Assembly: GCA_032252755.1 (NCBI GenBank)
Contig: JAVUPY010000054.1
Coordinates: 62,001-126,000 of the forward strand
DNA: 64,000 nucleotides
Direction of reading: 5' to 3'
Source of the DNA: Terriglobia bacterium
Lineage (GTDB): Bacteria > Acidobacteriota > Terriglobia > Terriglobales > Acidobacteriaceae
The translations under genes were made by a program, and so were the position numbers. The notes under the pieces are model-generated. The model had not been told where the DNA came from and did not search any database. It saw only the letters and a program-made list of their open reading frames with translations. This document shows, piece by piece, positions 1 through 64,000 of this stretch (positions within the stretch are counted from its first letter, which is position 1; every line of letters begins with the position of its first letter).

Positions 1-1914
1 GCACGGATGTTTATCCTCGTTTCTGCTGAGCGGAATACGTACGCTTATTTCCGTCCCTTTCATCGGCTTGGACGCAATCGAGATCGTCCCATTGAGAGGG
101 AGGACTCGTTCCCGCATACTGATCAGTCCGAGGCCACGCGGTGTTGCCGCTTCAACATCGAATCCCATTCCGGGGTCACGAACCCTCAACTCCAGGTGGC
201 TTGCTGTGCCAAGGAGCGCCACTTCGAAGTCTTTTGCACCACTGTACTTCACCGCATTGTTAAGTGCTTCCTGCGTGATACGGAACAACGCAAGGCTCAC
301 TTCTCCCGGAATTGTCTTGGGTACACCACTATGCGAAAACTTAACCGTAACTTGATGGCTCCGTGCAAATTCACGGCGGAAACTCTCAATTCCTGCGGCC
401 AATCCCAACAGGTCCAGACTCGCCGAATGCAAGTGGTGGGAAAGTGCTTGTATATCCGATGAAACCGACTTTGTTTCCTCCATGAGTTTGTGGACTTCGT
501 CTCGCGTATCGGCCGCCAGTTCGGTGTTGTCAATCTTCTGGATCCCCATCGAAATCAGGGCGAGACGCTGGTTGATATTGTCATGAAGCTCCCGCGCAAT
601 CCGTTTGCGTTCATCTTCCTGGGCGTTGATCAGCCGCTGGGTCAGATTGCGTAAATTGTCTTCAGCGATTTTCTGCTCCGTAACATCCTTTAACGCCGTT
701 AGTACATGTGCTGTGCCGCCGATATCAATCAGGTCTGACGACAAGAGGCCCACACGTATCTCCCCAGACTTTTTTCGAAACTTGTGTTCAACATCCCGGA
801 GTTGTTCTTCGGCGAGAAGCCTGCTGCGAATGTATTCTCTCTGAGTGGAGTCAGCCCAAAGTTGTAACTCTTTTGCAGTCTGCCCGACTGTCTCTTGACG
901 TGTGTATCCTGTCGCGGTCTCGAATGCATCGTTTACGTCAACAAACCTTCCGTCCAAGGTATTCAAGGCCATCGCAGTCGGTGCCGCGCGGAACAAGGTG
1001 AGAAACTTCTGTTCAGACTGGACCAATGCTTCCTCTGCATGCTTACGTTCCGTAATATCGCGGTCCATACCTCGATATCCGACAAACTCCTCGTATTCGT
1101 TAAATATAGGAACACCATTGGTCTCGAGCACAACACGCCTGCCATTCTTGTGCCGGTTGACGTTCTCCAGGTTATGGAATGGCTTGCGTTCTTTAGCGAT
1201 TGCCTTAAATGCTTCAGCTACCCGCGATGCCTCAGGTTCGGGCATCAAATCGAATGGAGTTTTACCGAGAATCTCTTCAGGCCGGTAGCCCAGGATCTGA
1301 AAACATTGAGGACCGGCGTATGTATACCTCGCTTCGGAGTCGACTTCCCATATCCAGTCGTGAGAAGACTCTACAAGGTTGCGATACCTCATCTCGCTCT
1401 GGCGAAGTGCTCGCTCCGCAAGCTTCCGCTGGGTAATGTCTTGGACCGTTCCTCTCAGGTGAGTAATCTGACCGAGCTCATCCCGCACCACCTCGCCCCG
1501 ATTGGTGAACCAGGCCTTTCTACCGTCGGGGTATCTTCCTTCGGTCTCCACTTCGTATGGAGTTCCTGTGCGCAACGTGTTCTGCACCGCACCGTCCAAT
1601 CTCCGGAAATTGTCATCGTCGAAGAACTGAATGTAGCCAGCCAACACAATCATTTCTTCTGACCAGGTAATCACATCGGTTTGTGGATTCCATGTCCAGC
1701 TCCCGACAAGCGAAAGTCGTTGAGCTTCTGCCAATTCCGACGTTTTCCGCCGTAGATCTTCCTCCATCTGCTTGCGGGCTGTGATGTCTCTTATTGCTGA
1801 TTGAGTGCCGATCAGTTTCCCATTTGGGCCATGGATGGGAACCACATCGACCCCCAGCCACATCCGTGTCTGATCGGATCGAAATCCCTGGTATTCGAAG
1901 TGCGTCGGTACGGA
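1..1914 (-). pseudogene. C-terminal part of frameshifted multi-PAS sensor histidine kinase (open at left edge)
   Basis: Reading the minus strand from about 1914 to base 1 gives one open frame with no stop, so the gene leaves the window. In order it encodes the end of a PAS/PAC unit, further PAS/PAC units each closing with an ITERK- or ITQRK-type motif, a HisKA_3 dimerisation/phosphoacceptor box (ERKRIARELHDNINQR, phosphorylated His in RELHD) and a HATPase_c domain with an N box (TQEALNNAVKYS) and a G box (GLGLISMRERV). HisKA_3 kinases usually pair with NarL/FixJ-type regulators and are cytoplasmic or membrane-tethered; no membrane helix is visible here. It continues the N-terminal half at 1613-3130 in another frame (codon phase changes between about 1900 and 1914), so the gene is frameshifted by mutation or sequencing error. 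Confidence 0.8.
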
Positions 1915-3130
1915 TTACGAGATCGCCGCGTGCGTTCTTCTCCGCCTCAGCCCTTGCCGAAACCCAACGTTTACTCCCATCAGGACGCACCAATTCCAGG
2001 TCGAGGGTGTCGGTACGTCCGGTTCGGAAACACTCATCCCTGTTGGCCAATAGGCGATTCCAACTGTCGGCTGTGAAGGATTGCTCCAATTCATCAAATG
2101 AAGGTGGGGGAAGGCTGGGATCACGCCCGTGGATCCGATACATTTCGTCAGACCAAGTCACTGATCCGGCTTGCGGATCCCACGTCCAACTGCCAAGCTG
2201 GGCAAGTCGTTGCGCCTGTCGCAGTTCGCATTCTCTACGTCGGCGTTCCTCCTCTGCCTGCTTCCGCTCGGTAATGTCAAACGTTATGCCTGTCAGAAGC
2301 GGGCCCCCGGCGATGGTCCGGCGATATAACTCGCCGCGGGACATCACCCAACGTATCGTGCCATCAGGCCAAATGATCCGGTACTCACATTCGCCATCTC
2401 CTGCTTCTAAGATGGTATTGACTGTTGATTTCACAATCGACACATCCTCGGGATAGACAATGCTGATGTACTTCTCAAAGGAAAGTTCGTCTTTCGGGCC
2501 AAACTTAAATATTCCCCTCGATTGTTCCGTCGACCAAAGCTCACCAGAGGTAACGTTCAAGGTCCAGAACGCCACGTGTGCGCTCTGAGTGGTGAGATTC
2601 AGGCGTGCCTCGTCGTCGAGGAGTTTCTGCTCGGTGCGCTTTCGGTGAAGAGCATTTGCAAAAATGTCGGCAATGATCCTCAGTCGGTCTCGCTGTTCTT
2701 CAGACCACCTGTGCTCCGGGAGTCTACAGTCCAAACTCCATGCACCAATCGGCCTCTCACCGCCAGCTGAGAGCGGGAACACCAGAGCTGATCGGATGTT
2801 GAATCGCTTCCAACTCGCTACGTCGATGAATGCTTCGCGCGGAGCCTTCTGCGTATCCGTGAGGTAGATGACCTCCTTATTAAGAATCTTCTCCAGGCAC
2901 CACGGAAAATACTCAGCCGCATTCAGGACTCGTGGTGCAGCCGACACCTGAGGATTCTGGAAGACATGGGTCAAAACCATCTTTGCAGGGTCGTCCGAAA
3001 CCTGGTAAATCGTCGAATGGTCTACTTCAAGAGAAGTGCAGATGTTCCGGAGGGCATCCTCGATTTCGTCATCGATACGGTCGGCTGGTAAGTTGATGAA
3101 CCGCGCCGAGATGGCAGCCAAACCTTTCAA
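1613..3130 (-). pseudogene. N-terminal part of the same sensor kinase: GAF plus PAS domains, frameshifted
   Basis: It starts at TTG 3130, preceded by AAGGTG at a good distance. Residues 1-170 look like a GAF domain; two or more PAS/PAC units follow, with an ITERKQAEEERRRR linker between them. The sequence is protein-like down to RGDLVIRT; beyond about 1910 it turns into nonsense, while the neighbouring frame resumes PAS sequence (THFEYQGFRSDQTRMW). The meaningful part is therefore about 1905-3130, and the remaining residues to the stop at 1613 are out-of-frame read-through. If repaired, the kinase would exceed 1000 residues, with a GAF and several PAS sensors. The response regulator at 3373 is divergent and is the probable partner by position only. 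Confidence 0.75.
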
Positions 3131-3211
3131 AGCTCACCTTCCGGTGAAGCGGCACACTAGACTCCATTACTCTGCAGCGCGTCCGAATTCTAGCAATCTT
3201 TGTGATTTAAC

Positions 3212-3225
3212 AACATGTTAATGTT
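3212..3225. promoter_or_regulatory. small palindrome in the kinase/response-regulator divergent region
   Basis: AACAT-gtta-ATGTT is a 5-bp-arm palindrome in the 240 bp between the two divergent two-component genes. It could be an operator, but arms this short occur often by chance. Confidence 0.2.
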
Positions 3226-3372
3226 CTGTACGTCAACAGGGTTTCGTGAGCGTGCAATCCGGATAACGAAAGGCCACTGGCGTTTTGAGATGATTGTGCC
3301 CGGCATGTTCGTCGTGATAGCGTCGTGAATGTATGGTGAAAGGGCGGGGAGCTTACCTCACTCCCCCGGAAC

Positions 3373-3768
3373 ATGATCCGCATTCTTGTAGTCGACGATG
3401 TCGAGGAGTGGAGAAAAGAAATTCGCTGCCTCCTCAATCCTGAGTCGAGCCTGTGTGTTGTCGGTGAAGCGGGGACTGGACTGGTAGCGATCGAAGAGAC
3501 TGCGCGGCTAAAGCCGGATCTCGTACTCTTGGACATAGGCCTTCCAGACCTGAACGGAGTTCAGGTCGCACACCGTATACGCGAAGTGGCTCCCGACTCG
3601 AAGATAATTTTTGTGACTTTGAACGACGACGCAGATTCTGCAAACAGGCTCGTGCAAGACGGAGCGCACGGCTACGTGCTCAAGGCGAATCTCCAGAGCG
3701 AGCTTCTGATCGCAATTGCCCAGGTTATTGCAGGCGGGCGATTCATCAGCCCACAACTGATGAACTGA
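3373..3768 (+). CDS. single-domain response regulator (NarL-type receiver without output domain)
   Basis: This 131-residue receiver domain has the acidic pair Asp8-Asp9, phospho-acceptor Asp54 (LLDIGLPDLNG), Thr82 and Lys104 (YVLKA). Sequence similarity is to NarL/FixJ receivers, and the protein stops at GGRFISPQL, exactly where a NarL protein would enter the linker to its LuxR-type DNA-binding domain. No helix-turn-helix is present in any frame downstream. It could be a true stand-alone receiver acting by protein contact, or a gene that lost its output domain. It lies divergent to the HisKA_3 kinase with 240 bp between starts. The start ATG has only a weak ribosome site (CCGGAA). Confidence 0.85.
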   Translation: MIRILVVDDVEEWRKEIRCLLNPESSLCVVGEAGTGLVAIEETARLKPDLVLLDIGLPDLNGVQVAHRIREVAPDSKIIFVTLNDDADSANRLVQDGAHGYVLKANLQSELLIAIAQVIAGGRFISPQLMN

Positions 3769-3901
3769 CGCCTCTGAGCTTTGCACGTGCTGGTCTTTAC
3801 AGTATTTCCATGAAAATTAGCTCAGTACCGAGAGATTCCCGGTAGGCCAACAACTTACCTTTGGAACAATCGGTAGCATCACGGGCACTCATCAGCTCTA
3901 T

Positions 3902-4156
3902 TCAGTTGCGACAGCGAAGCGATTCCGTTGCAAGCGACTTCGGGTAAATGCAACCGCCCGTATCCCGAAAGAATTCATAGATCAGCAACAGCCCCGGGCC
4001 GGACAACACACGGTCCCAACTGACGTGATGGAAACGGTCGCGGAGATAGCGAAGCAGTTCGGTTTCTACCTCGTTATTCGGGGCGAAGTCGGCATGTCCG
4101 GCTTCGCTGGGCAGGGGAAGCGTATTCGACGCTCCTACATCGGCTGCGAGAATCAT
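3902..4156 (-). pseudogene. glk: decayed glucokinase (Glk family), internal deletion and lost C-terminus
   Basis: From ATG 4156 the reading is MILAADVGASNT, the phosphate-1 nucleotide motif of glucokinase. It jumps directly to LPSEAGHADFAP and then VSWDRVLSGPGLLLIYEFF, which in the Glk family (ATP:glucose 6-phosphotransferase, about 320-340 residues) are separated from the N-terminus by roughly 130 residues. After FFRDTGG the sequence loses similarity and stops. The central part with the catalytic Asp and the C-terminal third are missing, so it cannot be active. The neighbouring GH2 glycosidase makes a former sugar-use locus plausible. Confidence 0.72.
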
Positions 4157-4329
4157 TGTGCTTGCCCTCGAAGACGGCATGCCCGTGAGTGATACGCGGC
4201 AGTTGCAACACAGCGTCGAGTTGTATCTAATGTGGCCACTTTCGCGGTATGCGGAGGAAGCGAACCAGCGACAACTTGAGTTACGCGATGCCGCGGCTAA
4301 CCTGCGTTCGCTGCCGGCACGGTTTGCTC

Positions 4330-4358
4330 TTGACAGACGTCATTTTGGTCATTAATAC
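4330..4358 (+). promoter_or_regulatory. near-consensus sigma70 promoter for the GH2 gene
   Basis: TTGACA (4330-4335), a 17-base spacer and TAATAC (4353-4358) match the housekeeping consensus in 11 of 12 positions at optimal spacing. Transcription would start near 4365 and enter the hairpin at 4369. Confidence 0.7.
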
Positions 4359-4368
4359 GTTTCAATAG

Positions 4369-4400
4369 AGCACTTATGGAGTTCCATTGCAAGTGCTTTT
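4369..4400 (+). terminator. terminator-like hairpin immediately after the promoter
   Basis: AGCACTT (4369-4375) pairs with AAGTGCT (4391-4397), and inside it ATGGA pairs with TCCAT, giving a two-part stem ended by TTTT. Its place a few bases after the expected start of transcription suggests a 5-prime mRNA stem, an attenuator or an operator dyad rather than the terminator of an upstream gene. Confidence 0.5.
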
Positions 4401-4507
4401 CGCGGGAATCTTGAATGCCCGGCCTTCCTGAATCGGTAATGGCGAGCCCATGTGAGGACATGGCGTCAAAGTCGGCAGGGACGTTCAGAACAGGCGGACT
4501 TTGAACG

Positions 4508-7207
4508 GTGCGGATAATTCAACTCGGCATTCTGCTTTCTATTTCCATGACGGTCGTTCGTGCGTTTGGGCAAGCACCTGCCAGCCGGATCGATCTTCAT
4601 ACCGGCTGGACCCTTCAATCCTCATCTAAGGTCAAGGACGACGGCGCGACAATCTCTCGTGTCGGCTATCGCACGGACGGTTGGTACAAGATTACGGTGC
4701 CGGCAACAGTTTTGGCTGCCCAGGTTGCTTCCGGCGAATTCCCAGATCCGTACTTCGGGATGAACCTCCGCAAGATACCTGGCATGGCATATGCCATTGG
4801 GGCTCTCTTCGCGCACAAGCCGATTCCGCCGGACAGTCCCTACGCTTGTTCCTGGTGGTACCGAACCGAGTTCGCGTCGCCCGCGGGCAATCACAAGGTG
4901 GCTCTGCACTTTGACGGCATCAACAATCGCGCCAATATTTGGCTGAACGGGAAGAAAATTGCCGACGCGAAGGACATCGCCGGCGCTTATCGGACATACG
5001 AATTCGATATCACCCCGGACATCGCACCGCACCAAAGCAATGTACTGGCAGTCGAGGTCTTTTCGCAGACGCAAAACGATCTCGGTATCAACTGGGTGGA
5101 CTGGAATCCCACGCCGCCGGACAAGGACATGGGACTGTGGCAGGCCGTGTACCTGACCACGAGCGGTCCGGTCGAAATACGTTACCCAACGGTCGAAACC
5201 CATTTGCCCAACGGAGACAAGTCGCCCGCAGAATTGTCGGTCCTGGCCGAACTTAAGAACCTGACCGACCAACCGGTTACCGGAACCTTCCTCGCCGAAC
5301 TGCCGGAACTAGGCCTCGCAGTAAAGAAGTCGATCGCGTTGGATGGCCGCGAAACGAAGTCCATTACACTCACGCCTGGAGAATTCCCGCAACTCGCCGT
5401 CAAGAACGCACAACTGTGGTGGCCCGCGCAGATGGGCATACCATTCCTCTACCGTTTGCACACTTCATTTACCGTGAGTAACACGATTTCCGATTCAGCC
5501 ACCTCCCGAATTGGCATCCGTGAGGTCACCTCCGAGATGACTCCGAAAGGGGCGAGGCTATACAAGGTTAATGGCAAGCCGATCCTCATTCGAGGTGGCG
5601 GCTGGGCACCCGACATGCTGCTACGCCAAAATTCCGTGCGGCTGCGAAACGAATTTCAATATGTGCAGGACATGAACCTGAACACCATCCGCCTGGAAGG
5701 CAAACTGGAAGACGATGAATTCTTCAATCTCGCGGACGAAAAGGGAATTCTCGTCATGGCAGGGTGGTGTTGCTGCGATCTTTGGGAAGAGTGGGAGCGG
5801 TGGAATGGCGATCAACTGGCAGTTGCAACGGAGTCGCTTCGAAGTCAGAGCCTGCGTTTGCGCTCTCACCCGAGCCTGTTGATGTGGTTGAACGGCAGCG
5901 ATGGTCCACCCCCGGCAAACGTTGAAGCCGCCTACCTGCAGGTGTTGCAGGAAACGCAGTGGCCCAATCCCATCGAATCTTCAGCATCACAAACGCCCGC
6001 CGAGCTCACTGGAACCTCCGGCGTGAAGATGACCGGGCCCTATGACTATGTCCCGCCCAGCTATTGGTACATAGACCAGCAACACGGCGGCGCCTATGGC
6101 TTCAACACGGAGACAGGGCCCGGACCTGCGATTCCGACCGCAGGCTCACTTGCAAAATTTATCCCAGCAGACCACCTGTGGCCCATCGACGACATCTGGA
6201 ATTTCCACGCAGGGAGTGGCAATTTCAAGAACCTCAACAAGTTCAACTCCGCACTCACGGCGACGTACGGCGAGGTGACGAGCCCGCAGGATTTCCAACG
6301 CAAGTCGCAAGCCATGACCTATGACGCAGAACGCGCGATGTTCGAGGCTTACTCCCGCAATAAGTACACATCGACAGGCGTAATCCAGTGGATGCTGAAC
6401 AATGCCTGGCCTTCCCTGATCTGGCATTTGTATGACTACTACCTGCAACCGGCGGGCGGATACTTCGGTACCAAGAAAGCGAACGAGCCTGTTCACATCC
6501 AATACTCTTACGACGACCGCTCAATCGTGGTCGTGAATAGCACGTATCATCCAGTGGCGGGTCTCGAGGCTTCGGCCCGCCTTACAGATGTAAACCTTAA
6601 GGAAGAGTTCGCTCAGAGGGTGCCGGTTACAATCGGTCCTGACGCTGTTAAGACTGTCTTCTTGCTTCCCGATCCTCCGGCAGGATCAACTAACGTCCAT
6701 TTTCTGCAACTGAGGCTAACCGACGAAAAGGGTGCGCTCATCAGCACGAACTTCTATTGGCTTTCCACGAAGAAACCGGAATTCGACTGGCCAAAGACAA
6801 CGTACGTTTCTACTCCGATTACTTGGTACGAAGATTTCACCGCACTGGCATCCTTACCGCAGGTGCGATTGAACGTAACGTCCAGCCTGCATTCAGAAAC
6901 CAGTGGAGACGTGGTCCACGTTCATGTAAAGAACCCGTCGAAGACCCTTGCACTCCAGGTTCGCCTCGCAATCGACTCGGACAACAACGGCACGGAAATA
7001 CTTCCGGTGCTCTGGCAAGACAACTACATCTCCCTGATGCCGGGTGAAGAACGGACGCTCAAGGCGAAACTCCCCGACCGCCACTTGGCCGGAAGTGGGC
7101 CCGTAATCTCGATTTCCGGATGGAACATCCAGTCAGAAACGATTGCGATCGGGCCAACATCCCAACGCAAGAATTCTGCCATCAACCAGGTCAGGTTTTC
7201 ACCTTGA
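4508..7207 (+). CDS. secreted glycoside hydrolase family 2, exo-beta-D-glucosaminidase-like
   Basis: This 899-residue protein starts at GTG and has a signal peptide (residues 1-22, ending AFGQA). The GH2 layout follows: sugar-binding jelly roll (about 25-210, with the NWVDWNPTPPDKDMGLW signature of the CsxA/mannosylglycoprotein endo-beta-mannosidase group), immunoglobulin-like domain (about 220-330), TIM barrel (about 340-650) and C-terminal beta domains. The putative acid/base is Asp465 (WLNGSDG) and the nucleophile Glu535 (GFNTETGPGP), close to Asp469/Glu541 of the exo-chitosanase CsxA, which also uses Asp in place of the usual GH2 Glu. Expected role: release of glucosamine (or a related hexose) from chitosan-like chains in the periplasm or outside. 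No transporter or chitinase lies beside it. Confidence 0.85.
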   Translation: MRIIQLGILLSISMTVVRAFGQAPASRIDLHTGWTLQSSSKVKDDGATISRVGYRTDGWYKITVPATVLAAQVASGEFPDPYFGMNLRKIPGMAYAIGALFAHKPIPPDSPYACSWWYRTEFASPAGNHKVALHFDGINNRANIWLNGKKIADAKDIAGAYRTYEFDITPDIAPHQSNVLAVEVFSQTQNDLGINWVDWNPTPPDKDMGLWQAVYLTTSGPVEIRYPTVETHLPNGDKSPAELSVLAELKNLTDQPVTGTFLAELPELGLAVKKSIALDGRETKSITLTPGEFPQLAVKNAQLWWPAQMGIPFLYRLHTSFTVSNTISDSATSRIGIREVTSEMTPKGARLYKVNGKPILIRGGGWAPDMLLRQNSVRLRNEFQYVQDMNLNTIRLEGKLEDDEFFNLADEKGILVMAGWCCCDLWEEWERWNGDQLAVATESLRSQSLRLRSHPSLLMWLNGSDGPPPANVEAAYLQVLQETQWPNPIESSASQTPAELTGTSGVKMTGPYDYVPPSYWYIDQQHGGAYGFNTETGPGPAIPTAGSLAKFIPADHLWPIDDIWNFHAGSGNFKNLNKFNSALTATYGEVTSPQDFQRKSQAMTYDAERAMFEAYSRNKYTSTGVIQWMLNNAWPSLIWHLYDYYLQPAGGYFGTKKANEPVHIQYSYDDRSIVVVNSTYHPVAGLEASARLTDVNLKEEFAQRVPVTIGPDAVKTVFLLPDPPAGSTNVHFLQLRLTDEKGALISTNFYWLSTKKPEFDWPKTTYVSTPITWYEDFTALASLPQVRLNVTSSLHSETSGDVVHVHVKNPSKTLALQVRLAIDSDNNGTEILPVLWQDNYISLMPGEERTLKAKLPDRHLAGSGPVISISGWNIQSETIAIGPTSQRKNSAINQVRFSP

Positions 7208-7395
7208 ATACACACTGAATTACATCGCTCACAAATCTAATTTTCGATAGTCAGAACTAAGGCACTCGCGTCCCACAGCAGAGAGCCGCGGAAGTATACT
7301 GGCACCAGCAACTCGCGTCGGTATCTCCATCGGGGAGATGCGGAATCACGTGGGTCGTAGCAGCGCGACCTGTCGCGCACGGAGGTTGAGGAGAC

Positions 7396-8235
7396 ATGAT
7401 GAGATTCAGAGTGAGCCTCGGGTTGATTATCGCCATCTGCCTCGCCAGTTCGCTGGCTTGGTCGGATTCCTTGGAACTCAAGAATGGCAGCCTGATCAAG
7501 GGCAAGTTCATTAGTGGCACCGATACCCAGATTACGTTCCAGGTTGGCTCATCCCGCCAGACCTACAACATCTCCGATATCGCGTCGCTAAAGTTCGATT
7601 CCGACCGGTCCGCCGCCGAAGTGCCGGCCGCGGCTCCCAGGCCCTCAACCGGTTCCGAAGGCCTCGTTCCACGACCTCCCGCCAAGATGGAAAGTGCTGT
7701 CGCGCGGTCGTCGAATTTTGTCACCATTCCGGCGGGAACTCGCATCTCCATCCGGACGATTGACGGCATCGACTCCACGCAGAACCAGGTCGGAGATCGT
7801 TTCCAGGCCTCTCTGGAAGAACCAGTCGTTGTCAATGGTGAAGAAATCATTCCGAAGGGTGCGGACGTTTACGGACAACTGACCCAGTCGAAAGCGAGCG
7901 GCACCTTTGCCGGCCAGTCGCAACTCGGACTTGAACTCACAGGAATCGTCGTGAATGGTCGCACCGTTCCAATCTCCACAGGTGAGTACGAAGTCTCGGG
8001 TAAATCGCGCACTGCGAGTACAGCGAAACGAACCATTGGAGGAGCCGCGGTTGGATCCATCATCGGCGCCATTGCAGGCGGCGGCAAAGGTGCTGCGATC
8101 GGTGCTGGTGTCGGAGGCGGAGTAGGCGCTGGTTCACAGGTCATCACCAAGGGTGACCAGGTAAAGGTTCCGAGCGAAACCCTGCTTGACTTCACGCTTC
8201 AACAGGACGCCATGGTTCCGGCGCCCGCACAGTAA
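7396..8235 (+). CDS. secreted glycine-zipper protein of unknown function
   Basis: The 279 residues begin with a signal peptide (ending SLAWSDS) and a small beta domain (LELKNGSLIKGKFISGTD, about 25-65). A proline-rich linker follows, then a conserved beta-rich domain (about 105-210: VTIPAGTRISIRTIDGIDS, IIPKGADVYGQ) and a glycine zipper (about 215-250: GGAAVGSIIGAIAGGGKGAA) that could cross or insert in a membrane. Similar proteins are frequent in Acidobacteria; the function is unknown to me. Two ATGs lie in tandem, and GAGGAG sits better before the second (7399). A 9-residue C-terminal tail after the zipper domain carries no aromatic end. Confidence 0.75.
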   Translation: MMRFRVSLGLIIAICLASSLAWSDSLELKNGSLIKGKFISGTDTQITFQVGSSRQTYNISDIASLKFDSDRSAAEVPAAAPRPSTGSEGLVPRPPAKMESAVARSSNFVTIPAGTRISIRTIDGIDSTQNQVGDRFQASLEEPVVVNGEEIIPKGADVYGQLTQSKASGTFAGQSQLGLELTGIVVNGRTVPISTGEYEVSGKSRTASTAKRTIGGAAVGSIIGAIAGGGKGAAIGAGVGGGVGAGSQVITKGDQVKVPSETLLDFTLQQDAMVPAPAQ

Positions 8236-8244
8236 TGATTCGGC

Positions 8245-8279
8245 GGCACGGACGCGAGCACGATGCGAGCGTCCGTGCC
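8245..8279 (+). terminator. hairpin after the glycine-zipper gene
   Basis: GGCACGGACGC (8245-8255) and GCGTCCGTGCC (8269-8279) are perfect 11-bp arms around a 13-base loop, starting 9 bases after the stop. There is no U-tract, so it may stabilise the mRNA end rather than terminate on its own. Confidence 0.6.
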
Positions 8280-8440
8280 ATGTTCGCCTGGCAGGTACTC
8301 GCAAGCCCCCGCCTCACTATCCTCTGTGACATCAGGAATCATGCTGCTCTGTGACAAGAAGCATGCCCCGATTTCCCGCCGCTGCACGATAATGGCTCCC
8401 GTCGAGGCACTCGTCTGTCGCTGGTGCTGGGGGTAAACGT

Positions 8441-8671
8441 ATGAAGGCTTATCTCGTCGTCACCGTCAATTCCGGAAAAGCGCGCGACATCGCCCGTGTC
8501 ATCTCCTCATTACCGGGCGTTCTGATGGCCGACGCATGCTGGGGTGTCGGAGACGTCTTCGCAGTCCTCGAGTTTCCCAACTGGTCCGATCTCAACAATG
8601 TCGTCCTGGAAAAGATCCACCACACGCCCGGAGTTACCCACACCGAAACCCACGTCGCCATCCAGGACTGA
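8441..8671 (+). CDS. stand-alone Lrp/AsnC ligand-binding (RAM/SMA) domain protein
   Basis: The 76 residues form a ferredoxin-like alpha/beta fold typical of the C-terminal half of Lrp/AsnC regulators (MKAYLVVTVNSGKARD, then GVLMADACWGVGDVFAVLE and GVTHTETHVAI). There is no DNA-binding half. Such stand-alone domains bind amino acids or dimerise with full-length Lrp proteins. The start ATG has no strong ribosome site (CTGGGGGTAAACGT precedes it). Confidence 0.8.
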   Translation: MKAYLVVTVNSGKARDIARVISSLPGVLMADACWGVGDVFAVLEFPNWSDLNNVVLEKIHHTPGVTHTETHVAIQD

Positions 8672-8763
8672 ACAGGCGATAACTGCAGGGTCGATGGGTT
8701 TGGATAGTTCGCGGAGCGTGAAAGGGTTAGCTACTTGCGGCTCGCCCTCATTTCGACGTTGTC

Positions 8764-8856
8764 ACGCCTCAGCGTCTTCCGTCCTTTGCGTTTCTCCTCC
8801 ACCTCCACTCGTAATTACCTTCGCGTCCCCTGCGTCCTCTGCGTTAATCTTTGTGT
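8764..8856. repeat. degenerate 7-8 bp periodic array upstream of modB
   Basis: Between the AsnC-domain gene and modB the sequence is built of short similar words: AGCGTC, TCCGTC and TTTGCG, then GCGTCCC, TGCGTCC, CTGCGTT, spaced about 7-8 bases. It ends at the modB start. It belongs to the class of arrays described under findings. Confidence 0.45.
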
Positions 8857-9534
8857 GTGGAAACTCGTGCCCTTATCCTCTCCCTTCGTTTGGCGCTGAT
8901 CGTTTCCCTCGCCTTGCTTGTGCTCGGACTTCCGCTCGCCTACTGGATTGCGTACTCGCGCCGCAGCTGGAAATTCCTGGTAGAAGCAGTGGTGTCGCTG
9001 CCCCTGGTGCTCCCACCCACCGTTCTTGGCTTCTATCTTCTCGTCGCCCTGGGTGCGCAGAGTCCTCTGGGTCGCTGGTGGCAAAGTCTCACCGGGCACA
9101 CATTTGCCTTCACCTTTGAAGGTCTCGTCATCGGATCGATCATCTATAGTTTTCCCTTCGCGGTTCAGCCATTCGCCGCATCGTTCGCCGCCGTTGATCG
9201 TAAACTTCTCGCCGCTTCCGCCACTCTCGGTGCGTCGTCGTGGAAGACCTTTCGCCGCGTCATTTTGCCGCTTTCGTTGCCCGGCGTAATCACCGGCTTC
9301 ACGCTTTCATTCGCGCACACGCTGGGAGAATTCGGTGTCGTCCTCATGATCGGCGGCAACATTCCGGGTGCGACCCGCACAATCTCTATCGCCATCTACG
9401 ACGACGTTCAGGCGCTCGATTACGCCACCGCAAACCACGCCGCGATATTCCTTTTGCTTGTTTCGTTTATCGCGCTCGCTCTCGTTTATGGGCTCAATCG
9501 CGGGCGCTCTTCACTTCGAGGGGCCACCCGTTGA
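8857..9534 (+). CDS. modB: molybdate ABC transporter permease ModB
   Basis: This 225-residue inner-membrane permease has five or six hydrophobic segments and the ABC-permease EAA loop (AASATLGASSWKTFRRVILPL). HTLGEFGVVLMIGGNIPG is diagnostic of ModB. It forms the membrane channel for molybdate uptake with ModC. The start is taken as GTG 8857 (an in-frame TTG lies at 8851); neither has a clear ribosome site because the upstream DNA is the repeat array. Its stop overlaps the TTG start of modC. No periplasmic binding protein modA is found in the window. Confidence 0.9.
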   Translation: METRALILSLRLALIVSLALLVLGLPLAYWIAYSRRSWKFLVEAVVSLPLVLPPTVLGFYLLVALGAQSPLGRWWQSLTGHTFAFTFEGLVIGSIIYSFPFAVQPFAASFAAVDRKLLAASATLGASSWKTFRRVILPLSLPGVITGFTLSFAHTLGEFGVVLMIGGNIPGATRTISIAIYDDVQALDYATANHAAIFLLLVSFIALALVYGLNRGRSSLRGATR

Positions 9535-10805
9535 GCGCAAAACTCCAGGCCGGGCCTTCGCAGGCACCAAACTCGCGAACCCTCTTCGCCTCCATCGATC
9601 TCGCGCATGGGAGTTCCTTCCGGCTGCAACTCGAAGTCACGCAGGCACCCGGCATTACCATCCTGTTCGGTGCCTCCGGGGCAGGGAAGACGACGCTGCT
9701 GGAAAGTCTCGCCGGACTGGTAAGTCCCGATCGCGGCCGAATCGTGGTCGGCGACACTACGTTGTTCGACAGCGATCAGCGCATCAACATCGCGCCGCAA
9801 CGCCGCCGCTGCGGTTACCTGTTCCAGACTCTCGCCCTGTTCCCGCACATGACCGTACAGGAGAACATCGAGTACGGCCTCTCCGCGCTGCCAAAGTCCG
9901 AACGCCGTTCGCGCTCCAACGCAATCCTCGAGTCCTTCCACGTTGCCCCCCTCGCCCATCGTAAGCCCGAGAGGATCTCCGGCGGCGAGCGTCAGCGTGT
10001 CGCTCTGGCCCGCGCCCTCGTCACTGACCCCGCTTTCCTGCTCCTTGACGAACCTCTCTCCGGGCTGGACGCCGTCAGCAAAGGCCGCATTATTGACGAC
10101 CTTCGAGCGTGGAACTGCGATCACAACATTCCCATCCTCTATGTAACCCACGATCACAACGAAGCATTCGGTCTCGGCGACCGCGTACTCGTACTCGAAT
10201 CAGGCCGCATCGTCGCGGAAGGTACGCCGCACCAAGTGCTCGACAGCCCCCGTCGCGAAACCGTTGCACAACTAGCCGGTTTCGAAAATGTCTTCGATGC
10301 AGTTGTCCAGGCACAGCATGAACACGACGGAACTATGACCTGTCGCCTCGTCCCACCGCCTGCCCGACAATCGTCAGCAGATTTGGGTAAAGACCACAAA
10401 GCTCTTGAACGCTTCTTCGTCGAATCCGGAATCGGCGGACGTAGCCCGCTTCCACAAAGTCAGGCGCCTGCACCCCATGTCACGTTGGAGGTTCCGCTCT
10501 CGCGCGTCGAACCTGGGCAGGAACTTCACGTCGGAATCCGCGCTGGCGACATAATGATCTCAGTTGAACGTCCGAGTGGCCTCAGCGCGCGCAACCTGAT
10601 TCCGGCTGAGATTCTTTCCATCACCCTTCAGGCCGCGACCGCAATCCTCGATACTACGGCCAGCGAAGATCGCTCGATCCATTTCATTGCGCACGTGACT
10701 CCCCGCGCCGTGGAATCTCTGAAATTGTCGGTTGGAGACATGATCTGGCTGGTGCTGAAAACTCATTCCTGCCACGTCATGAAGAACGAGGATTACTTTA
10801 AGTAG
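9531..10805 (+). CDS. modC: molybdate ABC transporter ATP-binding protein ModC
   Basis: The 424-residue ATPase has Walker A FGASGAGKTT, a Q-loop, the signature SGGERQRVALARAL, Walker B FLLLDEPLSGLD and a switch His (VTHDHNEA). A C-terminal extension of about 170 residues ends in a TOBE/Mop-like molybdate-binding domain (LSARNLIPAEILSI, then VGDMIWLVLKTHS), with a longer linker than E. coli ModC. The start is TTG 9531 in a TTGA overlap with the modB stop, after GAGGGG; an upstream in-frame extension to 9240 lies inside modB and is not coding. It powers molybdate import, feeding molybdenum cofactor synthesis (compare the MoaD-MoaE fusion at 56647). Confidence 0.9.
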   Translation: MSAKLQAGPSQAPNSRTLFASIDLAHGSSFRLQLEVTQAPGITILFGASGAGKTTLLESLAGLVSPDRGRIVVGDTTLFDSDQRINIAPQRRRCGYLFQTLALFPHMTVQENIEYGLSALPKSERRSRSNAILESFHVAPLAHRKPERISGGERQRVALARALVTDPAFLLLDEPLSGLDAVSKGRIIDDLRAWNCDHNIPILYVTHDHNEAFGLGDRVLVLESGRIVAEGTPHQVLDSPRRETVAQLAGFENVFDAVVQAQHEHDGTMTCRLVPPPARQSSADLGKDHKALERFFVESGIGGRSPLPQSQAPAPHVTLEVPLSRVEPGQELHVGIRAGDIMISVERPSGLSARNLIPAEILSITLQAATAILDTTASEDRSIHFIAHVTPRAVESLKLSVGDMIWLVLKTHSCHVMKNEDYFK

Positions 10806-10847
10806 GGTTTACATTCGTTGTTTGCCCGAACGCCCATTGGCACGATT

Positions 10848-11891
10848 TCAGAACCCCACAAACACCGGCTCGGGAACCAATTCAACCCCAAACCCCTCCC
10901 GAACCGCGCGCTGAATTTGATCCTTCAGCGCGATGATCTCCGCTGACGTGGCTCCGCCACGGTTCACGATCGCCAGAGCATGCTTGCGTGAAATCCCGAC
11001 TCGGCCCGACGTGAACCCCTTCGCGAATCCGCTCTGCTCCACCAGCCACGCCGCTGCGAGTTTCACCCGCCCCTCGCCCGCCGGATACCTCGGCGGCACC
11101 AAGCCCCTCGGGGCCACCTGCTCCGCGACCCTCTGGTATGTGGCCAAATTGACGACCGGATTCTTGAAAAACGATCCCGCGCTCCTGCAATCCTCATCGC
11201 CTTCAACAATCAGCATTGCTTTGCTTCGCCGAATCTCCCGCACCGCATCGCGAACCTCGCTCAGCGATGCCCGGTTTCGCCCGGCAAAACGCTTCTGCAA
11301 ATCTGCGTATTCAATCTTCGGACGTCCACCTTGCGTAAGAGCAAACGTCACCCGCGTAATCACGAACCTTTCGCGATCCACCGTGTTGAACCGGCTGGTC
11401 CGGTAGGCGAACCCACACTCTTGATTCGTGAAGTCGCGATACTCACCGTTCGCCAACTCCAGCGCGCGAACCTCAACGATCGTCTCGCTAACATCCTGCC
11501 CGTATGCGCCGACGTTCTGCACTGGCGTTCCGCCCACTGTCCCCGGAATGCCGCTCAGGCACTCGATCCCGGCGCAATCAGCGGCGACGGCACGCGCCAC
11601 CAGCGTATCCCAATCCTCGCCTGCGCCAACCTCGAAGACCTCGCGGCCACCTTCACTTCGCTGCTTCACTCCGCGCAGCCCCACTCGCACTGTCAGTCCC
11701 GGCCACCCCGCATCAGAAACCACCAGGTTGCTCCCGCCGCCAAGAACAAACAGTGGAAGCCTGCACTCGCCGGCCCACTCCACCGCAGCCCGCAATTCTT
11801 CCTCGGTAAGCGCCTCCGCAAACCATCGCGACGCCCCGCCGACTCCCAACGTAGTCATCGGCCCCAGTGGTAGGTTTTCCGAGAATTGCAT
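10848..11891 (-). CDS. murB: UDP-N-acetylenolpyruvoylglucosamine reductase MurB
   Basis: This 347-residue FAD enzyme carries out the second committed step of peptidoglycan precursor synthesis in the cytosol, reducing UDP-GlcNAc-enolpyruvate to UDP-MurNAc with NADPH. FAD-binding motifs are VLGGGSNLVVSD (about 49-60) and GIPGTVGGTPVQNVGAYGQD (about 114-133). The substrate Arg164 (AYRTSRF), the proton-donating Ser240 (AGSFFKNP) and Glu341 near the C-terminus (PEPVFVGF) are present. I chose ATG 11891 because homology starts at MQFSENLPLGPMTTLGVGG; the longer frame to 12026 is low-complexity. It is convergent with modC. Confidence 0.93.
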   Translation of the reverse strand: MQFSENLPLGPMTTLGVGGASRWFAEALTEEELRAAVEWAGECRLPLFVLGGGSNLVVSDAGWPGLTVRVGLRGVKQRSEGGREVFEVGAGEDWDTLVARAVAADCAGIECLSGIPGTVGGTPVQNVGAYGQDVSETIVEVRALELANGEYRDFTNQECGFAYRTSRFNTVDRERFVITRVTFALTQGGRPKIEYADLQKRFAGRNRASLSEVRDAVREIRRSKAMLIVEGDEDCRSAGSFFKNPVVNLATYQRVAEQVAPRGLVPPRYPAGEGRVKLAAAWLVEQSGFAKGFTSGRVGISRKHALAIVNRGGATSAEIIALKDQIQRAVREGFGVELVPEPVFVGF

Positions 11892-12060
11892 GATCCCAAT
11901 ATAAATCCCCGCCCCCATCGCGCCAGCATCTCGCCTACGTGGCCCGGGGGATGCCTCTCGCCCATGGTAGGGGAGCCCTCTCGCCCCCTTACTACTCCCC
12001 CGAACCCAATCCCCGCTCGTCAACATCTAACACCACGTACTAATCTCAGGAGGACTCCGG

Positions 12061-12498
12061 ATGCCGATGTACCCCGAACTGATGGTGATCCCCATGCGCG
12101 AAGAATTGACGCGCCTGGGCGTGAAGGAAGTGCGCAGCGCTGACGCAGTCGACGAGGCCCTGAAAGAGAAGGGCACGACCATGCTGATCGTGAATTCCAT
12201 CTGCGGATGCGCTGCTGGAAAGATGCGCCCCGCCGTGCGTCTCGCGCTCCAGCAGTCCTCAGCGAAGCCTGACCAGAGCATCACCGTGTTCGCGGGACAG
12301 GATCAGGAAGCCACTGTTCGCGCCCGAATGTTCTTTGTCGGACAGGCACCATCGTCGCCATCCATCGGCCTCCTGCGCGACGGCAAACTCGTCTATTTTA
12401 TGCCGCGCTCAGCCATTGAATCTCGCGACGCCCTTGCGATCGCCAGCGAACTCTCCGCCGCCTTCCAGCAACACTGCACCGAGCAGGTGCAGGGATAG
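12061..12498 (+). CDS. BrxA/BrxB family bacilliredoxin
   Basis: The 145-residue thioredoxin-like protein carries the family's Cys48-Gly-Cys50 motif (NSICGCAAGKMRP). Bacilliredoxins of the YphP/YqiW type remove bacillithiol or other low-molecular-weight thiols from S-thiolated proteins and have weak disulfide isomerase activity. The MPMYPELMVIPMREELT start is the typical N-terminus. A strong ribosome site AGGAGG lies 8 bases before ATG. It is monocistronic and divergent from murB. Confidence 0.92.
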   Translation: MPMYPELMVIPMREELTRLGVKEVRSADAVDEALKEKGTTMLIVNSICGCAAGKMRPAVRLALQQSSAKPDQSITVFAGQDQEATVRARMFFVGQAPSSPSIGLLRDGKLVYFMPRSAIESRDALAIASELSAAFQQHCTEQVQG

Positions 12499-12510
12499 GG
12501 TATCGTCCTG

Positions 12511-12561
12511 AGCGAAGCGGGTTTGCATGAGAGGTGCGAACCCGCGTAGACGAAGGATCTT
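12511..12561. repeat. imperfect inverted element between convergent genes
   Basis: TCGTCCTGAGCGAAG and GACGAAGGATC face each other around an inner stem GCGGGTT/AACCCGC, followed by TTTTGTT. It may act as a bidirectional terminator for the bacilliredoxin and rhomboid genes. Confidence 0.45.
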
Positions 12562-12599
12562 TTGTTCCTCTTCGAGGTGCAATCGCAGTTGGCGTGTTC

Positions 12600-13970
12600 C
12601 TACTGCTTCTCCGCCACTTTCAAAGCCTGCCGCGCCGCGATGTCCTTCGGATTCAACTCCACCGCCCGCTTCAGTCGTTCCGCTGCTTCCAACTTCTGCC
12701 CATCTTGCAGCAATGCAATCCCCAGGAAGAAATTCTCACCGAACCCGTTCGGCTCCAACTGATAAGCCTTCCGGAACGTCGCCACCGCATCCGCGCTCTG
12801 CCCCAAATCCAGATAGGTTGATCCCAGCGTGAACAAGTACGCTTTGTTTTTAGGATCCATGTCCACGGCTTTCCTGCACGGTGCAACCGCTTGGTCCGGT
12901 TGCTTATTCTTCAGATACGCCCCGCACAACGCCGCCGAGTACCGCGCATCCTCCGGATGATCCGCCACCAGTTGCTTCACCACCGCGATCTCTTCCGGAT
13001 ACTTCTTCAGCGCATCCAGGTATGTCCCGTACTCCACCGCCAGCCTCTCATCTTTCGGGTTCTGTTTGAGCGCCCGCTGATAAGCCGCCATGGCGTCCTT
13101 CGTCTTGCCCGTCCGTGCGAATCTTTGTGCCTCGAGCCGCGGAAGTATTGGTGCATATTTGCTTCGTGCGTAGAGTGCCCCCGCCGTGATCAACGCAAGT
13201 GCCGACGCGAACACCACCAGCGCCTGGCCCGTCTTCTTTCTCTCCTCTTCCACCGTGTACGACGGCAGGAGTGCCCCGACCACGACTCCCATAATCAATC
13301 CGCCTACGTGCGCGGCATTATCGATGATCGGAACCCCCGCTCCAATTGCCAGGTTCACAAATACGAACACGACGATGCTGCCCAGCGCTCCCTTCATCGC
13401 CATCGCGATCCGCGGATTCTTCTGGAACTTCAGCGCCGGAATCAAAGCACCCGCCACTCCAAAGATCGCGCCCGACGCGCCAACCCCAACCTCGGCCGGG
13501 TGCCACCAGGCACTCGCCACCGAACCCGCCAGTCCGCACAAAAAATACAGTATGAGGAAGTTCCGTCGTCCGTAGAGAATCTCCGCCAGCAGTCCAATAT
13601 TAAACAGCGCCCACATGTTCGTCCCGATGTGCAGCAGATTCCCGTGCAGGAACATTGAGGTGACCAGCCGCCACCACTGCCCTGAGAACACCTCCACCCC
13701 AGAGTCCGCTCCCAGCTTCATCAATACTGGTAGCGTGATCTCCTCGCTGTGGCTCATCGCCATCTCGATCAGGAACACGATCACGCAGATCACAATGATG
13801 GCCGCCGTCGGCGAGTGTCGCAGAAATCCGTAGTTCCGCCTTGGCCGCGGTGCCGGCGGCGGAAGTTCCTGCGCAAAGTACAGTGGTGCCCCGCACCGCG
13901 GACACTGGTTTGGCAGCGGGTGCATGCCCGGCGGAAATTCGAACCGGCACTCGGGACAATGAATCGCCAT
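12600..13970 (-). CDS. rhomboid intramembrane serine protease with zinc ribbon and TPR tail
   Basis: This 456-residue protein begins with a zinc ribbon (Cys5, Cys8, Cys23, Cys26) and a proline-rich linker. A six-helix rhomboid core (about 55-240) has catalytic Ser166 (GASGAIFG) and His221 (NAAHVGG), plus HGNLLHIGTNMW on helix 2. After a further membrane helix (about 250-270) come about four tetratricopeptide repeats (290-450). Rhomboids cleave substrates within the membrane; the TPR part probably recruits a partner. The start is 1 base after the stop of the YVTN lipoprotein gene, so it is the last gene of the aroF operon. Confidence 0.9.
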   Translation of the reverse strand: MAIHCPECRFEFPPGMHPLPNQCPRCGAPLYFAQELPPPAPRPRRNYGFLRHSPTAAIIVICVIVFLIEMAMSHSEEITLPVLMKLGADSGVEVFSGQWWRLVTSMFLHGNLLHIGTNMWALFNIGLLAEILYGRRNFLILYFLCGLAGSVASAWWHPAEVGVGASGAIFGVAGALIPALKFQKNPRIAMAMKGALGSIVVFVFVNLAIGAGVPIIDNAAHVGGLIMGVVVGALLPSYTVEEERKKTGQALVVFASALALITAGALYARSKYAPILPRLEAQRFARTGKTKDAMAAYQRALKQNPKDERLAVEYGTYLDALKKYPEEIAVVKQLVADHPEDARYSAALCGAYLKNKQPDQAVAPCRKAVDMDPKNKAYLFTLGSTYLDLGQSADAVATFRKAYQLEPNGFGENFFLGIALLQDGQKLEAAERLKRAVELNPKDIAARQALKVAEKQ

Positions 13971-13971
13971 G

Positions 13972-15183
13972 TTAGTGTTGTTGCGCTTGTTGCGGCTCCA
14001 TCCCTTTGATCACCACCGAACGCGGTTGGGCTCCCGTCGCGATCATCGTGAACAGTCGAGGATTCGGCCCGGTGACCTTCTTATCCATGCGTTTGTCCAG
14101 TCGCAGAACGGCCGTGTCGCCCGACCCGGAGTCTCCCACGAACAGCATTGTCTCTCCCGGCGAGAGTGCCAGGGCATCCGGGCCGTCGCCCACGCGCACG
14201 CTCACCAGCATCTTCCGCGTGGTGATGTCGAAGACAGCGACAGTATCCGACGCCATATTGCTCACGTAGAGCAGGGAATTGTCTGCGCTCACCACTGCGT
14301 CCGCCGGATCGTCGCCCGCAAGAAAACTCTCGCTCACTTCATTGGTCGCAGTGTTGATCGCCGAAATCGTGTGCGCGTTGTAGTTGCACACGAAGACCTC
14401 GCCGCCATCCGGCTTCAGAGCCAGGCTCACCGGAGTCCCGCCGACTTTCAGCAGCGCCAGCACCCGAGCGTTCTTCAGGTCTACCGCCGCGACCTCATTC
14501 GCTCCCGTACACGCCACGAACGCCTTCGACTCGTCCGGCAGGATGGCAATATCTTCCGGGTTGCGGCACGTTGCCACTGTCGACCGGAGTTTGCGACTTT
14601 CACCGTCGATAATGCTGACCGAGTCCGACCCGCGATTCGATACCACCACAATGCTTCCGTCGCGCGAAACCTTCGCCAATCCCGGCTGCAACCCGACCCC
14701 GATCGTCGCCGCCACCCGGTGCTTATCCAGGTCAATCACGCTGACTGTATTCGAACCCGCGTTCGCGACATATCCCCAGCGCCCGTCGTGGGTCACGGAA
14801 ATGTAGTAAGGCGTCCGTTGCACCGCGATCGTCCCCGTCACCTGGTTCGAATGCGAGTCGATCACGGACACCGTGCCCGACTCCGTATTTACCACATAAA
14901 CTTCCGGCTTCTTCGGATTCGCCGCCAGCCCCGTCGGGCTCTTGCCCACATTCAACGTCCGAACCGGTTGCATCGTTGCGAGATCAATCACGGTCACAGT
15001 GTTGCTTTTCCCGTTAGCCACATACGCATACGCGGGTTCCCCGCCGGTAGGCTTGCGACGACACGCCCCTGCTGTCAATAGCAGAAGGAAAATGAGGATC
15101 AGAAGTGGGGCCCCACATCTGCGCGCTGTTCGCAGACGTGGGTCGCTTCTCTTGGATTCTGTATCTTTGGAAGGTACGTTCAC
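13972..15183 (-). CDS. YVTN beta-propeller repeat lipoprotein
   Basis: The 403-residue protein has a lipoprotein signal peptide (lipobox LTAGAC, Cys41) followed by about eight blades of 40-42 residues. Each blade carries an [18 protein letters not shown]-like core, the YVTN family signature, making a seven- or eight-bladed propeller anchored in an outer leaflet. Such proteins are usually scaffolds or binding modules in the cell envelope. The start overlaps the end of aroF by 4 bases, and the stop lies 1 base from the rhomboid start. Why a shikimate enzyme shares a transcript with envelope proteins is not evident. Confidence 0.88.
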
Positions 15184-16283
15184 GGCCTCGCCGTGCCTGT
15201 CGCGGTCACGGTTGCTCCAACATTCTGCATCCTGCTCGACTGCGGCTCCGCGACTGTGCGATTCACAACCGGCGCGATCAACCTGACCTGCGCCATCAGT
15301 TCGTCAAACTGCTCGGGGAATAGGGACTGCGCCCCATCCGACAATGCGCGGTCCGGATCATGATGCACTTCCACGATGAATCCATCCGCCCCCACCGCAA
15401 CTCCCGCGCGCGTCAGCGGCGTCACCTTGTTTCTCTTGCCCGTCCCATGACTCGGATCGACCAGGATGGGCAAGTGGCTCAACCTCTGCACCGCCGGAAC
15501 CACGCTCAGGTCCAGCGTGTTCCGCGTGTGATCCGCGAAGGTCCGCACCCCGCGTTCGCACAAGATAACCTCGTAATTCCCCTCGCTCATTACGTACTCG
15601 GCCGCCATCAAAAACTCTTCCAGGGTAGCGCTCATCCCGCGCTTCAGCAGCACCGGCTTCCGTGCTCGCCCCGCGCGCTTCAGCAGCGAGTAGTTCTGCA
15701 TGTTGCGCGCGCCAATCTGGATCACATCCGCCCACTCCTCTACCAGTTCCAGCGACTCGTGATCCACAGCTTCCGTTACGATACGCAGTCCATACTGGTC
15801 GCGAACCTGCGCCATGATCTTCAGCCCCTCCAGCCCGAGCCCTTGGAACGTATACGGCGACGTACGCGGCTTGTACGCTCCCCCGCGGAAAAACTTCACG
15901 CCCTGCTTCGCGATGCGCTCCGCCACTGCAAACGCCTGGTCATGGTTCTCAATCGCGCACGGCCCCGCAATGACCCCCAGCTCCTGCCCGCCAATCGACG
16001 CCTCTTCCTGAGCCGCCCCCAGCGGTGGAAACTTCACCACTGTCTTATCTTCTTTAATGTCCTTGCTGACGAGTTTGTAAGGCTTGCTGACACGTATGAC
16101 TTCCTGCACGCCCGGCAGCTCTTCCAGCGGCGCAGGATTCACCTCTCCCTGGTTGCCGGTGATACCGATTGCCGTTCGCTGAGCGCCGGGAATGGAATGC
16201 GGCCGAAAACCCAGCGACTCGATCTTGTCACAAACCGCCCGGACCTGATCCTCGGTCGCGTGGGCCTTCATTACTACAAGCAT
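15180..16283 (-). CDS. aroF: 3-deoxy-7-phosphoheptulonate synthase, type I beta with N-terminal regulatory domain
   Basis: This 367-residue enzyme condenses phosphoenolpyruvate and erythrose 4-phosphate, the first step to aromatic amino acids. Residues 1-70 are the ferredoxin-like regulatory domain ([21 protein letters not shown]) seen in the Thermotoga-type enzyme, which mediates feedback by Tyr or Phe. The TIM barrel follows with [32 protein letters not shown] and DPSHGTGKR. The 30-residue Thr/Val-rich tail after AQVRL is unusual. GAGG lies 8 bases before ATG. It is the first gene of an operon with the YVTN and rhomboid genes. Confidence 0.93.
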
Positions 16284-16542
16284 GGAATTACCTCAGAATC
16301 CCTAAACTTTAAAGCATTTACAGGGATCGCGGCAAGGCTGGCAGCGTCCGGGCCACTGCGCAGAACGGCTGCAGTCTGCTAACCCGAAGCACACCTCCTG
16401 TTACCAGTTCATGACCAAGTCACATCTCGCGGTGATCCCTGACCTAGCATGCGAATGGCACGTAAGTGCTAATTTGTCCCCATTACTTAGGGGCCATTCG
16501 TTCAATTTCAGGCGCATTTCCACGGACTAAAGGGAGGACCCA

Positions 16543-19500
16543 ATGTCTCACCTCCGTTCGCTTCTGGTTCTGTTGGCCTTCACCGCGACCGCTATCGCCC
16601 AGTCATCCGATACGACCTCTGTAGCCGGTATCGTAAAGGACATCACTGGAGCCGTGGTTCCAGGCGTAGAGGTCACCGCAACCAACATCGAATCCAGCGC
16701 GATGCGAACCACCGTCACCGATTCGACAGGCGCGTATTTCTTCGCACAACTAAAGCCCGGCAGTTATCGAATCAAGGCAACGCACACTGGTTTCAAGACC
16801 GTCACCCGTGATGTTCAACTGCTTGTTGCCTCACCAGGCACCGTTGATTTCGAAATGCCCGTTGGCGCCACCAACGAAATGGTCGAGGTAGCAGCATCCA
16901 ACGTTACCGTTAACACCTACGACGCGACCGTCGGCAACGCCATCGGCGAAAACGCCGTGAAGACTCTGCCGTTCCTCGCGCGTAATGCCGCGTCGCTTCT
17001 GACCCTCCAACCGGGCGTCATTCAGACCGGCGCATCTGATACCGATCTGTTATCCATGGGCTCGACGCGCAACCTGGACGAGCGTGACGGTGCCGTGAAT
17101 GGCGTCCGTTCCAACCAGACCAACGTTACCGTCGATGGCATTGACTCCAATAACTGGGAGACCCAGGCCGCCTTCAGCAGTGCTCTCCCCGTGACCCTCG
17201 ACTCCATCCAGGAATTCCGCGTTACCACTTCCAACGCGAATCCCACCGAGGGCGTCTCCGGTGGAGCGCAGGTCGCGCTGGTCACCAAGAGCGGAAGCAA
17301 CAATTGGCACGGAAATCTCCGCTGGTATCACCGCAATACCGCGACCGCCGCCAATTCCTATTTCAACAACCTCAATGACATCGAGAAACCGAAGTTGATG
17401 CGACACATCGGCGGAGGCTCACTGGGTGGCCCTATTAAGAAGAACCGTGCGTACTTCTTTGTGGATTACGAATTCCGTCGGGATCGCAGCGAAGAGGGCG
17501 TACGCCGATACGTGCCAAGCGACATTCTGAAGTCCGGCAACCTCATCTATGCCGTCGACAGCTCCATAGAAGGCTTCAATTCCAGCGACCCCAATCTGTT
17601 CCCCTGCCCGAACGGCAACGGGGAATTCTGCCGTACGCTCACAGGATCTGACCTTGCTGCAATTGATCCTGCCGGACTCGGTGTCAACCCCGCGATGCTC
17701 AACTACATGGCGCAGTATCCAACGGGAAATGATCCGACCCAGGGTCTCGATGCAGGCTTGAGCTTCACCGGTTTCCGCTTCAACTCACCATTGAATACCG
17801 ACAATCATGTCTGGACCTCGCGTCTCGACTTCAACCTGACGCAAGACGGTAAGCACACGCTTTATTGGCGCGGCACGCTTGGTAACATCAGGACCGCTCT
17901 CGCACCGTCCCAATTTCCTGGACAGGACACCTCATCCACGTTGCGAAACAATACCAAGGGCTTCGCAATGGGATACACCGCGCAACTCTCCGATACCCTG
18001 ATCAACACCGTCCGCTACGGACTCACCAGGCTGGGCATATCGGAGTCCGGATCCGGTGGTTCCGCGTTCTCGGTGCGGAGTTTCTCTGACGTCCGCGATT
18101 TCGCTTATCGGCCCCTCGCGCGCCAAATCCCCATCCACGACATCAAGGACGACCTGACATGGATGAAAGGCTCGCATTCTTTCCAACTCGGCGGGTCCAT
18201 GATGTTCACTCGCGCACATCGCTCGAGCTATAACCTCAGCTATCCTGCGTTCAGCGTCAACAATGGTTTCTGCGCGGCACAGTGCAGCGAGCCGCTCACA
18301 GCCCTCACAGAGGACGCCGACCCCAGTAATGATCCGCTTGATGCGAACTCTTTTGTGCGGGCATTCATGATGTTGACGGGGCCGATCACCCAGGTCAACG
18401 CCAGTTATCTCGTCGATGCCAAAAGCAAAGAGTTTCTGCCATCGGGCAGTCCACTCGATCGTCACTATGCAGCCAATGACTTCGAGCTTTATTTCCAGGA
18501 CACATGGCGGCTCAAACAGAACCTCACCTTGACGGCCGGACTGCGCTGGAGCTATTTCAGCCCGGTCTGGGAGACGAATGGCAACATGGTTCGTCCTACG
18601 GTCGATGTCAGCGATTGGTGGGCACAGCGAGTCTCCGATCAACTCGCCGGAATCCCGTCTGACGCAATGCCACTGCTGCAATTCGATCTCGCCGGAAAGG
18701 CGAACGGAAAATCCGGCTGGTGGAATCCGGACCACAACGACTTTGCTCCACGCGTCGCCCTGGCTTGGAGCCCGCCCTATGACAGCGGCATTTTGAAAGG
18801 TCTCTTCGGAGGCCCCGGCAAGAGTTCCGTCCGCCTCGGTGCCGGCATGTTCTACAACCGCTTCGGCGGAGCACTTGCTGTAACCACCGACAACGCTGGT
18901 TCACCCGGCATGTCGAACGCCCTGATTTCCAGCGCGGGGGCATTCGGCCTGGATACCACGCCCGGGGGCTGGGCGATGGCTCCGCGATTCTCCGGAACCT
19001 GCGACGCAACCGGTTGCACCGGCCTGCCCGATGTGAGCGACTTCATCACTCCGCCGACCACCGCTTCCTTCCCCTTCACGCCCGATGCATCGACTGCCTG
19101 GGAAGGCTTCATGGTCGACAACAACCTTCGAACACCTTATTCCATCAATCTCACCTTCGGCATTCAGCGCGAATTGCCGTGGAAGATGGTCCTTGACACC
19201 AGTTATGTCGGCACTCTCGGACGCAAGCTGATGGTGAAGCCCGACCTTGGACAGTTCTATGGCCTGTTCACCGATCCTGCCTCCAAACAGACCTTCTGGG
19301 GAGCCTACAACCAACTGGTCGATTACCAGGGGCCCGATCCTTACAATCCAACCGTCAATCCGTACAGCGTGGCCGCATTGTCTTCCATCCCAAACATTGC
19401 GTTCTTCGACAATGTAATGCCGAATCTCCCCATCTACCTGGCGAACTTCCTGGGTGAGGCCGATATTCCGTATTCCACTCTGACACCGACCCAGGCCTAC

Positions 19501-20466
19501 TACGCCATGTTCACCACCAACACCTACGCGTCGTATGCCGATCCAGTCGGGTTCATCTTCGACGTTCCGCCCGCATTTGGTGCCGGCAGTCCCTACTCGA
19601 GCACTCTCGATCCACAAGGCAATGGTCTTGTCCTGTTCCACCCGCAATTCCAGTCCATACCAACCTGGATGAACTGGGGGAACTCGCACTTCCATAGCCT
19701 GCAGATCGGGTTGCGACGCAACTTCGGCGCTTACACCTTCGGCGCCAACTATGTCTGGTCCAAGTCGATCGACAACGGTTCCTCACCGGAGAATGCCGAC
19801 CTGTTCGGCGTCAACGGTTCGCTCACCGGCCAGATGACGAACGCGCTTTTCCCCGCCGGAGATCGAGGCCTTTCCGACTTCGATGTCCGTCACAACTTCA
19901 ACGCCCACTGGATTATCGACATGCCATTCGGCGAAGGACGTCCGCTGGGCAGAAATGCCAAGGGCCTGTTGAACCAGATTATCGGCGGTTGGCAGTTTGC
20001 CGGCGATTGGCGCTTCCGTACCGGCTTCCCGCTGAGTCCGGGCAACGGCTTCAACTTCGCAACCAACTGGTATCTCACGCCGCCTGGCACGCAGACGGCA
20101 GCAATCGCGTCGAGCGTCACCAAGAAGGATCCTGATGGAGTTCCCAATCTCTTCAGCGATCCGAACGCGATCATCAGCAAACTCGCCTACACGCGTCCGG
20201 GCGGCGTCGGTACCCGTAATGCCGTTCGCGGGCCCGCCTACTCGAATGTAGATACGGGCTTGCACAAGGAATTCAAGCTCCCCATCGAGGGACACTCACT
20301 CGAATTCCGCTGGACCGTGTTCAACGCATTCAACACCGTAAACTTCAGCCCGGGCGACATCGATTTCGACATCGAAGCAGGTGCGACTTTCGGTCGCATC
20401 TATTCCACCGCCGGCCCGCGTGGCGGCGCGCGCGAAATGGAGTTCGCTCTCCGTTACTCCTTCTAA
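16543..20466 (+). CDS. TonB-dependent receptor, Oar-like, with carboxypeptidase-regulatory-like domain
   Basis: This 1307-residue outer-membrane protein has a signal peptide (about 1-19, ending TAIAQ) and a carboxypeptidase D regulatory-like beta-sandwich (about 25-110: VAGIVKDITGAVVPGVEVT). A plug domain follows (about 115-260: VDGIDSNNWETQ) and then a long beta barrel ending in the aromatic residue required for insertion (ALRYSF). The family is greatly expanded in Acidobacteria; ligands are generally unknown, probably polysaccharide or siderophore-like. GGGAGG precedes ATG. No TonB, ExbB or substrate-binding gene adjoins. A strong bidirectional terminator follows the stop. Confidence 0.92.
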   Translation: MSHLRSLLVLLAFTATAIAQSSDTTSVAGIVKDITGAVVPGVEVTATNIESSAMRTTVTDSTGAYFFAQLKPGSYRIKATHTGFKTVTRDVQLLVASPGTVDFEMPVGATNEMVEVAASNVTVNTYDATVGNAIGENAVKTLPFLARNAASLLTLQPGVIQTGASDTDLLSMGSTRNLDERDGAVNGVRSNQTNVTVDGIDSNNWETQAAFSSALPVTLDSIQEFRVTTSNANPTEGVSGGAQVALVTKSGSNNWHGNLRWYHRNTATAANSYFNNLNDIEKPKLMRHIGGGSLGGPIKKNRAYFFVDYEFRRDRSEEGVRRYVPSDILKSGNLIYAVDSSIEGFNSSDPNLFPCPNGNGEFCRTLTGSDLAAIDPAGLGVNPAMLNYMAQYPTGNDPTQGLDAGLSFTGFRFNSPLNTDNHVWTSRLDFNLTQDGKHTLYWRGTLGNIRTALAPSQFPGQDTSSTLRNNTKGFAMGYTAQLSDTLINTVRYGLTRLGISESGSGGSAFSVRSFSDVRDFAYRPLARQIPIHDIKDDLTWMKGSHSFQLGGSMMFTRAHRSSYNLSYPAFSVNNGFCAAQCSEPLTALTEDADPSNDPLDANSFVRAFMMLTGPITQVNASYLVDAKSKEFLPSGSPLDRHYAANDFELYFQDTWRLKQNLTLTAGLRWSYFSPVWETNGNMVRPTVDVSDWWAQRVSDQLAGIPSDAMPLLQFDLAGKANGKSGWWNPDHNDFAPRVALAWSPPYDSGILKGLFGGPGKSSVRLGAGMFYNRFGGALAVTTDNAGSPGMSNALISSAGAFGLDTTPGGWAMAPRFSGTCDATGCTGLPDVSDFITPPTTASFPFTPDASTAWEGFMVDNNLRTPYSINLTFGIQRELPWKMVLDTSYVGTLGRKLMVKPDLGQFYGLFTDPASKQTFWGAYNQLVDYQGPDPYNPTVNPYSVAALSSIPNIAFFDNVMPNLPIYLANFLGEADIPYSTLTPTQAYYAMFTTNTYASYADPVGFIFDVPPAFGAGSPYSSTLDPQGNGLVLFHPQFQSIPTWMNWGNSHFHSLQIGLRRNFGAYTFGANYVWSKSIDNGSSPENADLFGVNGSLTGQMTNALFPAGDRGLSDFDVRHNFNAHWIIDMPFGEGRPLGRNAKGLLNQIIGGWQFAGDWRFRTGFPLSPGNGFNFATNWYLTPPGTQTAAIASSVTKKDPDGVPNLFSDPNAIISKLAYTRPGGVGTRNAVRGPAYSNVDTGLHKEFKLPIEGHSLEFRWTVFNAFNTVNFSPGDIDFDIEAGATFGRIYSTAGPRGGAREMEFALRYSF

Positions 20467-20470
20467 ACAA

Positions 20471-20504
20471 AAAGATCCGGGACGAGCAATCGCCCCGGAT
20501 CTTT
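20471..20504. terminator. bidirectional intrinsic terminator
   Basis: AAAGATCCGGG (20471-20481) and CCCGGATCTTT (20494-20504) are perfect 11-bp arms with A and T runs at the outer ends. It serves both the receptor gene and the converging PilZ gene. Confidence 0.88.
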
Positions 20505-20568
20505 CCATAGAAAAATCGGCTTCTTAAAATCGACGTTCGAGGTCAACCCACGCGTCTCAAATCGCGCT

Positions 20569-20925
20569 CTAGTCGTTGCTCGCCCTCGGAACGCGTTCCG
20601 TGATCCTCTGTCCAGTGCTCTCCAGGATGTGCGCCTTCGGCCCAAGGTCAACGAGCCAGAACCGCTGCCCGTCGTCCAGCAGTTGCATTCCTATCGCGTA
20701 GTCGCTGGCGTTCCTGCGCATGGGCTTGGACCAGACCACAACCGCCCGTGCGCGTTTCTTCTTGTACTCGAGCACTACGTCGCGACCCGCATCGAGGTTG
20801 AAAGGTAGAACCACCTTTACGCCCGAAGCGCTGATGTCCATGGTGTGTACAAAGTGAGTATCGGCTTCCGTACCGATCGTGATCTTCAAAGGCAGAATGG
20901 CGGCCAAACGGGGAGATTTGTCCAT
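20569..20925 (-). CDS. PilZ-like domain protein
   Basis: The 118-residue protein has the fold and pattern of small PilZ domains: a basic start (MDKSPRLAAILPLKITIG), the core TMDISASGVKVVLP resembling the D/NxSxxG motif, a second strand region with VVVWSKP and IGMQLLDD. The RxxxR motif that binds cyclic di-GMP is not clear, so binding is uncertain; it may only contact protein partners. The start is placed at ATG 20925; a 70-residue in-frame extension to 21135 is not conserved-looking. It may be linked to surface motility or polysaccharide control. Confidence 0.7.
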   Translation of the reverse strand: MDKSPRLAAILPLKITIGTEADTHFVHTMDISASGVKVVLPFNLDAGRDVVLEYKKKRARAVVVWSKPMRRNASDYAIGMQLLDDGQRFWLVDLGPKAHILESTGQRITERVPRASND

Positions 20926-21184
20926 AATTAGTTCCGGACCGCTATGGAAACACATCCCCAGCCCCCGCGCACGGTTACCAAAGACGCATGTAAGACACGG
21001 AAATGCCTTCGTACTAACGATCACTTGATTAACGCAGAATCGATTTCGGGTGCCCCATTCAAACCGTATTTCGGCTCGAGTTGGATAGTTCCTTAGGAAA
21101 CCCGATCTTTGTGTACTCCACTCGGGGTGCCCCATTCTAAATGCCCTCTTTTGGCGTTCAGGGTGGGGTAGTTCTCTGCATGAT

Positions 21185-21569
21185 CTATTGCGCGAGTACC
21201 AGTTCCAGCGTCGTCTCTTTCCTCTTCGCCGTCTTAAGCCCCCTCACATACTTCGCATTCGCCTTCGACGTGTACTTCGCCGCATACGCCTCGTCCGCGG
21301 CATCGTTAACCCGTTGACTGCGGAGCGGAACTCCGCGAACCGGCACCTCGAGATCGCCAATTCACACGCCCCCGCGGCTCTGAAAGAAACGCCCGATACC
21401 ACCCCTTCGGCTTATCGTTCCACGACCGCACAATCACCCGCCCCTCAACAACCACCACCCACACAGCAATGAACCGATGATTGCCCGAGCGGATATACAG
21501 GTATTTCGTGGCTTCGAAAGCGGTAAGAGCTTGAGTCTGGAAGGACTTATTCATCAAAGCGACTCTCAA
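21185..21569 (-). pseudogene. frameshifted DUF2255-like protein gene
   Basis: The first frame (from 21569 or ATG 21554) gives a domain with YLYIRSGNHRFIAVWVVVVE and SWNDKPKGWYRAF. Near 21350 it runs into unrelated sequence, while the adjacent frame resumes with GDLEVPVRGVPLRSQRVNDA and YAAKYTSKANAKYVRGLK and stops at 21185. The N- and C-halves together match the DUF2255 pattern (about 125 residues, nitroreductase-associated split-barrel-like). It sits 11 bases after the ADOP permease stop and so may be the tail of that operon. The break could be a real mutation or a sequencing error. Confidence 0.6.
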
Positions 21570-21580
21570 GCAACCGAACT

Positions 21581-24328
21581 TTAAAAAACCTGGCCCTCAC
21601 ACCCGGACCTTAGTGCAACTGTCGGATCAACCATGGCAGCCTTTAGAGCGGGAATAATGCTCGCGGTTAGGGTGATCGTTGTAACCATCAGAATTACGGT
21701 CGCGAATACGGCCGGATCGGCAGGGGAAATGCCCCAGAGCTGATTCGCGATGAACCGACCAGTCGCGTTGCTTGCACCTATGCCAAGCAGCACGCCAACT
21801 GCAACCACTCTCATATTGCGCCCGAGAACAGTCCGCAGAATGTGGTGTCGTTGGGCTCCGAGTGCGGTTCGGATTCCGAATTCATAAGTCCGCAACGACA
21901 CCTCATAAGCGGTCACACTGAATAACCCGACCATCACCAGAACCAGCGCGATACCTGCCAGCGGCGCGAACATTCGAACCGACATCTCAGGAGTGGCATA
22001 AGTGAATTCTTGGAAGTACTGCGCCAATGGCCGATAGACCCAGAAAATTTCGTTCGGGTCCACGCTCCACACCTGTTCCTGGATCGCGTGCATCATCGAA
22101 GCCGGATCGACCCTTGTCTTCACGAGCACGACCACACCGCCGCTCAGCAGAGGCGGCGTAAACGCCATTGGCATCGCTGGTTGTTGGAGACCGCCATTCT
22201 TGACGTCGGCAACCACGCCAATGATTCGGAAATATGCGTCGTGTTTCGGTGCATCCCCTTCATGCAGCCAACTTTTAACCAACAATTGTTTGCCTACAGG
22301 ATCGTCATCGCCAAACAAATCGCGACTGAGCTTCTGAGTCAAGACAGTAACAAGCCGTCGGCCCTGCACTTCGTCGCGAGTGAACCAGCGGCCACGCAGC
22401 AGCTGAAATCGAAGAGCATTGAGGCAGTTTTCGTCGCACTCGTTGATTCCCGACTCTTCCGAACGCGCATTGCCCGGTGTCGAAACCTGCGGGCCGGTCG
22501 TTGGTCCATAACCCGGGATCGTGTTGTCGATGGCGACAGACTCAACCCCTGGCAAGCGCCCAATCCGTTCCATCATGGACTGTAGCTGAGCTTGCCACGC
22601 GGCACTCGCCATGCGCGCACGGTCGGGAACGTAGTCATGACCGCGAACAGGGCCGAATACCATGAGCAGTAGGTTGTCGGGGTCAAAACCCAATGGGACA
22701 TGCGTTAGCCGGTATAGACTACGCGTAAATAGTCCCGCGCTTACAAGCAGTACCAGTGACAACGCCACTTCGCCCATGACCAGCAGCGAGCGCACCTTGC
22801 GACTGCGCCGGGAATCAGCTGAGCGGTTCCTGCCACTTCCGGTAAGGTATTTCTGCGGGTTAGTGCGCCACGCATAAGCCGCAGGAGCGATTCCGCAGAT
22901 AAGAGTGGTAATTGTCGCTGATGCGACTGCGAACAGCAGAACGGGCATGTTGAGCCCAATCGCAAGTTCCGCGGAGAGATCGGCCAACGCAGGCTGATGA
23001 AGTATCGTATTGGCAGCCCGCGCTCCGAACCATGCCATGCCGCATCCCAGCAGAGAAGCAGCGATCGCCAGCACCGCGGCTTCTATCAGTAGCTGGAATG
23101 TGATCCTCGAACGGGACGCTCCCAGCGCTGATCGAACCGCCATCTCCCGCTCCCGTATCGAAGCGCGCGACATCAGCAAAATGGCGATGTTCGTGCAAGC
23201 AATGACAAGAACCATTACGGCCGCCGCGAGCAATGCCCAAAGCATTCTCTTCATGTCTGCGCGGAAGATCGCACCCGACGACGACGCTAGGCGGTAATCG
23301 GTAAGAGACTCGATGCCAGTTGTGAACCGTTTAGGAAAATCATCCGGATGCTGCTGGGCAATCCGGCGAACAATCACATCCAGCTCCGCTGATGCGCTCT
23401 TGATACCCACTCCAGGCTTTAAACGCGCCAGCAACCGGACTGCCGCATAATGAGGACCCGCTGTCGTGGACGCCGATGTGAATGGAATCCATACCTGGTT
23501 CAGAATGCCGGCACGAGAGAATGCCTCGAACTGAGGCGGCATTATGCCGACGAGCGTCCGCGGCTCTCCATTCACGATGAAGCTCTGTCCCACTAACCGA
23601 AGATCGCCGTGGAACTCGCGTGTCCACGTGCGATAGCTCATTACGAATATCGGGGCAGCATCCGGGTTCCCGTCTCCCGGCACAATGCCGCGGCCCAGAA
23701 GTGGCGGTACGCCGTAAAACTGAAATGCGTCATCGGTGACGAGTCCGGAAAAGAGCTGAAATGTCTCAGCGCCATTGCTGAGCAGCACGCTCCCGCCCGA
23801 CTCATATCCGACTACCTGCTCAAAAATGTCATTATCGCGACGGATTACGTTCAGGTCGGCCAGCTTGCATGACAGCGTCTCCGCCTGCTTCGTTACTCCC
23901 GCCCATTCACCCGGAGCATGGATGACGGGCACCACCAGGCGATTCGCGTCTTTAGCCGCGATCGAATTAAAGAAAACGTTGTAGAAGACACTGAACATCA
24001 CCGTCGATGCGCCGATGCCCACTGCGAGCGCACCGATGGCCGTCGCTGCGAAGCGCGGGTGTTGACGTAGGTTGCGCAATGCATACCGCAGGTCTTGCTC
24101 GACGCGCTCGTACAGAGCGCCCGCCCGAATGCTGCGCACCTTCTCCTTAACCAATTCAATGCCATCGAGTTCTATGCGAGCAGCGCGCCGGGCGGCATTC
24201 GGATCCATACCGGCCGCGATCTTCTCGTCAATCAGCAAATCGAGACTCGCCTGCAATTCATCATCGAGCTCGCGTTCCACGCTGTCGCGTTGAAATAGAT
24301 TGCGGAACAGACTCAACAGGCGATGCAT
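21581..24328 (-). CDS. ADOP-family ABC transporter permease (MacB/FtsX type)
   Basis: The 915-residue membrane protein belongs to the acidobacterial duplicated orphan permease family. It has an N-terminal cytosolic segment (about 1-75, RDSVERELDDELQASLD), a first membrane helix (about 95-120), a MacB-type periplasmic core (125-330), a three-helix FtsX unit (about 365-470), a second periplasmic domain (505-700) and a second FtsX unit (about 785-900, ending PTVALRSG). It is likely a mechanotransmission permease for export of peptides, lipids or drugs. No ATPase is encoded beside it, as is typical. GGAGG lies 8 bases before ATG; the PadR gene is 24 bases upstream, in one operon. Confidence 0.92.
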   Translation of the reverse strand: MHRLLSLFRNLFQRDSVERELDDELQASLDLLIDEKIAAGMDPNAARRAARIELDGIELVKEKVRSIRAGALYERVEQDLRYALRNLRQHPRFAATAIGALAVGIGASTVMFSVFYNVFFNSIAAKDANRLVVPVIHAPGEWAGVTKQAETLSCKLADLNVIRRDNDIFEQVVGYESGGSVLLSNGAETFQLFSGLVTDDAFQFYGVPPLLGRGIVPGDGNPDAAPIFVMSYRTWTREFHGDLRLVGQSFIVNGEPRTLVGIMPPQFEAFSRAGILNQVWIPFTSASTTAGPHYAAVRLLARLKPGVGIKSASAELDVIVRRIAQQHPDDFPKRFTTGIESLTDYRLASSSGAIFRADMKRMLWALLAAAVMVLVIACTNIAILLMSRASIREREMAVRSALGASRSRITFQLLIEAAVLAIAASLLGCGMAWFGARAANTILHQPALADLSAELAIGLNMPVLLFAVASATITTLICGIAPAAYAWRTNPQKYLTGSGRNRSADSRRSRKVRSLLVMGEVALSLVLLVSAGLFTRSLYRLTHVPLGFDPDNLLLMVFGPVRGHDYVPDRARMASAAWQAQLQSMMERIGRLPGVESVAIDNTIPGYGPTTGPQVSTPGNARSEESGINECDENCLNALRFQLLRGRWFTRDEVQGRRLVTVLTQKLSRDLFGDDDPVGKQLLVKSWLHEGDAPKHDAYFRIIGVVADVKNGGLQQPAMPMAFTPPLLSGGVVVLVKTRVDPASMMHAIQEQVWSVDPNEIFWVYRPLAQYFQEFTYATPEMSVRMFAPLAGIALVLVMVGLFSVTAYEVSLRTYEFGIRTALGAQRHHILRTVLGRNMRVVAVGVLLGIGASNATGRFIANQLWGISPADPAVFATVILMVTTITLTASIIPALKAAMVDPTVALRSGCEGQVF

Positions 24329-24352
24329 TCCAATGCCTCCGGAAGAGCAGAC

Positions 24353-24682
24353 CTAAGTAGCTTCCAATGCATTTCCAATCGCAACCGCAATGCGCTCCCA
24401 GTTGCTCGTTTCTTCGGCAAGTTGTCGACGCCCTGAGGCGGTGAGACGGTAGAACTTGGCGCGTCGTCGATTCTCCGATTCACCCCACTCCGATGTCAGC
24501 CATCCCTTCTCTTCCAACCGGTGAAGGGCAGGAAATAACGATCCCGGCCCAACCTCGAACGTTCCCCGCGTGATCTGTTCGACCCGCCGAGCCACACCCA
24601 CGCCGTGATTAGGCTCGAGCGCCAAGGCTTTGAGGATCAATAAGTCGAGTGTGCCCTGAAGTAAGTCAGTCTTGCCCGTCAT
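24353..24682 (-). CDS. PadR family transcriptional regulator
   Basis: This 109-residue winged-helix repressor begins LLQGTLDLLILKALA, has GSLFPALHRLEEKGWL as recognition helix and wing, and RRAKFYRLTASGRRQL, with a short C-terminal dimerisation helix. PadR proteins of this short class commonly sit directly before ADOP permeases in Acidobacteria and repress the pair. A perfect 12-bp-arm palindrome lies 7 bases upstream of its start codon and is the likely operator. Confidence 0.92.
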   Translation of the reverse strand: MTGKTDLLQGTLDLLILKALALEPNHGVGVARRVEQITRGTFEVGPGSLFPALHRLEEKGWLTSEWGESENRRRAKFYRLTASGRRQLAEETSNWERIAVAIGNALEAT

Positions 24683-24688
24683 AGAGAG

Positions 24689-24715
24689 CTCTCATATCGA
24701 ATGTCGATATGAGAG
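24689..24715. promoter_or_regulatory. PadR operator palindrome
   Basis: CTCTCATATCGA (24689-24700), three bases ATG, TCGATATGAGAG (24704-24715): a perfect inverted repeat. It lies between padR (starting 24682, minus strand) and nfo (plus strand) and would cover the padR promoter. Autoregulation by PadR is inferred from position and family habit. Confidence 0.8.
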
Positions 24716-24803
24716 TATCGTTAGTTTTGATAGCGGTCAATCCCAGGTTTGGGCCCTCAGCTCCGCTGACTGCCGAGTACCGACAGCCCTTTAGAATAGA
24801 ACC

Positions 24804-25769
24804 ATGCCCCACCGCCTCAAGGGCCCAGAGAAAGACATCCTCAAACTTCTTCCCCCGAAGCCCGCCTCGCCGCCGACCTCGCGCCGCATCGGCATTCACT
24901 GCTCCACCGCTGGTGGCGTCGAAACCGCGGCCGAACGTGCCTGGCGACTCGGCTGTAACGCCTTCCAGGCTTTTTCGTCGAGTCCGCGCCAGTGGGCTCC
25001 GTACTCGCTCGGCAAGCCGCAATGCGAGACGATGAGCCGCCTTCGCGAAAAATACGATCTCCGGCCACTCGCCATCCACGCCAACTACCTGATTAATGTC
25101 GCTGGCGCCAACACCGGCTTCCGCAAGAAATCCATTGCCGCCTTTCGCGGCGAAGTCGAACGCGCTCTCGCCCTCTGCGCCGAATACCTTGTCCTGCACC
25201 CCGGCTCCTTCCGCGACCTCACCCGCGAGCAGGGCCTCGCCAACGCCGCCGCCGCGATTGAAGAGTCCGTGCGCAGCCTCGATCTCGCGCGCGGCGGCCT
25301 AACCATCCTCATCGAAAACACCGCCGGCGCCGAGTTCTCCCTCGGCAGCAAGTTCGACCAGGTCGCCGAGCTTTGCGATCGTCTCCGCGCCCACGTTCCC
25401 GTCGCCGCCTGCATCGACACCTGTCACACCTGGGTAGCCGGCTACGACATCGTCAGCCCCACCGGCTACGAGACAACGCTCCGCGAACTCGACTCCACCG
25501 TCGGCCTCAACAACGTCCTCGTCTGGCATTGCAACGACGCCAAGGCCGCCTTCGGCAGCAAACTCGACCGCCACCAGCACATCGGCGAAGGGTCGATCGG
25601 CCTCGAACCCTTCCGCCGCCTCCTCAACGACCCGCGCACCGCCCACGCCGCCTTCCTCGCCGAAACCCCTGTCGACCAACCCCTAGACGACCTCAAGAAC
25701 GTGAATGCGCTGAAATCCCTCGTAGCTCCCTCCAAGCCCTCGCGCCGGAAACCGAAGAAAAGCAATTGA
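24804..25769 (+). CDS. nfo: deoxyribonuclease IV (apurinic endonuclease IV)
   Basis: The 321-residue AP endonuclease cleaves 5-prime to abasic sites in base excision repair, using three zinc ions in a TIM barrel. Family features visible are RIGIHCSTAGGVETA, HANYLINVAG, LVLHPGSF, ILIENTAG, ACIDTCHTW and VWHCNDAKAAFGSKLDRHQHIGEG, which supply the zinc-binding His, Glu and Asp residues. It carries about 25 extra N-terminal residues and a lysine-rich tail (SRRKPKKSN). Its stop codon lies within the first word of a periodic repeat array. Confidence 0.94.
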   Translation: MPHRLKGPEKDILKLLPPKPASPPTSRRIGIHCSTAGGVETAAERAWRLGCNAFQAFSSSPRQWAPYSLGKPQCETMSRLREKYDLRPLAIHANYLINVAGANTGFRKKSIAAFRGEVERALALCAEYLVLHPGSFRDLTREQGLANAAAAIEESVRSLDLARGGLTILIENTAGAEFSLGSKFDQVAELCDRLRAHVPVAACIDTCHTWVAGYDIVSPTGYETTLRELDSTVGLNNVLVWHCNDAKAAFGSKLDRHQHIGEGSIGLEPFRRLLNDPRTAHAAFLAETPVDQPLDDLKNVNALKSLVAPSKPSRRKPKKSN

Positions 25770-25904
25770 CGATTTTTACATTGACGATTGAAAGGCAACG
25801 GCAATGACGAAATGACGAATCCCGGAATGACGAATGAAAAGCAAACACCGCTTTGGCCTTGGTTTTCCAATCGTCAATGAGAAAATCGTCAATCGTCAAT
25901 CCCG
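25766..25904. repeat. inverted pair of 7-bp periodic arrays between nfo and leuS
   Basis: The left arm contains TTGACGATT and CATTGACGATTG (25779-25790). The right arm has CAATCGTCAATG (25868-25879), a perfect 12-bp inverse complement, followed by AATCGTC repeated every 7 bases. Between them lies AATGACG every 7-8 bases. The left arm begins on the nfo stop codon. Confidence 0.75.
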
Positions 25905-25913
25905 GCCTTCCCC

Positions 25914-25925
25914 ACGTTGTAAAAT
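25914..25925 (+). promoter_or_regulatory. extended -10 element for leuS
   Basis: ACGTTGTAAAAT contains an extended -10 (TGTAAAAT) 38 bases before the leuS start. The same 12 bases recur at 34417-34428. No clear -35 is visible. Confidence 0.4.
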
Positions 25926-25963
25926 CAAAGATTCATACTTTCTTCGTTTTCCCGCGTGTATCC

Positions 25964-28672
25964 ATGACCGATAAGAAGCCGTCCCGCCCCGAATCCGAGC
26001 TCTCCGAGATCATCCGCGAAGTCGCGAACAACGTTAAAGAAGTGGTTGAAGATGTAAAGGAGGACGCCCGCGCCGTCGCCCAGGAACTCGGCCTCGCCGA
26101 ACCCGACCGCCCCGCCGACGCCAGCGCCTCGACTTCGACCCCCGACCGTCCAGACGACAACCGCTACAACTTCGAGCCCATCGAGCTCAAATGGTCCAGG
26201 CTCTGGGAATCCGACGAAGCCCTCTACGCCGCCGACCCGACCTCCGACAAGAAGAAGTACTACGTCGTCGAGATGCTCCCCTATCCCTCCGGCGCGCTTC
26301 ACATGGGACACGTTCGCAACTACTCCATCGGCGACGCCCTCGCGCGCTACATGTGGATGAACGGTTACAACGTTCTCCACCCCATGGGCTGGGACTCCTT
26401 CGGCCTTCCCGCCGAAAATGCCGCCATCAAGAACCAGCGCCCGCCGCGCGAATGGACTCTCGGCAACATCGCCAACATGAAGCAGCAGATGAAGCGCCTC
26501 GGCTTCGCCTACGACTGGTCGAAAGAGGTCACCACCTGCCTTCCCGAGTACTACAAGTGGAACCAGTGGTTCTTCCTCAAGTTCTATGAAAAGGGTCTCG
26601 CCTACCGGAAAAAGAGCAAGGTCAACTGGTGCCCCGAGTGCGCGACTGTGCTTGCCAACGAGCAGGCCAAGAACGGTTTCTGCTGGCGTCACGAAACCAC
26701 GCGCGTCGAGCAGCGTGAACTCGAGCAGTGGGCCCTTCGCATCACCGACTACTCCGAAGAACTTCTCCGTGACGTCGACAAACTCGACGAATGGCCCGAG
26801 AACGTTCGCAAGCAGCAGCGCGACTGGATCGGTCGCAGCGAAGGCGCGCTCGTCGACTTCAAACTCGACGGCCTCACCGGTCCCGCCGGCGAGACCATTT
26901 CCGTCTTCACCACGCGCATCGACACCATCTACGGCGCCACCTCGGTTCAACTCGCGCCCGAACACCCTATCGTCACCGACATCATCGCCAACGACCCCGA
27001 ACTCCACGCCAAGGTCGAAGAATTAATCGCCGAGCAGCGCCGCGCCAAGGAAGCCGGAGACATCGGCAAAATCGAGAAGCACGGTGTCGACACCCGCCGC
27101 TTCGTTACGAATCCGTTCAACGGAGAAAAGATCCCCGTCTGGGTCGCCAACTACATCCTCATGGATTACGGCACCGGCGCCATCATGAGCGTCCCGGCGC
27201 ACGACGAGCGCGACTACGAATTCGCAAAGAAGTACGGCATTGACATCCGCGTCGTCATTCTTCCGCGCCGCGAGCAAGAGCCGCCCGAATCCGGCGAGCC
27301 CGACGAACCCGTGCTCCCCTTCGTCGCCGAAGACAGTCTCCTCATCAACTCCGGCGAATGGAACGGCCTCTCCTGCGTCGACGCGCAAAAAAAGATGGCC
27401 ACGTACGCCCAGCAGCGCGGCTTCGGCAAAGCCACCGTCACCTATCGACTCAAGGATTGGGGCATCTCCCGCCAGCGCTACTGGGGAACGCCGATCCCGA
27501 TGATCTACTGCCCGAATGACGGCATCGTCCCCGTTCCCGAAAAGGATCTTCCGGTCCTCCTTCCCGACAACGTCGAGATCACGCTCGCCGGAGGCTCACC
27601 GCTTTCGCGCGTGCCCGAGTTCGTCAACGTCAAGTGTCCCAAGTGCGGCGCCGCAGCTCATCGCGAAACCGACACCATGGACACCTTTGTCGACTCCAGT
27701 TGGTACTTCTACCGGTACACCGGTCCGACGCCCGACCGGCCGTTCGACTCCAACGTCGTCAACTACTGGTTCCCCATCGACCAGTACATCGGCGGCGCCG
27801 AGCACGCCGTTCTTCACCTCATCTATTCGCGCTTCTGGACCAAGTTCATGCGCGACATCGGCCTCGTCCGCACCAGCGAACCCGCCGAGCGGCTCTTCAC
27901 CCAGGGCATGATCACCAAGGATGGCGCCAAAATGTCCAAGTCGCTCGGCAACCTCGTCTCGCCCGACGAGATGGTCGCGCGCTACGGCGCCGACGCCGCC
28001 CGCATGTACACCCTCTTCGCCGCGCCGCCCGATCAGGGCTTCGACTGGCAGGACAAAGGCATCGAAGGCATCGCCCGCTTCCTCTCCCGAGTCTGGCGGT
28101 TCATCTCTTCGAATCCCGTCAAGAGCACAGGCGAGTATCGCGTCGAAGACCTGACTCCATCCGCACGCAAGGTTCTCCGCAAAACTCATCAGACGATCAA
28201 GCGCATCACCGACGATTTCAGCGGACGTTGGCACTTCAACACTTCCATCGCGGCGTTGATGGAGTTGTTGAACGAGTGCTACGGCAGTGAGGAGTTCGCA
28301 CCGCACGGCGACGCTGCGCGACCTCGTGCATTCGCCGGTGATGTTCAGCGGAAGTTTGTCCTCTTACTCGCGCCCTTCGCGCCATACCTGGCGCACGAAC
28401 TCTGGACCGCGCTCGGCGAAGACGCTTCGACGCTGCTTCGTCATCCGTGGCCGAAATACGATCCCGAACTCATCAAAGAGGACTCGATCGAAATCGTCGT
28501 CCAGCTCAACGGCAAAATCCGCGGACGCATCGTCGTCCCCGCCGACGCCACCGAAGATCAGATCAAAGCCCTCGCGCTCGCCGATGAAAAAGTCAAAGCC
28601 GCGCTCGAAGGCAAACAGATCGTGAAGGTAATCGTCGTCCGCGGCAAACTGGTAAATATCGTGGTGCGGTGA
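25964..28672 (+). CDS. leuS: leucyl-tRNA synthetase
   Basis: This 902-residue class Ia synthetase charges tRNA-Leu. The HIGH motif is His113-Met-Gly-His116 (SGALHMGHVRNYS) and KMSKS is residues 656-660. The CP1 editing domain lies in between (about 290-480), with a zinc-type Cys pair VKCPKCGAA. The bacterial pattern WDSFGLPAENAAI is present. The start ATG 25964 follows an extended -10 box; an in-frame extension to 25853 would include that promoter and is rejected. Residues 1-65 precede the usual start (NFEPIELKWSRLW) and are an acidic, helix-prone extension (SELSEIIREVANNVKEVV). Confidence 0.95.
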   Translation: MTDKKPSRPESELSEIIREVANNVKEVVEDVKEDARAVAQELGLAEPDRPADASASTSTPDRPDDNRYNFEPIELKWSRLWESDEALYAADPTSDKKKYYVVEMLPYPSGALHMGHVRNYSIGDALARYMWMNGYNVLHPMGWDSFGLPAENAAIKNQRPPREWTLGNIANMKQQMKRLGFAYDWSKEVTTCLPEYYKWNQWFFLKFYEKGLAYRKKSKVNWCPECATVLANEQAKNGFCWRHETTRVEQRELEQWALRITDYSEELLRDVDKLDEWPENVRKQQRDWIGRSEGALVDFKLDGLTGPAGETISVFTTRIDTIYGATSVQLAPEHPIVTDIIANDPELHAKVEELIAEQRRAKEAGDIGKIEKHGVDTRRFVTNPFNGEKIPVWVANYILMDYGTGAIMSVPAHDERDYEFAKKYGIDIRVVILPRREQEPPESGEPDEPVLPFVAEDSLLINSGEWNGLSCVDAQKKMATYAQQRGFGKATVTYRLKDWGISRQRYWGTPIPMIYCPNDGIVPVPEKDLPVLLPDNVEITLAGGSPLSRVPEFVNVKCPKCGAAAHRETDTMDTFVDSSWYFYRYTGPTPDRPFDSNVVNYWFPIDQYIGGAEHAVLHLIYSRFWTKFMRDIGLVRTSEPAERLFTQGMITKDGAKMSKSLGNLVSPDEMVARYGADAARMYTLFAAPPDQGFDWQDKGIEGIARFLSRVWRFISSNPVKSTGEYRVEDLTPSARKVLRKTHQTIKRITDDFSGRWHFNTSIAALMELLNECYGSEEFAPHGDAARPRAFAGDVQRKFVLLLAPFAPYLAHELWTALGEDASTLLRHPWPKYDPELIKEDSIEIVVQLNGKIRGRIVVPADATEDQIKALALADEKVKAALEGKQIVKVIVVRGKLVNIVVR

Positions 28673-29061
28673 TTCGATCACGCTTCAGTAGCCTCGGGCG
28701 GCAGCTTTGATAGGAAATTTTCGTTCCAAATATGCAATCTATTGCACAGTAACCACTCTGGCCGCCCTCCAGGTCGTCCCTCCCCTGCACATTTCGATGT
28801 AAGTACTTTGCATCGTTCGAAATATTGTCGCCGTCGCTTACTTCTCGTAGGATGCTCGCACGTTCATGCCGTTCGGGCTCGCGGCTCCCCCCCCAACCTT
28901 CGCGTTGAGCCTGCTCCGAGCGGTTTCAATCACCAGTTGCTGCCTTTTTGGGCCGACGGAGTCATCACCCGACGAGACTGTCATCGGTTTTCCATCCTGC
29001 GGAGCAACTGAATTTCCAACCAGACGGCGAGCATCTGTCCGTCAACCAAGAGGAGTTTTTT
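28673..29061. other. intergenic region before the PEP-CTERM gene
   Basis: I see no gene in these 389 bases. There is an imperfect hairpin at 28794-28824 (TTTCGATG against CATCG-tt-CGAAA) and GCAATC-tATTGC near 28734. No sigma54 -24/-12 element of the kind used by some PEP-CTERM genes is apparent. Confidence 0.4.
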
Positions 29062-29724
29062 ATGCGACCCGGGTCAAAGATTCTCTTGGTATTGGTGTTG
29101 GCTCTATTCGCCGTGGGGGCCGCTGCCGATACCCTAACTCTCACCTCACCAGCTCCTGCCGACCAGCAGTACCAGCAGACGCTGAACAGCCCTTGCGTCT
29201 TCGGTGATGCATCCTGCAAACAGCCCTCGGGATTCCTTTACACATCCATCGCCGAGGGTGGCTCATTGCAGGATTTCGGCGTGGGCACGCCGGTGTCGTC
29301 GCCGATCTACACCTACGACGACATCGTCAATGCTATCGGGGGCAACAACTTCATCGTCGGCATTGACATCAACCAGGCGCAGCAGCTGTCGCCCACGCTG
29401 ACCTACTTTGCGGAGCTGATTAACGGCGTCGTTGTCGCGTCGTTCGGCACGTCCGGCGCCAGTACTGGTGGATCGTTGCTCGTTCTCACCAACAACGGAA
29501 ACGGCTACGCCGACGCCATTCTCTCCGGCTTTGTCGCTCCTCAGGAGGGCGACACCGTCCAGTTCGAATTGACCTATCTCAACGCGAACGACGGTACCGA
29601 AGAGTTCTTCCTGATCAACACATCGGCTCCGCCTCCGGTCGTTCCCGAACCTTCAAGCCTTGCGCTTTTGGGCACGGGACTGGTCGGCGCAGCCGGTGCA
29701 ATCCGCCGGAGATACTTCGCCTGA
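29062..29724 (+). CDS. secreted PEP-CTERM sorting-domain protein
   Basis: The 220 residues comprise a signal peptide (about 1-21, ending GAAAD), a beta-rich body without recognised domain (two Cys at about 46-53, SPCVFGDASC) and the C-terminal sorting signal: VPEPSSLALLGTGLVGAAG followed by RRRYFA. The signal is cut by an exosortase (EpsH/XrtA type) and directs the protein to the surface or exopolysaccharide. No exosortase is in the window. ATG 29062 follows AGGAG by 7 bases; a terminator follows the stop. Confidence 0.85.
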   Translation: MRPGSKILLVLVLALFAVGAAADTLTLTSPAPADQQYQQTLNSPCVFGDASCKQPSGFLYTSIAEGGSLQDFGVGTPVSSPIYTYDDIVNAIGGNNFIVGIDINQAQQLSPTLTYFAELINGVVVASFGTSGASTGGSLLVLTNNGNGYADAILSGFVAPQEGDTVQFELTYLNANDGTEEFFLINTSAPPPVVPEPSSLALLGTGLVGAAGAIRRRYFA

Positions 29725-29745
29725 CACCCCCTCTCCCCCAGCACG

Positions 29746-29779
29746 AAAAAGGCCGCCCCAGACCCTCGGGGCGGCTTTT
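29746..29779 (+). terminator. intrinsic terminator of the PEP-CTERM gene
   Basis: GCCGCCCC (29752-29759) and GGGGCGGC (29768-29775) with an 8-base loop, A-run before and TTTT after. It starts 22 bases after the stop. Confidence 0.88.
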
Positions 29780-29925
29780 CAATTGTCAGCACCAGGTTGT
29801 TGTTTCAGTGAAGGTCCCGCCGAGCAAAAAACGGGTCCGGCGCGGGGGAGAACCGCCGGACCCAAGTGGGACTACAAGTGGTTAGCAACCACGTATGGTT
29901 GTCACCTACAGCCCAGGGATGAGAG

Positions 29926-30597
29926 CTATGTCATATCGGAAGTCATTTGCCGATACTGTTTTTCCCATTCCTTCATTGCGCGTTCCATCTCTTGAGCCTG
30001 GGTAGCGATTCGGTTCCGATTCGGCTCAGCCTGCGACAGTTCGTTCTCCATGTTCTGCATCTGGTTTCGAACGCGCTCCTGAGCCTGTTCCATGGTCTGA
30101 ATGCGTTCCTGCATCGTGATCCGCTGCTGAGCCGTCATTCCCTGCATTAACTGTTGGTGCTGTTGTTGCATCGTCTGGATCTGCGTACGCAGTTGATCAC
30201 GCCCCTGTGTCATCTGCGCGAGGCTGGTTTGGGACCGTTTCGCGCTCTTCTGCATGTCGCGGGCCTGCTGGCGGGCGGTCTTTGCAGACTGCGCGCAACT
30301 GCGCAACTGATCTCGCTGTACGTCGCTCGCGAGGATGTCCTGGTGGATGCGATCTCGATCGCGCGCGCGGTCATAGTCCTGGTCGTGCAGGCGGTCCCGA
30401 TCGTAGGTCCGGTCACGATCCCGTGTGCCGGATCCGACCGTGGAGTTACTCCCCATCCTCGGCGGTTGCGTTGTCGACTGACGGCCTCCTGGAGCACCTT
30501 GGCCACCCCCTGCTGGCCTCTGCCCTCGTTGGGCTTCTAACCCTGGAACCATCAGAAGCGCAGCTACTAAGATTGCAAACATGCCATTGCGCTTCAT
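29926..30597 (-). CDS. secreted coiled-coil protein with Arg-Asp repeats
   Basis: The 223 residues have a signal peptide (1-22, ending GLEAQ), a Gly/Gln/Pro-rich stretch (24-50) and an Arg-Asp run (about 58-84, RDRDRTYDRDR). A long amphipathic helix rich in Gln, Met and Arg follows (90-220, QTMQQQHQQLMQGMTAQQR), predicted to form a coiled coil. Only one Cys is present. I do not recognise the family; low-complexity composition makes homology unreliable. AGGAGAG precedes ATG at good distance. It is divergent from the secreted protein at 31031. Confidence 0.7.
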   Translation of the reverse strand: MKRNGMFAILVAALLMVPGLEAQRGQRPAGGGQGAPGGRQSTTQPPRMGSNSTVGSGTRDRDRTYDRDRLHDQDYDRARDRDRIHQDILASDVQRDQLRSCAQSAKTARQQARDMQKSAKRSQTSLAQMTQGRDQLRTQIQTMQQQHQQLMQGMTAQQRITMQERIQTMEQAQERVRNQMQNMENELSQAEPNRNRIATQAQEMERAMKEWEKQYRQMTSDMT

Positions 30598-31030
30598 TCT
30601 GCTCTCCTCTGCTGGAGTTTCCAGCTAAGTGGTTGGGACTAGCACTGAGGTGCCAATCGCTACAGTCGAGAACACGGCATTTCGCGATTAGTTTCCCCAG
30701 CAACTGTGCGCAAACGAGCGAAGCTATGCGCAAGCGTATCGTCGCGCTTGCAGGTTTCAATCCGGTGTGGTTGATTCGCGCCTGAACACTCGAACAACGG
30801 CCGAATACTCTGAATGATATTGGTCGAGCTTGACCCATCCATTCGGGGCGCGATCCCCTCCCCCCTCGCGCCTCGAACTAGCCAAGCCCAATGAAGCTCA
30901 CGTGGTCCTCTCTATCACGGCCTCGGCTCGGTCCAATCCTGGGAAACAAAATCATTCCCGTTTGGGGAAGAAAGAGACGTCTTCATGCGAAACGCAATAT
31001 GCGTTCCCGACATGTTGATCGGAGGAAATC
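30598..31030. other. divergent intergenic region, 433 bases, no gene seen
   Basis: It separates two divergent genes for secreted proteins. Visible structure is limited to small dyads: GGCGCG/CGCGCC around 30846-30871 and AACGCA-ata-TGCGTT at 30991-31005, the latter 25 bases before the downstream start and a possible operator. Confidence 0.4.
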
Positions 31031-32239
31031 ATGAAGAAAGTTGAGCTGCTGGTGGTCTTCGCTTTGTTCTTCTTCCTTTGCATTCCGGCCTACCCTCAAG
31101 GGGAACCGCCAACTTCTGAATCAACAATGAATCTTTCGTATCCGGCGAATTTCTATGTGACCGCGTCCCAAACCGGCACAATTGGCGACTACACGCTCGG
31201 TGGGATATTTCCGACTGCCATGAGCTACGGGTGTGAAGTGCCTGAGTTGATCGGGACCACCACCTATCCAAACACGTCCTGTGTCGGCACCGAAGGTATG
31301 CCTGACAGTTACGACGCATGCTTGACCAAGTGCTCAGGACTCGATTCTGCAGCTACAGTCGAACGAATCTACTGGCAGAAAGATCCAGTCAACAAATGGC
31401 AAGCTGGATACAACGTGTCCAGTACCGCTCTTCCGGTAAATTACATCGACTGGGGCGACAACCTGGAGGGCAAAACCTGGCCCGTCCAGGTGATACGAGT
31501 CGAAACGAACACGTTCTCGCTGCTTCCAGTTGGCGACTCGCGGACACGGATGGATATGTGGCATGTATTTGGACAGGGCACAAATGAGCTCTGGGGTCTG
31601 CATGCCACCGACACCGAGACTCCGAAGGCCTACATTTATCTGGATTCTGCCAGTGCCGTCAACTGGCCCTATGCCGTGAACGTCACTGCGAAAGCACGTC
31701 TTAACATCACCAAATTGGAATCGACTAGCTCGGCCTGTCCAGTATCAGGAACGGGCGTCAGTCAGTCTCCATACACGCCGCAGTGGATTTTCAACCCAAC
31801 CAGCGGGACCGGCCAGTGGGGAACAGCACCTGTTTTCCAATTCGATGCTCTGTATGGAGCCGAACTCAACATCAAGGGAAGTTACGTTTACGGGTACAAC
31901 TGGAATTTACGGAGCATGAATACCCAGGGAGTTCTGAAGCCCGGATGGTGGCGGCTGACGTTCTACACATCCGATGACTCAATCGATTTCAATACGTGGC
32001 TTCCTTCCTCAATGGAACTCGGAGATACTCTTGCACCACCTGTCGATCTCACTACTACGCCGGTAGAAGATCCCGGTGACATTGCTGCCCTCGTTGACGC
32101 GAAGGCTGAAGAGGGTGGCGATACCGGACTTCCGCTTTACGTGCCAATCGTCGACAAAGATAACAATCTGACTTACCTCGACGTTTGCATTAAGGCAGGC
32201 AATGCAGGTGGCGGCGGAGGTAAGAAGGGACCGCGGTAA
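31031..32239 (+). CDS. secreted protein of unknown function
   Basis: The 402 residues have a signal peptide (1-23, ending PAYPQ). The body is mostly beta-predicted and rich in Trp, Tyr and Thr (YIDWGDNLEGKTWPVQVIRVE, WHVFGQGTNELWGLHATD). Cys residues could form disulfides (about 68, 84, 97, 101). The tail is Gly/Lys-rich (GNAGGGGGKKGPR). I do not recognise a family. GGAGG lies 6 bases before ATG, and a 12-bp-arm terminator follows. The next gene is a transmembrane regulator in the same direction, so co-regulation is possible. Confidence 0.75.
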   Translation: MKKVELLVVFALFFFLCIPAYPQGEPPTSESTMNLSYPANFYVTASQTGTIGDYTLGGIFPTAMSYGCEVPELIGTTTYPNTSCVGTEGMPDSYDACLTKCSGLDSAATVERIYWQKDPVNKWQAGYNVSSTALPVNYIDWGDNLEGKTWPVQVIRVETNTFSLLPVGDSRTRMDMWHVFGQGTNELWGLHATDTETPKAYIYLDSASAVNWPYAVNVTAKARLNITKLESTSSACPVSGTGVSQSPYTPQWIFNPTSGTGQWGTAPVFQFDALYGAELNIKGSYVYGYNWNLRSMNTQGVLKPGWWRLTFYTSDDSIDFNTWLPSSMELGDTLAPPVDLTTTPVEDPGDIAALVDAKAEEGGDTGLPLYVPIVDKDNNLTYLDVCIKAGNAGGGGGKKGPR

Positions 32240-32309
32240 GGTGATTTAGAGAATTCGAATGCGACCTTGGATCGTTATGTCGCATGTCATTCGCTCCCCC
32301 GAGTAGCAG

Positions 32310-32343
32310 GGAATGGCTGGCGCTTTTATGGGCCAGCCATTCC
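32310..32343 (+). terminator. terminator after the secreted-protein gene
   Basis: GGAATGGCTGGC (32310-32321) and GCCAGCCATTCC (32332-32343) form a perfect 12-bp stem with a 10-base loop; the U-tract is weak (TTACAG). It separates the secreted-protein gene from the regulator gene at 32568; the rest of the 328-base gap shows no gene. Confidence 0.75.
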
Positions 32344-32567
32344 TTACAGACTGATCAAAGACTGCGGTAGTCACAGGCGCCGAAAAGATCATGAGCATAG
32401 GTTCCGCAAAGCTCTTCCCGGAATCCTCTTTTCCGTTGCCCACTCTCATGATCCGGCCATCGTGGTAATTTCCACCCAGACGAGCGTTGACGCACTGAAA
32501 GGCGGGGCTACAATAAGCGTCAACCGCGCTCAATACACCTCCGCTGCGCCCGGTTGGGGGAGATCGT

Positions 32568-33836
32568 ATGCCGCCAGAGCGGGAGCTCCAGCAGTTGACG
32601 TCGTGGAAAGAGATCGCCGACTACTTAGGTGTCTCTCTCCGAACTGCGCAAACTTGGGAGCGCGAACAGGGATTGCCAGTCCAGCGCATGCCGGGCGAAA
32701 AGGGGCGCGTCACCGCCGATACCGCGGAACTGGAACGCTGGCGGCGCTCCACATTCCGCACCAGGTCGTGGTCGTCGAATCCTGCCTATTTAAGGATTAT
32801 CGCTGTCACCCTCGCGGTCCTTCTCTTGGCCCTCCTTGCATACCAATTCATTGGTTACTTGGGACAACACAGACGAGAGCAGGCGGCAAGTTTTCGCATT
32901 GGCCGGCGATCCTTGACTGTGCTGGATTCCAAAGGCATGGATATCTGGAGGAAGGCTTTTCCCGAACCGCTGGAGTCAGCGGACTATTCTGACGCGTCGC
33001 TCGCCGTCCATCGCAAGGTCGCATTCGCCGACATTGAAGGCGACGGAACCGTGGAGACTCTCTTCGTATATAGTCCCCTCAACTCGTTCCGCGACCCTGG
33101 TGCATTGTATTGCTTTTCCGGAACTGGAGACGAACGCTGGAGCTTTGCGCCTGCGCGGACGAGCGCCGGCAATGGGTCGGGCGGAACGCACGTCATCAAT
33201 GACCTCCTCGTAGCGCAACCTCACGGAGAAACCGACGCTTACATCCTCCTGCTGGATTGCCAGTTGCCGGCTCATTCAGCGAAGCTGTTTCTACTTTCTC
33301 CGCGGGGCGAGATTTTGGCTACGTTCGCTCATGAAGGGCACCTGGGCATGCTGGAAACGGCGGATGTCGACGGCTGCGGAAGGGAAGAGATTCTAATGGG
33401 CGGTTTTGCTTCGGAACGTCACGAGGCCGAGTTGATAGTTCTCGAGATGCCACGCAAGAATTCGGCAAGCTCAGCAGGAGAGACACGCCCCGTGCTGCCG
33501 CTGAAACTCAAAGAAAAAGCGGTAATCGCGTTCCCAAGAACTTGCGTGAATCAAAAGCTGGAAGAATCAAACCGAATTGCGCACATTGTGAATTCTGGCG
33601 ACGTCCTCACGGTCGTGGTTTCCGAACTCGGCGAAGACCCGTCTGTAGAGGTTACGTACCAACTGGACCGAAAACTCCAAGTCAAAGACGTGTGGTTTTC
33701 AGATGCGCTCCGTAACCTGCACCGGACCCTTCGCACACAAGGCGTGCTGGACCATGAGTTGACCGCTGACGAGATCGGCCAGTTGAAGAAGATTACGCGA
33801 CTTCCACCGCACACTCTCGCATCGATCGATCAATAG
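32568..33836 (+). CDS. transmembrane HTH regulator with extracytoplasmic FG-GAP-like domain
   Basis: Of the 422 residues, 8-60 form an excisionase/MerR-like helix-turn-helix (LTSWKEIADYLGVSLRTAQ, then WEREQGLPVQR). A single membrane helix follows at about 77-99 (IIAVTLAVLLLALLAYQF). The rest lies outside, with beta-propeller features including FADIEGDGTVETLFVY and DVDGCGREEILMGG, the DxDGDG-type calcium loops of FG-GAP/VCBS repeats. The layout is that of ToxR/CadC one-component regulators that bind DNA while sitting in the membrane. The HTH is close to that of the 128-residue protein at 41679. Confidence 0.8.
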   Translation: MPPERELQQLTSWKEIADYLGVSLRTAQTWEREQGLPVQRMPGEKGRVTADTAELERWRRSTFRTRSWSSNPAYLRIIAVTLAVLLLALLAYQFIGYLGQHRREQAASFRIGRRSLTVLDSKGMDIWRKAFPEPLESADYSDASLAVHRKVAFADIEGDGTVETLFVYSPLNSFRDPGALYCFSGTGDERWSFAPARTSAGNGSGGTHVINDLLVAQPHGETDAYILLLDCQLPAHSAKLFLLSPRGEILATFAHEGHLGMLETADVDGCGREEILMGGFASERHEAELIVLEMPRKNSASSAGETRPVLPLKLKEKAVIAFPRTCVNQKLEESNRIAHIVNSGDVLTVVVSELGEDPSVEVTYQLDRKLQVKDVWFSDALRNLHRTLRTQGVLDHELTADEIGQLKKITRLPPHTLASIDQ

Positions 33837-33852
33837 CGACCTCGACGATAGA

Positions 33853-33875
33853 CAAGCCGCCGGGATGGCGGCTTG
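33853..33875 (+). terminator. terminator of the transmembrane regulator gene
   Basis: CAAGCCGCC (33853-33861), loop GGGAT, GGCGGCTTG (33867-33875), then TGTTGTGT. It lies 16 bases after the stop. Confidence 0.8.
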
Positions 33876-33960
33876 TGTTGTGTCCCCCTGAGGTTCAAGT
33901 GTTCATGATGAGAACGCAGATAATGTGGGTTTGTCCGCAGTCGTTTCTGCGCAGCACCTG

Positions 33961-34140
33961 TTAGCTGTTGAACTGAGTGAATGTAATCAGGCTTGACGTC
34001 TGGCAGGACCCGTCGTGCAATCGGTCCTGTTGCTGTATCGGATCCTGCAACTGAATGCGATCCTGGTCGCCATTCGTAATAATGCTTCCACCGATACCCG
34101 TTGAAACAAGCAGAAACATCGAAATGATCCAGGAAGTCAT
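33961..34140 (-). CDS. small secreted or membrane protein, 59 residues, unknown function
   Basis: ATG 34140 is preceded by a near-perfect ribosome site (AAGGAGG, then TAGTAC). The protein begins with a hydrophobic segment (MTSWIISMFLLVSTGIGGSI, a signal peptide or membrane anchor). A Gln/Asp-rich body follows (DQDRIQLQDPIQQQDR) and one Cys at residue 46; it ends LITFTQFNS. At this length it escapes common length cut-offs. An overlapping longer frame (33830-34243) lacks such a start signal. Function unknown; its quality as a gene rests on the ribosome site and the hydrophobic start. Confidence 0.65.
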   Translation of the reverse strand: MTSWIISMFLLVSTGIGGSIITNGDQDRIQLQDPIQQQDRLHDGSCQTSSLITFTQFNS

Positions 34141-34416
34141 GTACTACCTCCTTAAAATTGGATCGGATATGCTGGTTGCCCCAGGCACATCGCGTGATTA
34201 ACTGCTGCTCCTGTAAACAGCACAGTCGCGGAGAAGTTTTCATAGGTCACAGTGATCGGTGATGAAAAGAAGATTCGGTTGGGCAGAACTGTTCAAATAA
34301 GGACGAAACAAAGAAGAACAAGGAACCAGGCGAGCGAAAGGGGAACTCTTGCTCGTTCCCATTTCGGAACGCCCCGAAAATTTTCCTCATCTCTAACCGC
34401 CGACACGCTTGACCCT

Positions 34417-34481
34417 ACGTTGTAAAATTGTTCTGGACACAGTCCATCGAGCGGCGCCCCTGGCGGGCGCCGTTGGTTTTT
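34417..34481 (+). ncRNA. candidate short RNA: extended -10 box followed by intrinsic terminator
   Basis: TGTAAAAT (34421-34428) lies in the 12-base string shared with the leuS promoter. About 25 bases later CGGCGCCC (34452-34459), CTGGC, GGGCGCCG (34465-34472) is followed by TTGGTTTTT. No plus-strand gene precedes the terminator, so it would end a transcript of about 45-50 nt. No -35 is evident. Confidence 0.35.
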
Positions 34482-34961
34482 CGCGTTCGGATATTGAGAA
34501 GTGACTTCCGCTACCAATGCGGTCGTCCCCCTCAATTCCACGAGTAAGGAAGAACTAAGAACGATCTTTCACATCCCGGCTCGTCGCTGCGGTACGCGGC
34601 CGCGCCGACGTCATCCCAGGACCCAAGCGTCCTGGGCCGTCCTACCACGTCGTTCCGAGCCACTGCCGTGGCTCTCGTTCTCAAGCACTGGAGACGCAAA
34701 CAATGTCCGATAACAAGCACCCAAATCACAACTCTCGAAACCTAAATCCCTGGAAGCAAACGACATAATTGGATTTTTAGATTTAAGTTCTTTGCTCTCA
34801 GTCAATTATCGGGGAAATTTCCGTATCTGTTGAAAACAAAGGGAGCGAAAAATAGGGGGTAGGGTAATTTCGCGGGAAGCACCCCACCCCAACGACCGGC
34901 CGGGATGGAGCACCGCACACTACCCTGGTTCTCCGAGAGCCTCATCGTTCCTCCGTTTTTC

Positions 34962-34996
34962 GAAGAACAAAGACGAACAACGAAGAACGAACAACA
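34962..34996. repeat. 7-bp periodic array after the beta-propeller gene
   Basis: CGAAGAA, CAAAGA, CGAACAA, CGAAGAA, CGAACAA follow one another, abutting the stop codon at 34999 of the minus-strand gene. The words closely resemble those at 47479-47506. Confidence 0.65.
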
Positions 34997-34998
34997 AA

Positions 34999-37320
34999 CT
35001 ATTTCTTGAACTGCATCGGTCTCACGATCACCTTGGCCGATCCCATGTTGTCGAACTGGTCGTACACGCGGACGACAACGACGTGTTCTTCGTCGCTCGT
35101 GTTTGCGGGCTGCTTCTTGCCGCGCGCGCGAAGTTCGGGCTGAGTTGTGGTTGTGTTGCTCGAGTTCGGCATCGGAACCGTCACGTCGTAATTCTCGGTC
35201 TTGGCATCGGAGAGTTCACCAACAGGCGCGACGAACTGCCACTCGCCTGCATCTACCGAGTACTCGGCGCGTCGTACCGGAGAGAAGGAGTCGATCCCGG
35301 TGAACGTGATGTGCAGCGTATCGCTTTCCTGGGTTGCCGCGAGGTTAGTGACGACTGGAGGCGTGGAGTCGACCTCGAAGCGCGGGCTGACGCGCGATCC
35401 GGTGAGCGCGTGGTCAGGCGATTCGGTAGGCGAGTCGCTGGCGACGATCTCGATCTGGTAGCCGCCGTCGGGCAGCAGACTGGACTCGAAGGAGTAGTAG
35501 CGATCAGCCAGGTTGTCCTTGAGGAGCTTCCAGCGAGTCTCGTTGTCGCCGCGATAGTAGATGGAGTAGCTGAGCTGGTCGTCGTTCTCGTCGTGCGCGC
35601 GCCAGTTGACTGAGACGTAGTCGCGATCGTTGGCGGTTCCTGGGAGGTTCGGGTTGATCGGTTGCGGGTTATTGAGCACGTCGCTGATGGAGCGCGGCGT
35701 CGTGAGATAGCGCGACCCCACGATGACGCTCACCTCGTCCACCTCCGGCGCAACGTTCTTGGGCAGGTAGTTGATGGTGACGCTGTTGACCTGTGGCGCT
35801 GGGTTCCCGGCGTGGAGCACGGCTCGCCACTGGACGTAGCGCGCAGCCGGAACCTGGAGAGTGGGATCGTGCTGGAGATCGACCTTATTCCAGTTGCTCC
35901 AGTTGCGATCGGGATTATCGACATTACCGGAGCGGGCGAAGAGCTCAACGTTGCCCTTGGAGAGAAGCTCGACACGTCCCCAGCGCGAGAAGTTGTGGGC
36001 GTCGAAGACGTCGCTCTCGAAGCTACCTTCGGAAATGGGAGCGCTGTCGATGAGGAATATCTTGCCGAGATTGCTGGTAGCGACGTACAAGCCCTTGGGC
36101 CCGTGGGTGAATCCGACGACCTGGTTGGCGCTGGCCTTGAGCAGGTCGGTGAAGTCGCCGTTCATCCCGATGGCATAGATCTTGCCCTTGTTCCCGGTTC
36201 CGGCGATGAGGCGGCCGTCGCCGTCGAAGGCGAGAGCGTAGACGAGGTCTTCGCGCGAGGACCACAGTCGCCTGGGCGAGCCGTCAGGCGCGATTCGGTA
36301 GACTTCGGAGCCAGTTGCGCCGAGGCCGGGAACGGGGATTTGCTGCTGCAGTTGAGGCGCAGGAGTTTGCGAGAGCTGGATGGTTGGTTTCGCGCCGACA
36401 ACCGGCGGTTGCGCGGGCTGAGGCTGCGGAGCGAACGTCGCGGGCGGAACCACGCTGGGACGCTTGTCTCCGGCAGCGGCGGCGTAAATGTTGCCTTGCG
36501 CGTCGATGGCCAGGGCGGTGATCTCTTTCTTTGGCGCGCTGTAGAGGACGAACGCTTCTCCAGAGGGCGAGATACGATAGATGAGGCCGCTTCCGTCGGA
36601 GCCGGCGATGAGATTTCCATGCGGGTCAAAGGCGATGCAGCGAATGTGAGCTTCGTCGGAGCGGAAGAACAGAGACGAGGTGCCATCAGGATTGACACGG
36701 AAAATCTCGCCGTGATCGCCGGTGGCAACATAAAGACGGCCGTCGGGATCGAGTGCGAGCGCCCAAATGTACTTTGTTCTGGGTTCGAAGTAGACGCTAG
36801 ACGTGTACTCGGGATCGATGGCAACGTCGGGCCGGTTTTCCTGCTGGCTCGCGGTCGCAGCCGTGGACGCAGATTTAGCAGAAGACTTCGCGTTAGCAGC
36901 CGACTTCGGAGCAATGCGGTAGACGCGGCCGTCGGGCGAAGTCGCGGCGTAGATCACGCCGTTCTTTCCGGCGACCAGGGCCTGCACCTGCAACTCTTCG
37001 GGAGCCAGGACGACGCTAATTTTGCCTTCGGGATTGATTCGGTAGACGCGCGACGGCGCACCGGCGGCGGCGAAGACGTTGCCGCGATCGTCGCTGGCAA
37101 TGGACCACAGGAAGGTCGATTGCGTGGTGGCGAGGGCGCGGAAGGCGGGCGCGAGCTCGATATATCCGTCGCTGCGAATGGCGATGCCCTTGGATGTGCC
37201 GCGCTCGAAGTCATCGAAATTGCCCTGTACCCAAGTGCGCGTGCCTTGGGCGAAAGCGGCTGCGGTGATGAGGACAAATGCAGAGAGACGAAGAAGATTG
37301 ATGAGTGACGAGTTTTTCAT
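34999..37320 (-). CDS. secreted beta-propeller (NHL/SMP-30-like) protein
   Basis: The 773-residue protein has a signal peptide (about 1-25, ending AAAFAQG). Two blocks of propeller blades follow (about 60-400), with repeats such as GNVFAAAGAPSRVYRINPEGK, DGRLYVATGDHGEIFRVNPDG and GNLIAGSDGSGLIYRISPSG. A proline/glutamine-rich insert and Ig-like C-terminal domains (about 520-760, WRAHDENDDQLSYSIYYRG) come next. It is likely a periplasmic or surface binding protein. The start is ATG 37320; the frame continues upstream to 37425 through repeat DNA, which I exclude. Substrate unknown. Confidence 0.82.
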   Translation of the reverse strand: MKNSSLINLLRLSAFVLITAAAFAQGTRTWVQGNFDDFERGTSKGIAIRSDGYIELAPAFRALATTQSTFLWSIASDDRGNVFAAAGAPSRVYRINPEGKISVVLAPEELQVQALVAGKNGVIYAATSPDGRVYRIAPKSAANAKSSAKSASTAATASQQENRPDVAIDPEYTSSVYFEPRTKYIWALALDPDGRLYVATGDHGEIFRVNPDGTSSLFFRSDEAHIRCIAFDPHGNLIAGSDGSGLIYRISPSGEAFVLYSAPKKEITALAIDAQGNIYAAAAGDKRPSVVPPATFAPQPQPAQPPVVGAKPTIQLSQTPAPQLQQQIPVPGLGATGSEVYRIAPDGSPRRLWSSREDLVYALAFDGDGRLIAGTGNKGKIYAIGMNGDFTDLLKASANQVVGFTHGPKGLYVATSNLGKIFLIDSAPISEGSFESDVFDAHNFSRWGRVELLSKGNVELFARSGNVDNPDRNWSNWNKVDLQHDPTLQVPAARYVQWRAVLHAGNPAPQVNSVTINYLPKNVAPEVDEVSVIVGSRYLTTPRSISDVLNNPQPINPNLPGTANDRDYVSVNWRAHDENDDQLSYSIYYRGDNETRWKLLKDNLADRYYSFESSLLPDGGYQIEIVASDSPTESPDHALTGSRVSPRFEVDSTPPVVTNLAATQESDTLHITFTGIDSFSPVRRAEYSVDAGEWQFVAPVGELSDAKTENYDVTVPMPNSSNTTTTQPELRARGKKQPANTSDEEHVVVVRVYDQFDNMGSAKVIVRPMQFKK

Positions 37321-37326
37321 TGATCC

Positions 37327-37372
37327 AATACGAAATGACGAAACGACGAATGCCGGAATGATGAATCGGAAA
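37327..37372. repeat. 7-8 bp periodic array upstream of the beta-propeller gene
   Basis: AATACGA, AATGACG, AAACGACG, AATGCCGG, AATGATG, AATCGG run in series just before the ATG at 37320 (minus strand). The series AATGACG...AATGCCGG...AATGATG is nearly the same as AATGACG...AATCCCGG...AATGACG at 25803-25835. Confidence 0.65.
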
Positions 37373-37512
37373 CACGATGGACGAATGTGAGATTGACGAT
37401 TGATGTAATTCTCAAGGTTTGGCATTCAATTCGTCAAATGTGAGTCCCCCAAAGAACCATTCCCTATGCGCGCCGAATGCAGAGTGAGCACAGAGGGCCA
37501 CAGGGGCCCCCA

Positions 37513-37549
37513 AAAAAGCCCCCGATATGCGCGCGAGCGGAGCGCGCAT
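37513..37549 (-). terminator. terminator of the SpoIVB-type peptidase gene
   Basis: On the minus strand ATGCGCGC (37549-37542) and GCGCGCAT (37534-37527) form an 8-bp stem, with CTTTTTTGGG 15 bases on. It is placed directly after the stop at 37565. Confidence 0.6.
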
Positions 37550-37564
37550 CCGGGCCACAATCTC

Positions 37565-39343
37565 TCAGCGGATGTTGACGGTGATGACTTGCGAGCCGGT
37601 GACGACGTAGTCAAAAGGTGTGCTCGCTTCGCTCACCGACGATTCGCCGACGAGGACCATATCCTGCGTGCCGCGCATGCCTTCCATCACGTTAATGACG
37701 GAGAGGGGCAGGGTTGGCATGACCTTATCTTCGACGACGGCCTGCGGGTTTGCCTCGAGCAGCGAAACGTAGAGGCGGCTGTTTTCGTGCTGCTTGTTGA
37801 GCTGCGCGATGGTGGATTGCAGGTCCATGCGGCGCTGCTGTAAGCCGGTATGGCTCATGCGATCGAGCGTGTCACCGTCGCTGACGAGGATGCGGAGGGT
37901 GCCGCGTGGCGTCGAGGTCGGAATCCGGATGGGAACCTGGCGCACGATGCGCTCACCACGATAGGGGCGAAGCACGGTTTCGACGACGATTTCATCGCCC
38001 GGGCGGGCTTCGGTGACGTCCGTGCGTGCGGTTTCGAGACGCGCCCACCGGCGATCGGGAACGAGATCGATGTTCAGTTCTACACCGTTGATCTTTGGCT
38101 GCTCGTAGGGGTTGTCGAAGATGCGGCTAAAGCGTTCGCCAAGAGCGGTGGCGATGGCGGCGGCGGTCGGCGTATTGCTGTCGCCGGGGGCGTACATGTT
38201 GTTCAGTTCCAGTTTCGGGTAGCCGGCGACGTTGACAGAGCCCTCGACGCGGAAGGTAGTGTCTTCGCTGTACTCATTAATGCCCTGGATGGCGCTGTAA
38301 ACCGTCGACATCATGGCGACAGGCGTGAAGCGCGCATTGTTCAGGACTTCGAAGTGGAAAGTCTTCGGGTTCGAGATGCCGTGAAAACTCAGCGTGACCG
38401 GAATCATCTCGGGTTGCTTGCCGAATCGGCCGAGAATGCCGGTGTGGCGATCCTGCATGAAGGCGCCGATCTGTTCGGTGGCGGTCGCAATTTTGAAGGC
38501 GTTGGCTGGCGAGGGCAGCGTCGCGAGTACCGTCGATTTTGTCATCGGCATATCGACATTGCCGAAGTCCATCAGCGGGTGGCCGCACGCGAGAAGATGG
38601 GTGGCGTCCACGTAGGTGACGGTGCAAGTGGCAGTAATGTCCATGTCGCCGCGGACGAGGACAGCGCTGACAGAAGAACCGGGCTCGATGGGCTCAGGCT
38701 GCTTGGTATTTTCGGCGGAGCCGACGCCCATCACCGGGACGATGCCCGCGGCGGCGAACTGGGGCGCGAAACGCTTTACTGCGTCAGTAGTAAAGCCGGA
38801 GAAAACCAATGGAGTGTCGATCGGTCTCAAGTACTGATACGGTGTCGCGACCTGCGGATCGATGCCGGGACCGCCGGTGGCTTCCGGCGATTCGGGACTG
38901 GCAGCAACCGGCGTCGGAAGCGGCGTTTGCGACGTGTCCATCTCATTGATTTCGAGCATTTTCTCGATCGGCGTCACACCAGCAATGGGTTCCTTCGAAA
39001 ATTCCCCAATGCGGTAAGAGATGGCGCCGACAAGTTTGCCGTCGATGTAAACAGGGCTTCCGCTCATTCCGGCAACTACACCGGTGAAATCGGGTTTTGC
39101 ACCGTGAAGGCGAACGAGGATGATGTCACCTTTGGGCCCGGTCATGTTGCGAAGAATGCCAAGGACCTCCACGCCCATAGGCTCGGGCTTAACGCCCTGG
39201 AATACGGTATAGGCGGTCCCTGTCATGCCGATTTTCACCTGGCTCAATGGCATGATGGGGACGCTGGTTTTTTCAGCAGCAAAGGCACAGATCGATGCAA
39301 GGGACAAGACGAAGACTGAAAGGGGCGCGAGAAGTCGTTTCAT
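37565..39343 (-). CDS. secreted SpoIVB-type serine peptidase (family S55)
   Basis: The 592-residue protein has a signal peptide (1-22, ending ICAFA) and an S55 domain (about 28-330). The GMSGSPVY motif (residues 92-99) is typical of the nucleophile region, and an invariant ACGHPLMDFG block supplies the catalytic His. In Bacillus, SpoIVB cleaves SpoIVFA to fire sigma K; Acidobacteria do not sporulate, so the target here is unknown and could be an envelope sensor. The Pro-rich loop after ETGxx (residues 135-160) and the long beta C-terminus (380-590) are extra. It is divergent from the VWFA gene at 39497. Confidence 0.85.
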   Translation of the reverse strand: MKRLLAPLSVFVLSLASICAFAAEKTSVPIMPLSQVKIGMTGTAYTVFQGVKPEPMGVEVLGILRNMTGPKGDIILVRLHGAKPDFTGVVAGMSGSPVYIDGKLVGAISYRIGEFSKEPIAGVTPIEKMLEINEMDTSQTPLPTPVAASPESPEATGGPGIDPQVATPYQYLRPIDTPLVFSGFTTDAVKRFAPQFAAAGIVPVMGVGSAENTKQPEPIEPGSSVSAVLVRGDMDITATCTVTYVDATHLLACGHPLMDFGNVDMPMTKSTVLATLPSPANAFKIATATEQIGAFMQDRHTGILGRFGKQPEMIPVTLSFHGISNPKTFHFEVLNNARFTPVAMMSTVYSAIQGINEYSEDTTFRVEGSVNVAGYPKLELNNMYAPGDSNTPTAAAIATALGERFSRIFDNPYEQPKINGVELNIDLVPDRRWARLETARTDVTEARPGDEIVVETVLRPYRGERIVRQVPIRIPTSTPRGTLRILVSDGDTLDRMSHTGLQQRRMDLQSTIAQLNKQHENSRLYVSLLEANPQAVVEDKVMPTLPLSVINVMEGMRGTQDMVLVGESSVSEASTPFDYVVTGSQVITVNIR

Positions 39344-39496
39344 ACAGACGGTGGCCCTGACTTCCTTTCGTTGCGCCCTTCCGACGAGCGTAGAATGAAG
39401 CGACAGAGATATCGCTCTGCTACGTATGTAAACGCCGGAAAGGTGAAAAGTTGCATCCTATACTAGCAGAGACACACCACACATGAGGATCCGGTC

Positions 39497-40687
39497 TTGA
39501 AGCAGATTTCCCTTAATTCGCGTATGAAATCCCCTAGTTCAGTCGCCTGGATGTCAATGATCGTGCTGGTGTTAGCGCTGGTTATTGCTCCGCTGGCGGT
39601 GGCGCAGGACCAGCAACAGGGTCAACAGCAGCAGAAACCGGGACAACAGCAGGCGCCACCAGAAGCAGGCGGACCGGAAGGGGACATCGGACCGATTGCG
39701 ATTCCGAAGAAGAAGGAAGAGGCGCCACCACCTCCGCCGCAGCCAAAGGCGCCCGCGGGGATGCCGGATTACTCGCTGACAGTGGATGTGCCGCTGGTTT
39801 CACTGGACGCGATGGTGCTGACGAAAGACGGTCAATTCATTCCGGGACTGCAGAAGGACAACTTTAAAGTATTGGAGGATGGCGTACCTCAGAAGATTGT
39901 CAACTTCGGTCAGACGCAGGCACCCATCACGGCGGTCCTGCTAGTGGAGTTCTCGAACTCGAACTACGCGTTCATGTCGGACGCTCTGCGCGCCTCGTAC
40001 GCATTTGCCGACAGCCTGAAGAAGGACGACTGGGTAGCGATTATCGAGTACGACATGCAGCCGCATATCCTGCTCGACTTCACTCAGGATAAGAATAAGG
40101 TTTATGGCGCGCTGAACATGCTGCGCATCCCGGGCTTCAGCGAAAGCAACCTGTTCGATGCGCTGGTAGATACGTTGGACCGTTTGGACAGAATTCAGGG
40201 ACGCAAGGTGCTGGTGATTGTCGGCAGCGGGCTCGACACCTTCAGCCGCATCACATACGACAAAGCGATCAAACGTGTGAAGGAATCGAAGGATGTGACC
40301 ATCTTCACGGTGAGTACGGGCGAAGCGTTCCAGATCTGGGCGGAAGGACGGCTATACGGTTCGATGCGGGAAATGGATTACCTGCAGGCGAAGAACCAGT
40401 TACGCACGTTCGCGGAACTGACCGGAGGGCGCTCCTACAGCCCACGCTTCGAAGGCGAGATGCCAGGAATCTTCCAGGAGATCGGACAATCTGTGCGGAA
40501 CCAGTACACCATCACGTATCACCCGACGAATAAAGCGCTGGACGGGACGTATCGCAAACTGAAAGTCGAACTGGTGGATCCACAGACAGGGAAGCCTCTG
40601 ATCGTGCAGGACGCGAAGAATCACAAGAAGCTGAAATACGAAATTATCGCGAGGTCGGGGTACACGGCGAAACATACGGTTGAGTAA
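39497..40687 (+). CDS. VWFA-related protein, acidobacterial type (degenerate MIDAS)
   Basis: The 396-residue secreted protein has a signal peptide (to about residue 36, AVAQD), a Gln/Pro-rich linker (37-90) and the family's N-terminal beta domain (VPLVSLDAMVLTKDGQFIPG, NFKVLEDGVPQKI). A von Willebrand A fold follows (about 145-330). The metal site that normally reads DxSxS is EFSNS here, and the TDGGD motif is replaced by VGSGLDT, so metal binding is doubtful. The start is TTG 39497 after GAGGAT; ATG 39524 is an alternative. A paralogue with an intact site lies at 57492. A perfect terminator follows. Confidence 0.88.
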   Translation: MKQISLNSRMKSPSSVAWMSMIVLVLALVIAPLAVAQDQQQGQQQQKPGQQQAPPEAGGPEGDIGPIAIPKKKEEAPPPPPQPKAPAGMPDYSLTVDVPLVSLDAMVLTKDGQFIPGLQKDNFKVLEDGVPQKIVNFGQTQAPITAVLLVEFSNSNYAFMSDALRASYAFADSLKKDDWVAIIEYDMQPHILLDFTQDKNKVYGALNMLRIPGFSESNLFDALVDTLDRLDRIQGRKVLVIVGSGLDTFSRITYDKAIKRVKESKDVTIFTVSTGEAFQIWAEGRLYGSMREMDYLQAKNQLRTFAELTGGRSYSPRFEGEMPGIFQEIGQSVRNQYTITYHPTNKALDGTYRKLKVELVDPQTGKPLIVQDAKNHKKLKYEIIARSGYTAKHTVE

Positions 40688-40718
40688 AGACGCCTTTCAC
40701 GATTTAGTTGGGACTAGA

Positions 40719-40746
40719 AAAAGGAGCCGCTATGACGGCTCCTTTT
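40719..40746. terminator. bidirectional intrinsic terminator
   Basis: AAAAGGAGCCG (40719-40729), six-base loop, CGGCTCCTTTT (40736-40746): perfect 11-bp arms between the VWFA gene and the converging small membrane-protein gene. Confidence 0.92.
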
Positions 40747-40767
40747 GTTGTCTCTGCGGAGAGAGGG

Positions 40768-41025
40768 TTATGCGACCTCGCGGCTATAATAGTCGGTCCC
40801 GTGCTGCTTCACGAGTTTGTTATAGACGCCCATGATGAGAAACGCGGGTGCCCACTGACCGACGAACAAAGCCCATTCGTCTTTACCAAACCCTTTCAGG
40901 ATTGCCGATGCTGCCATTAAGCCGACAGCCGCGCCTAAATATCCGGACGACGGAATTTTCGAAGTTTGGGATTCCAGCGCGCCTGTTACCCGGTCTTCTC
41001 TTTGCCCGCGAACGCGAGTCTCCAT
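40768..41025 (-). CDS. small two-helix membrane protein, unknown function
   Basis: The 85 residues have a charged N-terminus (METRVRGQREDRVTGA), two hydrophobic segments (about 29-46, YLGAAVGLMAASAILKGFG, and 51-66, WALFVGQWAPAFLIMGVYN) and a short charged tail. AGGAGA lies 5-6 bases before ATG, which supports the start. I do not recognise the family; small proteins of this kind are common near stress genes in Acidobacteria. Confidence 0.7.
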   Translation of the reverse strand: METRVRGQREDRVTGALESQTSKIPSSGYLGAAVGLMAASAILKGFGKDEWALFVGQWAPAFLIMGVYNKLVKQHGTDYYSREVA

Positions 41026-41156
41026 AGCTGTCTCCTATGTTGGAATTTCGAACTGGTTGGTACCCCTATGAGATGAGGTAGCAACCAAATCGGGAATTGC
41101 TGGGTGGAGAAAATCGAGGGCTGGCATGAGCAGGCGTCCACGAGGGCCTGGAAATT

Positions 41157-41549
41157 CTAAGCGTCGGCGGAAAACATAGAGGCGTTATTCAGGATTGCGC
41201 TTCGCTTGGATTCAAGCAGATTGACGATCTCCTCCGCCGTGCCTGGAGCCACGCCCACTTCGGCGAGGGCATCGCGGAAGTGGTTGACGAAGGTGTTGAA
41301 GTGGGCATCCGTCAAACCCAGCATGCGGGCGTTTACGTGAGCGGCGACGATGTCCTTTCCCGTATACACGACGCGACCGCCGAGGAGCATGGAGATGAAC
41401 ATGCTTTGTCGCGCAACGAGGTGCTTCATATCGACGGATTGGAAGAAGGGCTGCAACTCGGGATCGGCGAGCACGCGACGATAGAAGGCTTCGGTCGCGG
41501 CCCAAATGGTGCGGTTTCCACCGATGGTGTCATAGAGTTTGTCGATCAT
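41157..41549 (-). CDS. group I truncated haemoglobin
   Basis: This 130-residue globin has the short 2-on-2 fold: KLYDTIGG at the start, FYRRVLADPELQPFF on helix B/E, RQSMFISMLLGG and the proximal haem His71 in AAHVNARMLGLTDAHF. Such proteins bind oxygen or nitric oxide and often detoxify NO. The start is chosen at ATG 41549, 6 bases after GGAGG; an in-frame ATG at 41555 abuts the ribosome site and is less likely. Confidence 0.92.
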   Translation of the reverse strand: MIDKLYDTIGGNRTIWAATEAFYRRVLADPELQPFFQSVDMKHLVARQSMFISMLLGGRVVYTGKDIVAAHVNARMLGLTDAHFNTFVNHFRDALAEVGVAPGTAEEIVNLLESKRSAILNNASMFSADA

Positions 41550-41678
41550 AGCCATCCTCCAGTGGCGGGATTATACGACGAATACAGTGGACCAGCGTAG
41601 AAGGCAGAATTTCATCGATTCTGCCGGTTCAGGTAGCTCCCATAAGCAGTAACATAATCCAAGCGGGGAGATGCAGTC

Positions 41679-42065
41679 ATGCAAGTCATTACATCTCAAA
41701 ATGGGCAGACCGAGTTGACTTCATGGAAAGAGATCGCCACGTATCTGCAGAAGGCGGTGCGGACGGCACAACGGTGGGAGGCACAGTTTGGATTACCGGT
41801 GCAGAGGCCGGATCCGCTGAAGAAGAGCATAGTGAGGGCTTCACGCGAGGACCTGGACCGATGGATGGCGACGCGGTGGTCTTCGCGTGCGGGGAAACCA
41901 GATGCTCGCGTTGTGTCCGATATCAAATGCGTGAGCGTGCGAAAAGAAATTGAGACATCGCATCTTTTGCGGGCTGAGCGCCGGCGACTTTTGGGTGAGT
42001 TGCGACAGCAGCGCGAGAAGCTACGACGTGAGCTCGCAGAAGTCTCTGGACGTAAGATCGCCTGA
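41679..42065 (+). CDS. small cytosolic HTH protein with C-terminal coiled coil
   Basis: The 128 residues carry at 10-62 the same excisionase/MerR-like helix-turn-helix as the regulator at 32568 (LTSWKEIATYLQKAVRTAQ, WEAQFGLPVQR). A linker and a highly charged helix follow (about 92-125, LRAERRRLLGELRQQREKLR) that could dimerise. No membrane helix. GGGGAG lies 8 bases before ATG. It is probably a DNA-binding regulator; the target is unknown, the nearest gene being the globin on the other strand. A strong terminator follows. Confidence 0.82.
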   Translation: MQVITSQNGQTELTSWKEIATYLQKAVRTAQRWEAQFGLPVQRPDPLKKSIVRASREDLDRWMATRWSSRAGKPDARVVSDIKCVSVRKEIETSHLLRAERRRLLGELRQQREKLRRELAEVSGRKIA

Positions 42066-42089
42066 CGCGCAAAGCCAGGTGTCCTTTCA

Positions 42090-42112
42090 AGAGTCGCCCC
42101 TTGGGCGACTCT
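42090..42112. terminator. bidirectional terminator
   Basis: AGAGTCGCCC (42090-42099), loop CTT, GGGCGACTCT (42103-42112): perfect 10-bp stem between converging genes (HTH protein and ZIP transporter). Confidence 0.85.
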
Positions 42113-42126
42113 AATTGGTTAGCTGC

Positions 42127-42858
42127 CTAGTGCAGATGGAAGATGTGATCGAAGATAAACATGAGGGCGGCTCCGACGAAGACGAGCAATGCCATGCGGA
42201 CCCCGGGTTCGTGATTGACCTCGGGCATGATGTCGCTGGCTGCGACGTAGATGGTGACGCCGGCGGAGATGGGCAGTCCAATATCGACGGCATGACGAGT
42301 GAGCGTCATGAGAAGTACGCCAGCAAACGTGGCGACGCCGAGCATGGCCGATGCTCCCCATGATTTGAAGCGGCTGCGGCCACTGGCCAGCATGACAGAT
42401 GAGATAGTGAAGCCTTCCGGAATCTTGTGCAGGAAGACGGCGAGGAAAACGATCCAGCCGAGCCGGTTGGAAACCAGGAAGCCAGACGCGATGGCGATCC
42501 CGTCAAAGAACGTGTGAATGAGAAGTCCGGTGAGTACGGATATGCTGCGGTTCGTGTGTTCGAACTCGTGATGGTGCGTCTCTTCGCCAAAGTGGAAATG
42601 CGGCGTGACGGTGTGCTCGAAGAAGTGGATTAGAAGATATCCGCAGAGAACAATGAACCCTGCGCCAGGGCCGCGAAGCTGGATGCTGGCGGGAACCATC
42701 TCGACGAGGGCGGTGGAGAGCATGAATCCGGCACCGAGCGCCATGAAGTACTTGAGATAGCGCTTCTCCCAATTCCGCTGGACAGGGATGAGACCGCCGA
42801 ATGTGTTGGCAAGAGCGGCGGTGAGGCCGAGGGTTAGGCTTAGGAGAGTGACGTTCAA
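42127..42858 (-). CDS. ZIP family metal transporter
   Basis: This 243-residue inner-membrane protein has eight predicted helices. Helix IV/V carries the metal site (LLIHTFFDGIAIASGF and FLHKIPEGFTISS), and a His-rich loop between III and IV binds metal (HFHFGEETHHHEFEH). It imports zinc or another divalent ion. The start is TTG 42858, whose first bases overlap the stop of the four-helix-bundle gene; no ribosome site is visible because the upstream DNA is a heptad array. A later start is possible (MALGAGFML is too late). Confidence 0.9.
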   Translation of the reverse strand: MNVTLLSLTLGLTAALANTFGGLIPVQRNWEKRYLKYFMALGAGFMLSTALVEMVPASIQLRGPGAGFIVLCGYLLIHFFEHTVTPHFHFGEETHHHEFEHTNRSISVLTGLLIHTFFDGIAIASGFLVSNRLGWIVFLAVFLHKIPEGFTISSVMLASGRSRFKSWGASAMLGVATFAGVLLMTLTRHAVDIGLPISAGVTIYVAASDIMPEVNHEPGVRMALLVFVGAALMFIFDHIFHLH

Positions 42859-43130
42859 GAAGTTCTCAGTTCTCGGTTCTCAGTTCTCAGTTGGATTGCT
42901 GAGTAGAGTCCGTTCAGTAATCGGCCGACTTCTGCGGTCTTTCGCGACAGCTTGTGCATTTCGTCTTCAGGAACATAACCCAATTCGGCGCGGAGTAACA
43001 ATTGGGTTTCAACTTCGGCCAGCGACCCGCGAGCATTGCTTAGAAATCTCAGGAACTCTTGTTGGGAGTACCTGGCCTGACCTTCGGCTATTTTGCTCGG
43101 AATCGAACGATAACTCGTTCCCATGATCAC
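42855..43130 (-). pseudogene. N-terminally truncated four-helix-bundle (23S rRNA intervening-sequence type) protein
   Basis: The 91 residues match helices 2-4 of the TIGR02436/four-helix-bundle family (IPSKIAEGQARYSQQEFLRF, ARGSLAEVETQLLLRAELGY). The family's first 35-40 residues (helix 1, of the FxDLxxWQKA type) are missing and not found upstream in any frame. The last residues (LRTENRELRTS) are encoded by the left heptad array. The gene core lies between inverted 17-bp repeats. It may be a remnant of a small mobile or repeat-linked cassette. Homologues occur in rRNA intervening sequences and next to diversity-generating retroelements (Avd). Confidence 0.7.
42863..42894. repeat. heptad array, left of four-helix-bundle gene
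   Basis: TTCTCAG, TTCTCGG, TTCTCAG, TTCTCAG, TTGG. Bases 42876-42892 are the exact inverse complement of 43168-43184. Confidence 0.85.
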
Positions 43131-43166
43131 CTTCAGCGAAACACTAAATCAGAGGCATTAGATTTT

Positions 43167-43187
43167 GAACTGAGAACTGAGAACTCC
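43167..43187. repeat. heptad array, right of four-helix-bundle gene
   Basis: GAACTGA, GAACTGA, GAACTCC, inverted relative to the left array (17 bp perfect). Confidence 0.85.
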
Positions 43188-43206
43188 TTATAGAGACAAT
43201 TTGGAA

Positions 43207-44292
43207 CTACCCGCTGTGCCGAATATGCAGGATGTCGCCGTCCTGCACGATGTAGTCCTTTCCTTCGAGGCGAAGTTTGCCGGCGGCGCGGGCGGCGGCC
43301 TCGGAACCGAGTTCGAGCAGCGTGTCCCAGTGAATGGTTTCGGCGCGGATGAAGTGATGTTCAAGGTCGGTGTGGATCGCTCCGGCAGCGTTGACAGCCT
43401 TCGAGCCGCGCTCGACCGTCCAGGCGCGGCACTCGTCCTCGCCGACAGTGAAAAACGAAATCAGGCCGAGCAGGCTGTACGTCGTGCGGATAAGGCGCGT
43501 AAGGCCGCTCTCGTGCAGTCCGTAACTGGAAAGGAATTCGGCAGCGTCTTCGTCGGCCATGTCGGCGAGTTCGGCTTCTACCTTGCCGCAAATGGCGGTG
43601 GCGCCGGTGTTCGGCTTGCCGGTTAGTTCGGTCAGTTTGTAGCGCTCGGCGGCGGCTTCGAGATCTTTGCCGAGCGTTGTGCTTTCGTTCACGTTGAGCA
43701 CGTAGAGCATCGGCTTTTCGCTGAGGAACATGAAGCCGCGCACAATCTTCTTTTCATCTTTCGACATTTCCATTTCGCGCAGCGGTCGGTCAGTTTCGAG
43801 GTGGGCCTTGGCACGGAGAAGGAGTTCGTGTTCCTTTTCGATCTCGGGAGATTTCTTTTTCTTGAGGTCTTTTTCGACGCGCTCGAGCCGGCTTTCGATC
43901 TGGATGAGGTCGCTGACGATGAGGTCGGCTTCGACGTTGCGGGCATCGCGCAGGGGATCGATGGCGCCGACATGCGGGATGGAATCGTTTTCAAACGCGC
44001 GGAGAACGTGAGCGAGGGCATCGACATTGCGCAAGTTGGAAAGGAACGCGGTCTCTTTAAGCGCTTCCTGGCCAATGGCCGCAACGTCGGCGTATTCGAC
44101 TTGGGCGTGGACGAGTTTGCGCGGATTGAACAGCTTGGCGAGTCGGTCGAGACGGTCATCTGGAACAGTTGCGACACCGATATGAGCCTCGCGCGGGTTT
44201 GCGAACGTGCGGTTGGAAATGTCCGCCTTGGTGAGAATCTTGAACAGAGATGTTTTGCCGACCTGCGGGAGGCCTATGATTCCAGTTTTCAT
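43207..44292 (-). CDS. ychF: ribosome-binding ATPase YchF (OLA1 family)
   Basis: This 361-residue P-loop NTPase of the Obg group prefers ATP over GTP and binds ribosomes. The P-loop GLPQVGKTS (residues 7-15) has Gln where GLPNVGKS is usual. G3 is degenerate, a coiled-coil insertion occurs at about 135-195, and the C-terminal TGS domain ends SKAVNAAGAIHTDLEHHFIR and DYIVQDGDILHIRHS. The start ATG 44292 (MKTGIIGLPQVGK) is fixed by homology; an in-frame extension to 44388 runs through repeat DNA and is discarded. Confidence 0.94.
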   Translation of the reverse strand: MKTGIIGLPQVGKTSLFKILTKADISNRTFANPREAHIGVATVPDDRLDRLAKLFNPRKLVHAQVEYADVAAIGQEALKETAFLSNLRNVDALAHVLRAFENDSIPHVGAIDPLRDARNVEADLIVSDLIQIESRLERVEKDLKKKKSPEIEKEHELLLRAKAHLETDRPLREMEMSKDEKKIVRGFMFLSEKPMLYVLNVNESTTLGKDLEAAAERYKLTELTGKPNTGATAICGKVEAELADMADEDAAEFLSSYGLHESGLTRLIRTTYSLLGLISFFTVGEDECRAWTVERGSKAVNAAGAIHTDLEHHFIRAETIHWDTLLELGSEAAARAAGKLRLEGKDYIVQDGDILHIRHSG

Positions 44293-44303
44293 ATGAAAGT
44301 CCG

Positions 44304-44390
44304 TGGCTGGTTGTTGCTGGCCTGTTATTGGTGATTCGGAACAGGAACGGCCGGTTGTGGCAGCGACCGGCCACCAGTCACCATCCACCG
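44304..44390. repeat. inverted heptad arrays upstream of ychF
   Basis: The left series is TGGCTGG, TTGTTGC, TGGCCTG, TTATTGG, TGATTCGG (44304-44339). The right series is CCGGCCA, CCAGTCA, CCATCCA (44367-44387), roughly inverse-complementary. It fills the gap between ychF and the next gene. Confidence 0.6.
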
Positions 44391-44393
44391 CTC

Positions 44394-44879
44394 TTATGAT
44401 AAACGCCGCGCGGTGAGAAGCAATACTCCGACGCCAAGAAAGAGGATGCTGCCGCCGAGACTGGTGGACCAGCGGTGCAGGTGATCGAATTCGACGCGGC
44501 GGGCGTCGGTGAGCGGAACGTTGTCGATGACGCCCATGCTAGTGCGCAGGGCGGCCATCTTCGAGGCGACGCCGAACTGGGCGATCAGAGTAAGGACAAG
44601 CATTATGTAGATGAGAACGTGGCTGGCGGCCAAGGACTGCGTCGAACCGGTCTTCAGCTTCTGGAGAATCATGGAGACGATGACGAAGACTACGCCGCAG
44701 GCCAGGCCCATAAGGTGCAGGATGCCGAGGGAGCGGTTGACGACGTTTCCGGCGAGATCGCGGGTCGGAAGAATGCCAGGATGAAAGACCGTCGGGGCCA
44801 CGACGAAGGCGAAGAAGATAAGGCCGCCGAGCCAGATCACCAAGGCGAGGAGCATCAGGAAGCGCAGTGTGAGTTGCAC
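44394..44879 (-). CDS. DUF4149/TMEM205-like membrane protein
   Basis: The 161-residue protein has four predicted helices. It begins VQLTLRFLMLLALVIWLGGL, followed by FFAFVVAPTVF, the typical first helix of DUF4149 proteins, and ends LGVGVLLLTARRLS. Function is unknown; distant relatives are linked to copper or drug tolerance, without proof here. The start is placed at GTG 44879 by family length; no clear ribosome site is present, and ATG 44855 is possible. Confidence 0.7.
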   Translation of the reverse strand: MQLTLRFLMLLALVIWLGGLIFFAFVVAPTVFHPGILPTRDLAGNVVNRSLGILHLMGLACGVVFVIVSMILQKLKTGSTQSLAASHVLIYIMLVLTLIAQFGVASKMAALRTSMGVIDNVPLTDARRVEFDHLHRWSTSLGGSILFLGVGVLLLTARRLS

Positions 44880-44983
44880 AGGATAAGGATATCGGAAAAG
44901 CAACCGAAGAACTGATGATGGGACCGAATAACACACTGGTTGCGGAGAAGAGGGTACGCCAGCCCTAACATCGCGTATCCTGA

Positions 44984-46159
44984 TTGCGAGTCGTGAAATA
45001 TCCCTTCAATGTCATTGTGCTTGGCGCCGGGGCTGCGGGACTGATGTGCGCCATAGAGGCAGGGAAGCGCGGGCGGAGAGTGGCGGTCCTCGATCACGCC
45101 GACCGCATCGGGAAGAAGATCCTGATCTCCGGCGGCGGACGATGCAATTTCACGAACGTTCATTGTCGGGCGGAGAATTTCCTGTCGGCGAATCCTCACT
45201 TCTGCAAGTCGGCGCTGGCGCGGTATACACCTCTGGATTTCATCGCCCTGGTCGAGAAGTACCGGATTCCTTATCACGAGAAGACGCTTGGGCAACTGTT
45301 CTGTGACCGTTCGGCGCAGGACATCTTGAACATGCTGCAAGAGGAGTGTCGACGATCGGGTGTGAAGATTTTGTCGAATACGCGAGTGTCGGAGATCACG
45401 CGACCCGGCGGATTCGCGTTGCGGACGGGCGAGGATGAATATCATGCCGAGGCGCTGGTGATCGCGACTGGAGGACTGTCCATTCCGAAGATGGGAGCTA
45501 CGGCGTTCGGGTACGAAGTGGCGCGGAAGTTTGGATTGAAGATCGTCGAGTGCAGGCCGGGGCTGGTGCCGCTGACATTCGATGCGGACGATCGGAAAAA
45601 GTATGGCGATCTGGCGGGTGTGTCGGCGGAGGTGGTTGCGTCAATGGACCATCAGGAATTTCGCGAAAAGATGCTGATCACACATCGCGGGTTGAGCGGG
45701 CCAGCGATTTTGCAGATTTCATCCTATTGGAGAGCTGGCAAGAAGATCGCGCTCGATCTGGCGCCGGGGCGAAATCTCACGGAGAGGATGCTGAAGTCGA
45801 GTTCGGGGCGCGACCTGAACTCGGCGAAGGCGGCTTTTCATGCGACCTTGCCGGTACGCTTCACGGAGCGGTGGCTGGAGCACAACGCACCGGCGCGGTG
45901 GACGAATCACGAGATCATGGAACTCGAGCGGAGAGCGCATCGCTGGGAAGTGACTCCTGCGGGAACCGAAGGGTATGAGAAGGCCGAGGTCACCGCAGGC
46001 GGCGTCGACACGGAGGAACTCTCGGCGAAAACCATGGAGTCGAAGAAAGTTCCAGGGCTCTACTTCATTGGAGAAGTGGTTGACGTGACCGGACAACTCG
46101 GCGGGTTCAATTTCCAGTGGGCGTGGGCGTCAGGATACTCGGCGGGGCAGGCAGCGTGA
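44984..46159 (+). CDS. FAD-dependent oxidoreductase of the HI0933/YhiN (BaiN) family
   Basis: This 391-residue flavoprotein has the dinucleotide-binding motif VLGAGAAGLMCAIEAGKRG near the start and GKKILISGGGRCNFTN (about 43-58). ATGGLSIPKMGATAFGY lies mid-protein, and the C-terminal GLYFIGEVVDVTGQLGGFNFQWAWASG closes the FAD site. Members reduce unsaturated bonds (BaiN acts on bile acids) or have unknown substrates. Start TTG 44984 or GTG 44993; neither has a good ribosome site. It is divergent from the DUF4149 gene. Confidence 0.9.
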   Translation: MRVVKYPFNVIVLGAGAAGLMCAIEAGKRGRRVAVLDHADRIGKKILISGGGRCNFTNVHCRAENFLSANPHFCKSALARYTPLDFIALVEKYRIPYHEKTLGQLFCDRSAQDILNMLQEECRRSGVKILSNTRVSEITRPGGFALRTGEDEYHAEALVIATGGLSIPKMGATAFGYEVARKFGLKIVECRPGLVPLTFDADDRKKYGDLAGVSAEVVASMDHQEFREKMLITHRGLSGPAILQISSYWRAGKKIALDLAPGRNLTERMLKSSSGRDLNSAKAAFHATLPVRFTERWLEHNAPARWTNHEIMELERRAHRWEVTPAGTEGYEKAEVTAGGVDTEELSAKTMESKKVPGLYFIGEVVDVTGQLGGFNFQWAWASGYSAGQAA

Positions 46160-46433
46160 AATGGTGTCCAGTAGGCAATAGCCTGCAGCCAGTGAGAGCA
46201 GGTTAGGATCGATCATAGCCCTGTCGACGGGTGGTGTTGTCCGGCCTGACATCGTTCGGCTTCGGCCGGGCACAAGGCAGGGGAAACGATAAAAACCTGC
46301 GCCATCACCCGTCTTCCGTTTCGATGCGGTTTCCAGGCAATGGGGCTGCGTTTCGGGCGGTGTCAAATCGATTGCTTGTGACTGAAATCACTCGTCCGGT
46401 GGGCATCCCCAACCTACAATTAAAGAGCGCATT

Positions 46434-46781
46434 ATGCACGAGTTGAGCATTGCATCCTCGGTGCTGGAGGCGGTCGCGAAGGAAGCGGAAAAGCGACCGA
46501 ATACGCGCTTTTTGAAAGTTGGATTGCGGATCGGGGAATTAGCGGCGGTGGATCGCGATGCGCTCAGCTTCGGCTGGGAAGTGCTGACGAAGGACACGGA
46601 ATGGCAGGGCTTGGAATTGGAGATTGAGTCGATCCCGCGGCGACAACGGTGCACGGTTTGCGGGCATGAGTTCGCGGCACCGGATTTTATGACCGCGTGC
46701 CCGAAGTGTACTGAGTTGATGACGATCACGATCGCGGGGGACGAATTGGACATTGCCTATCTCGAGGTGGAAGAGCCATGA
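46434..46781 (+). CDS. hypA: hydrogenase/urease nickel incorporation protein HypA
   Basis: The 115-residue nickel chaperone for [NiFe]-hydrogenase maturation starts MHELSIA (Met1-His2-Glu3 bind nickel) and has a zinc site of Cys73, Cys76, Cys89, Cys92 (RCTVCGHEF, ACPKC). Its stop overlaps the hypB start by four bases (ATGA), so the two are translationally coupled. No hydrogenase structural genes or hypCDEF are in the window; nickel may go to a hydrogenase or urease elsewhere. Confidence 0.94.
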   Translation: MHELSIASSVLEAVAKEAEKRPNTRFLKVGLRIGELAAVDRDALSFGWEVLTKDTEWQGLELEIESIPRRQRCTVCGHEFAAPDFMTACPKCTELMTITIAGDELDIAYLEVEEP

Positions 46782-47440
46782 GCCAGATTGCGGTGGAGAA
46801 GAAGGTCCTGAATGAAAACCAGATCGTGGCGCAGAAGCTGCGCGACACGTACCGCGAGCATGGCATCTTCTGCTTCAATATCATCAGCGCGCCGGGCTCG
46901 GGGAAAACGTCGCTGCTGGAGCGCACGCTGGAGCGGCTGCCGAAGGGCTCACGGGTAGCGGTGCTCACAGGCGACCTGCAGACAGAGAACGACGCAACGC
47001 GGCTGGCGCGGTTCGGCTTTCCCGTGCGACAGATCATCACCGGCGGAACCTGTCACCTGGATGCTCGCATGGTGGAGAGGCACCTCGCGGAATGGGACAT
47101 GGCGAACCTGGACACGCTCATCATCGAGAATGTCGGAAATTTAGTTTGCCCGACGAGCTACGACCTGGGTGAGGCGTTCAAGATCGTGATGCTCAGCGTC
47201 ACCGAGGGCGAGGACAAGCCGTTGAAATATCCGTCGATCTTTTTCAAATCGGAGTTGATGATCCTCAACAAAATCGACCTGCTGCCGTACGTGCCGTTCG
47301 ATGCCGATAAGGCGAAGGAGAATGCACGCAAGGTGCATCCGGGAATGGAGATCATCGATGTGTCGTGCACGACGGGGGCGGGGCTGGATACTTGGATGAA
47401 GTGGTTGGAAGGTAAGCGAGAAAGCCTGGTTCGAGCTTAG
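46778..47440 (+). CDS. hypB: hydrogenase nickel-insertion GTPase HypB
   Basis: This 220-residue SIMIBI GTPase delivers nickel with HypA. The P-loop APGSGKT is residues 38-44. The metal-binding pair lies in GGTCHLDA (about 92-99), NKIDLL gives guanine specificity, and ENVGNLVCP is a family signature. It lacks the His-rich or CxxCGC N-terminal nickel-storage segment of some HypB proteins, so it handles a single ion. The gene ends in front of a heptad array. Confidence 0.95.
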   Translation: MSQIAVEKKVLNENQIVAQKLRDTYREHGIFCFNIISAPGSGKTSLLERTLERLPKGSRVAVLTGDLQTENDATRLARFGFPVRQIITGGTCHLDARMVERHLAEWDMANLDTLIIENVGNLVCPTSYDLGEAFKIVMLSVTEGEDKPLKYPSIFFKSELMILNKIDLLPYVPFDADKAKENARKVHPGMEIIDVSCTTGAGLDTWMKWLEGKRESLVRA

Positions 47441-47478
47441 TCGTTCTTGGTTTTGAGGTATCCTTCTTTGGATCGACT

Positions 47479-47506
47479 CGAAGACCGAAGAACGAGGAAC
47501 GAAGAA
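47479..47506. repeat. four exact-period heptads between hypB and the EVE gene
   Basis: CGAAGAC, CGAAGAA, CGAGGAA, CGAAGAA run without gap into the start of the next gene. The purine-rich words may serve as its ribosome site. Confidence 0.8.
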
Positions 47507-47511
47507 CCTTT

Positions 47512-47895
47512 ATGTACTATCTGCTTAAGACCGAACCTTCCGTCTATTCCTTTACCGATCTTCAGAAAGAAAAAGAGACCATCTGGGATGGGGTGACGAA
47601 TCCCATGGCGGTAAAGAATCTGCGCGAGATGCAGAAAGGCGCGAAACTCGTCATTTATCACACTGGCGACGAAAAGCGCGCAGTGGGCACGGCCACCGTG
47701 GTCAGCGTCGATGCGACGGACGTGAAAGTGCCGAAGGTGGTGATCAAAGTCGGGCACGCGCTGAAGACCACGCCGACACTCGCCGAATTAAAAGCTAACA
47801 AGGAATTCGCTGGATCGCTGCTGGCGAGGAATGGGCGGCTGTCGGTGGTGCCGCTTACGGAGAAACAGTGGCGGATCATTGCTGGGGAGGAGTAG
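47512..47895 (+). CDS. EVE domain protein
   Basis: The 127-residue protein starts MYYLLKTEPSVYSFTDL and has WDGVTNPMAVKNLREMQKG and VIYHTGDEKRAVGTATV, all classic for the EVE (PUA-like) fold. EVE domains bind modified bases such as 5-methyl- or 5-hydroxymethylcytosine in DNA or modified RNA; the human relative is thymocyte nuclear protein 1. No methyltransferase or restriction gene is adjacent. Its ribosome site lies in the heptad array just before ATG. Confidence 0.9.
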   Translation: MYYLLKTEPSVYSFTDLQKEKETIWDGVTNPMAVKNLREMQKGAKLVIYHTGDEKRAVGTATVVSVDATDVKVPKVVIKVGHALKTTPTLAELKANKEFAGSLLARNGRLSVVPLTEKQWRIIAGEE

Positions 47896-47905
47896 CAATT
47901 CTCTC

Positions 47906-48316
47906 TCAAAGCGGAAACCGATCGAGATACTTGTTCGCCAATCGGCGTATCCACGTCTTGTCTGATTTCTGTAAGGGACGCACATCGCTCGCGAATCCCG
48001 GTGCTTTCATCTTCAATAGTGTATGGAGAACCTGCCCATCAACATCGACATCGGAGAGCATGGGAACTAGTCCTGCCGCATACTGCCGAGCGGACGTGTA
48101 TCCCATTGCTATGATGAATGACTGGCGTCCGCGCCGCAGGTTTCTGCAACACGCGACCTCAGCCAGCTTTCCGAAAATCTCTGGTTTTCGCAGCTTTGGG
48201 TTCTTCACTAACGCTTGCCGAATTCCCTCCCCAATCGGCCACACGTTCCACTCGAATTCGTACCACGCCGGTGCGCCCGACGAATCTTTGGATGGGGGCG
48301 GCGTCGGCGGGAGCAA
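47906..48316 (-). CDS. hypothetical protein, 136 residues
   Basis: From TTG 48316 (an in-frame stop lies just upstream) the frame gives a basic protein with aromatic-rich text (AWYEFEWNVWPIGEGIRQAL), a helical middle (GKLAEVACCRNLRRGRQSF) and a lysine-rich C-terminus (SDKTWIRRLANKYLDRFPL). No signal peptide or membrane helix. Composition and balanced codon use suggest a real gene; the start is uncertain and the ribosome site absent. No family recognised. Confidence 0.5.
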   Translation of the reverse strand: MLPPTPPPSKDSSGAPAWYEFEWNVWPIGEGIRQALVKNPKLRKPEIFGKLAEVACCRNLRRGRQSFIIAMGYTSARQYAAGLVPMLSDVDVDGQVLHTLLKMKAPGFASDVRPLQKSDKTWIRRLANKYLDRFPL

Positions 48317-48475
48317 GGCTCAGAGCTCGACCACATTCCGCAGTGATTTCTTCGGCACTCTCGGGAACAGGATCTCGCATCGGCAGGCAGATTAACACTT
48401 CATGTCTCAGCGGAAAACAAAACAAGAAATCACGCTAAGCTTGCAGTAATCGATTTAAACCTAGAAACTAACCCT

Positions 48476-48991
48476 GTGTTCCACCTTCGAGATTATCAAA
48501 GCAAAGATTTGGAAAAACTTTACCGGCTCGATCAGGAATGTTTCGAGGCGGGAATATCGTACTCACGGGCGGAACTGAGTAGTTTCATTCATCGGCGCGG
48601 GTCGTTCTGTTTGGTCGCGGAACTGGAGCAGGAGTGGAACTCCGACAGCGCAAATGCGACGCCGGCGCAGACGAGCAAACCTCCGCTGAAGTTTGAGCCG
48701 GGCACGATCGCCGGTTTCGTTGTTGCGGAGCTTCATCCGAAGGGATATGGGCACATCATCACGATCGATGTGCGGCAGGAGTTTCGGCGGATGGAGCTTG
48801 GATCGAAGCTGCTGGAAGCGGCCGAGGAGGCACTCCGCAAGCGGAATGGGTTCATGGTCGTGCTCGAGGTGGCCGTCAATAATCGTGCGGCGATTACGTT
48901 TTACAAGCGGCACAAGTACAACGTCGCGAGGACGATTCCGCGTTATTACAAAGATGAACTCGATGCGTTTTTTATGACGAAGAGGTTGTAG
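48476..48991 (+). CDS. GNAT family N-acetyltransferase (RimI-like)
   Basis: The 171-residue acetyltransferase has the N-terminal LRDYQSKDLEKLYRLDQECF and the acetyl-CoA site in HIITIDVRQEFRRMELGSKL (motif A, variant Q/RxxGxG/A as RRMELGS). LEVAVNNRAAITFYKRHKY is the RimI-type motif B, and YYKDELDAFFMTK closes it. It resembles ribosomal-protein alanine acetyltransferases, but an 18-20-residue insert after AELEQEW is unusual. The start is GTG 48476. It may modify protein N-termini. Confidence 0.85.
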   Translation: MFHLRDYQSKDLEKLYRLDQECFEAGISYSRAELSSFIHRRGSFCLVAELEQEWNSDSANATPAQTSKPPLKFEPGTIAGFVVAELHPKGYGHIITIDVRQEFRRMELGSKLLEAAEEALRKRNGFMVVLEVAVNNRAAITFYKRHKYNVARTIPRYYKDELDAFFMTKRL

Positions 48992-49070
48992 GCACGAGGT
49001 TCGAACTGCGAGATATTAGGACGTAAAGCAGGTACGGGGTTCCCGGTAGCGGAGCTCGGAACTGCAGAAA

Positions 49071-49098
49071 AACCCCGCACTTCGGAAGGTGCGGGGTT
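49071..49098. terminator. terminator for csbD-like gene (and GNAT gene)
   Basis: AACCCCGCAC (49071-49080), 8-base loop, GTGCGGGGTT (49089-49098); the minus-strand reading ends in GGGGTTTTTC, a good terminator for the gene at 49130. Confidence 0.85.
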
Positions 49099-49129
49099 AC
49101 TTTCGAGCGCGGCTCGTGCGAACTCTTTG

Positions 49130-49354
49130 CTAGGCCGCGTCGTCCTTCTTGTCCTCGTTCACTTTCTTGTCGAGGTCGCGAACGGCCTTGCGACCGGCGT
49201 CTTTCGCCTTTCCGATGGCGTTCTGGGTTTTGCCTTCAGCCTGGTCCAGTGCGCCTTCCGCCTGGGTCTGTTCGTCGCCAGTCCACTCGCCGGCTTGCCG
49301 CTTAATGCGGCCTTTCACGTCTTTCAGTTTTCCTTCCACACGATCTTTGTCCAT
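49130..49354 (-). CDS. CsbD family stress protein
   Basis: The 74-residue hydrophilic helical protein starts MDKDRVEGKLKDVKGRIKRQ and carries GEWTGDEQTQAEGALDQAEG, characteristic of CsbD. The family is induced by general stress in several bacteria; the molecular role is unknown. AGGAGG lies 5 bases before ATG. It is followed by a strong terminator, and a small membrane stress-type gene lies just upstream on the same strand. Confidence 0.92.
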   Translation of the reverse strand: MDKDRVEGKLKDVKGRIKRQAGEWTGDEQTQAEGALDQAEGKTQNAIGKAKDAGRKAVRDLDKKVNEDKKDDAA

Positions 49355-49413
49355 CGGGCCTCCTACTTTCTTGCTGTGTGTAGTTCAATATCTGGTTCGA
49401 ATCACTTTAGCGT

Positions 49414-49566
49414 TCACACTGCGGTGCGCCGGCCGCTGATCAACTGGAAGATCAGGGCAATGATCGCGAGCACCAGCAGAATGTGAATAAAACCGCCTAA
49501 CGTGTAGCTGCTCACAACTCCGACCAGCCACAGGACTAGCAGAATCACAAAGATTGTCCAAAGCAT
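49414..49566 (-). CDS. lmo0937-type small membrane protein (50 residues)
   Basis: ATG 49566 is preceded by GAGG 4 bases away. The 50-residue product (MLWTIFVILLVLWLVGVVSS at the start, then YTLGGFIHILLVLA, end SGRRTAV) has two hydrophobic helices and matches the small lmo0937/DUF5670 membrane family often found beside CsbD. It lies 59 bases before csbD on the same strand, suggesting a two-gene stress unit. At this size it is easily missed. Confidence 0.88.
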   Translation of the reverse strand: MLWTIFVILLVLWLVGVVSSYTLGGFIHILLVLAIIALIFQLISGRRTAV

Positions 49567-49590
49567 GCTTCCTCACCCCTAAATTGAGAT

Positions 49591-49776
49591 GGCTGGATGT
49601 TGGGTGCAGGATGCAGCGGGTGAGGTTGGACGAAATCGCAAGCTGCTGGGCAAGAGGAACATGCGATCGCAGGCAACCCGGGAGATCGAGCTATCGGGCC
49701 GAGGGCCACCAAGCGATCGGCAATGAGAGACGAGATAATCTTCAGATTTTTCGATCGCCCGATCGCTCGATTACTA
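49591..49776. repeat. periodic and inverted words between stress genes and OMP gene
   Basis: A heptad run GGCTGGA, TGTTGGG, TGCAGGA, TGCAGCG, GGTGAGG (49591-49625) is followed by a pair ATCGAGCTATCGGG (49685-49698) and CCCGATCGCTCGAT (49758-49771), inverse complements with one mismatch. Confidence 0.65.
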
Positions 49777-50349
49777 GAACCGCAACACCAGTCCCACTTG
49801 CGGCACGACGTTATGTTGTCGTCCGCTGAGGCCGTTCGCCAAGCCGAGGTCGGGCAGGCCGGAGTAAAAGTCGCGGACCTCGGCGCGGGCACTCACGAAT
49901 GGAGCGATCTTCCAGTCCAAACCGCCGCCGACATCAAACACAGGTTTAGTGGAGGTCTGGTCGGACTGGGTGTCATTTGCGGAACTGTGGTAGCGCGCAA
50001 CTCCGACACCGCCAGCCAGCCACGGCGAAATAGGGAATCCGGGGGCAAACTTTACCTTGAGTCCGGGCGTGATGAACAGGGAAGAGTATGTTGTTCGGAA
50101 AGGTAGCTTCATCACGCTTTGAGGCGCACCGACGACGGGGACTTCCCAATATAACGAGATGAAGGGAACGCCAATGATGCGGTGGGCGAAGTTGCCGCCG
50201 ACCGCCCAACTGGCGCCGGAATTGAAATCGGAGTTGTTTGGGAACTGGCCGCCGGCCGTGACGGCGAGTTCGTTGCTCTGGGCCAGGGCGGAGAGCGAAA
50301 GGAAAAGGCAGGTTGCGCCGATAAGGAGACAGGGCTTTCGTAAGGACAT
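49774..50349 (-). CDS. outer-membrane beta-barrel protein
   Basis: The 191-residue protein has a signal peptide (1-23, ending SALAQ) and eight predicted beta strands with alternating hydrophobics (ELAVTAGGQF, SWAVGGNFAHRI, AGGVGVARYHSS, VFDVGGGLDWKI). It ends with the aromatic LVLRF typical for BAM insertion. It resembles the porin/OprF-N-like OMP_b-brl group; function unknown. AGGAG lies 7 bases before ATG. A perfect 8-bp hairpin (GCCTCTCC/GGAGAGGC) sits in its leader at 50362-50388. Confidence 0.82.
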   Translation of the reverse strand: MSLRKPCLLIGATCLFLSLSALAQSNELAVTAGGQFPNNSDFNSGASWAVGGNFAHRIIGVPFISLYWEVPVVGAPQSVMKLPFRTTYSSLFITPGLKVKFAPGFPISPWLAGGVGVARYHSSANDTQSDQTSTKPVFDVGGGLDWKIAPFVSARAEVRDFYSGLPDLGLANGLSGRQHNVVPQVGLVLRF

Positions 50350-50361
50350 GGAGTGCTCCTC

Positions 50362-50388
50362 GCCTCTCCGATGCGGTTCGGGAGAGGC
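50362..50388. promoter_or_regulatory. leader hairpin of the OMP gene
   Basis: GCCTCTCC (50362-50369) and GGAGAGGC (50381-50388) around an 11-base loop, 13 bases before the ATG at 50349 (minus strand) and next to its ribosome site; it could control translation or mRNA decay. Confidence 0.45.
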
Positions 50389-50620
50389 CGCGTTGCGATA
50401 TGAGCTAACAGCGTTCGATTTTATGGCCTCTAATCATTGCCCCCGGGCGTCTGGTTCATTAGAATGCGCCGGGCCCGAAAATCGGTCTTCCAGGCACCCC
50501 TTAGCGAGAGCACAGGCACTATGGATCGCATCCTTGATGGACAGGAAATATTGGCTAAGCTTCTCAATTGTCAGGACTTTTTACCTGCTCTGCAACTTTC
50601 TATCCGCAGCTTCATCTAAA

Positions 50621-50641
50621 GTTGAGTAAGATACACTCAAG
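50621..50641. promoter_or_regulatory. HAIR motif (HspR operator) before lon
   Basis: GTTGAGT, seven bases, ACTCAAG matches the HspR-associated inverted repeat CTTGAGT-N7-ACTCAAG in 13 of 14 positions, with exact spacing. It overlaps the ribosome site of lon (AAGGAG). Confidence 0.75.
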
Positions 50642-50648
50642 GAGTCAT

Positions 50649-53081
<2,433 letters not shown>

Positions 53082-53106
53082 AGGCAAAGGCAAAACGGCA
53101 AAACTT

Positions 53107-53134
53107 AGGGCCGCCAAGTGCGCGGCCCTCTTTT
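53107..53134 (+). terminator. terminator of lon
   Basis: AGGGCCGC (53107-53114), 7-base loop, GCGGCCCT (53122-53129), then CTTTTG. Confidence 0.88.
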
Positions 53135-53154
53135 GTTCTATTCATCGAGCAAGA

Positions 53155-53823
53155 TTATTGGCACCGATCCGTGGGTTCTCCCGGATAGTTCCCCTGCACG
53201 CACGGCACCGCGCTCAGGTACTCGTAGATGGCGCGGAGGTCGTGGTCGGTCAGCTCGCTGAAGGCAGGCCATGGCATGATCTGCAAAAGAGATCCGTCGA
53301 ATGGCGGTGGAATGCAGCTCGAGTTGGGCGCTCCACTGCAAGTTGGATGGAGATTGTCAGGATCTTTCCCTGTTCGCATAATAGAGACGAATTCTTCGAA
53401 ACTCGTACCGCCTTCGGGCAAGCCTGTTTTATCAGGTGTCAGGTTGCGGGAGATGATGGGAGCGGCGCCGGGAACCAGGGTGAAGACGCGGCCGCCGCCC
53501 AGATAAGTATTCGGGTTCACCATCTCCTGCTGGCCAAAGTAAGGATTGTGTCCGGGCGCAAACTGGGTCTGCGGTCCGGCGCTGTGGCAACCATTGCAGT
53601 CGCCAATAACATTCACCAGGTAACTTCCCAGTCCGACCAGCGCAGGATTCTTTCCTTTCATGTTTAGCGGAACAGGTGCAGCTGAGAATCCGGCCTGAAT
53701 CCTGGAGTCTGTGATTTCATTCTGGCCGCCTTGCGCCTTTGGCGCGAAGAGAGACGCAGTCGCGAGTATAAGACCGCCCAAGGCGATCCCGCCGATGATC
53801 TTCAATATCCACCGTTGAGACAT
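53155..53823 (-). CDS. secreted monohaem cytochrome c
   Basis: The 222-residue protein has a signal peptide or anchor (about 8-30, IIGGIALGGLILATASL) and one CxxCH haem site (CNGCH, about residue 78). An axial Met is possible in IMPWPAFSEL; a later Cys pair may form a disulfide (PTCSGAPNSSCIP). The fold resembles the c-type subunits of periplasmic alcohol or sorbitol dehydrogenases. ATG 53823 follows AAGGAGAGG; an in-frame extension to 53931 has no signal and is dropped. It is on the same strand as the NrfD gene, 235 bases downstream, and may receive its electrons. Confidence 0.88.
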   Translation of the reverse strand: MSQRWILKIIGGIALGGLILATASLFAPKAQGGQNEITDSRIQAGFSAAPVPLNMKGKNPALVGLGSYLVNVIGDCNGCHSAGPQTQFAPGHNPYFGQQEMVNPNTYLGGGRVFTLVPGAAPIISRNLTPDKTGLPEGGTSFEEFVSIMRTGKDPDNLHPTCSGAPNSSCIPPPFDGSLLQIMPWPAFSELTDHDLRAIYEYLSAVPCVQGNYPGEPTDRCQ

Positions 53824-54058
53824 ATTCCTCTCCTTATTTGATATACCAATGCGCGGATTGCGACTTGCCGGATTGAAATGAACTGCGTTGTGAACGCATG
53901 CCACGGGAGAGGGGCTTTGTGCCGCACACATTATTGCGGCAGGCGTATGAGGGCAATGGCAATTCAGTGCAGTGCGACTACGTCGTAAGGTGCACTGCTG
54001 CCTTACATCGAAAGGTGTAGGCAGCTTTTCCGAGGATCGTACCTACCGCCTTCCTGGA

Positions 54059-55243
54059 CTAGTCTGCTCCTGTGGCGGCGTGCAGTGGTTTCGCGTTAGC
54101 CTCGTACCAAGGTGGCAGCAATTTGAGCAGGACAGCAAGGATGATCAGCGGCAAGACCATCAGTCCTACTGCGATCAATAATCCTTCGCGCGAGATCAGA
54201 TCGAGTTTGTAAGTCGTGTAGCCGAGGAAGCTCTTCGAGAAGAGTTGGCCGCCAATAACGACGTTCCAACGCATCGCGAAAATACCAATGAGAGTAAGCG
54301 ATGCTGAGATCGCGTAGATGACGCGGCGCGCCTTCTCGGGCACTTTGAAGAATTGGAGCAAACCAATGGCGACGATGGGCACGATCGTTCCCAGCGAAAT
54401 CTGCAGAACGATCTGCGAGAAGTAGAGTTTGGTGTGCACCATGAAGTCGAGGCTGCGGAAGGATTCGTCGGCTTCATAGATACGTTGAATCAGGTCGACC
54501 ATTTCAAGCGTGAAGTCGATTAAGAACATGTAGAGCAGGTATTGCGCGATGGTATCGACACAGCGCATGTCGATGATCTTTTTGCGCAATTGTGATGTCG
54601 CCATGTAGATGAGCAGGACAACGGCGATGCCTGAGACCATTGCGGAGAACAGAAACACCACGGGCATCAAAGGCGTCGACCACCATGGGTTCGCCTTGAT
54701 GGAACCGAAGATGAACCCGACATACCCGTGCAAGAGGAAAGCCGAGGGAATACCGATCAGGGTGACGATATAGCCGACGCGGTCATCGATTCGCAGGGCA
54801 GCTTCACTAATATTGGTCGAACCGAGCGTAAGAACGCGATATACGAGCTTTTTCCATCCGGTAGACGATTGAGCCAGCAGGACAATATCTTTGCGGAAAT
54901 CGAGCCATATCTCCAACACCAAAACAGCCATCAAGTACCAGAGATAGACGAAGCCGAACATCGCCATCGCCGAGCTACGGTGTGGTGTCAGGTACATCTC
55001 CAGCGACCGCTCGGGGTGGCCAAGGTGCAGTTGCAACGGCATCGGCGCGACCAACAGGAACGCCAGCGCAGTCAGCAACGCCAGGCGGTAAGTTGGTTTG
55101 ACTGCCTCGACGTGGAAGATACGCTCGAGCGATGCCAGGATAAATGCGCCAGCGACCAGTCCGGTGATATACGGATAGACAACGATGAGGATGCTCCACT
55201 GGAGTTCAACTTCGTTGGGATACATGTAACCTTGAACAGGCAT
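54059..55243 (-). CDS. nrfD: NrfD/HybB-type membrane quinone-interacting subunit
   Basis: This 394-residue protein has about ten membrane helices without haem ligands, as in NrfD/PsrC proteins that exchange electrons and protons with quinone. It starts MPVQGYMYPNEVELQWSILI and has LGHPERSLEMYLTP, a conserved loop near the quinone site. It is the third gene of the cytochrome-FeS-NrfD set; GGGAG lies 8 bases before ATG and 13 bases separate it from the FeS gene. The direction of flow (quinol oxidation or quinone reduction) cannot be told from sequence. Confidence 0.9.
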   Translation of the reverse strand: MPVQGYMYPNEVELQWSILIVVYPYITGLVAGAFILASLERIFHVEAVKPTYRLALLTALAFLLVAPMPLQLHLGHPERSLEMYLTPHRSSAMAMFGFVYLWYLMAVLVLEIWLDFRKDIVLLAQSSTGWKKLVYRVLTLGSTNISEAALRIDDRVGYIVTLIGIPSAFLLHGYVGFIFGSIKANPWWSTPLMPVVFLFSAMVSGIAVVLLIYMATSQLRKKIIDMRCVDTIAQYLLYMFLIDFTLEMVDLIQRIYEADESFRSLDFMVHTKLYFSQIVLQISLGTIVPIVAIGLLQFFKVPEKARRVIYAISASLTLIGIFAMRWNVVIGGQLFSKSFLGYTTYKLDLISREGLLIAVGLMVLPLIILAVLLKLLPPWYEANAKPLHAATGAD

Positions 55244-55256
55244 TTCTGCACTCCCC

Positions 55257-55985
55257 CTAGCGGACCGAGCCGTCCAGGTCGTTGTAGTAGACCTTAGCGC
55301 CAGTGGCGAGATACGGCTTCAGCACCTGCACGGCGTGAGTCTTCAGGAATTCGTGGATCGGATCTTTGGGATTCTTCAAGTCAAACAACTGGCGCGCACC
55401 CGTTGGACAGTTCTCGCAGCAGGCTGTCGTCAGCCCTTTCGTGATGCGGTGATAACAGAGCGTGCATTTCTGGGCCGTGTGCGTGGTCGGATCGAGGAAA
55501 CGGCAGCCATACGGACATGCCTGGATGCAGTATCGGCAGCCGAGGCAGTACTTGCTGTCGACAAGCACGACCCCTTCAGGGGAAACGAAGGTTGCGCCGA
55601 CGGGGCAGACCTGTGTGCAGGGAGAATCGGCGCAGTGATTGCATAGCTTCGGGACGAAGAAGTTCTTCCCGCCGGTTTCGGTGCTGGGTGGGAAGCCGTT
55701 CTTGCCGCCGTCGGGCGAGTCGACCTTGGGGTTCTCCATGTGCCAGTCGGCGACGTGGTAACGCTCCACCCAGGTGCGGAAGTACTCATCGGGCACATCG
55801 TTTTCGGTGGCGCAGGCGCGCACACAATTCCCGCAGCCAATGCACTTCTCGATATCGACCAGCATGCCGTACCAGTGCTCGCCCTTCTCATAATTGGGAG
55901 ATTCCGCGGGAGTACCCGCAGACACGTATTTCCAAGCGACAGCCGCGGCCGGAAGGAGAACCAGGAAGTGACGACGCGTGATCAT
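55257..55985 (-). CDS. 4Fe-4S ferredoxin-type subunit with Tat signal (NrfC/DmsB-like)
   Basis: The 242-residue protein has a twin-arginine signal (TRRHFLVLLPAAAVAW) and four [4Fe-4S] motifs: CIGCGNCVRAC, CNHCADSPCTQVCP, CLGCRYCIQACP and CTLCYHR with CCENCP. This is the electron-transfer subunit that links the cytochrome to NrfD on the periplasmic side. The start ATG 55985 overlaps the stop of the tetrahaem gene (ATGA); the frame continues upstream only as overlap. Confidence 0.92.
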   Translation of the reverse strand: MITRRHFLVLLPAAAVAWKYVSAGTPAESPNYEKGEHWYGMLVDIEKCIGCGNCVRACATENDVPDEYFRTWVERYHVADWHMENPKVDSPDGGKNGFPPSTETGGKNFFVPKLCNHCADSPCTQVCPVGATFVSPEGVVLVDSKYCLGCRYCIQACPYGCRFLDPTTHTAQKCTLCYHRITKGLTTACCENCPTGARQLFDLKNPKDPIHEFLKTHAVQVLKPYLATGAKVYYNDLDGSVR

Positions 55986-56470
55986 GCCTTTTTCTCCTTC
56001 GGCGCCAGCAGAGGACTGTGCGGCTGATGACAGGTGTCGCACTTGATATCGCCCATGTGATCCTTGGTCACCACCTGGGGAAATCCCGCAGGCTTTGCGA
56101 TGTTGGCCTCGTGGCAGCGCGGACACAGCGACAGTGGCTCGGGAAGTTGAGGAACGACATCGCCCGGGTCGGCGGCATGCTTCGCCAGCGCGCCGTGACA
56201 GGCTTCGCAGTTAACGCCTGCATGCTTGCCGGTTTTCTTTAGTTCCATAACATCGGAGTGACAATCTTCGCAGGCTTGGTGTCCCGCAAACCTCGGCTCG
56301 CGTTCCGCAATCTCTTTCAATGCGTTGCCGCGATAGTGGCCGTATTGTCCGAAACTCTTGGGAACGAAGTGTGCCCGGAGGATGAGGAAGACGATAATGC
56401 CAACAGCGAAGACAGCTGCGAGCCGCAGTAGATGCTCGACGTCTTTGAATTTACCCACGGTTCGATCCAT
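55982..56470 (-). CDS. membrane-anchored tetrahaem cytochrome c
   Basis: The 162-residue protein has an N-terminal membrane helix (about 12-32, LLRLAAVFAVGIIVFLILRAH) and four CxxCH sites (CEDCH, CEACH, CPRCH, CDTCH) with extra His ligands, as in NrfB or cytochrome c3/c7-type subunits. It is the first gene of the cytochrome-FeS-NrfD operon. The start is taken as ATG 56470; ATG 56533 in the same frame cannot be excluded (21 residues longer). No catalytic molybdopterin or nitrite reductase subunit follows. Confidence 0.88.
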   Translation of the reverse strand: MDRTVGKFKDVEHLLRLAAVFAVGIIVFLILRAHFVPKSFGQYGHYRGNALKEIAEREPRFAGHQACEDCHSDVMELKKTGKHAGVNCEACHGALAKHAADPGDVVPQLPEPLSLCPRCHEANIAKPAGFPQVVTKDHMGDIKCDTCHQPHSPLLAPKEKKA

Positions 56471-56646
56471 GAGGTGCCCCATACTCGCAGGGCAGCCTCG
56501 GGCCTGATTGCGTGGTTCATGTGAATACTTCATCTTTGGGCAAGGACTCGGTGATTTCTGTCACTAAGTGACGTGATGCTCGTCAAAAACGGTGCAGAGG
56601 AGCCCTGAATTAAGAGTGCAGACCACCTCTAGGCTATATTTATGGA

Positions 56647-57360
56647 ATGCGCGTGCGCGTCGTTTATCTCGGGATTCTGAAGGACCATGCTGGCAAGCCG
56701 ATGGAGTCGCTTGAGCTGACGAACGGCGCGCGCGTTTCCGACCTGTGGCGACAGTTGACGGAAAAGTATCCGAAGTTCTCGGCCTTTACGAACTCGGCTG
56801 CGGTTGCCGTGAACCAGGAATACGCGCCGCCCAACACGGAATTAAAAGACGGATTCGAGATCGCTTTGTTGCCGCCGGTTTCGGGTGGCGTCGCCGAGGG
56901 CACTGAGCGGGAAACTCCTTACGTGCGAATCGTTCATGACCGCATCGTGCCGCACGACATCATTCCTCCGCTTGAGTGCCCCGAGGACGGAGCTATCGTG
57001 ATCTTCGACGGCGTCGTCCGAAATCACTCGCGCGGAAGGCCGACCCGTTATCTCGAATACGAAGCCTACGAGGAAATGGCTCTGAAGAAGATCCAAGAGC
57101 TGGTGGTGGAGGCGCTGGAGAAGTTTCCCATACGCAACGTTGCGCTGGTACACAGGCTCGGACACCTGGAGATCGGGGAGTCGAGCGTGCTGATCGCAGT
57201 CTTCTCGGCGCATCGCGCAGCCGCTTTTGATGCCTGCCGCTGGCTGATCGACACGCTGAAGAAGACGGTTCCTATCTATAAGAAGGAGTATTTCGAGGAT
57301 GGGGCGGTGTGGGCGGACGGGGAACCGTTTCCAGAGGATTGGGTTGTTGGTAATTTGTGA
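56647..57360 (+). CDS. MoaD-MoaE fusion (molybdopterin synthase, MoaX-like)
   Basis: This 237-residue protein joins a ubiquitin-like MoaD (1-81, ending LLPPVSGG with Gly80-Gly81) to a complete MoaE (about 92-237, GAIVIFDGVVRNHSRGRPTRYLEYEAYEEMA; active-site Lys in PIYKKEYFEDG). MoaD must carry a free C-terminal thiocarboxylate, so cleavage after Gly81 is expected, as known for mycobacterial MoaX. A TATATT box 6-7 bases before ATG and no ribosome site suggest leaderless translation. Its last codons overlap a heptad array. With modBC it indicates molybdoenzyme use. Confidence 0.93.
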   Translation: MRVRVVYLGILKDHAGKPMESLELTNGARVSDLWRQLTEKYPKFSAFTNSAAVAVNQEYAPPNTELKDGFEIALLPPVSGGVAEGTERETPYVRIVHDRIVPHDIIPPLECPEDGAIVIFDGVVRNHSRGRPTRYLEYEAYEEMALKKIQELVVEALEKFPIRNVALVHRLGHLEIGESSVLIAVFSAHRAAAFDACRWLIDTLKKTVPIYKKEYFEDGAVWADGEPFPEDWVVGNL

Positions 57361-57378
57361 TTTGTAATTGGTAATTGA
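57351..57378. repeat. four heptads at the end of moaD-moaE
   Basis: TAATTTG, TGATTTG, TAATTGG, TAATTGA, exact 7-bp period; the first two overlap the stop codon of the fusion gene. The arrays at 57434-57467 are partial inverse complements. Confidence 0.8.
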
Positions 57379-57433
57379 GCCTGTACTCGCCGCACGAAGG
57401 TGACGGCACTCCGCTTTTTTGCAATCGTCGTGA

Positions 57434-57467
57434 AATTACAAATTGCAAATTACCCAATTACTCAATC
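57434..57467. repeat. partner heptad array before the VWFA gene
   Basis: AATTACA, AATTGCA, AATTACC, CAATTAC, TCAATC. AATTACAAA (57434-57442) pairs exactly with TTTGTAATT (57361-57369), and CAAATTAC with GTAATTTG. Confidence 0.8.
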
Positions 57468-57476
57468 TCTCGCATC

Positions 57477-57482
57477 TTATAA
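57477..57482 (+). promoter_or_regulatory. -10 box of the second VWFA gene
   Basis: TATAAT, perfect -10, 9 bases before ATG 57492, implying a very short or absent leader; no ribosome site visible. -35 not clear. Confidence 0.5.
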
Positions 57483-57491
57483 TCAACTCAC

Positions 57492-58520
57492 ATGCGCATT
57501 CTGGGATTGGCGGTACTTTTATTTCTGGCCACCGTGGTCATGGCGCAGGACACTGATCCTGCGAGCCAGGTGTCAGCGCCGCCGGTTCAGCAGAGGCAGT
57601 CGCATCCCGTTCCTCGCCCGCCGCAAAAGCCCGCACAAGACGATGCGCAGGCTACTGACGATCAAGCGGCCGCTACCTTCAAGGTGAACGTAAAACTGGT
57701 CAACGTGTTTACAACGGTTACGGACGCGAATGGCGCACCAATCGGCGGATTAGACAAAAAGGACTTCAAAGTTTTCGAGGATGGCGTGCCGCAAAAGATC
57801 GCCGTCTTTGCCCGCGAATCGGCGCTGCCGCTGTCGGTTATTCTCGCGATCGACGCTTCTTTGAGTACGCGCAAGGATTTGCCATTAGAGATCGAATCCG
57901 CGAAACGGTTTTCGCGTGCCATCTTGCGTCCGCAGGACGGACTCTCGGTCATGCAGTTCAGCGAGATTGTTAAAGAGGTGGTGCCGTTCACGAACAATTT
58001 GCGGCAAATCGATCAGGGAGTGAGCCACATTCAGACCGGCGCTGCCACAGCGCTTTATGATGCGATCTACCTCGGATCATCGGCGCTACAAAGGCGTCAT
58101 GGCCGCAAGGTAATGGTGCTCATCACCGATGGCGGCGACACCATGAGCCAGACGAGCTATCAGGAGGCGCTGCGCGCAGCACAGATTTCGGAGACGATTC
58201 TGTATGCCATCATCATGGTGCCCATCGAGGCCAGTGCCGGCCGTGACCTTGGTGGCGAGCACGCTCTTATTCAGATGACTCACGACACCGGTGGCAAGTA
58301 CTACTACGCCACCTCCATCCAGCAACTTGACAATGCGTTCCGTCAGATCAGTGAAGAGCTCCGAACGCAGTACCTGCTAGCCTACTACCCGCCAAAGAAA
58401 TCTTATGAGGATTTTCGTCGGATCAAAGTTGAGGTGGATCCGGCCGCGGCCAATCTACCACTGGGAACCGAAATCCATGTCGCGCACCGGACGGGATACT
58501 ACACGAGCAGCATCGAGTGA
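57492..58520 (+). CDS. VWFA-related protein, acidobacterial type (intact MIDAS)
   Basis: The 342-residue secreted protein has a signal peptide (1-18, ending VVMAQ), a Pro/Gln-rich linker (20-60), the beta domain KLVNVFTTVTDANGAPIGGL with FKVFEDGVPQKI, and a von Willebrand A domain (about 118-310). Its metal site is complete: DASLS, Thr in GAATALYD and TDGGD. Likely a cell-envelope adhesion or assembly protein. It is a paralogue of the protein at 39497, which has lost the metal residues. It is followed by a 700-base region without a gene. Confidence 0.9.
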   Translation: MRILGLAVLLFLATVVMAQDTDPASQVSAPPVQQRQSHPVPRPPQKPAQDDAQATDDQAAATFKVNVKLVNVFTTVTDANGAPIGGLDKKDFKVFEDGVPQKIAVFARESALPLSVILAIDASLSTRKDLPLEIESAKRFSRAILRPQDGLSVMQFSEIVKEVVPFTNNLRQIDQGVSHIQTGAATALYDAIYLGSSALQRRHGRKVMVLITDGGDTMSQTSYQEALRAAQISETILYAIIMVPIEASAGRDLGGEHALIQMTHDTGGKYYYATSIQQLDNAFRQISEELRTQYLLAYYPPKKSYEDFRRIKVEVDPAAANLPLGTEIHVAHRTGYYTSSIE

Positions 58521-58791
58521 ACACTGCAATCACTATCAACTACTCAGCATTCCGTGGGAATGAATGTAGCGCTTCTGTGTGCTCAAACTACTCACCCAGA
58601 GACGCCTCTTTCCGCATAAAGCAGAGTGGCGCCATTCATGATCTACAAAATTTTAAATTTCCCGGACCGTTCTCTTCGGAAAATCGAAGAAACGGGAACT
58701 ACGGATTCGGTTGTACTGAACTGAAGTACTTGTATTCATTGAACTTGCAAGCAACGGTGCCTTTGGCCAGAGGAATGCAATAACTAGTGCG

Positions 58792-58892
58792 TCCCGAGGT
58801 CGGGGTCTCCGGATGAATGGGGACGGTGGCTTCGGCCTCGGGATAATCAAGATCTGAGAGACCGGCGCCAAGCCGGCAGTTTTTCTCTTTTG
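58792..58892 (+). ncRNA. candidate structured RNA with competing terminator and antiterminator
   Basis: TCCCGAGG (58792-58799) pairs with CCTCGGGA (58826-58833). GGTCTC (58804-58809) can pair with GAGACC (58858-58863), which overlaps the terminator stem CCGGC/GCCGG (58862-58866/58872-58876) ended by TTTTTCTCTTTT. Two exclusive foldings are therefore possible, as in a riboswitch or attenuator. No known riboswitch class was recognised. Confidence 0.35.
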
Positions 58893-59137
58893 CGCCGTCC
58901 ATCCGGACGGCCATTCTCCACCGCTTCTCCCAACTGTTATTCCGTTGAAGGTTCTCTGCTTGAAAGGGCTGTGTAAGTAGGGCCGTACCCACGTTTGGTG
59001 ACCCACCCGCCTGCAAGCTGTTCCGACTTGCGCCGTTTCCACCCACGAAGCCGTCATGAGGTTCCTGCATCGGAGATGACGCTCAAGTGAGCGCAATCGG
59101 ATCCGATGGAAACCCTCTGTTGAAGTTCGAGAAAACC

Positions 59138-59192
59138 GTGATCGGCGCCGAAGCGCCAGCAAACATGCCGGGCAACCCGCCCCCGATCACGA
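59138..59192 (+). promoter_or_regulatory. three-way-junction-like element in the leader of the TonB receptor gene
   Basis: Outer arms CGTGATCGG (59138-59146) and CCGATCACG (59184-59192) enclose hairpins GGCGC-cgaa-GCGCC and CGGG-caa-CCCG. It ends 24 bases before the ribosome site GGAGG. Confidence 0.4.
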
Positions 59193-59225
59193 GAACGGCT
59201 CTAAGTGGGCCCTTCGGAGGTATGC

Positions 59226-62200
59226 ATGTTGTTCCGCCGAACTTTCTTTGTTGCATTGGCATTGGTTCTATTCACCGCCATGCAACTGAACGCACAATCA
59301 ATTACCCAGGGGAACGTCCGGGGAACGGTGACGGATCCCACCGGCGCAGTGGTTCCGGGCGCCAAGGTGACCTTGAAGAATATTTCTACCGGGGCTGCGC
59401 AGACTCGCACGACCAATGGGTCTGGATTCTATGAATTTGCCCTTCTGCCGCCGGGAACATACTCGGTGGCGGTGAGCGCTCCGAACTACGCGGCCGCAAC
59501 CCAAACTGTTTCAGTAGCCGTTGGGCAAGTCTCGACCAATAACGTAAAACTTGCGGTGGCCGCGAGTTCGCAAACGGTAGAAGTGGTTGCGAACGGCTCG
59601 GTTTTGCAGGCGAACCCGCAAGTTTCGACCACCATGTCGCAGCAGCAGATTGAATACGTGCCGAACGGTGCTGGCGATTTGAGCTACGTGGCCCAGACCG
59701 CGCCTGGCGCGAGTATGAACACGCAGGGCGGGTACGGTAACTTCTCGACCTTCGGGCTTGGCGGCACTACCAACAATTTCACCGTGAACAGCGCACCGGA
59801 AAACGATCCCTTCCTGGGCCTGAATAACTCTGGCGCAACCAATGTCTTGCTGGGACAAAACGATGTGGGCGAAGCGACTGTAGTCAACAACGGTTACTCT
59901 GGCCAGTACTTCAGCTCCGGCGCGAACGTGAACTACGTTTCGAAATCCGGCACTAACAACTTCCATGGCAACGCGATCTGGTACTGGAATGGTCGCGCTA
60001 TGAATGCCAACAATTACTTCAATAAACAAAACTCTCCGGCGACACCCCGTGGATTCGTGAACGACAACCAGTGGGCGGCTTCGGTGGGAGGTCCCATCAA
60101 GAAGAACAAATCGTTCTTCTTCGTGGATACCGAAGGCCTGCGCGTGATGGTTCCGGTTTCGAGAACCATCAACCTGCCGACTCCGGCATTTCAGAATGCG
60201 GTGCTGGCGAACGTGGGAACAATGCAGCCGAGCGAGGTGCCTCTGTACCAGAACATGTTCAACTTCTGGAACGGCGCTCCCGGCGCGGCAAGTGCCACGA
60301 ATTCACTCCCGGGTGGTGGTTGCCAGGACTTCACAAACCCAAATTTCGGAGCGTCGAATCCGTGTGCGCTGCAATTGCACTCCACGGTGAGCACCCTGAC
60401 CCACGAGTGGCTGCTTACGGGTCGCTTCGACCAGAACTTCAGCGACAACGACAAGATGTTCATTCACTACCGGACCGATCATGGCCTCCAGGCTACTTAC
60501 ACCGATCCGCTCAATCCCATCTTCAACGCAACCAGCAATCAACCGCAGGACGAAGGCCAGGTGCAATGGACGCACACGGCAGGTGCGAACATCGTGAATT
60601 CGTTCACCGTCAACGGTAGCCACTATTCGACGCTCTTCGGTTATCCGAATCAGTCTGCAACCCTGGCTGCGCAACCGGTGGAGGTGTCATTTGCCGGCGG
60701 CGCGCTGTACGGAATTGGCCATGACTACAACGTCTTCCCCCAAGGTCGAAACGTCACCCAGTACGGTTTTGTTGACGACATGAACTGGACCCTCGGGCGC
60801 AACTCTGTGAAATTCGGCGGGAACTTCTCGCGTTACGACATCTCCGATTTCGACCCCGGCATAGGCTCTATCCCGGCCGTTGTCGGCGAAACCATGACCG
60901 ACTTCTACAATGGGATGGCCTCGAACTTCAGCCAGAGCTTCCCAGAGCGTCTGTCTCAACCGGTTGCCTTGTGGAACCTCGGCTTCTACGGCGAGGATCG
61001 CATCCACATGCGTCATAACCTCGACCTGACGCTGACTCTCCGTACCGATTACAACTCCAACCCGGTATGCCAGACCAACTGCTTTAACCGGTTCGGCAAC
61101 AACTTCGTGAACATTGACCACAACGTGAACACACCTTACAACCAGTCGATACTCACCGGCCAGCACCAGGCCCTGCCGGGTTCATACCATCCTTGGACCT
61201 TCCAACCTCGGTTCGGCTTCAGCTGGCAGCCATTGAACAATACGGTGGTGAGCGGCGGAATCGGCTTGTTCTCCAGCATTATCCCGGCGTTTTACGTGGA
61301 TAGCCTGATGAACAACCTGCCGGGCGATCCCAGCTTTACCTTCTCGGGGGTTCCATTCGGACCGGCCACAGCGGGTAACGGTCAAAGCACAGCAGCGGCG
61401 GCCGCTGCGGCACTCAAGAGCGGATTCGCGAACGGAGCAACGCTAGCGAGTCTCACTACCGGTGTTCCGGGCTTCGGCGCGCCCAACTTCTTCAATGCCG
61501 CGAACGATATACATGTTCCACGCACGCAAGAGTGGAATCTGCAGATCGAGCGCAGCTTTGGAGCTAAGACCGCGTTGACCCTGCAATATGTCGGCAACCA
61601 CGGCATCTGGCAGCAGATCAACAACGATGGCATCAACGCCTACAGCCCCACTCCATTCGTCGGACTTCCATCGGCGCCGATGGATCCGCGATTCCTGCAG
61701 ATCACCGAGGCGTCGACCGGCTACAACTCGAATTACAACGGTATGGTGGTTTCGTTCCTGCGGCGCCTATCGGCCTTGCAGTTCCAGTTGAACTACACCT
61801 GGAGCCACGCGATGGATTACGTCTCCAACGGCGGGCAGCAGTTGCCGTTCAACTTCAACACCAACCTGAGCATTACGAATCCGCAGAATCCGTTCAACGT
61901 TTTCCAGAACATGTACGGAAACGCGGATTACGACGTGCGCCACAACTTCAGCGGAAACTGGGTCTACAGCTCTCCGGTGAGACACGGTTGGTTGAGCGCT
62001 ATCAGCGACTGGACGATTGGTGGAACGGTGTACTGGCACTCGGGTCTGCCCTTCACAGTCGTCGATAGCGGCACTGGATCCGCGCTGAATGCCTTTGGCT
62101 ACGGTGGAGTTCTGGCGGGCGGCGGCGGTCTGGCCACGTTCGCTAATCAGTCCGGCGGCAGCGGGATCACGTGCGGCTCGCAGTACGCTGCACTGAACAC

Positions 62201-62546
62201 CTCGCCCTGCCCGGGCATGGCCAATAACTTCACTCCGGACACGGTTGGGTTCGGCAATCAGCGTCGTAACCAGGTTCGTGGTCCTCGGTTCTTCGACACG
62301 GACATGACACTGATGAAGAACTTCCACCTCTCGCCACTGGGAGAAGCGGGCCGAATCAGTTTCGGAATCACTGCTTTCAACGTCTTCAATCACCCCAACT
62401 TCGATCAACCGGTGGGAGACGTAGCAGATCCGGCATTTGGGACGATCTTCTCTACCGTCAATCCACCAACCTCGATCTACGGGTCGTTCCTGGGCGCAGA
62501 CGCTTCGCCGCGCTTGCTCCAGACCCAGATCCGGTTGACGTTCTAA
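59226..62546 (+). CDS. TonB-dependent receptor, Oar-like
   Basis: This 1106-residue outer-membrane receptor has a signal peptide (1-23, ending QLNAQ), a carboxypeptidase-regulatory-like domain (about 28-110, VRGTVTDPTGAVVPGAKVT), a plug (about 115-260, GNFSTFGLGGTTNNFTVN) and a barrel ending TQIRLTF. It is about 200 residues shorter than the receptor at 16543, which it resembles in layout but not closely in text. GGAGG lies 4-5 bases before ATG 59226; an in-frame GTG at 59205 would include the ribosome site. Ligand unknown. The leader holds RNA structure. Confidence 0.92.
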   Translation: MLFRRTFFVALALVLFTAMQLNAQSITQGNVRGTVTDPTGAVVPGAKVTLKNISTGAAQTRTTNGSGFYEFALLPPGTYSVAVSAPNYAAATQTVSVAVGQVSTNNVKLAVAASSQTVEVVANGSVLQANPQVSTTMSQQQIEYVPNGAGDLSYVAQTAPGASMNTQGGYGNFSTFGLGGTTNNFTVNSAPENDPFLGLNNSGATNVLLGQNDVGEATVVNNGYSGQYFSSGANVNYVSKSGTNNFHGNAIWYWNGRAMNANNYFNKQNSPATPRGFVNDNQWAASVGGPIKKNKSFFFVDTEGLRVMVPVSRTINLPTPAFQNAVLANVGTMQPSEVPLYQNMFNFWNGAPGAASATNSLPGGGCQDFTNPNFGASNPCALQLHSTVSTLTHEWLLTGRFDQNFSDNDKMFIHYRTDHGLQATYTDPLNPIFNATSNQPQDEGQVQWTHTAGANIVNSFTVNGSHYSTLFGYPNQSATLAAQPVEVSFAGGALYGIGHDYNVFPQGRNVTQYGFVDDMNWTLGRNSVKFGGNFSRYDISDFDPGIGSIPAVVGETMTDFYNGMASNFSQSFPERLSQPVALWNLGFYGEDRIHMRHNLDLTLTLRTDYNSNPVCQTNCFNRFGNNFVNIDHNVNTPYNQSILTGQHQALPGSYHPWTFQPRFGFSWQPLNNTVVSGGIGLFSSIIPAFYVDSLMNNLPGDPSFTFSGVPFGPATAGNGQSTAAAAAAALKSGFANGATLASLTTGVPGFGAPNFFNAANDIHVPRTQEWNLQIERSFGAKTALTLQYVGNHGIWQQINNDGINAYSPTPFVGLPSAPMDPRFLQITEASTGYNSNYNGMVVSFLRRLSALQFQLNYTWSHAMDYVSNGGQQLPFNFNTNLSITNPQNPFNVFQNMYGNADYDVRHNFSGNWVYSSPVRHGWLSAISDWTIGGTVYWHSGLPFTVVDSGTGSALNAFGYGGVLAGGGGLATFANQSGGSGITCGSQYAALNTSPCPGMANNFTPDTVGFGNQRRNQVRGPRFFDTDMTLMKNFHLSPLGEAGRISFGITAFNVFNHPNFDQPVGDVADPAFGTIFSTVNPPTSIYGSFLGADASPRLLQTQIRLTF

Positions 62547-62565
62547 ATCGGTTGTTTTCACCTCT

Positions 62566-62594
62566 GCGGGCGCCTTGTGCGCCCGCAATCTTTT
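62566..62594 (+). terminator. terminator of the second TonB receptor
   Basis: GCGGGCGC (62566-62573), loop CTTGT, GCGCCCGC (62579-62586), then AATCTTTT. Confidence 0.85.
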
Positions 62595-62631
62595 CGCTTC
62601 CACCTGCGATCAAACAGTATCAGCAAACGTG

Positions 62632-62637
62632 TAAAAT
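62632..62637 (+). promoter_or_regulatory. -10 box of the Hfq-like gene
   Basis: TAAAAT in GTGTAAAATCAA lies 6 bases before ATG 62644, so the mRNA may be leaderless; it resembles the leuS element (TGTAAAATCAA). Confidence 0.4.
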
Positions 62638-62643
62638 CAAGCC

Positions 62644-62970
62644 ATGCCTTATCGCACAACTCCTTCTGCCAATCTCACGCATAAAGGGAAGACCCCGCCT
62701 CCGGAAGAGACGATGCAGGAAGCTGCTTATCTGAAGATGCTCGGCGAAAAGCAGAAGCCGGTGAGCATCAAGTTACGAGATGGCGAGATCGTGCGCGGCT
62801 GGGTCGAATATTACGATCGCAACATGCTTCGCCTGACGCGTGACAATGCACCGAACCTGTTCATCTTCAAGAGCGAGATTCTCTATATTTCAGAAGGCGG
62901 CAAAGATGCTCCCCGCCGCGCTCCGCGCCCAAAAGCCTCCACCGGGACGGAAGAGGATCCGGCGGAGTAG
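62644..62970 (+). CDS. hfq: Hfq-like Sm RNA-binding protein
   Basis: The 108-residue protein has an Sm fold at about 27-86: YLKMLGEKQKPVSIKLRDGE (Sm1) and RLTRDNAPNLFIFKSEILYI (Sm2). Classical Hfq has YKHAIS in Sm2; here FKSEI replaces the His, as in other acidobacterial variants, so the RNA proximal site may differ. N-terminal (1-25) and acidic C-terminal (90-108) tails are disordered. The suhB-like gene starts right after the stop, so the two are probably one operon. Confidence 0.8.
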   Translation: MPYRTTPSANLTHKGKTPPPEETMQEAAYLKMLGEKQKPVSIKLRDGEIVRGWVEYYDRNMLRLTRDNAPNLFIFKSEILYISEGGKDAPRRAPRPKASTGTEEDPAE

Positions 62971-63837
62971 ATGCCGGCTTCGGTACAAACCGAACTGCTG
63001 CCGCGAATGACCGCCATAGCGCGCGAGGCCGGCCATTTATTGATGACCTACTTCGAGCGGCGCATCGGGTTCGAGTACAAGGGCGACGTCGATCTCGTCA
63101 CCGAGGCGGACCGCGCCAGCGAAAAGCTCATCGTGCAACGCATCCGAGAAGCTTTTCCCTCACATGACATCGTGGGCGAAGAAGGTACGCGCAAAGACAG
63201 CGGCAGCGACTTTCGATGGTACGTAGACCCGTTGGATGGAACGACCAATTTCGCTCATGGATTCCCGGTATTCTGCGTTTCACTTGGAGTTGAGTCACGG
63301 GGGACGATCGTCGCCGGTGTCCTTTACGATCCCACTCGGGACGAACTGTTCAGCGCTGAAAAGGGCAAAGGCGCGGCTCTGAATGGGCGGGATATCCACG
63401 TTTCCAAGACGAAGACGTTAAGCGAGGCGCTGCTTGCGACCGGGTTCCCCAGCCATAAGCGTCATAAGAACCCGAACATCCACTTCTACCATCAGCTAAC
63501 CTTGCGTTCGCATGGGCTGCGGCGGGCCGGATCGGCAGCTTTGGATCTGGCGAATGTCGCCGCAGGTCGCTACGATGGCTTCTGGGAGTTCAACCTCAAC
63601 CCTTGGGATACCTCGGCCGGGGTGCTGCTCGTGCAGGAATCTGGTGGCACGGTGACACGATTTGACGGGTCGCCCTGGCGCATCGACAGTTCGGAAACAC
63701 TGGCGTCGAATACGCTGCTGCACCCTGAATTGATGGAAAACTTTGCAGAGATCTTTGCCGGACGCGGCTTAGACCAGATCCCGTCGCCGGTAGAGTACGC
63801 GAAGAGCCGAAGTAAATCCCTCATCACCGACCCATAA
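62971..63837 (+). CDS. suhB: inositol monophosphatase family protein (SuhB-like)
   Basis: This 288-residue magnesium-dependent phosphatase has the metal-site motifs GEEGT, WYVDPLDGTTNFAHG and the C-terminal NPWDTSAGVLL with Gly-rich end (AALDLANVAAGRYDGFWE). It may hydrolyse inositol phosphate or another sugar phosphate; SuhB also aids rRNA transcription antitermination in some bacteria. The ATG abuts the Hfq stop (zero spacing). The last 160 bases of the window hold no gene. Confidence 0.92.
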   Translation: MPASVQTELLPRMTAIAREAGHLLMTYFERRIGFEYKGDVDLVTEADRASEKLIVQRIREAFPSHDIVGEEGTRKDSGSDFRWYVDPLDGTTNFAHGFPVFCVSLGVESRGTIVAGVLYDPTRDELFSAEKGKGAALNGRDIHVSKTKTLSEALLATGFPSHKRHKNPNIHFYHQLTLRSHGLRRAGSAALDLANVAAGRYDGFWEFNLNPWDTSAGVLLVQESGGTVTRFDGSPWRIDSSETLASNTLLHPELMENFAEIFAGRGLDQIPSPVEYAKSRSKSLITDP

Positions 63838-64000
63838 AGCCATGGAGAAGTCGATTGGAAGGCCCAATTGGGTCGGCTCTGTGGAAATGCAATCGACAAT
63901 AGTAACCAGTGGAGTCGGCCACAGTAACCACTTACCCCCACCGTGGAAGGGTTGGCCCTTTCGTACCACGAAAAAGTAGCAATCCTTTATTGCTCAATCG

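Follow-up and report, generated by a model that had tools for sequence, protein, structure and literature searches.

The region directly upstream of lon in an acidobacterial genome contains an inverted repeat of the HAIR type, which raises the question of whether this protease gene is controlled by the repressor HspR. The repeat lies in a window of 64 kb (the whole stretch of DNA that was analysed), corresponding to bases 62001-126000 of contig C54 in a genome (G000) of 5.39 Mb, assembled in 96 contigs and 99.98% complete. From the sequence comparisons described below, we regard it as very probable (about 0.92) that the repeat is an HspR operator. The earlier note on this DNA had proposed an HspR-type HAIR circuit at acidobacterial lon, starting from a repeat one base off consensus, exactly spaced and set against the lon ribosome site; the repeat is present as described, and the proposed circuit is supported by an hspR gene, by repeats at dnaK and hsp20-clpB, by a repeat before lon in every family genome compared, and by the co-occurrence of the dnaK repeat with HspR.

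The repeat at the lon ribosome site

The HAIR consensus, CTTGAGT-N7-ACTCAAG (Grandvalet et al. 1999, quoted in a passage of PMC6102357), differs from the lon-upstream repeat at a single position, i.e., a C-to-G change at base 1, and the spacing of seven bases is exact (Table 1). The right arm overlaps the ribosome site by three bases (AAG). The lon product has the Lon substrate-binding, AAA, lid and Lon_C domains in a profile search; a second, distant lon paralogue, with 35% identity in the N-terminal part, is located at G000:C31:6539-7141.

Table 1 Features of the lon upstream region (window positions) and the hspR gene (contig and locus positions)
Feature	Position	Strand	Description
Candidate HspR operator of HAIR type, GTTGAGT-AAGATAC-ACTCAAG	50621-50641	+	Arms 50621-50627 and 50635-50641; read from sequence
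lon, ATP-dependent protease La, 810 aa	50649-53081	+	TIGR00763, 972.4 bits (cut-off 608.05)
AAGGAG ribosome-binding site of lon	50639-50644	+	Read from sequence; ATG at 50649
Putative ECF-sigma-like lon promoter, AACTT-N16-TCTAA	AACTT 50594-50598; TCTAA 50615-50619	+	Sole match in window
hspR, 130 aa	C7:70471-70860 (L011:4469-4861)	-	NCBIfam HspR model NF047375, 105.9 bits (cut-off 105)

Assuming equal base frequencies, simple arithmetic gives about 0.01 expected HAIR matches with at most one mismatch per 64 kb, and about 0.3 expected copies of the exact core TTGAGT-N7-ACTCAA in the 5.39 Mb genome, where the lon site is the single occurrence. Four other genomic places come within one mismatch of the core, three of them inside frames (on C32, C52 and C62) and one, on C70, intergenic and before a non-chaperone frame (all by eye). 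At looser match there is no excess: HAIR at up to three mismatches is found twice in the window against 1.83 expected, which is not significant, and the core at up to two mismatches gives 85 forward matches genome-wide against 157 for the reversed control. Since the core is rare yet unenriched at looser match, the case for an operator rests on place and conservation and not on rarity alone. These same two counts, i.e., three-mismatch matches being expected in any window and the core being unenriched, would fit a chance inverted repeat, a reading that we judge practically negligible, because canonical copies occupy an equivalent position ahead of lon in genomes of four genera (see below), with flanks that differ widely except for a CATC box.

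The overlap with the ribosome site also admits a reading at the level of the mRNA, in which the repeat, without HspR, acts as an RNA thermometer by folding into a hairpin that masks the ribosome site. The arms can form six base pairs around a seven-base loop, with the 3' arm overlapping the site. However, the stability of the fold falls below the shuffle mean (z 0.75; equalled or bettered by 156 of 200 shuffles), and across the 19 distinct versions in the family 64.7% of pair cells are paired, where shuffling gives a mean of 67.6%, with a covariation score of 0.014 against 0.042 for the shuffles. In addition, the similar repeats at dnaK and hsp20-clpB coincide with a presumed -35 box, ahead of the transcribed region. 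The RNA thermometer was rejected for its weak fold and lack of covariation, and we consider a role of the repeat in the mRNA very unlikely.

The repressor gene and the sites at other chaperone genes

Control by HspR would imply, as the earlier note pointed out, an HspR encoded elsewhere in the genome and HAIR motifs before dnaK and clpB. Both expectations held: hspR is located downstream of dnaK and dnaJ, and motifs were found before dnaK and, by way of an hsp20-clpB pair, before clpB, in degenerate form. The hspR product clears the NF047375 cut-off narrowly (106.3 bits in the whole-genome search) and scores 64.6 bits with MerR_1; it is one of six MerR-type frames in the genome, and of the five others the frame at C24:127461 has weak HspR similarity (36 bits). 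The gene order, all on one strand, is dnaK (642 aa), a 121-aa ORF, dnaJ (350 aa), a GNAT acetyltransferase gene and, directly after it, hspR, about 2.4 kb downstream of dnaK; grpE was not seen in this stretch (L011 4469-9184). The 121-aa ORF, at 6928-7293 (-) of L011 (G000:C7:66000-80000), looks Hfq-like and has no Pfam or NCBIfam match. Of the 21 family genomes that have both genes, 18 (counted by eye) carry hspR on the same contig as dnaK and no more than 10 kb away, the exceptions being G018, G103 and G107; in G083 and G115 it is on the opposite strand.

Across the phylum, some match to NF047375 occurs in 196 of 199 genomes, 50 of them above the cut-off and many at 96–105 bits. Among 14 control genomes, 11 match and three exceed the cut-off, so that some of the low-scoring matches will be other MerR proteins. 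Since HspR is common in Acidobacteriota, its presence in this genome is no surprise.

The dnaK promoter carries CTTGACA-ATAAATG-ACTCAGA, 115 bases before the ATG, and the hsp20-clpB promoter carries CTTGACA-GTACTAC-ACTCATA. Each copy keeps the seven-base spacing and has four mismatches to the consensus, a degeneracy that results from the merging of the left arm with TTGACA. At both promoters, 17 bases separate this TTGACA from TATCCT or TATGCT (by eye), which places the repeat over the presumed -35 box of a promoter of sigma-70 type. The combined pattern TTGAS-N8-ACTCA, which was written after the two sites had been seen, gives 15 matches genome-wide on both strands against 23 for the reversed control; as it is unenriched, the argument rests on the location of the sites. 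Upstream of clpC there is nothing better than five mismatches to HAIR, and the second dnaK, which its neighbours mark as HscA-like (by eye), has no more than a three-mismatch HAIR-like site 1.6 kb upstream. This site, at 454-474 of L022 (G000:C52:36500-41500) and about 230 bases before an IscA-like frame that leads the HscA-like dnaK paralogue, is probably a chance match.

Conservation at lon and co-occurrence with HspR

We compared 70 lon upstream regions, drawn from 121 class genomes with a Lon match, the remaining 51 of which often hold just a distant paralogue. The 70 comprise all 22 genomes of family f1, presumably Acidobacteriaceae in view of a second collection with labelled loci, and 48 from outside this family; the 22 belong to 10 genera and are not independent, since 11 of them fall in one genus. 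The pattern YTGA-N9-RCT(C/A)A, written after seeing the family, precedes lon in 22/22 family genomes and in 0/48 of the others. Measured against the published consensus, five of the 22 family repeats (G000, G047, G119, G078 and G054, from four genera) have at most one mismatch, seven have at most three and 15 are weak forms with four or five, whereas the other families have none of 48 within one mismatch and four within three.

Among spacings of 0 to 17, seven alone yields copies with at most one mismatch. At up to four mismatches, a spacing of three is found in 11/22 and a spacing of seven in 14/22, and nine of the 11 reuse the same right arm. The weak form is typically TNTGATA-N7-ACTCAAT, the last bases of which reach the presumed ATG in several genomes. 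Because six of 76 non-acidobacterial lon upstreams also match at four mismatches, weak forms mean little alone. In the second collection, the repeat is present at six of 12 labelled lon loci, the carriers being Granulicella sp. S156, Edaphobacter, Silvibacterium, an Acidobacteriaceae bacterium and two records named Acidobacteria bacterium. It is this conservation before lon that disfavours the chance reading. In family f6, variants such as CTTTAGT-N7-ACTAAAG precede lon in 14 of 19 genomes (e.g., L265/G051 and L262/G098), by a pattern written after seeing them; they are possibly a second HAIR dialect.

For dnaK, the upstream regions of 110 of the 117 genomes with a hit were compared, G092 being kept despite a dnaK start off the expected codon. 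Genomes were labelled HspR+ or HspR- by our own cut (an orthologue at E below about 1e-36), and a site was counted when a TTGA-anchored right arm had at most two mismatches to ACTCAAG. By this measure the half-site stands at spacing seven in 85 of 104 HspR+ genomes (51 within one mismatch, 17 exact), whereas none of the remaining spacings between 0 and 19 exceeds six of 104. It is found in one of six HspR- genomes, a difference with a Fisher p of 0.002 that is computed on genomes that are not independent. The six are G008, G017 and G025 (one family), G071 (with a weak match at 6e-16), G067 (81% complete) and G009.

The last of these, G009, is a member of family f1 that has repeats at both lon and dnaK and no detectable HspR orthologue, in an assembly rated 100% complete and in about 100 contigs. 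Its hspR may lie in an assembly gap, the operators may have outlived hspR, or another protein may bind them. Such retention of the repeats, together with the five further MerR-type frames of the present genome, one of them weakly HspR-like, would suit an operator that belongs to another regulator with a similar half-site. However, the arms and spacing match HAIR, the motif is common to dnaK and hsp20-clpB, and the dnaK motif is absent from five of the six genomes without an HspR orthologue; we therefore give another regulator an even smaller chance than the hairpin. In G018, HspR is present and no HAIR was found in the sequence examined before dnaK.

The hsp20 repeat does not discriminate, with six of 25 HspR+ genomes against one of five HspR- genomes among the 30 examined of 114. 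No other spacing there exceeds one genome of either group. The HspR- carrier is G074 (88% complete), with CTTGACA-N7-ACTAAGG; G012 has none. Within 1500 bases upstream of clpB, the repeat is found at six of 30 loci (G000, G018, G103, G081, G101 and G084).

Promoter layout, proposed mechanism and known HspR systems

The lon repeat itself coincides with no sigma-70-type promoter in a consensus scan. Just 5' of it lies the element AACTT-N16-TCTAA, which we take to resemble ECF sigma promoters of the sigma-E type. Comparable elements (TGNRAC...CATC or GTCTA) stand before lon in 17 of the 22 family genomes (mean 0.02 and maximum 1 in shuffles) and in two of 48 upstreams from other families, under a pattern tuned on the same family lon sequences, with five of 22 family genomes having no element. 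Among the 21 family genomes in which the dnaK repeat was placed, three carry the entire element before dnaK; the CATC box by itself occurs in 17. Genome-wide, a short form of the pattern gives eight matches, lon included, against 27 for the reversed pattern, i.e., no enrichment, and no sigma gene was recognised downstream of the eight (by eye), so that these counts lend the element no independent support. An ECF-type promoter 5' of the operator is a possible driver of lon and, if this reading is right, transcription starts inside the operator. Alternatively, lon transcription might start from a sigma-70-type candidate further upstream, at 50437-50465 (+) (TTGCCC-N17-TAGAAT, 9/12 in the consensus scan), with the repeat acting as a roadblock.

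In the mechanism that we propose by analogy, HspR, together with DnaK, would occupy 50621-50641 at normal temperature, cover the region before the ribosome site and block lon transcription. Upon heating, damaged proteins would occupy DnaK and HspR would be released, so that lon, dnaK-dnaJ and hsp20-clpB would rise together. We infer HspR binding, repression, the co-repressor role of DnaK, the lon transcription start and heat induction; the DnaK step is taken from Streptomyces. More tentatively, with somewhat less than even confidence, lon of Acidobacteriaceae may be a two-input stress gene, in which an ECF-type sigma factor drives the AACTT-N16-TCTAA-like promoter and HspR vetoes from an operator over the transcription start (over the presumed ATG in Granulicella/Edaphobacter-type genomes); at dnaK and hsp20-clpB, HspR would instead sit on the sigma-70-type -35 box, with the left arm bent to a TTGACA that serves both proteins. 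One operator type in two promoter layouts would allow a clean comparison of modes of HspR repression.

The candidate circuit follows the Streptomyces one in its MerR-family repressor, its CTTGAGT-N7-ACTCAAG-type repeat and its dnaK, clpB and lon genes. According to passages of PMC6102357, the Streptomyces HspR regulon combines the HAIR repeat with the dnaK operon and clpB as targets, and a co-repressor role of DnaK is given in the title of Bucca et al. 2003, cited there. In actinomycetes, lon is named as an HspR/HAIR gene by Sobczyk et al. 2002, as cited in a passage of PMC13033682. Unlike Streptomyces, the acidobacterial dnaK and dnaJ are separated by the 121-aa ORF, with the acetyltransferase gene also in the stretch and no grpE between, and the dnaK and hsp20-clpB sites are asymmetric, with a left arm that has fused into TTGACA. 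Three HAIR copies are recorded for the dnaK operon of S. coelicolor (passage of PMC6102357), against the one seen in the present genome.

In Mycobacterium tuberculosis, HspR represses clpB, the small heat-shock gene acr2 and the hsp70/hsp40 genes, the same kinds of genes as acidobacterial hsp20-clpB and dnaK-dnaJ; lon goes unnamed in the passage concerned (PMC7448276). Deinococcus radiodurans, of a different phylum, provides a case of HspR outside Actinobacteria, with HAIR sites on chaperone and protease genes (passage of PMC6888292). Helicobacter pylori has HAIR-like repeats that are degenerate relative to the Streptomyces consensus and needed for HspR binding; its operators span 70–80 bp at Pcbp, Pgro, Phrc and in speA, and lon is not among the targets named in those passages (PMC6102357). 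In Corynebacterium glutamicum, the ECF sigma factor SigH and HspR act on overlapping heat-shock genes (passage of PMC3489674), whereas the acidobacterial ECF-like element is a prediction. In a Granulicella omics study, transcripts of lon2, dnaK and the chaperone gene hspA were lowered on high sugar (passage of PMC7074687), which would fit a shared regulator; lon2 may differ from the present lon.

No report of HspR or HAIR in Acidobacteria was found in the literature searched, which omits most subscription journals. HspR control of lon is already known in actinomycetes, and what would be new is the acidobacterial case, with a distinct operator placement at lon. It predicts part of a heat-shock circuit in a large and poorly cultured soil phylum, in which HspR would set the levels of chaperones and Lon protease in the class, and it supplies a list of operators, along with genomes that have either retained or lost both the repressor and the dnaK operator.

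As for the neighbouring genes in the window, frames for a cytochrome c, an NrfD-like membrane protein, a 4Fe-4S ferredoxin and a multihaem cytochrome lie in a row beside lon at 53155-56533 (-) (by eye) and apparently form a respiratory module, and adjoining hypA- and hypB-like frames, of hydrogenase/nickel maturation type, are found at 46434-47440 (by eye).
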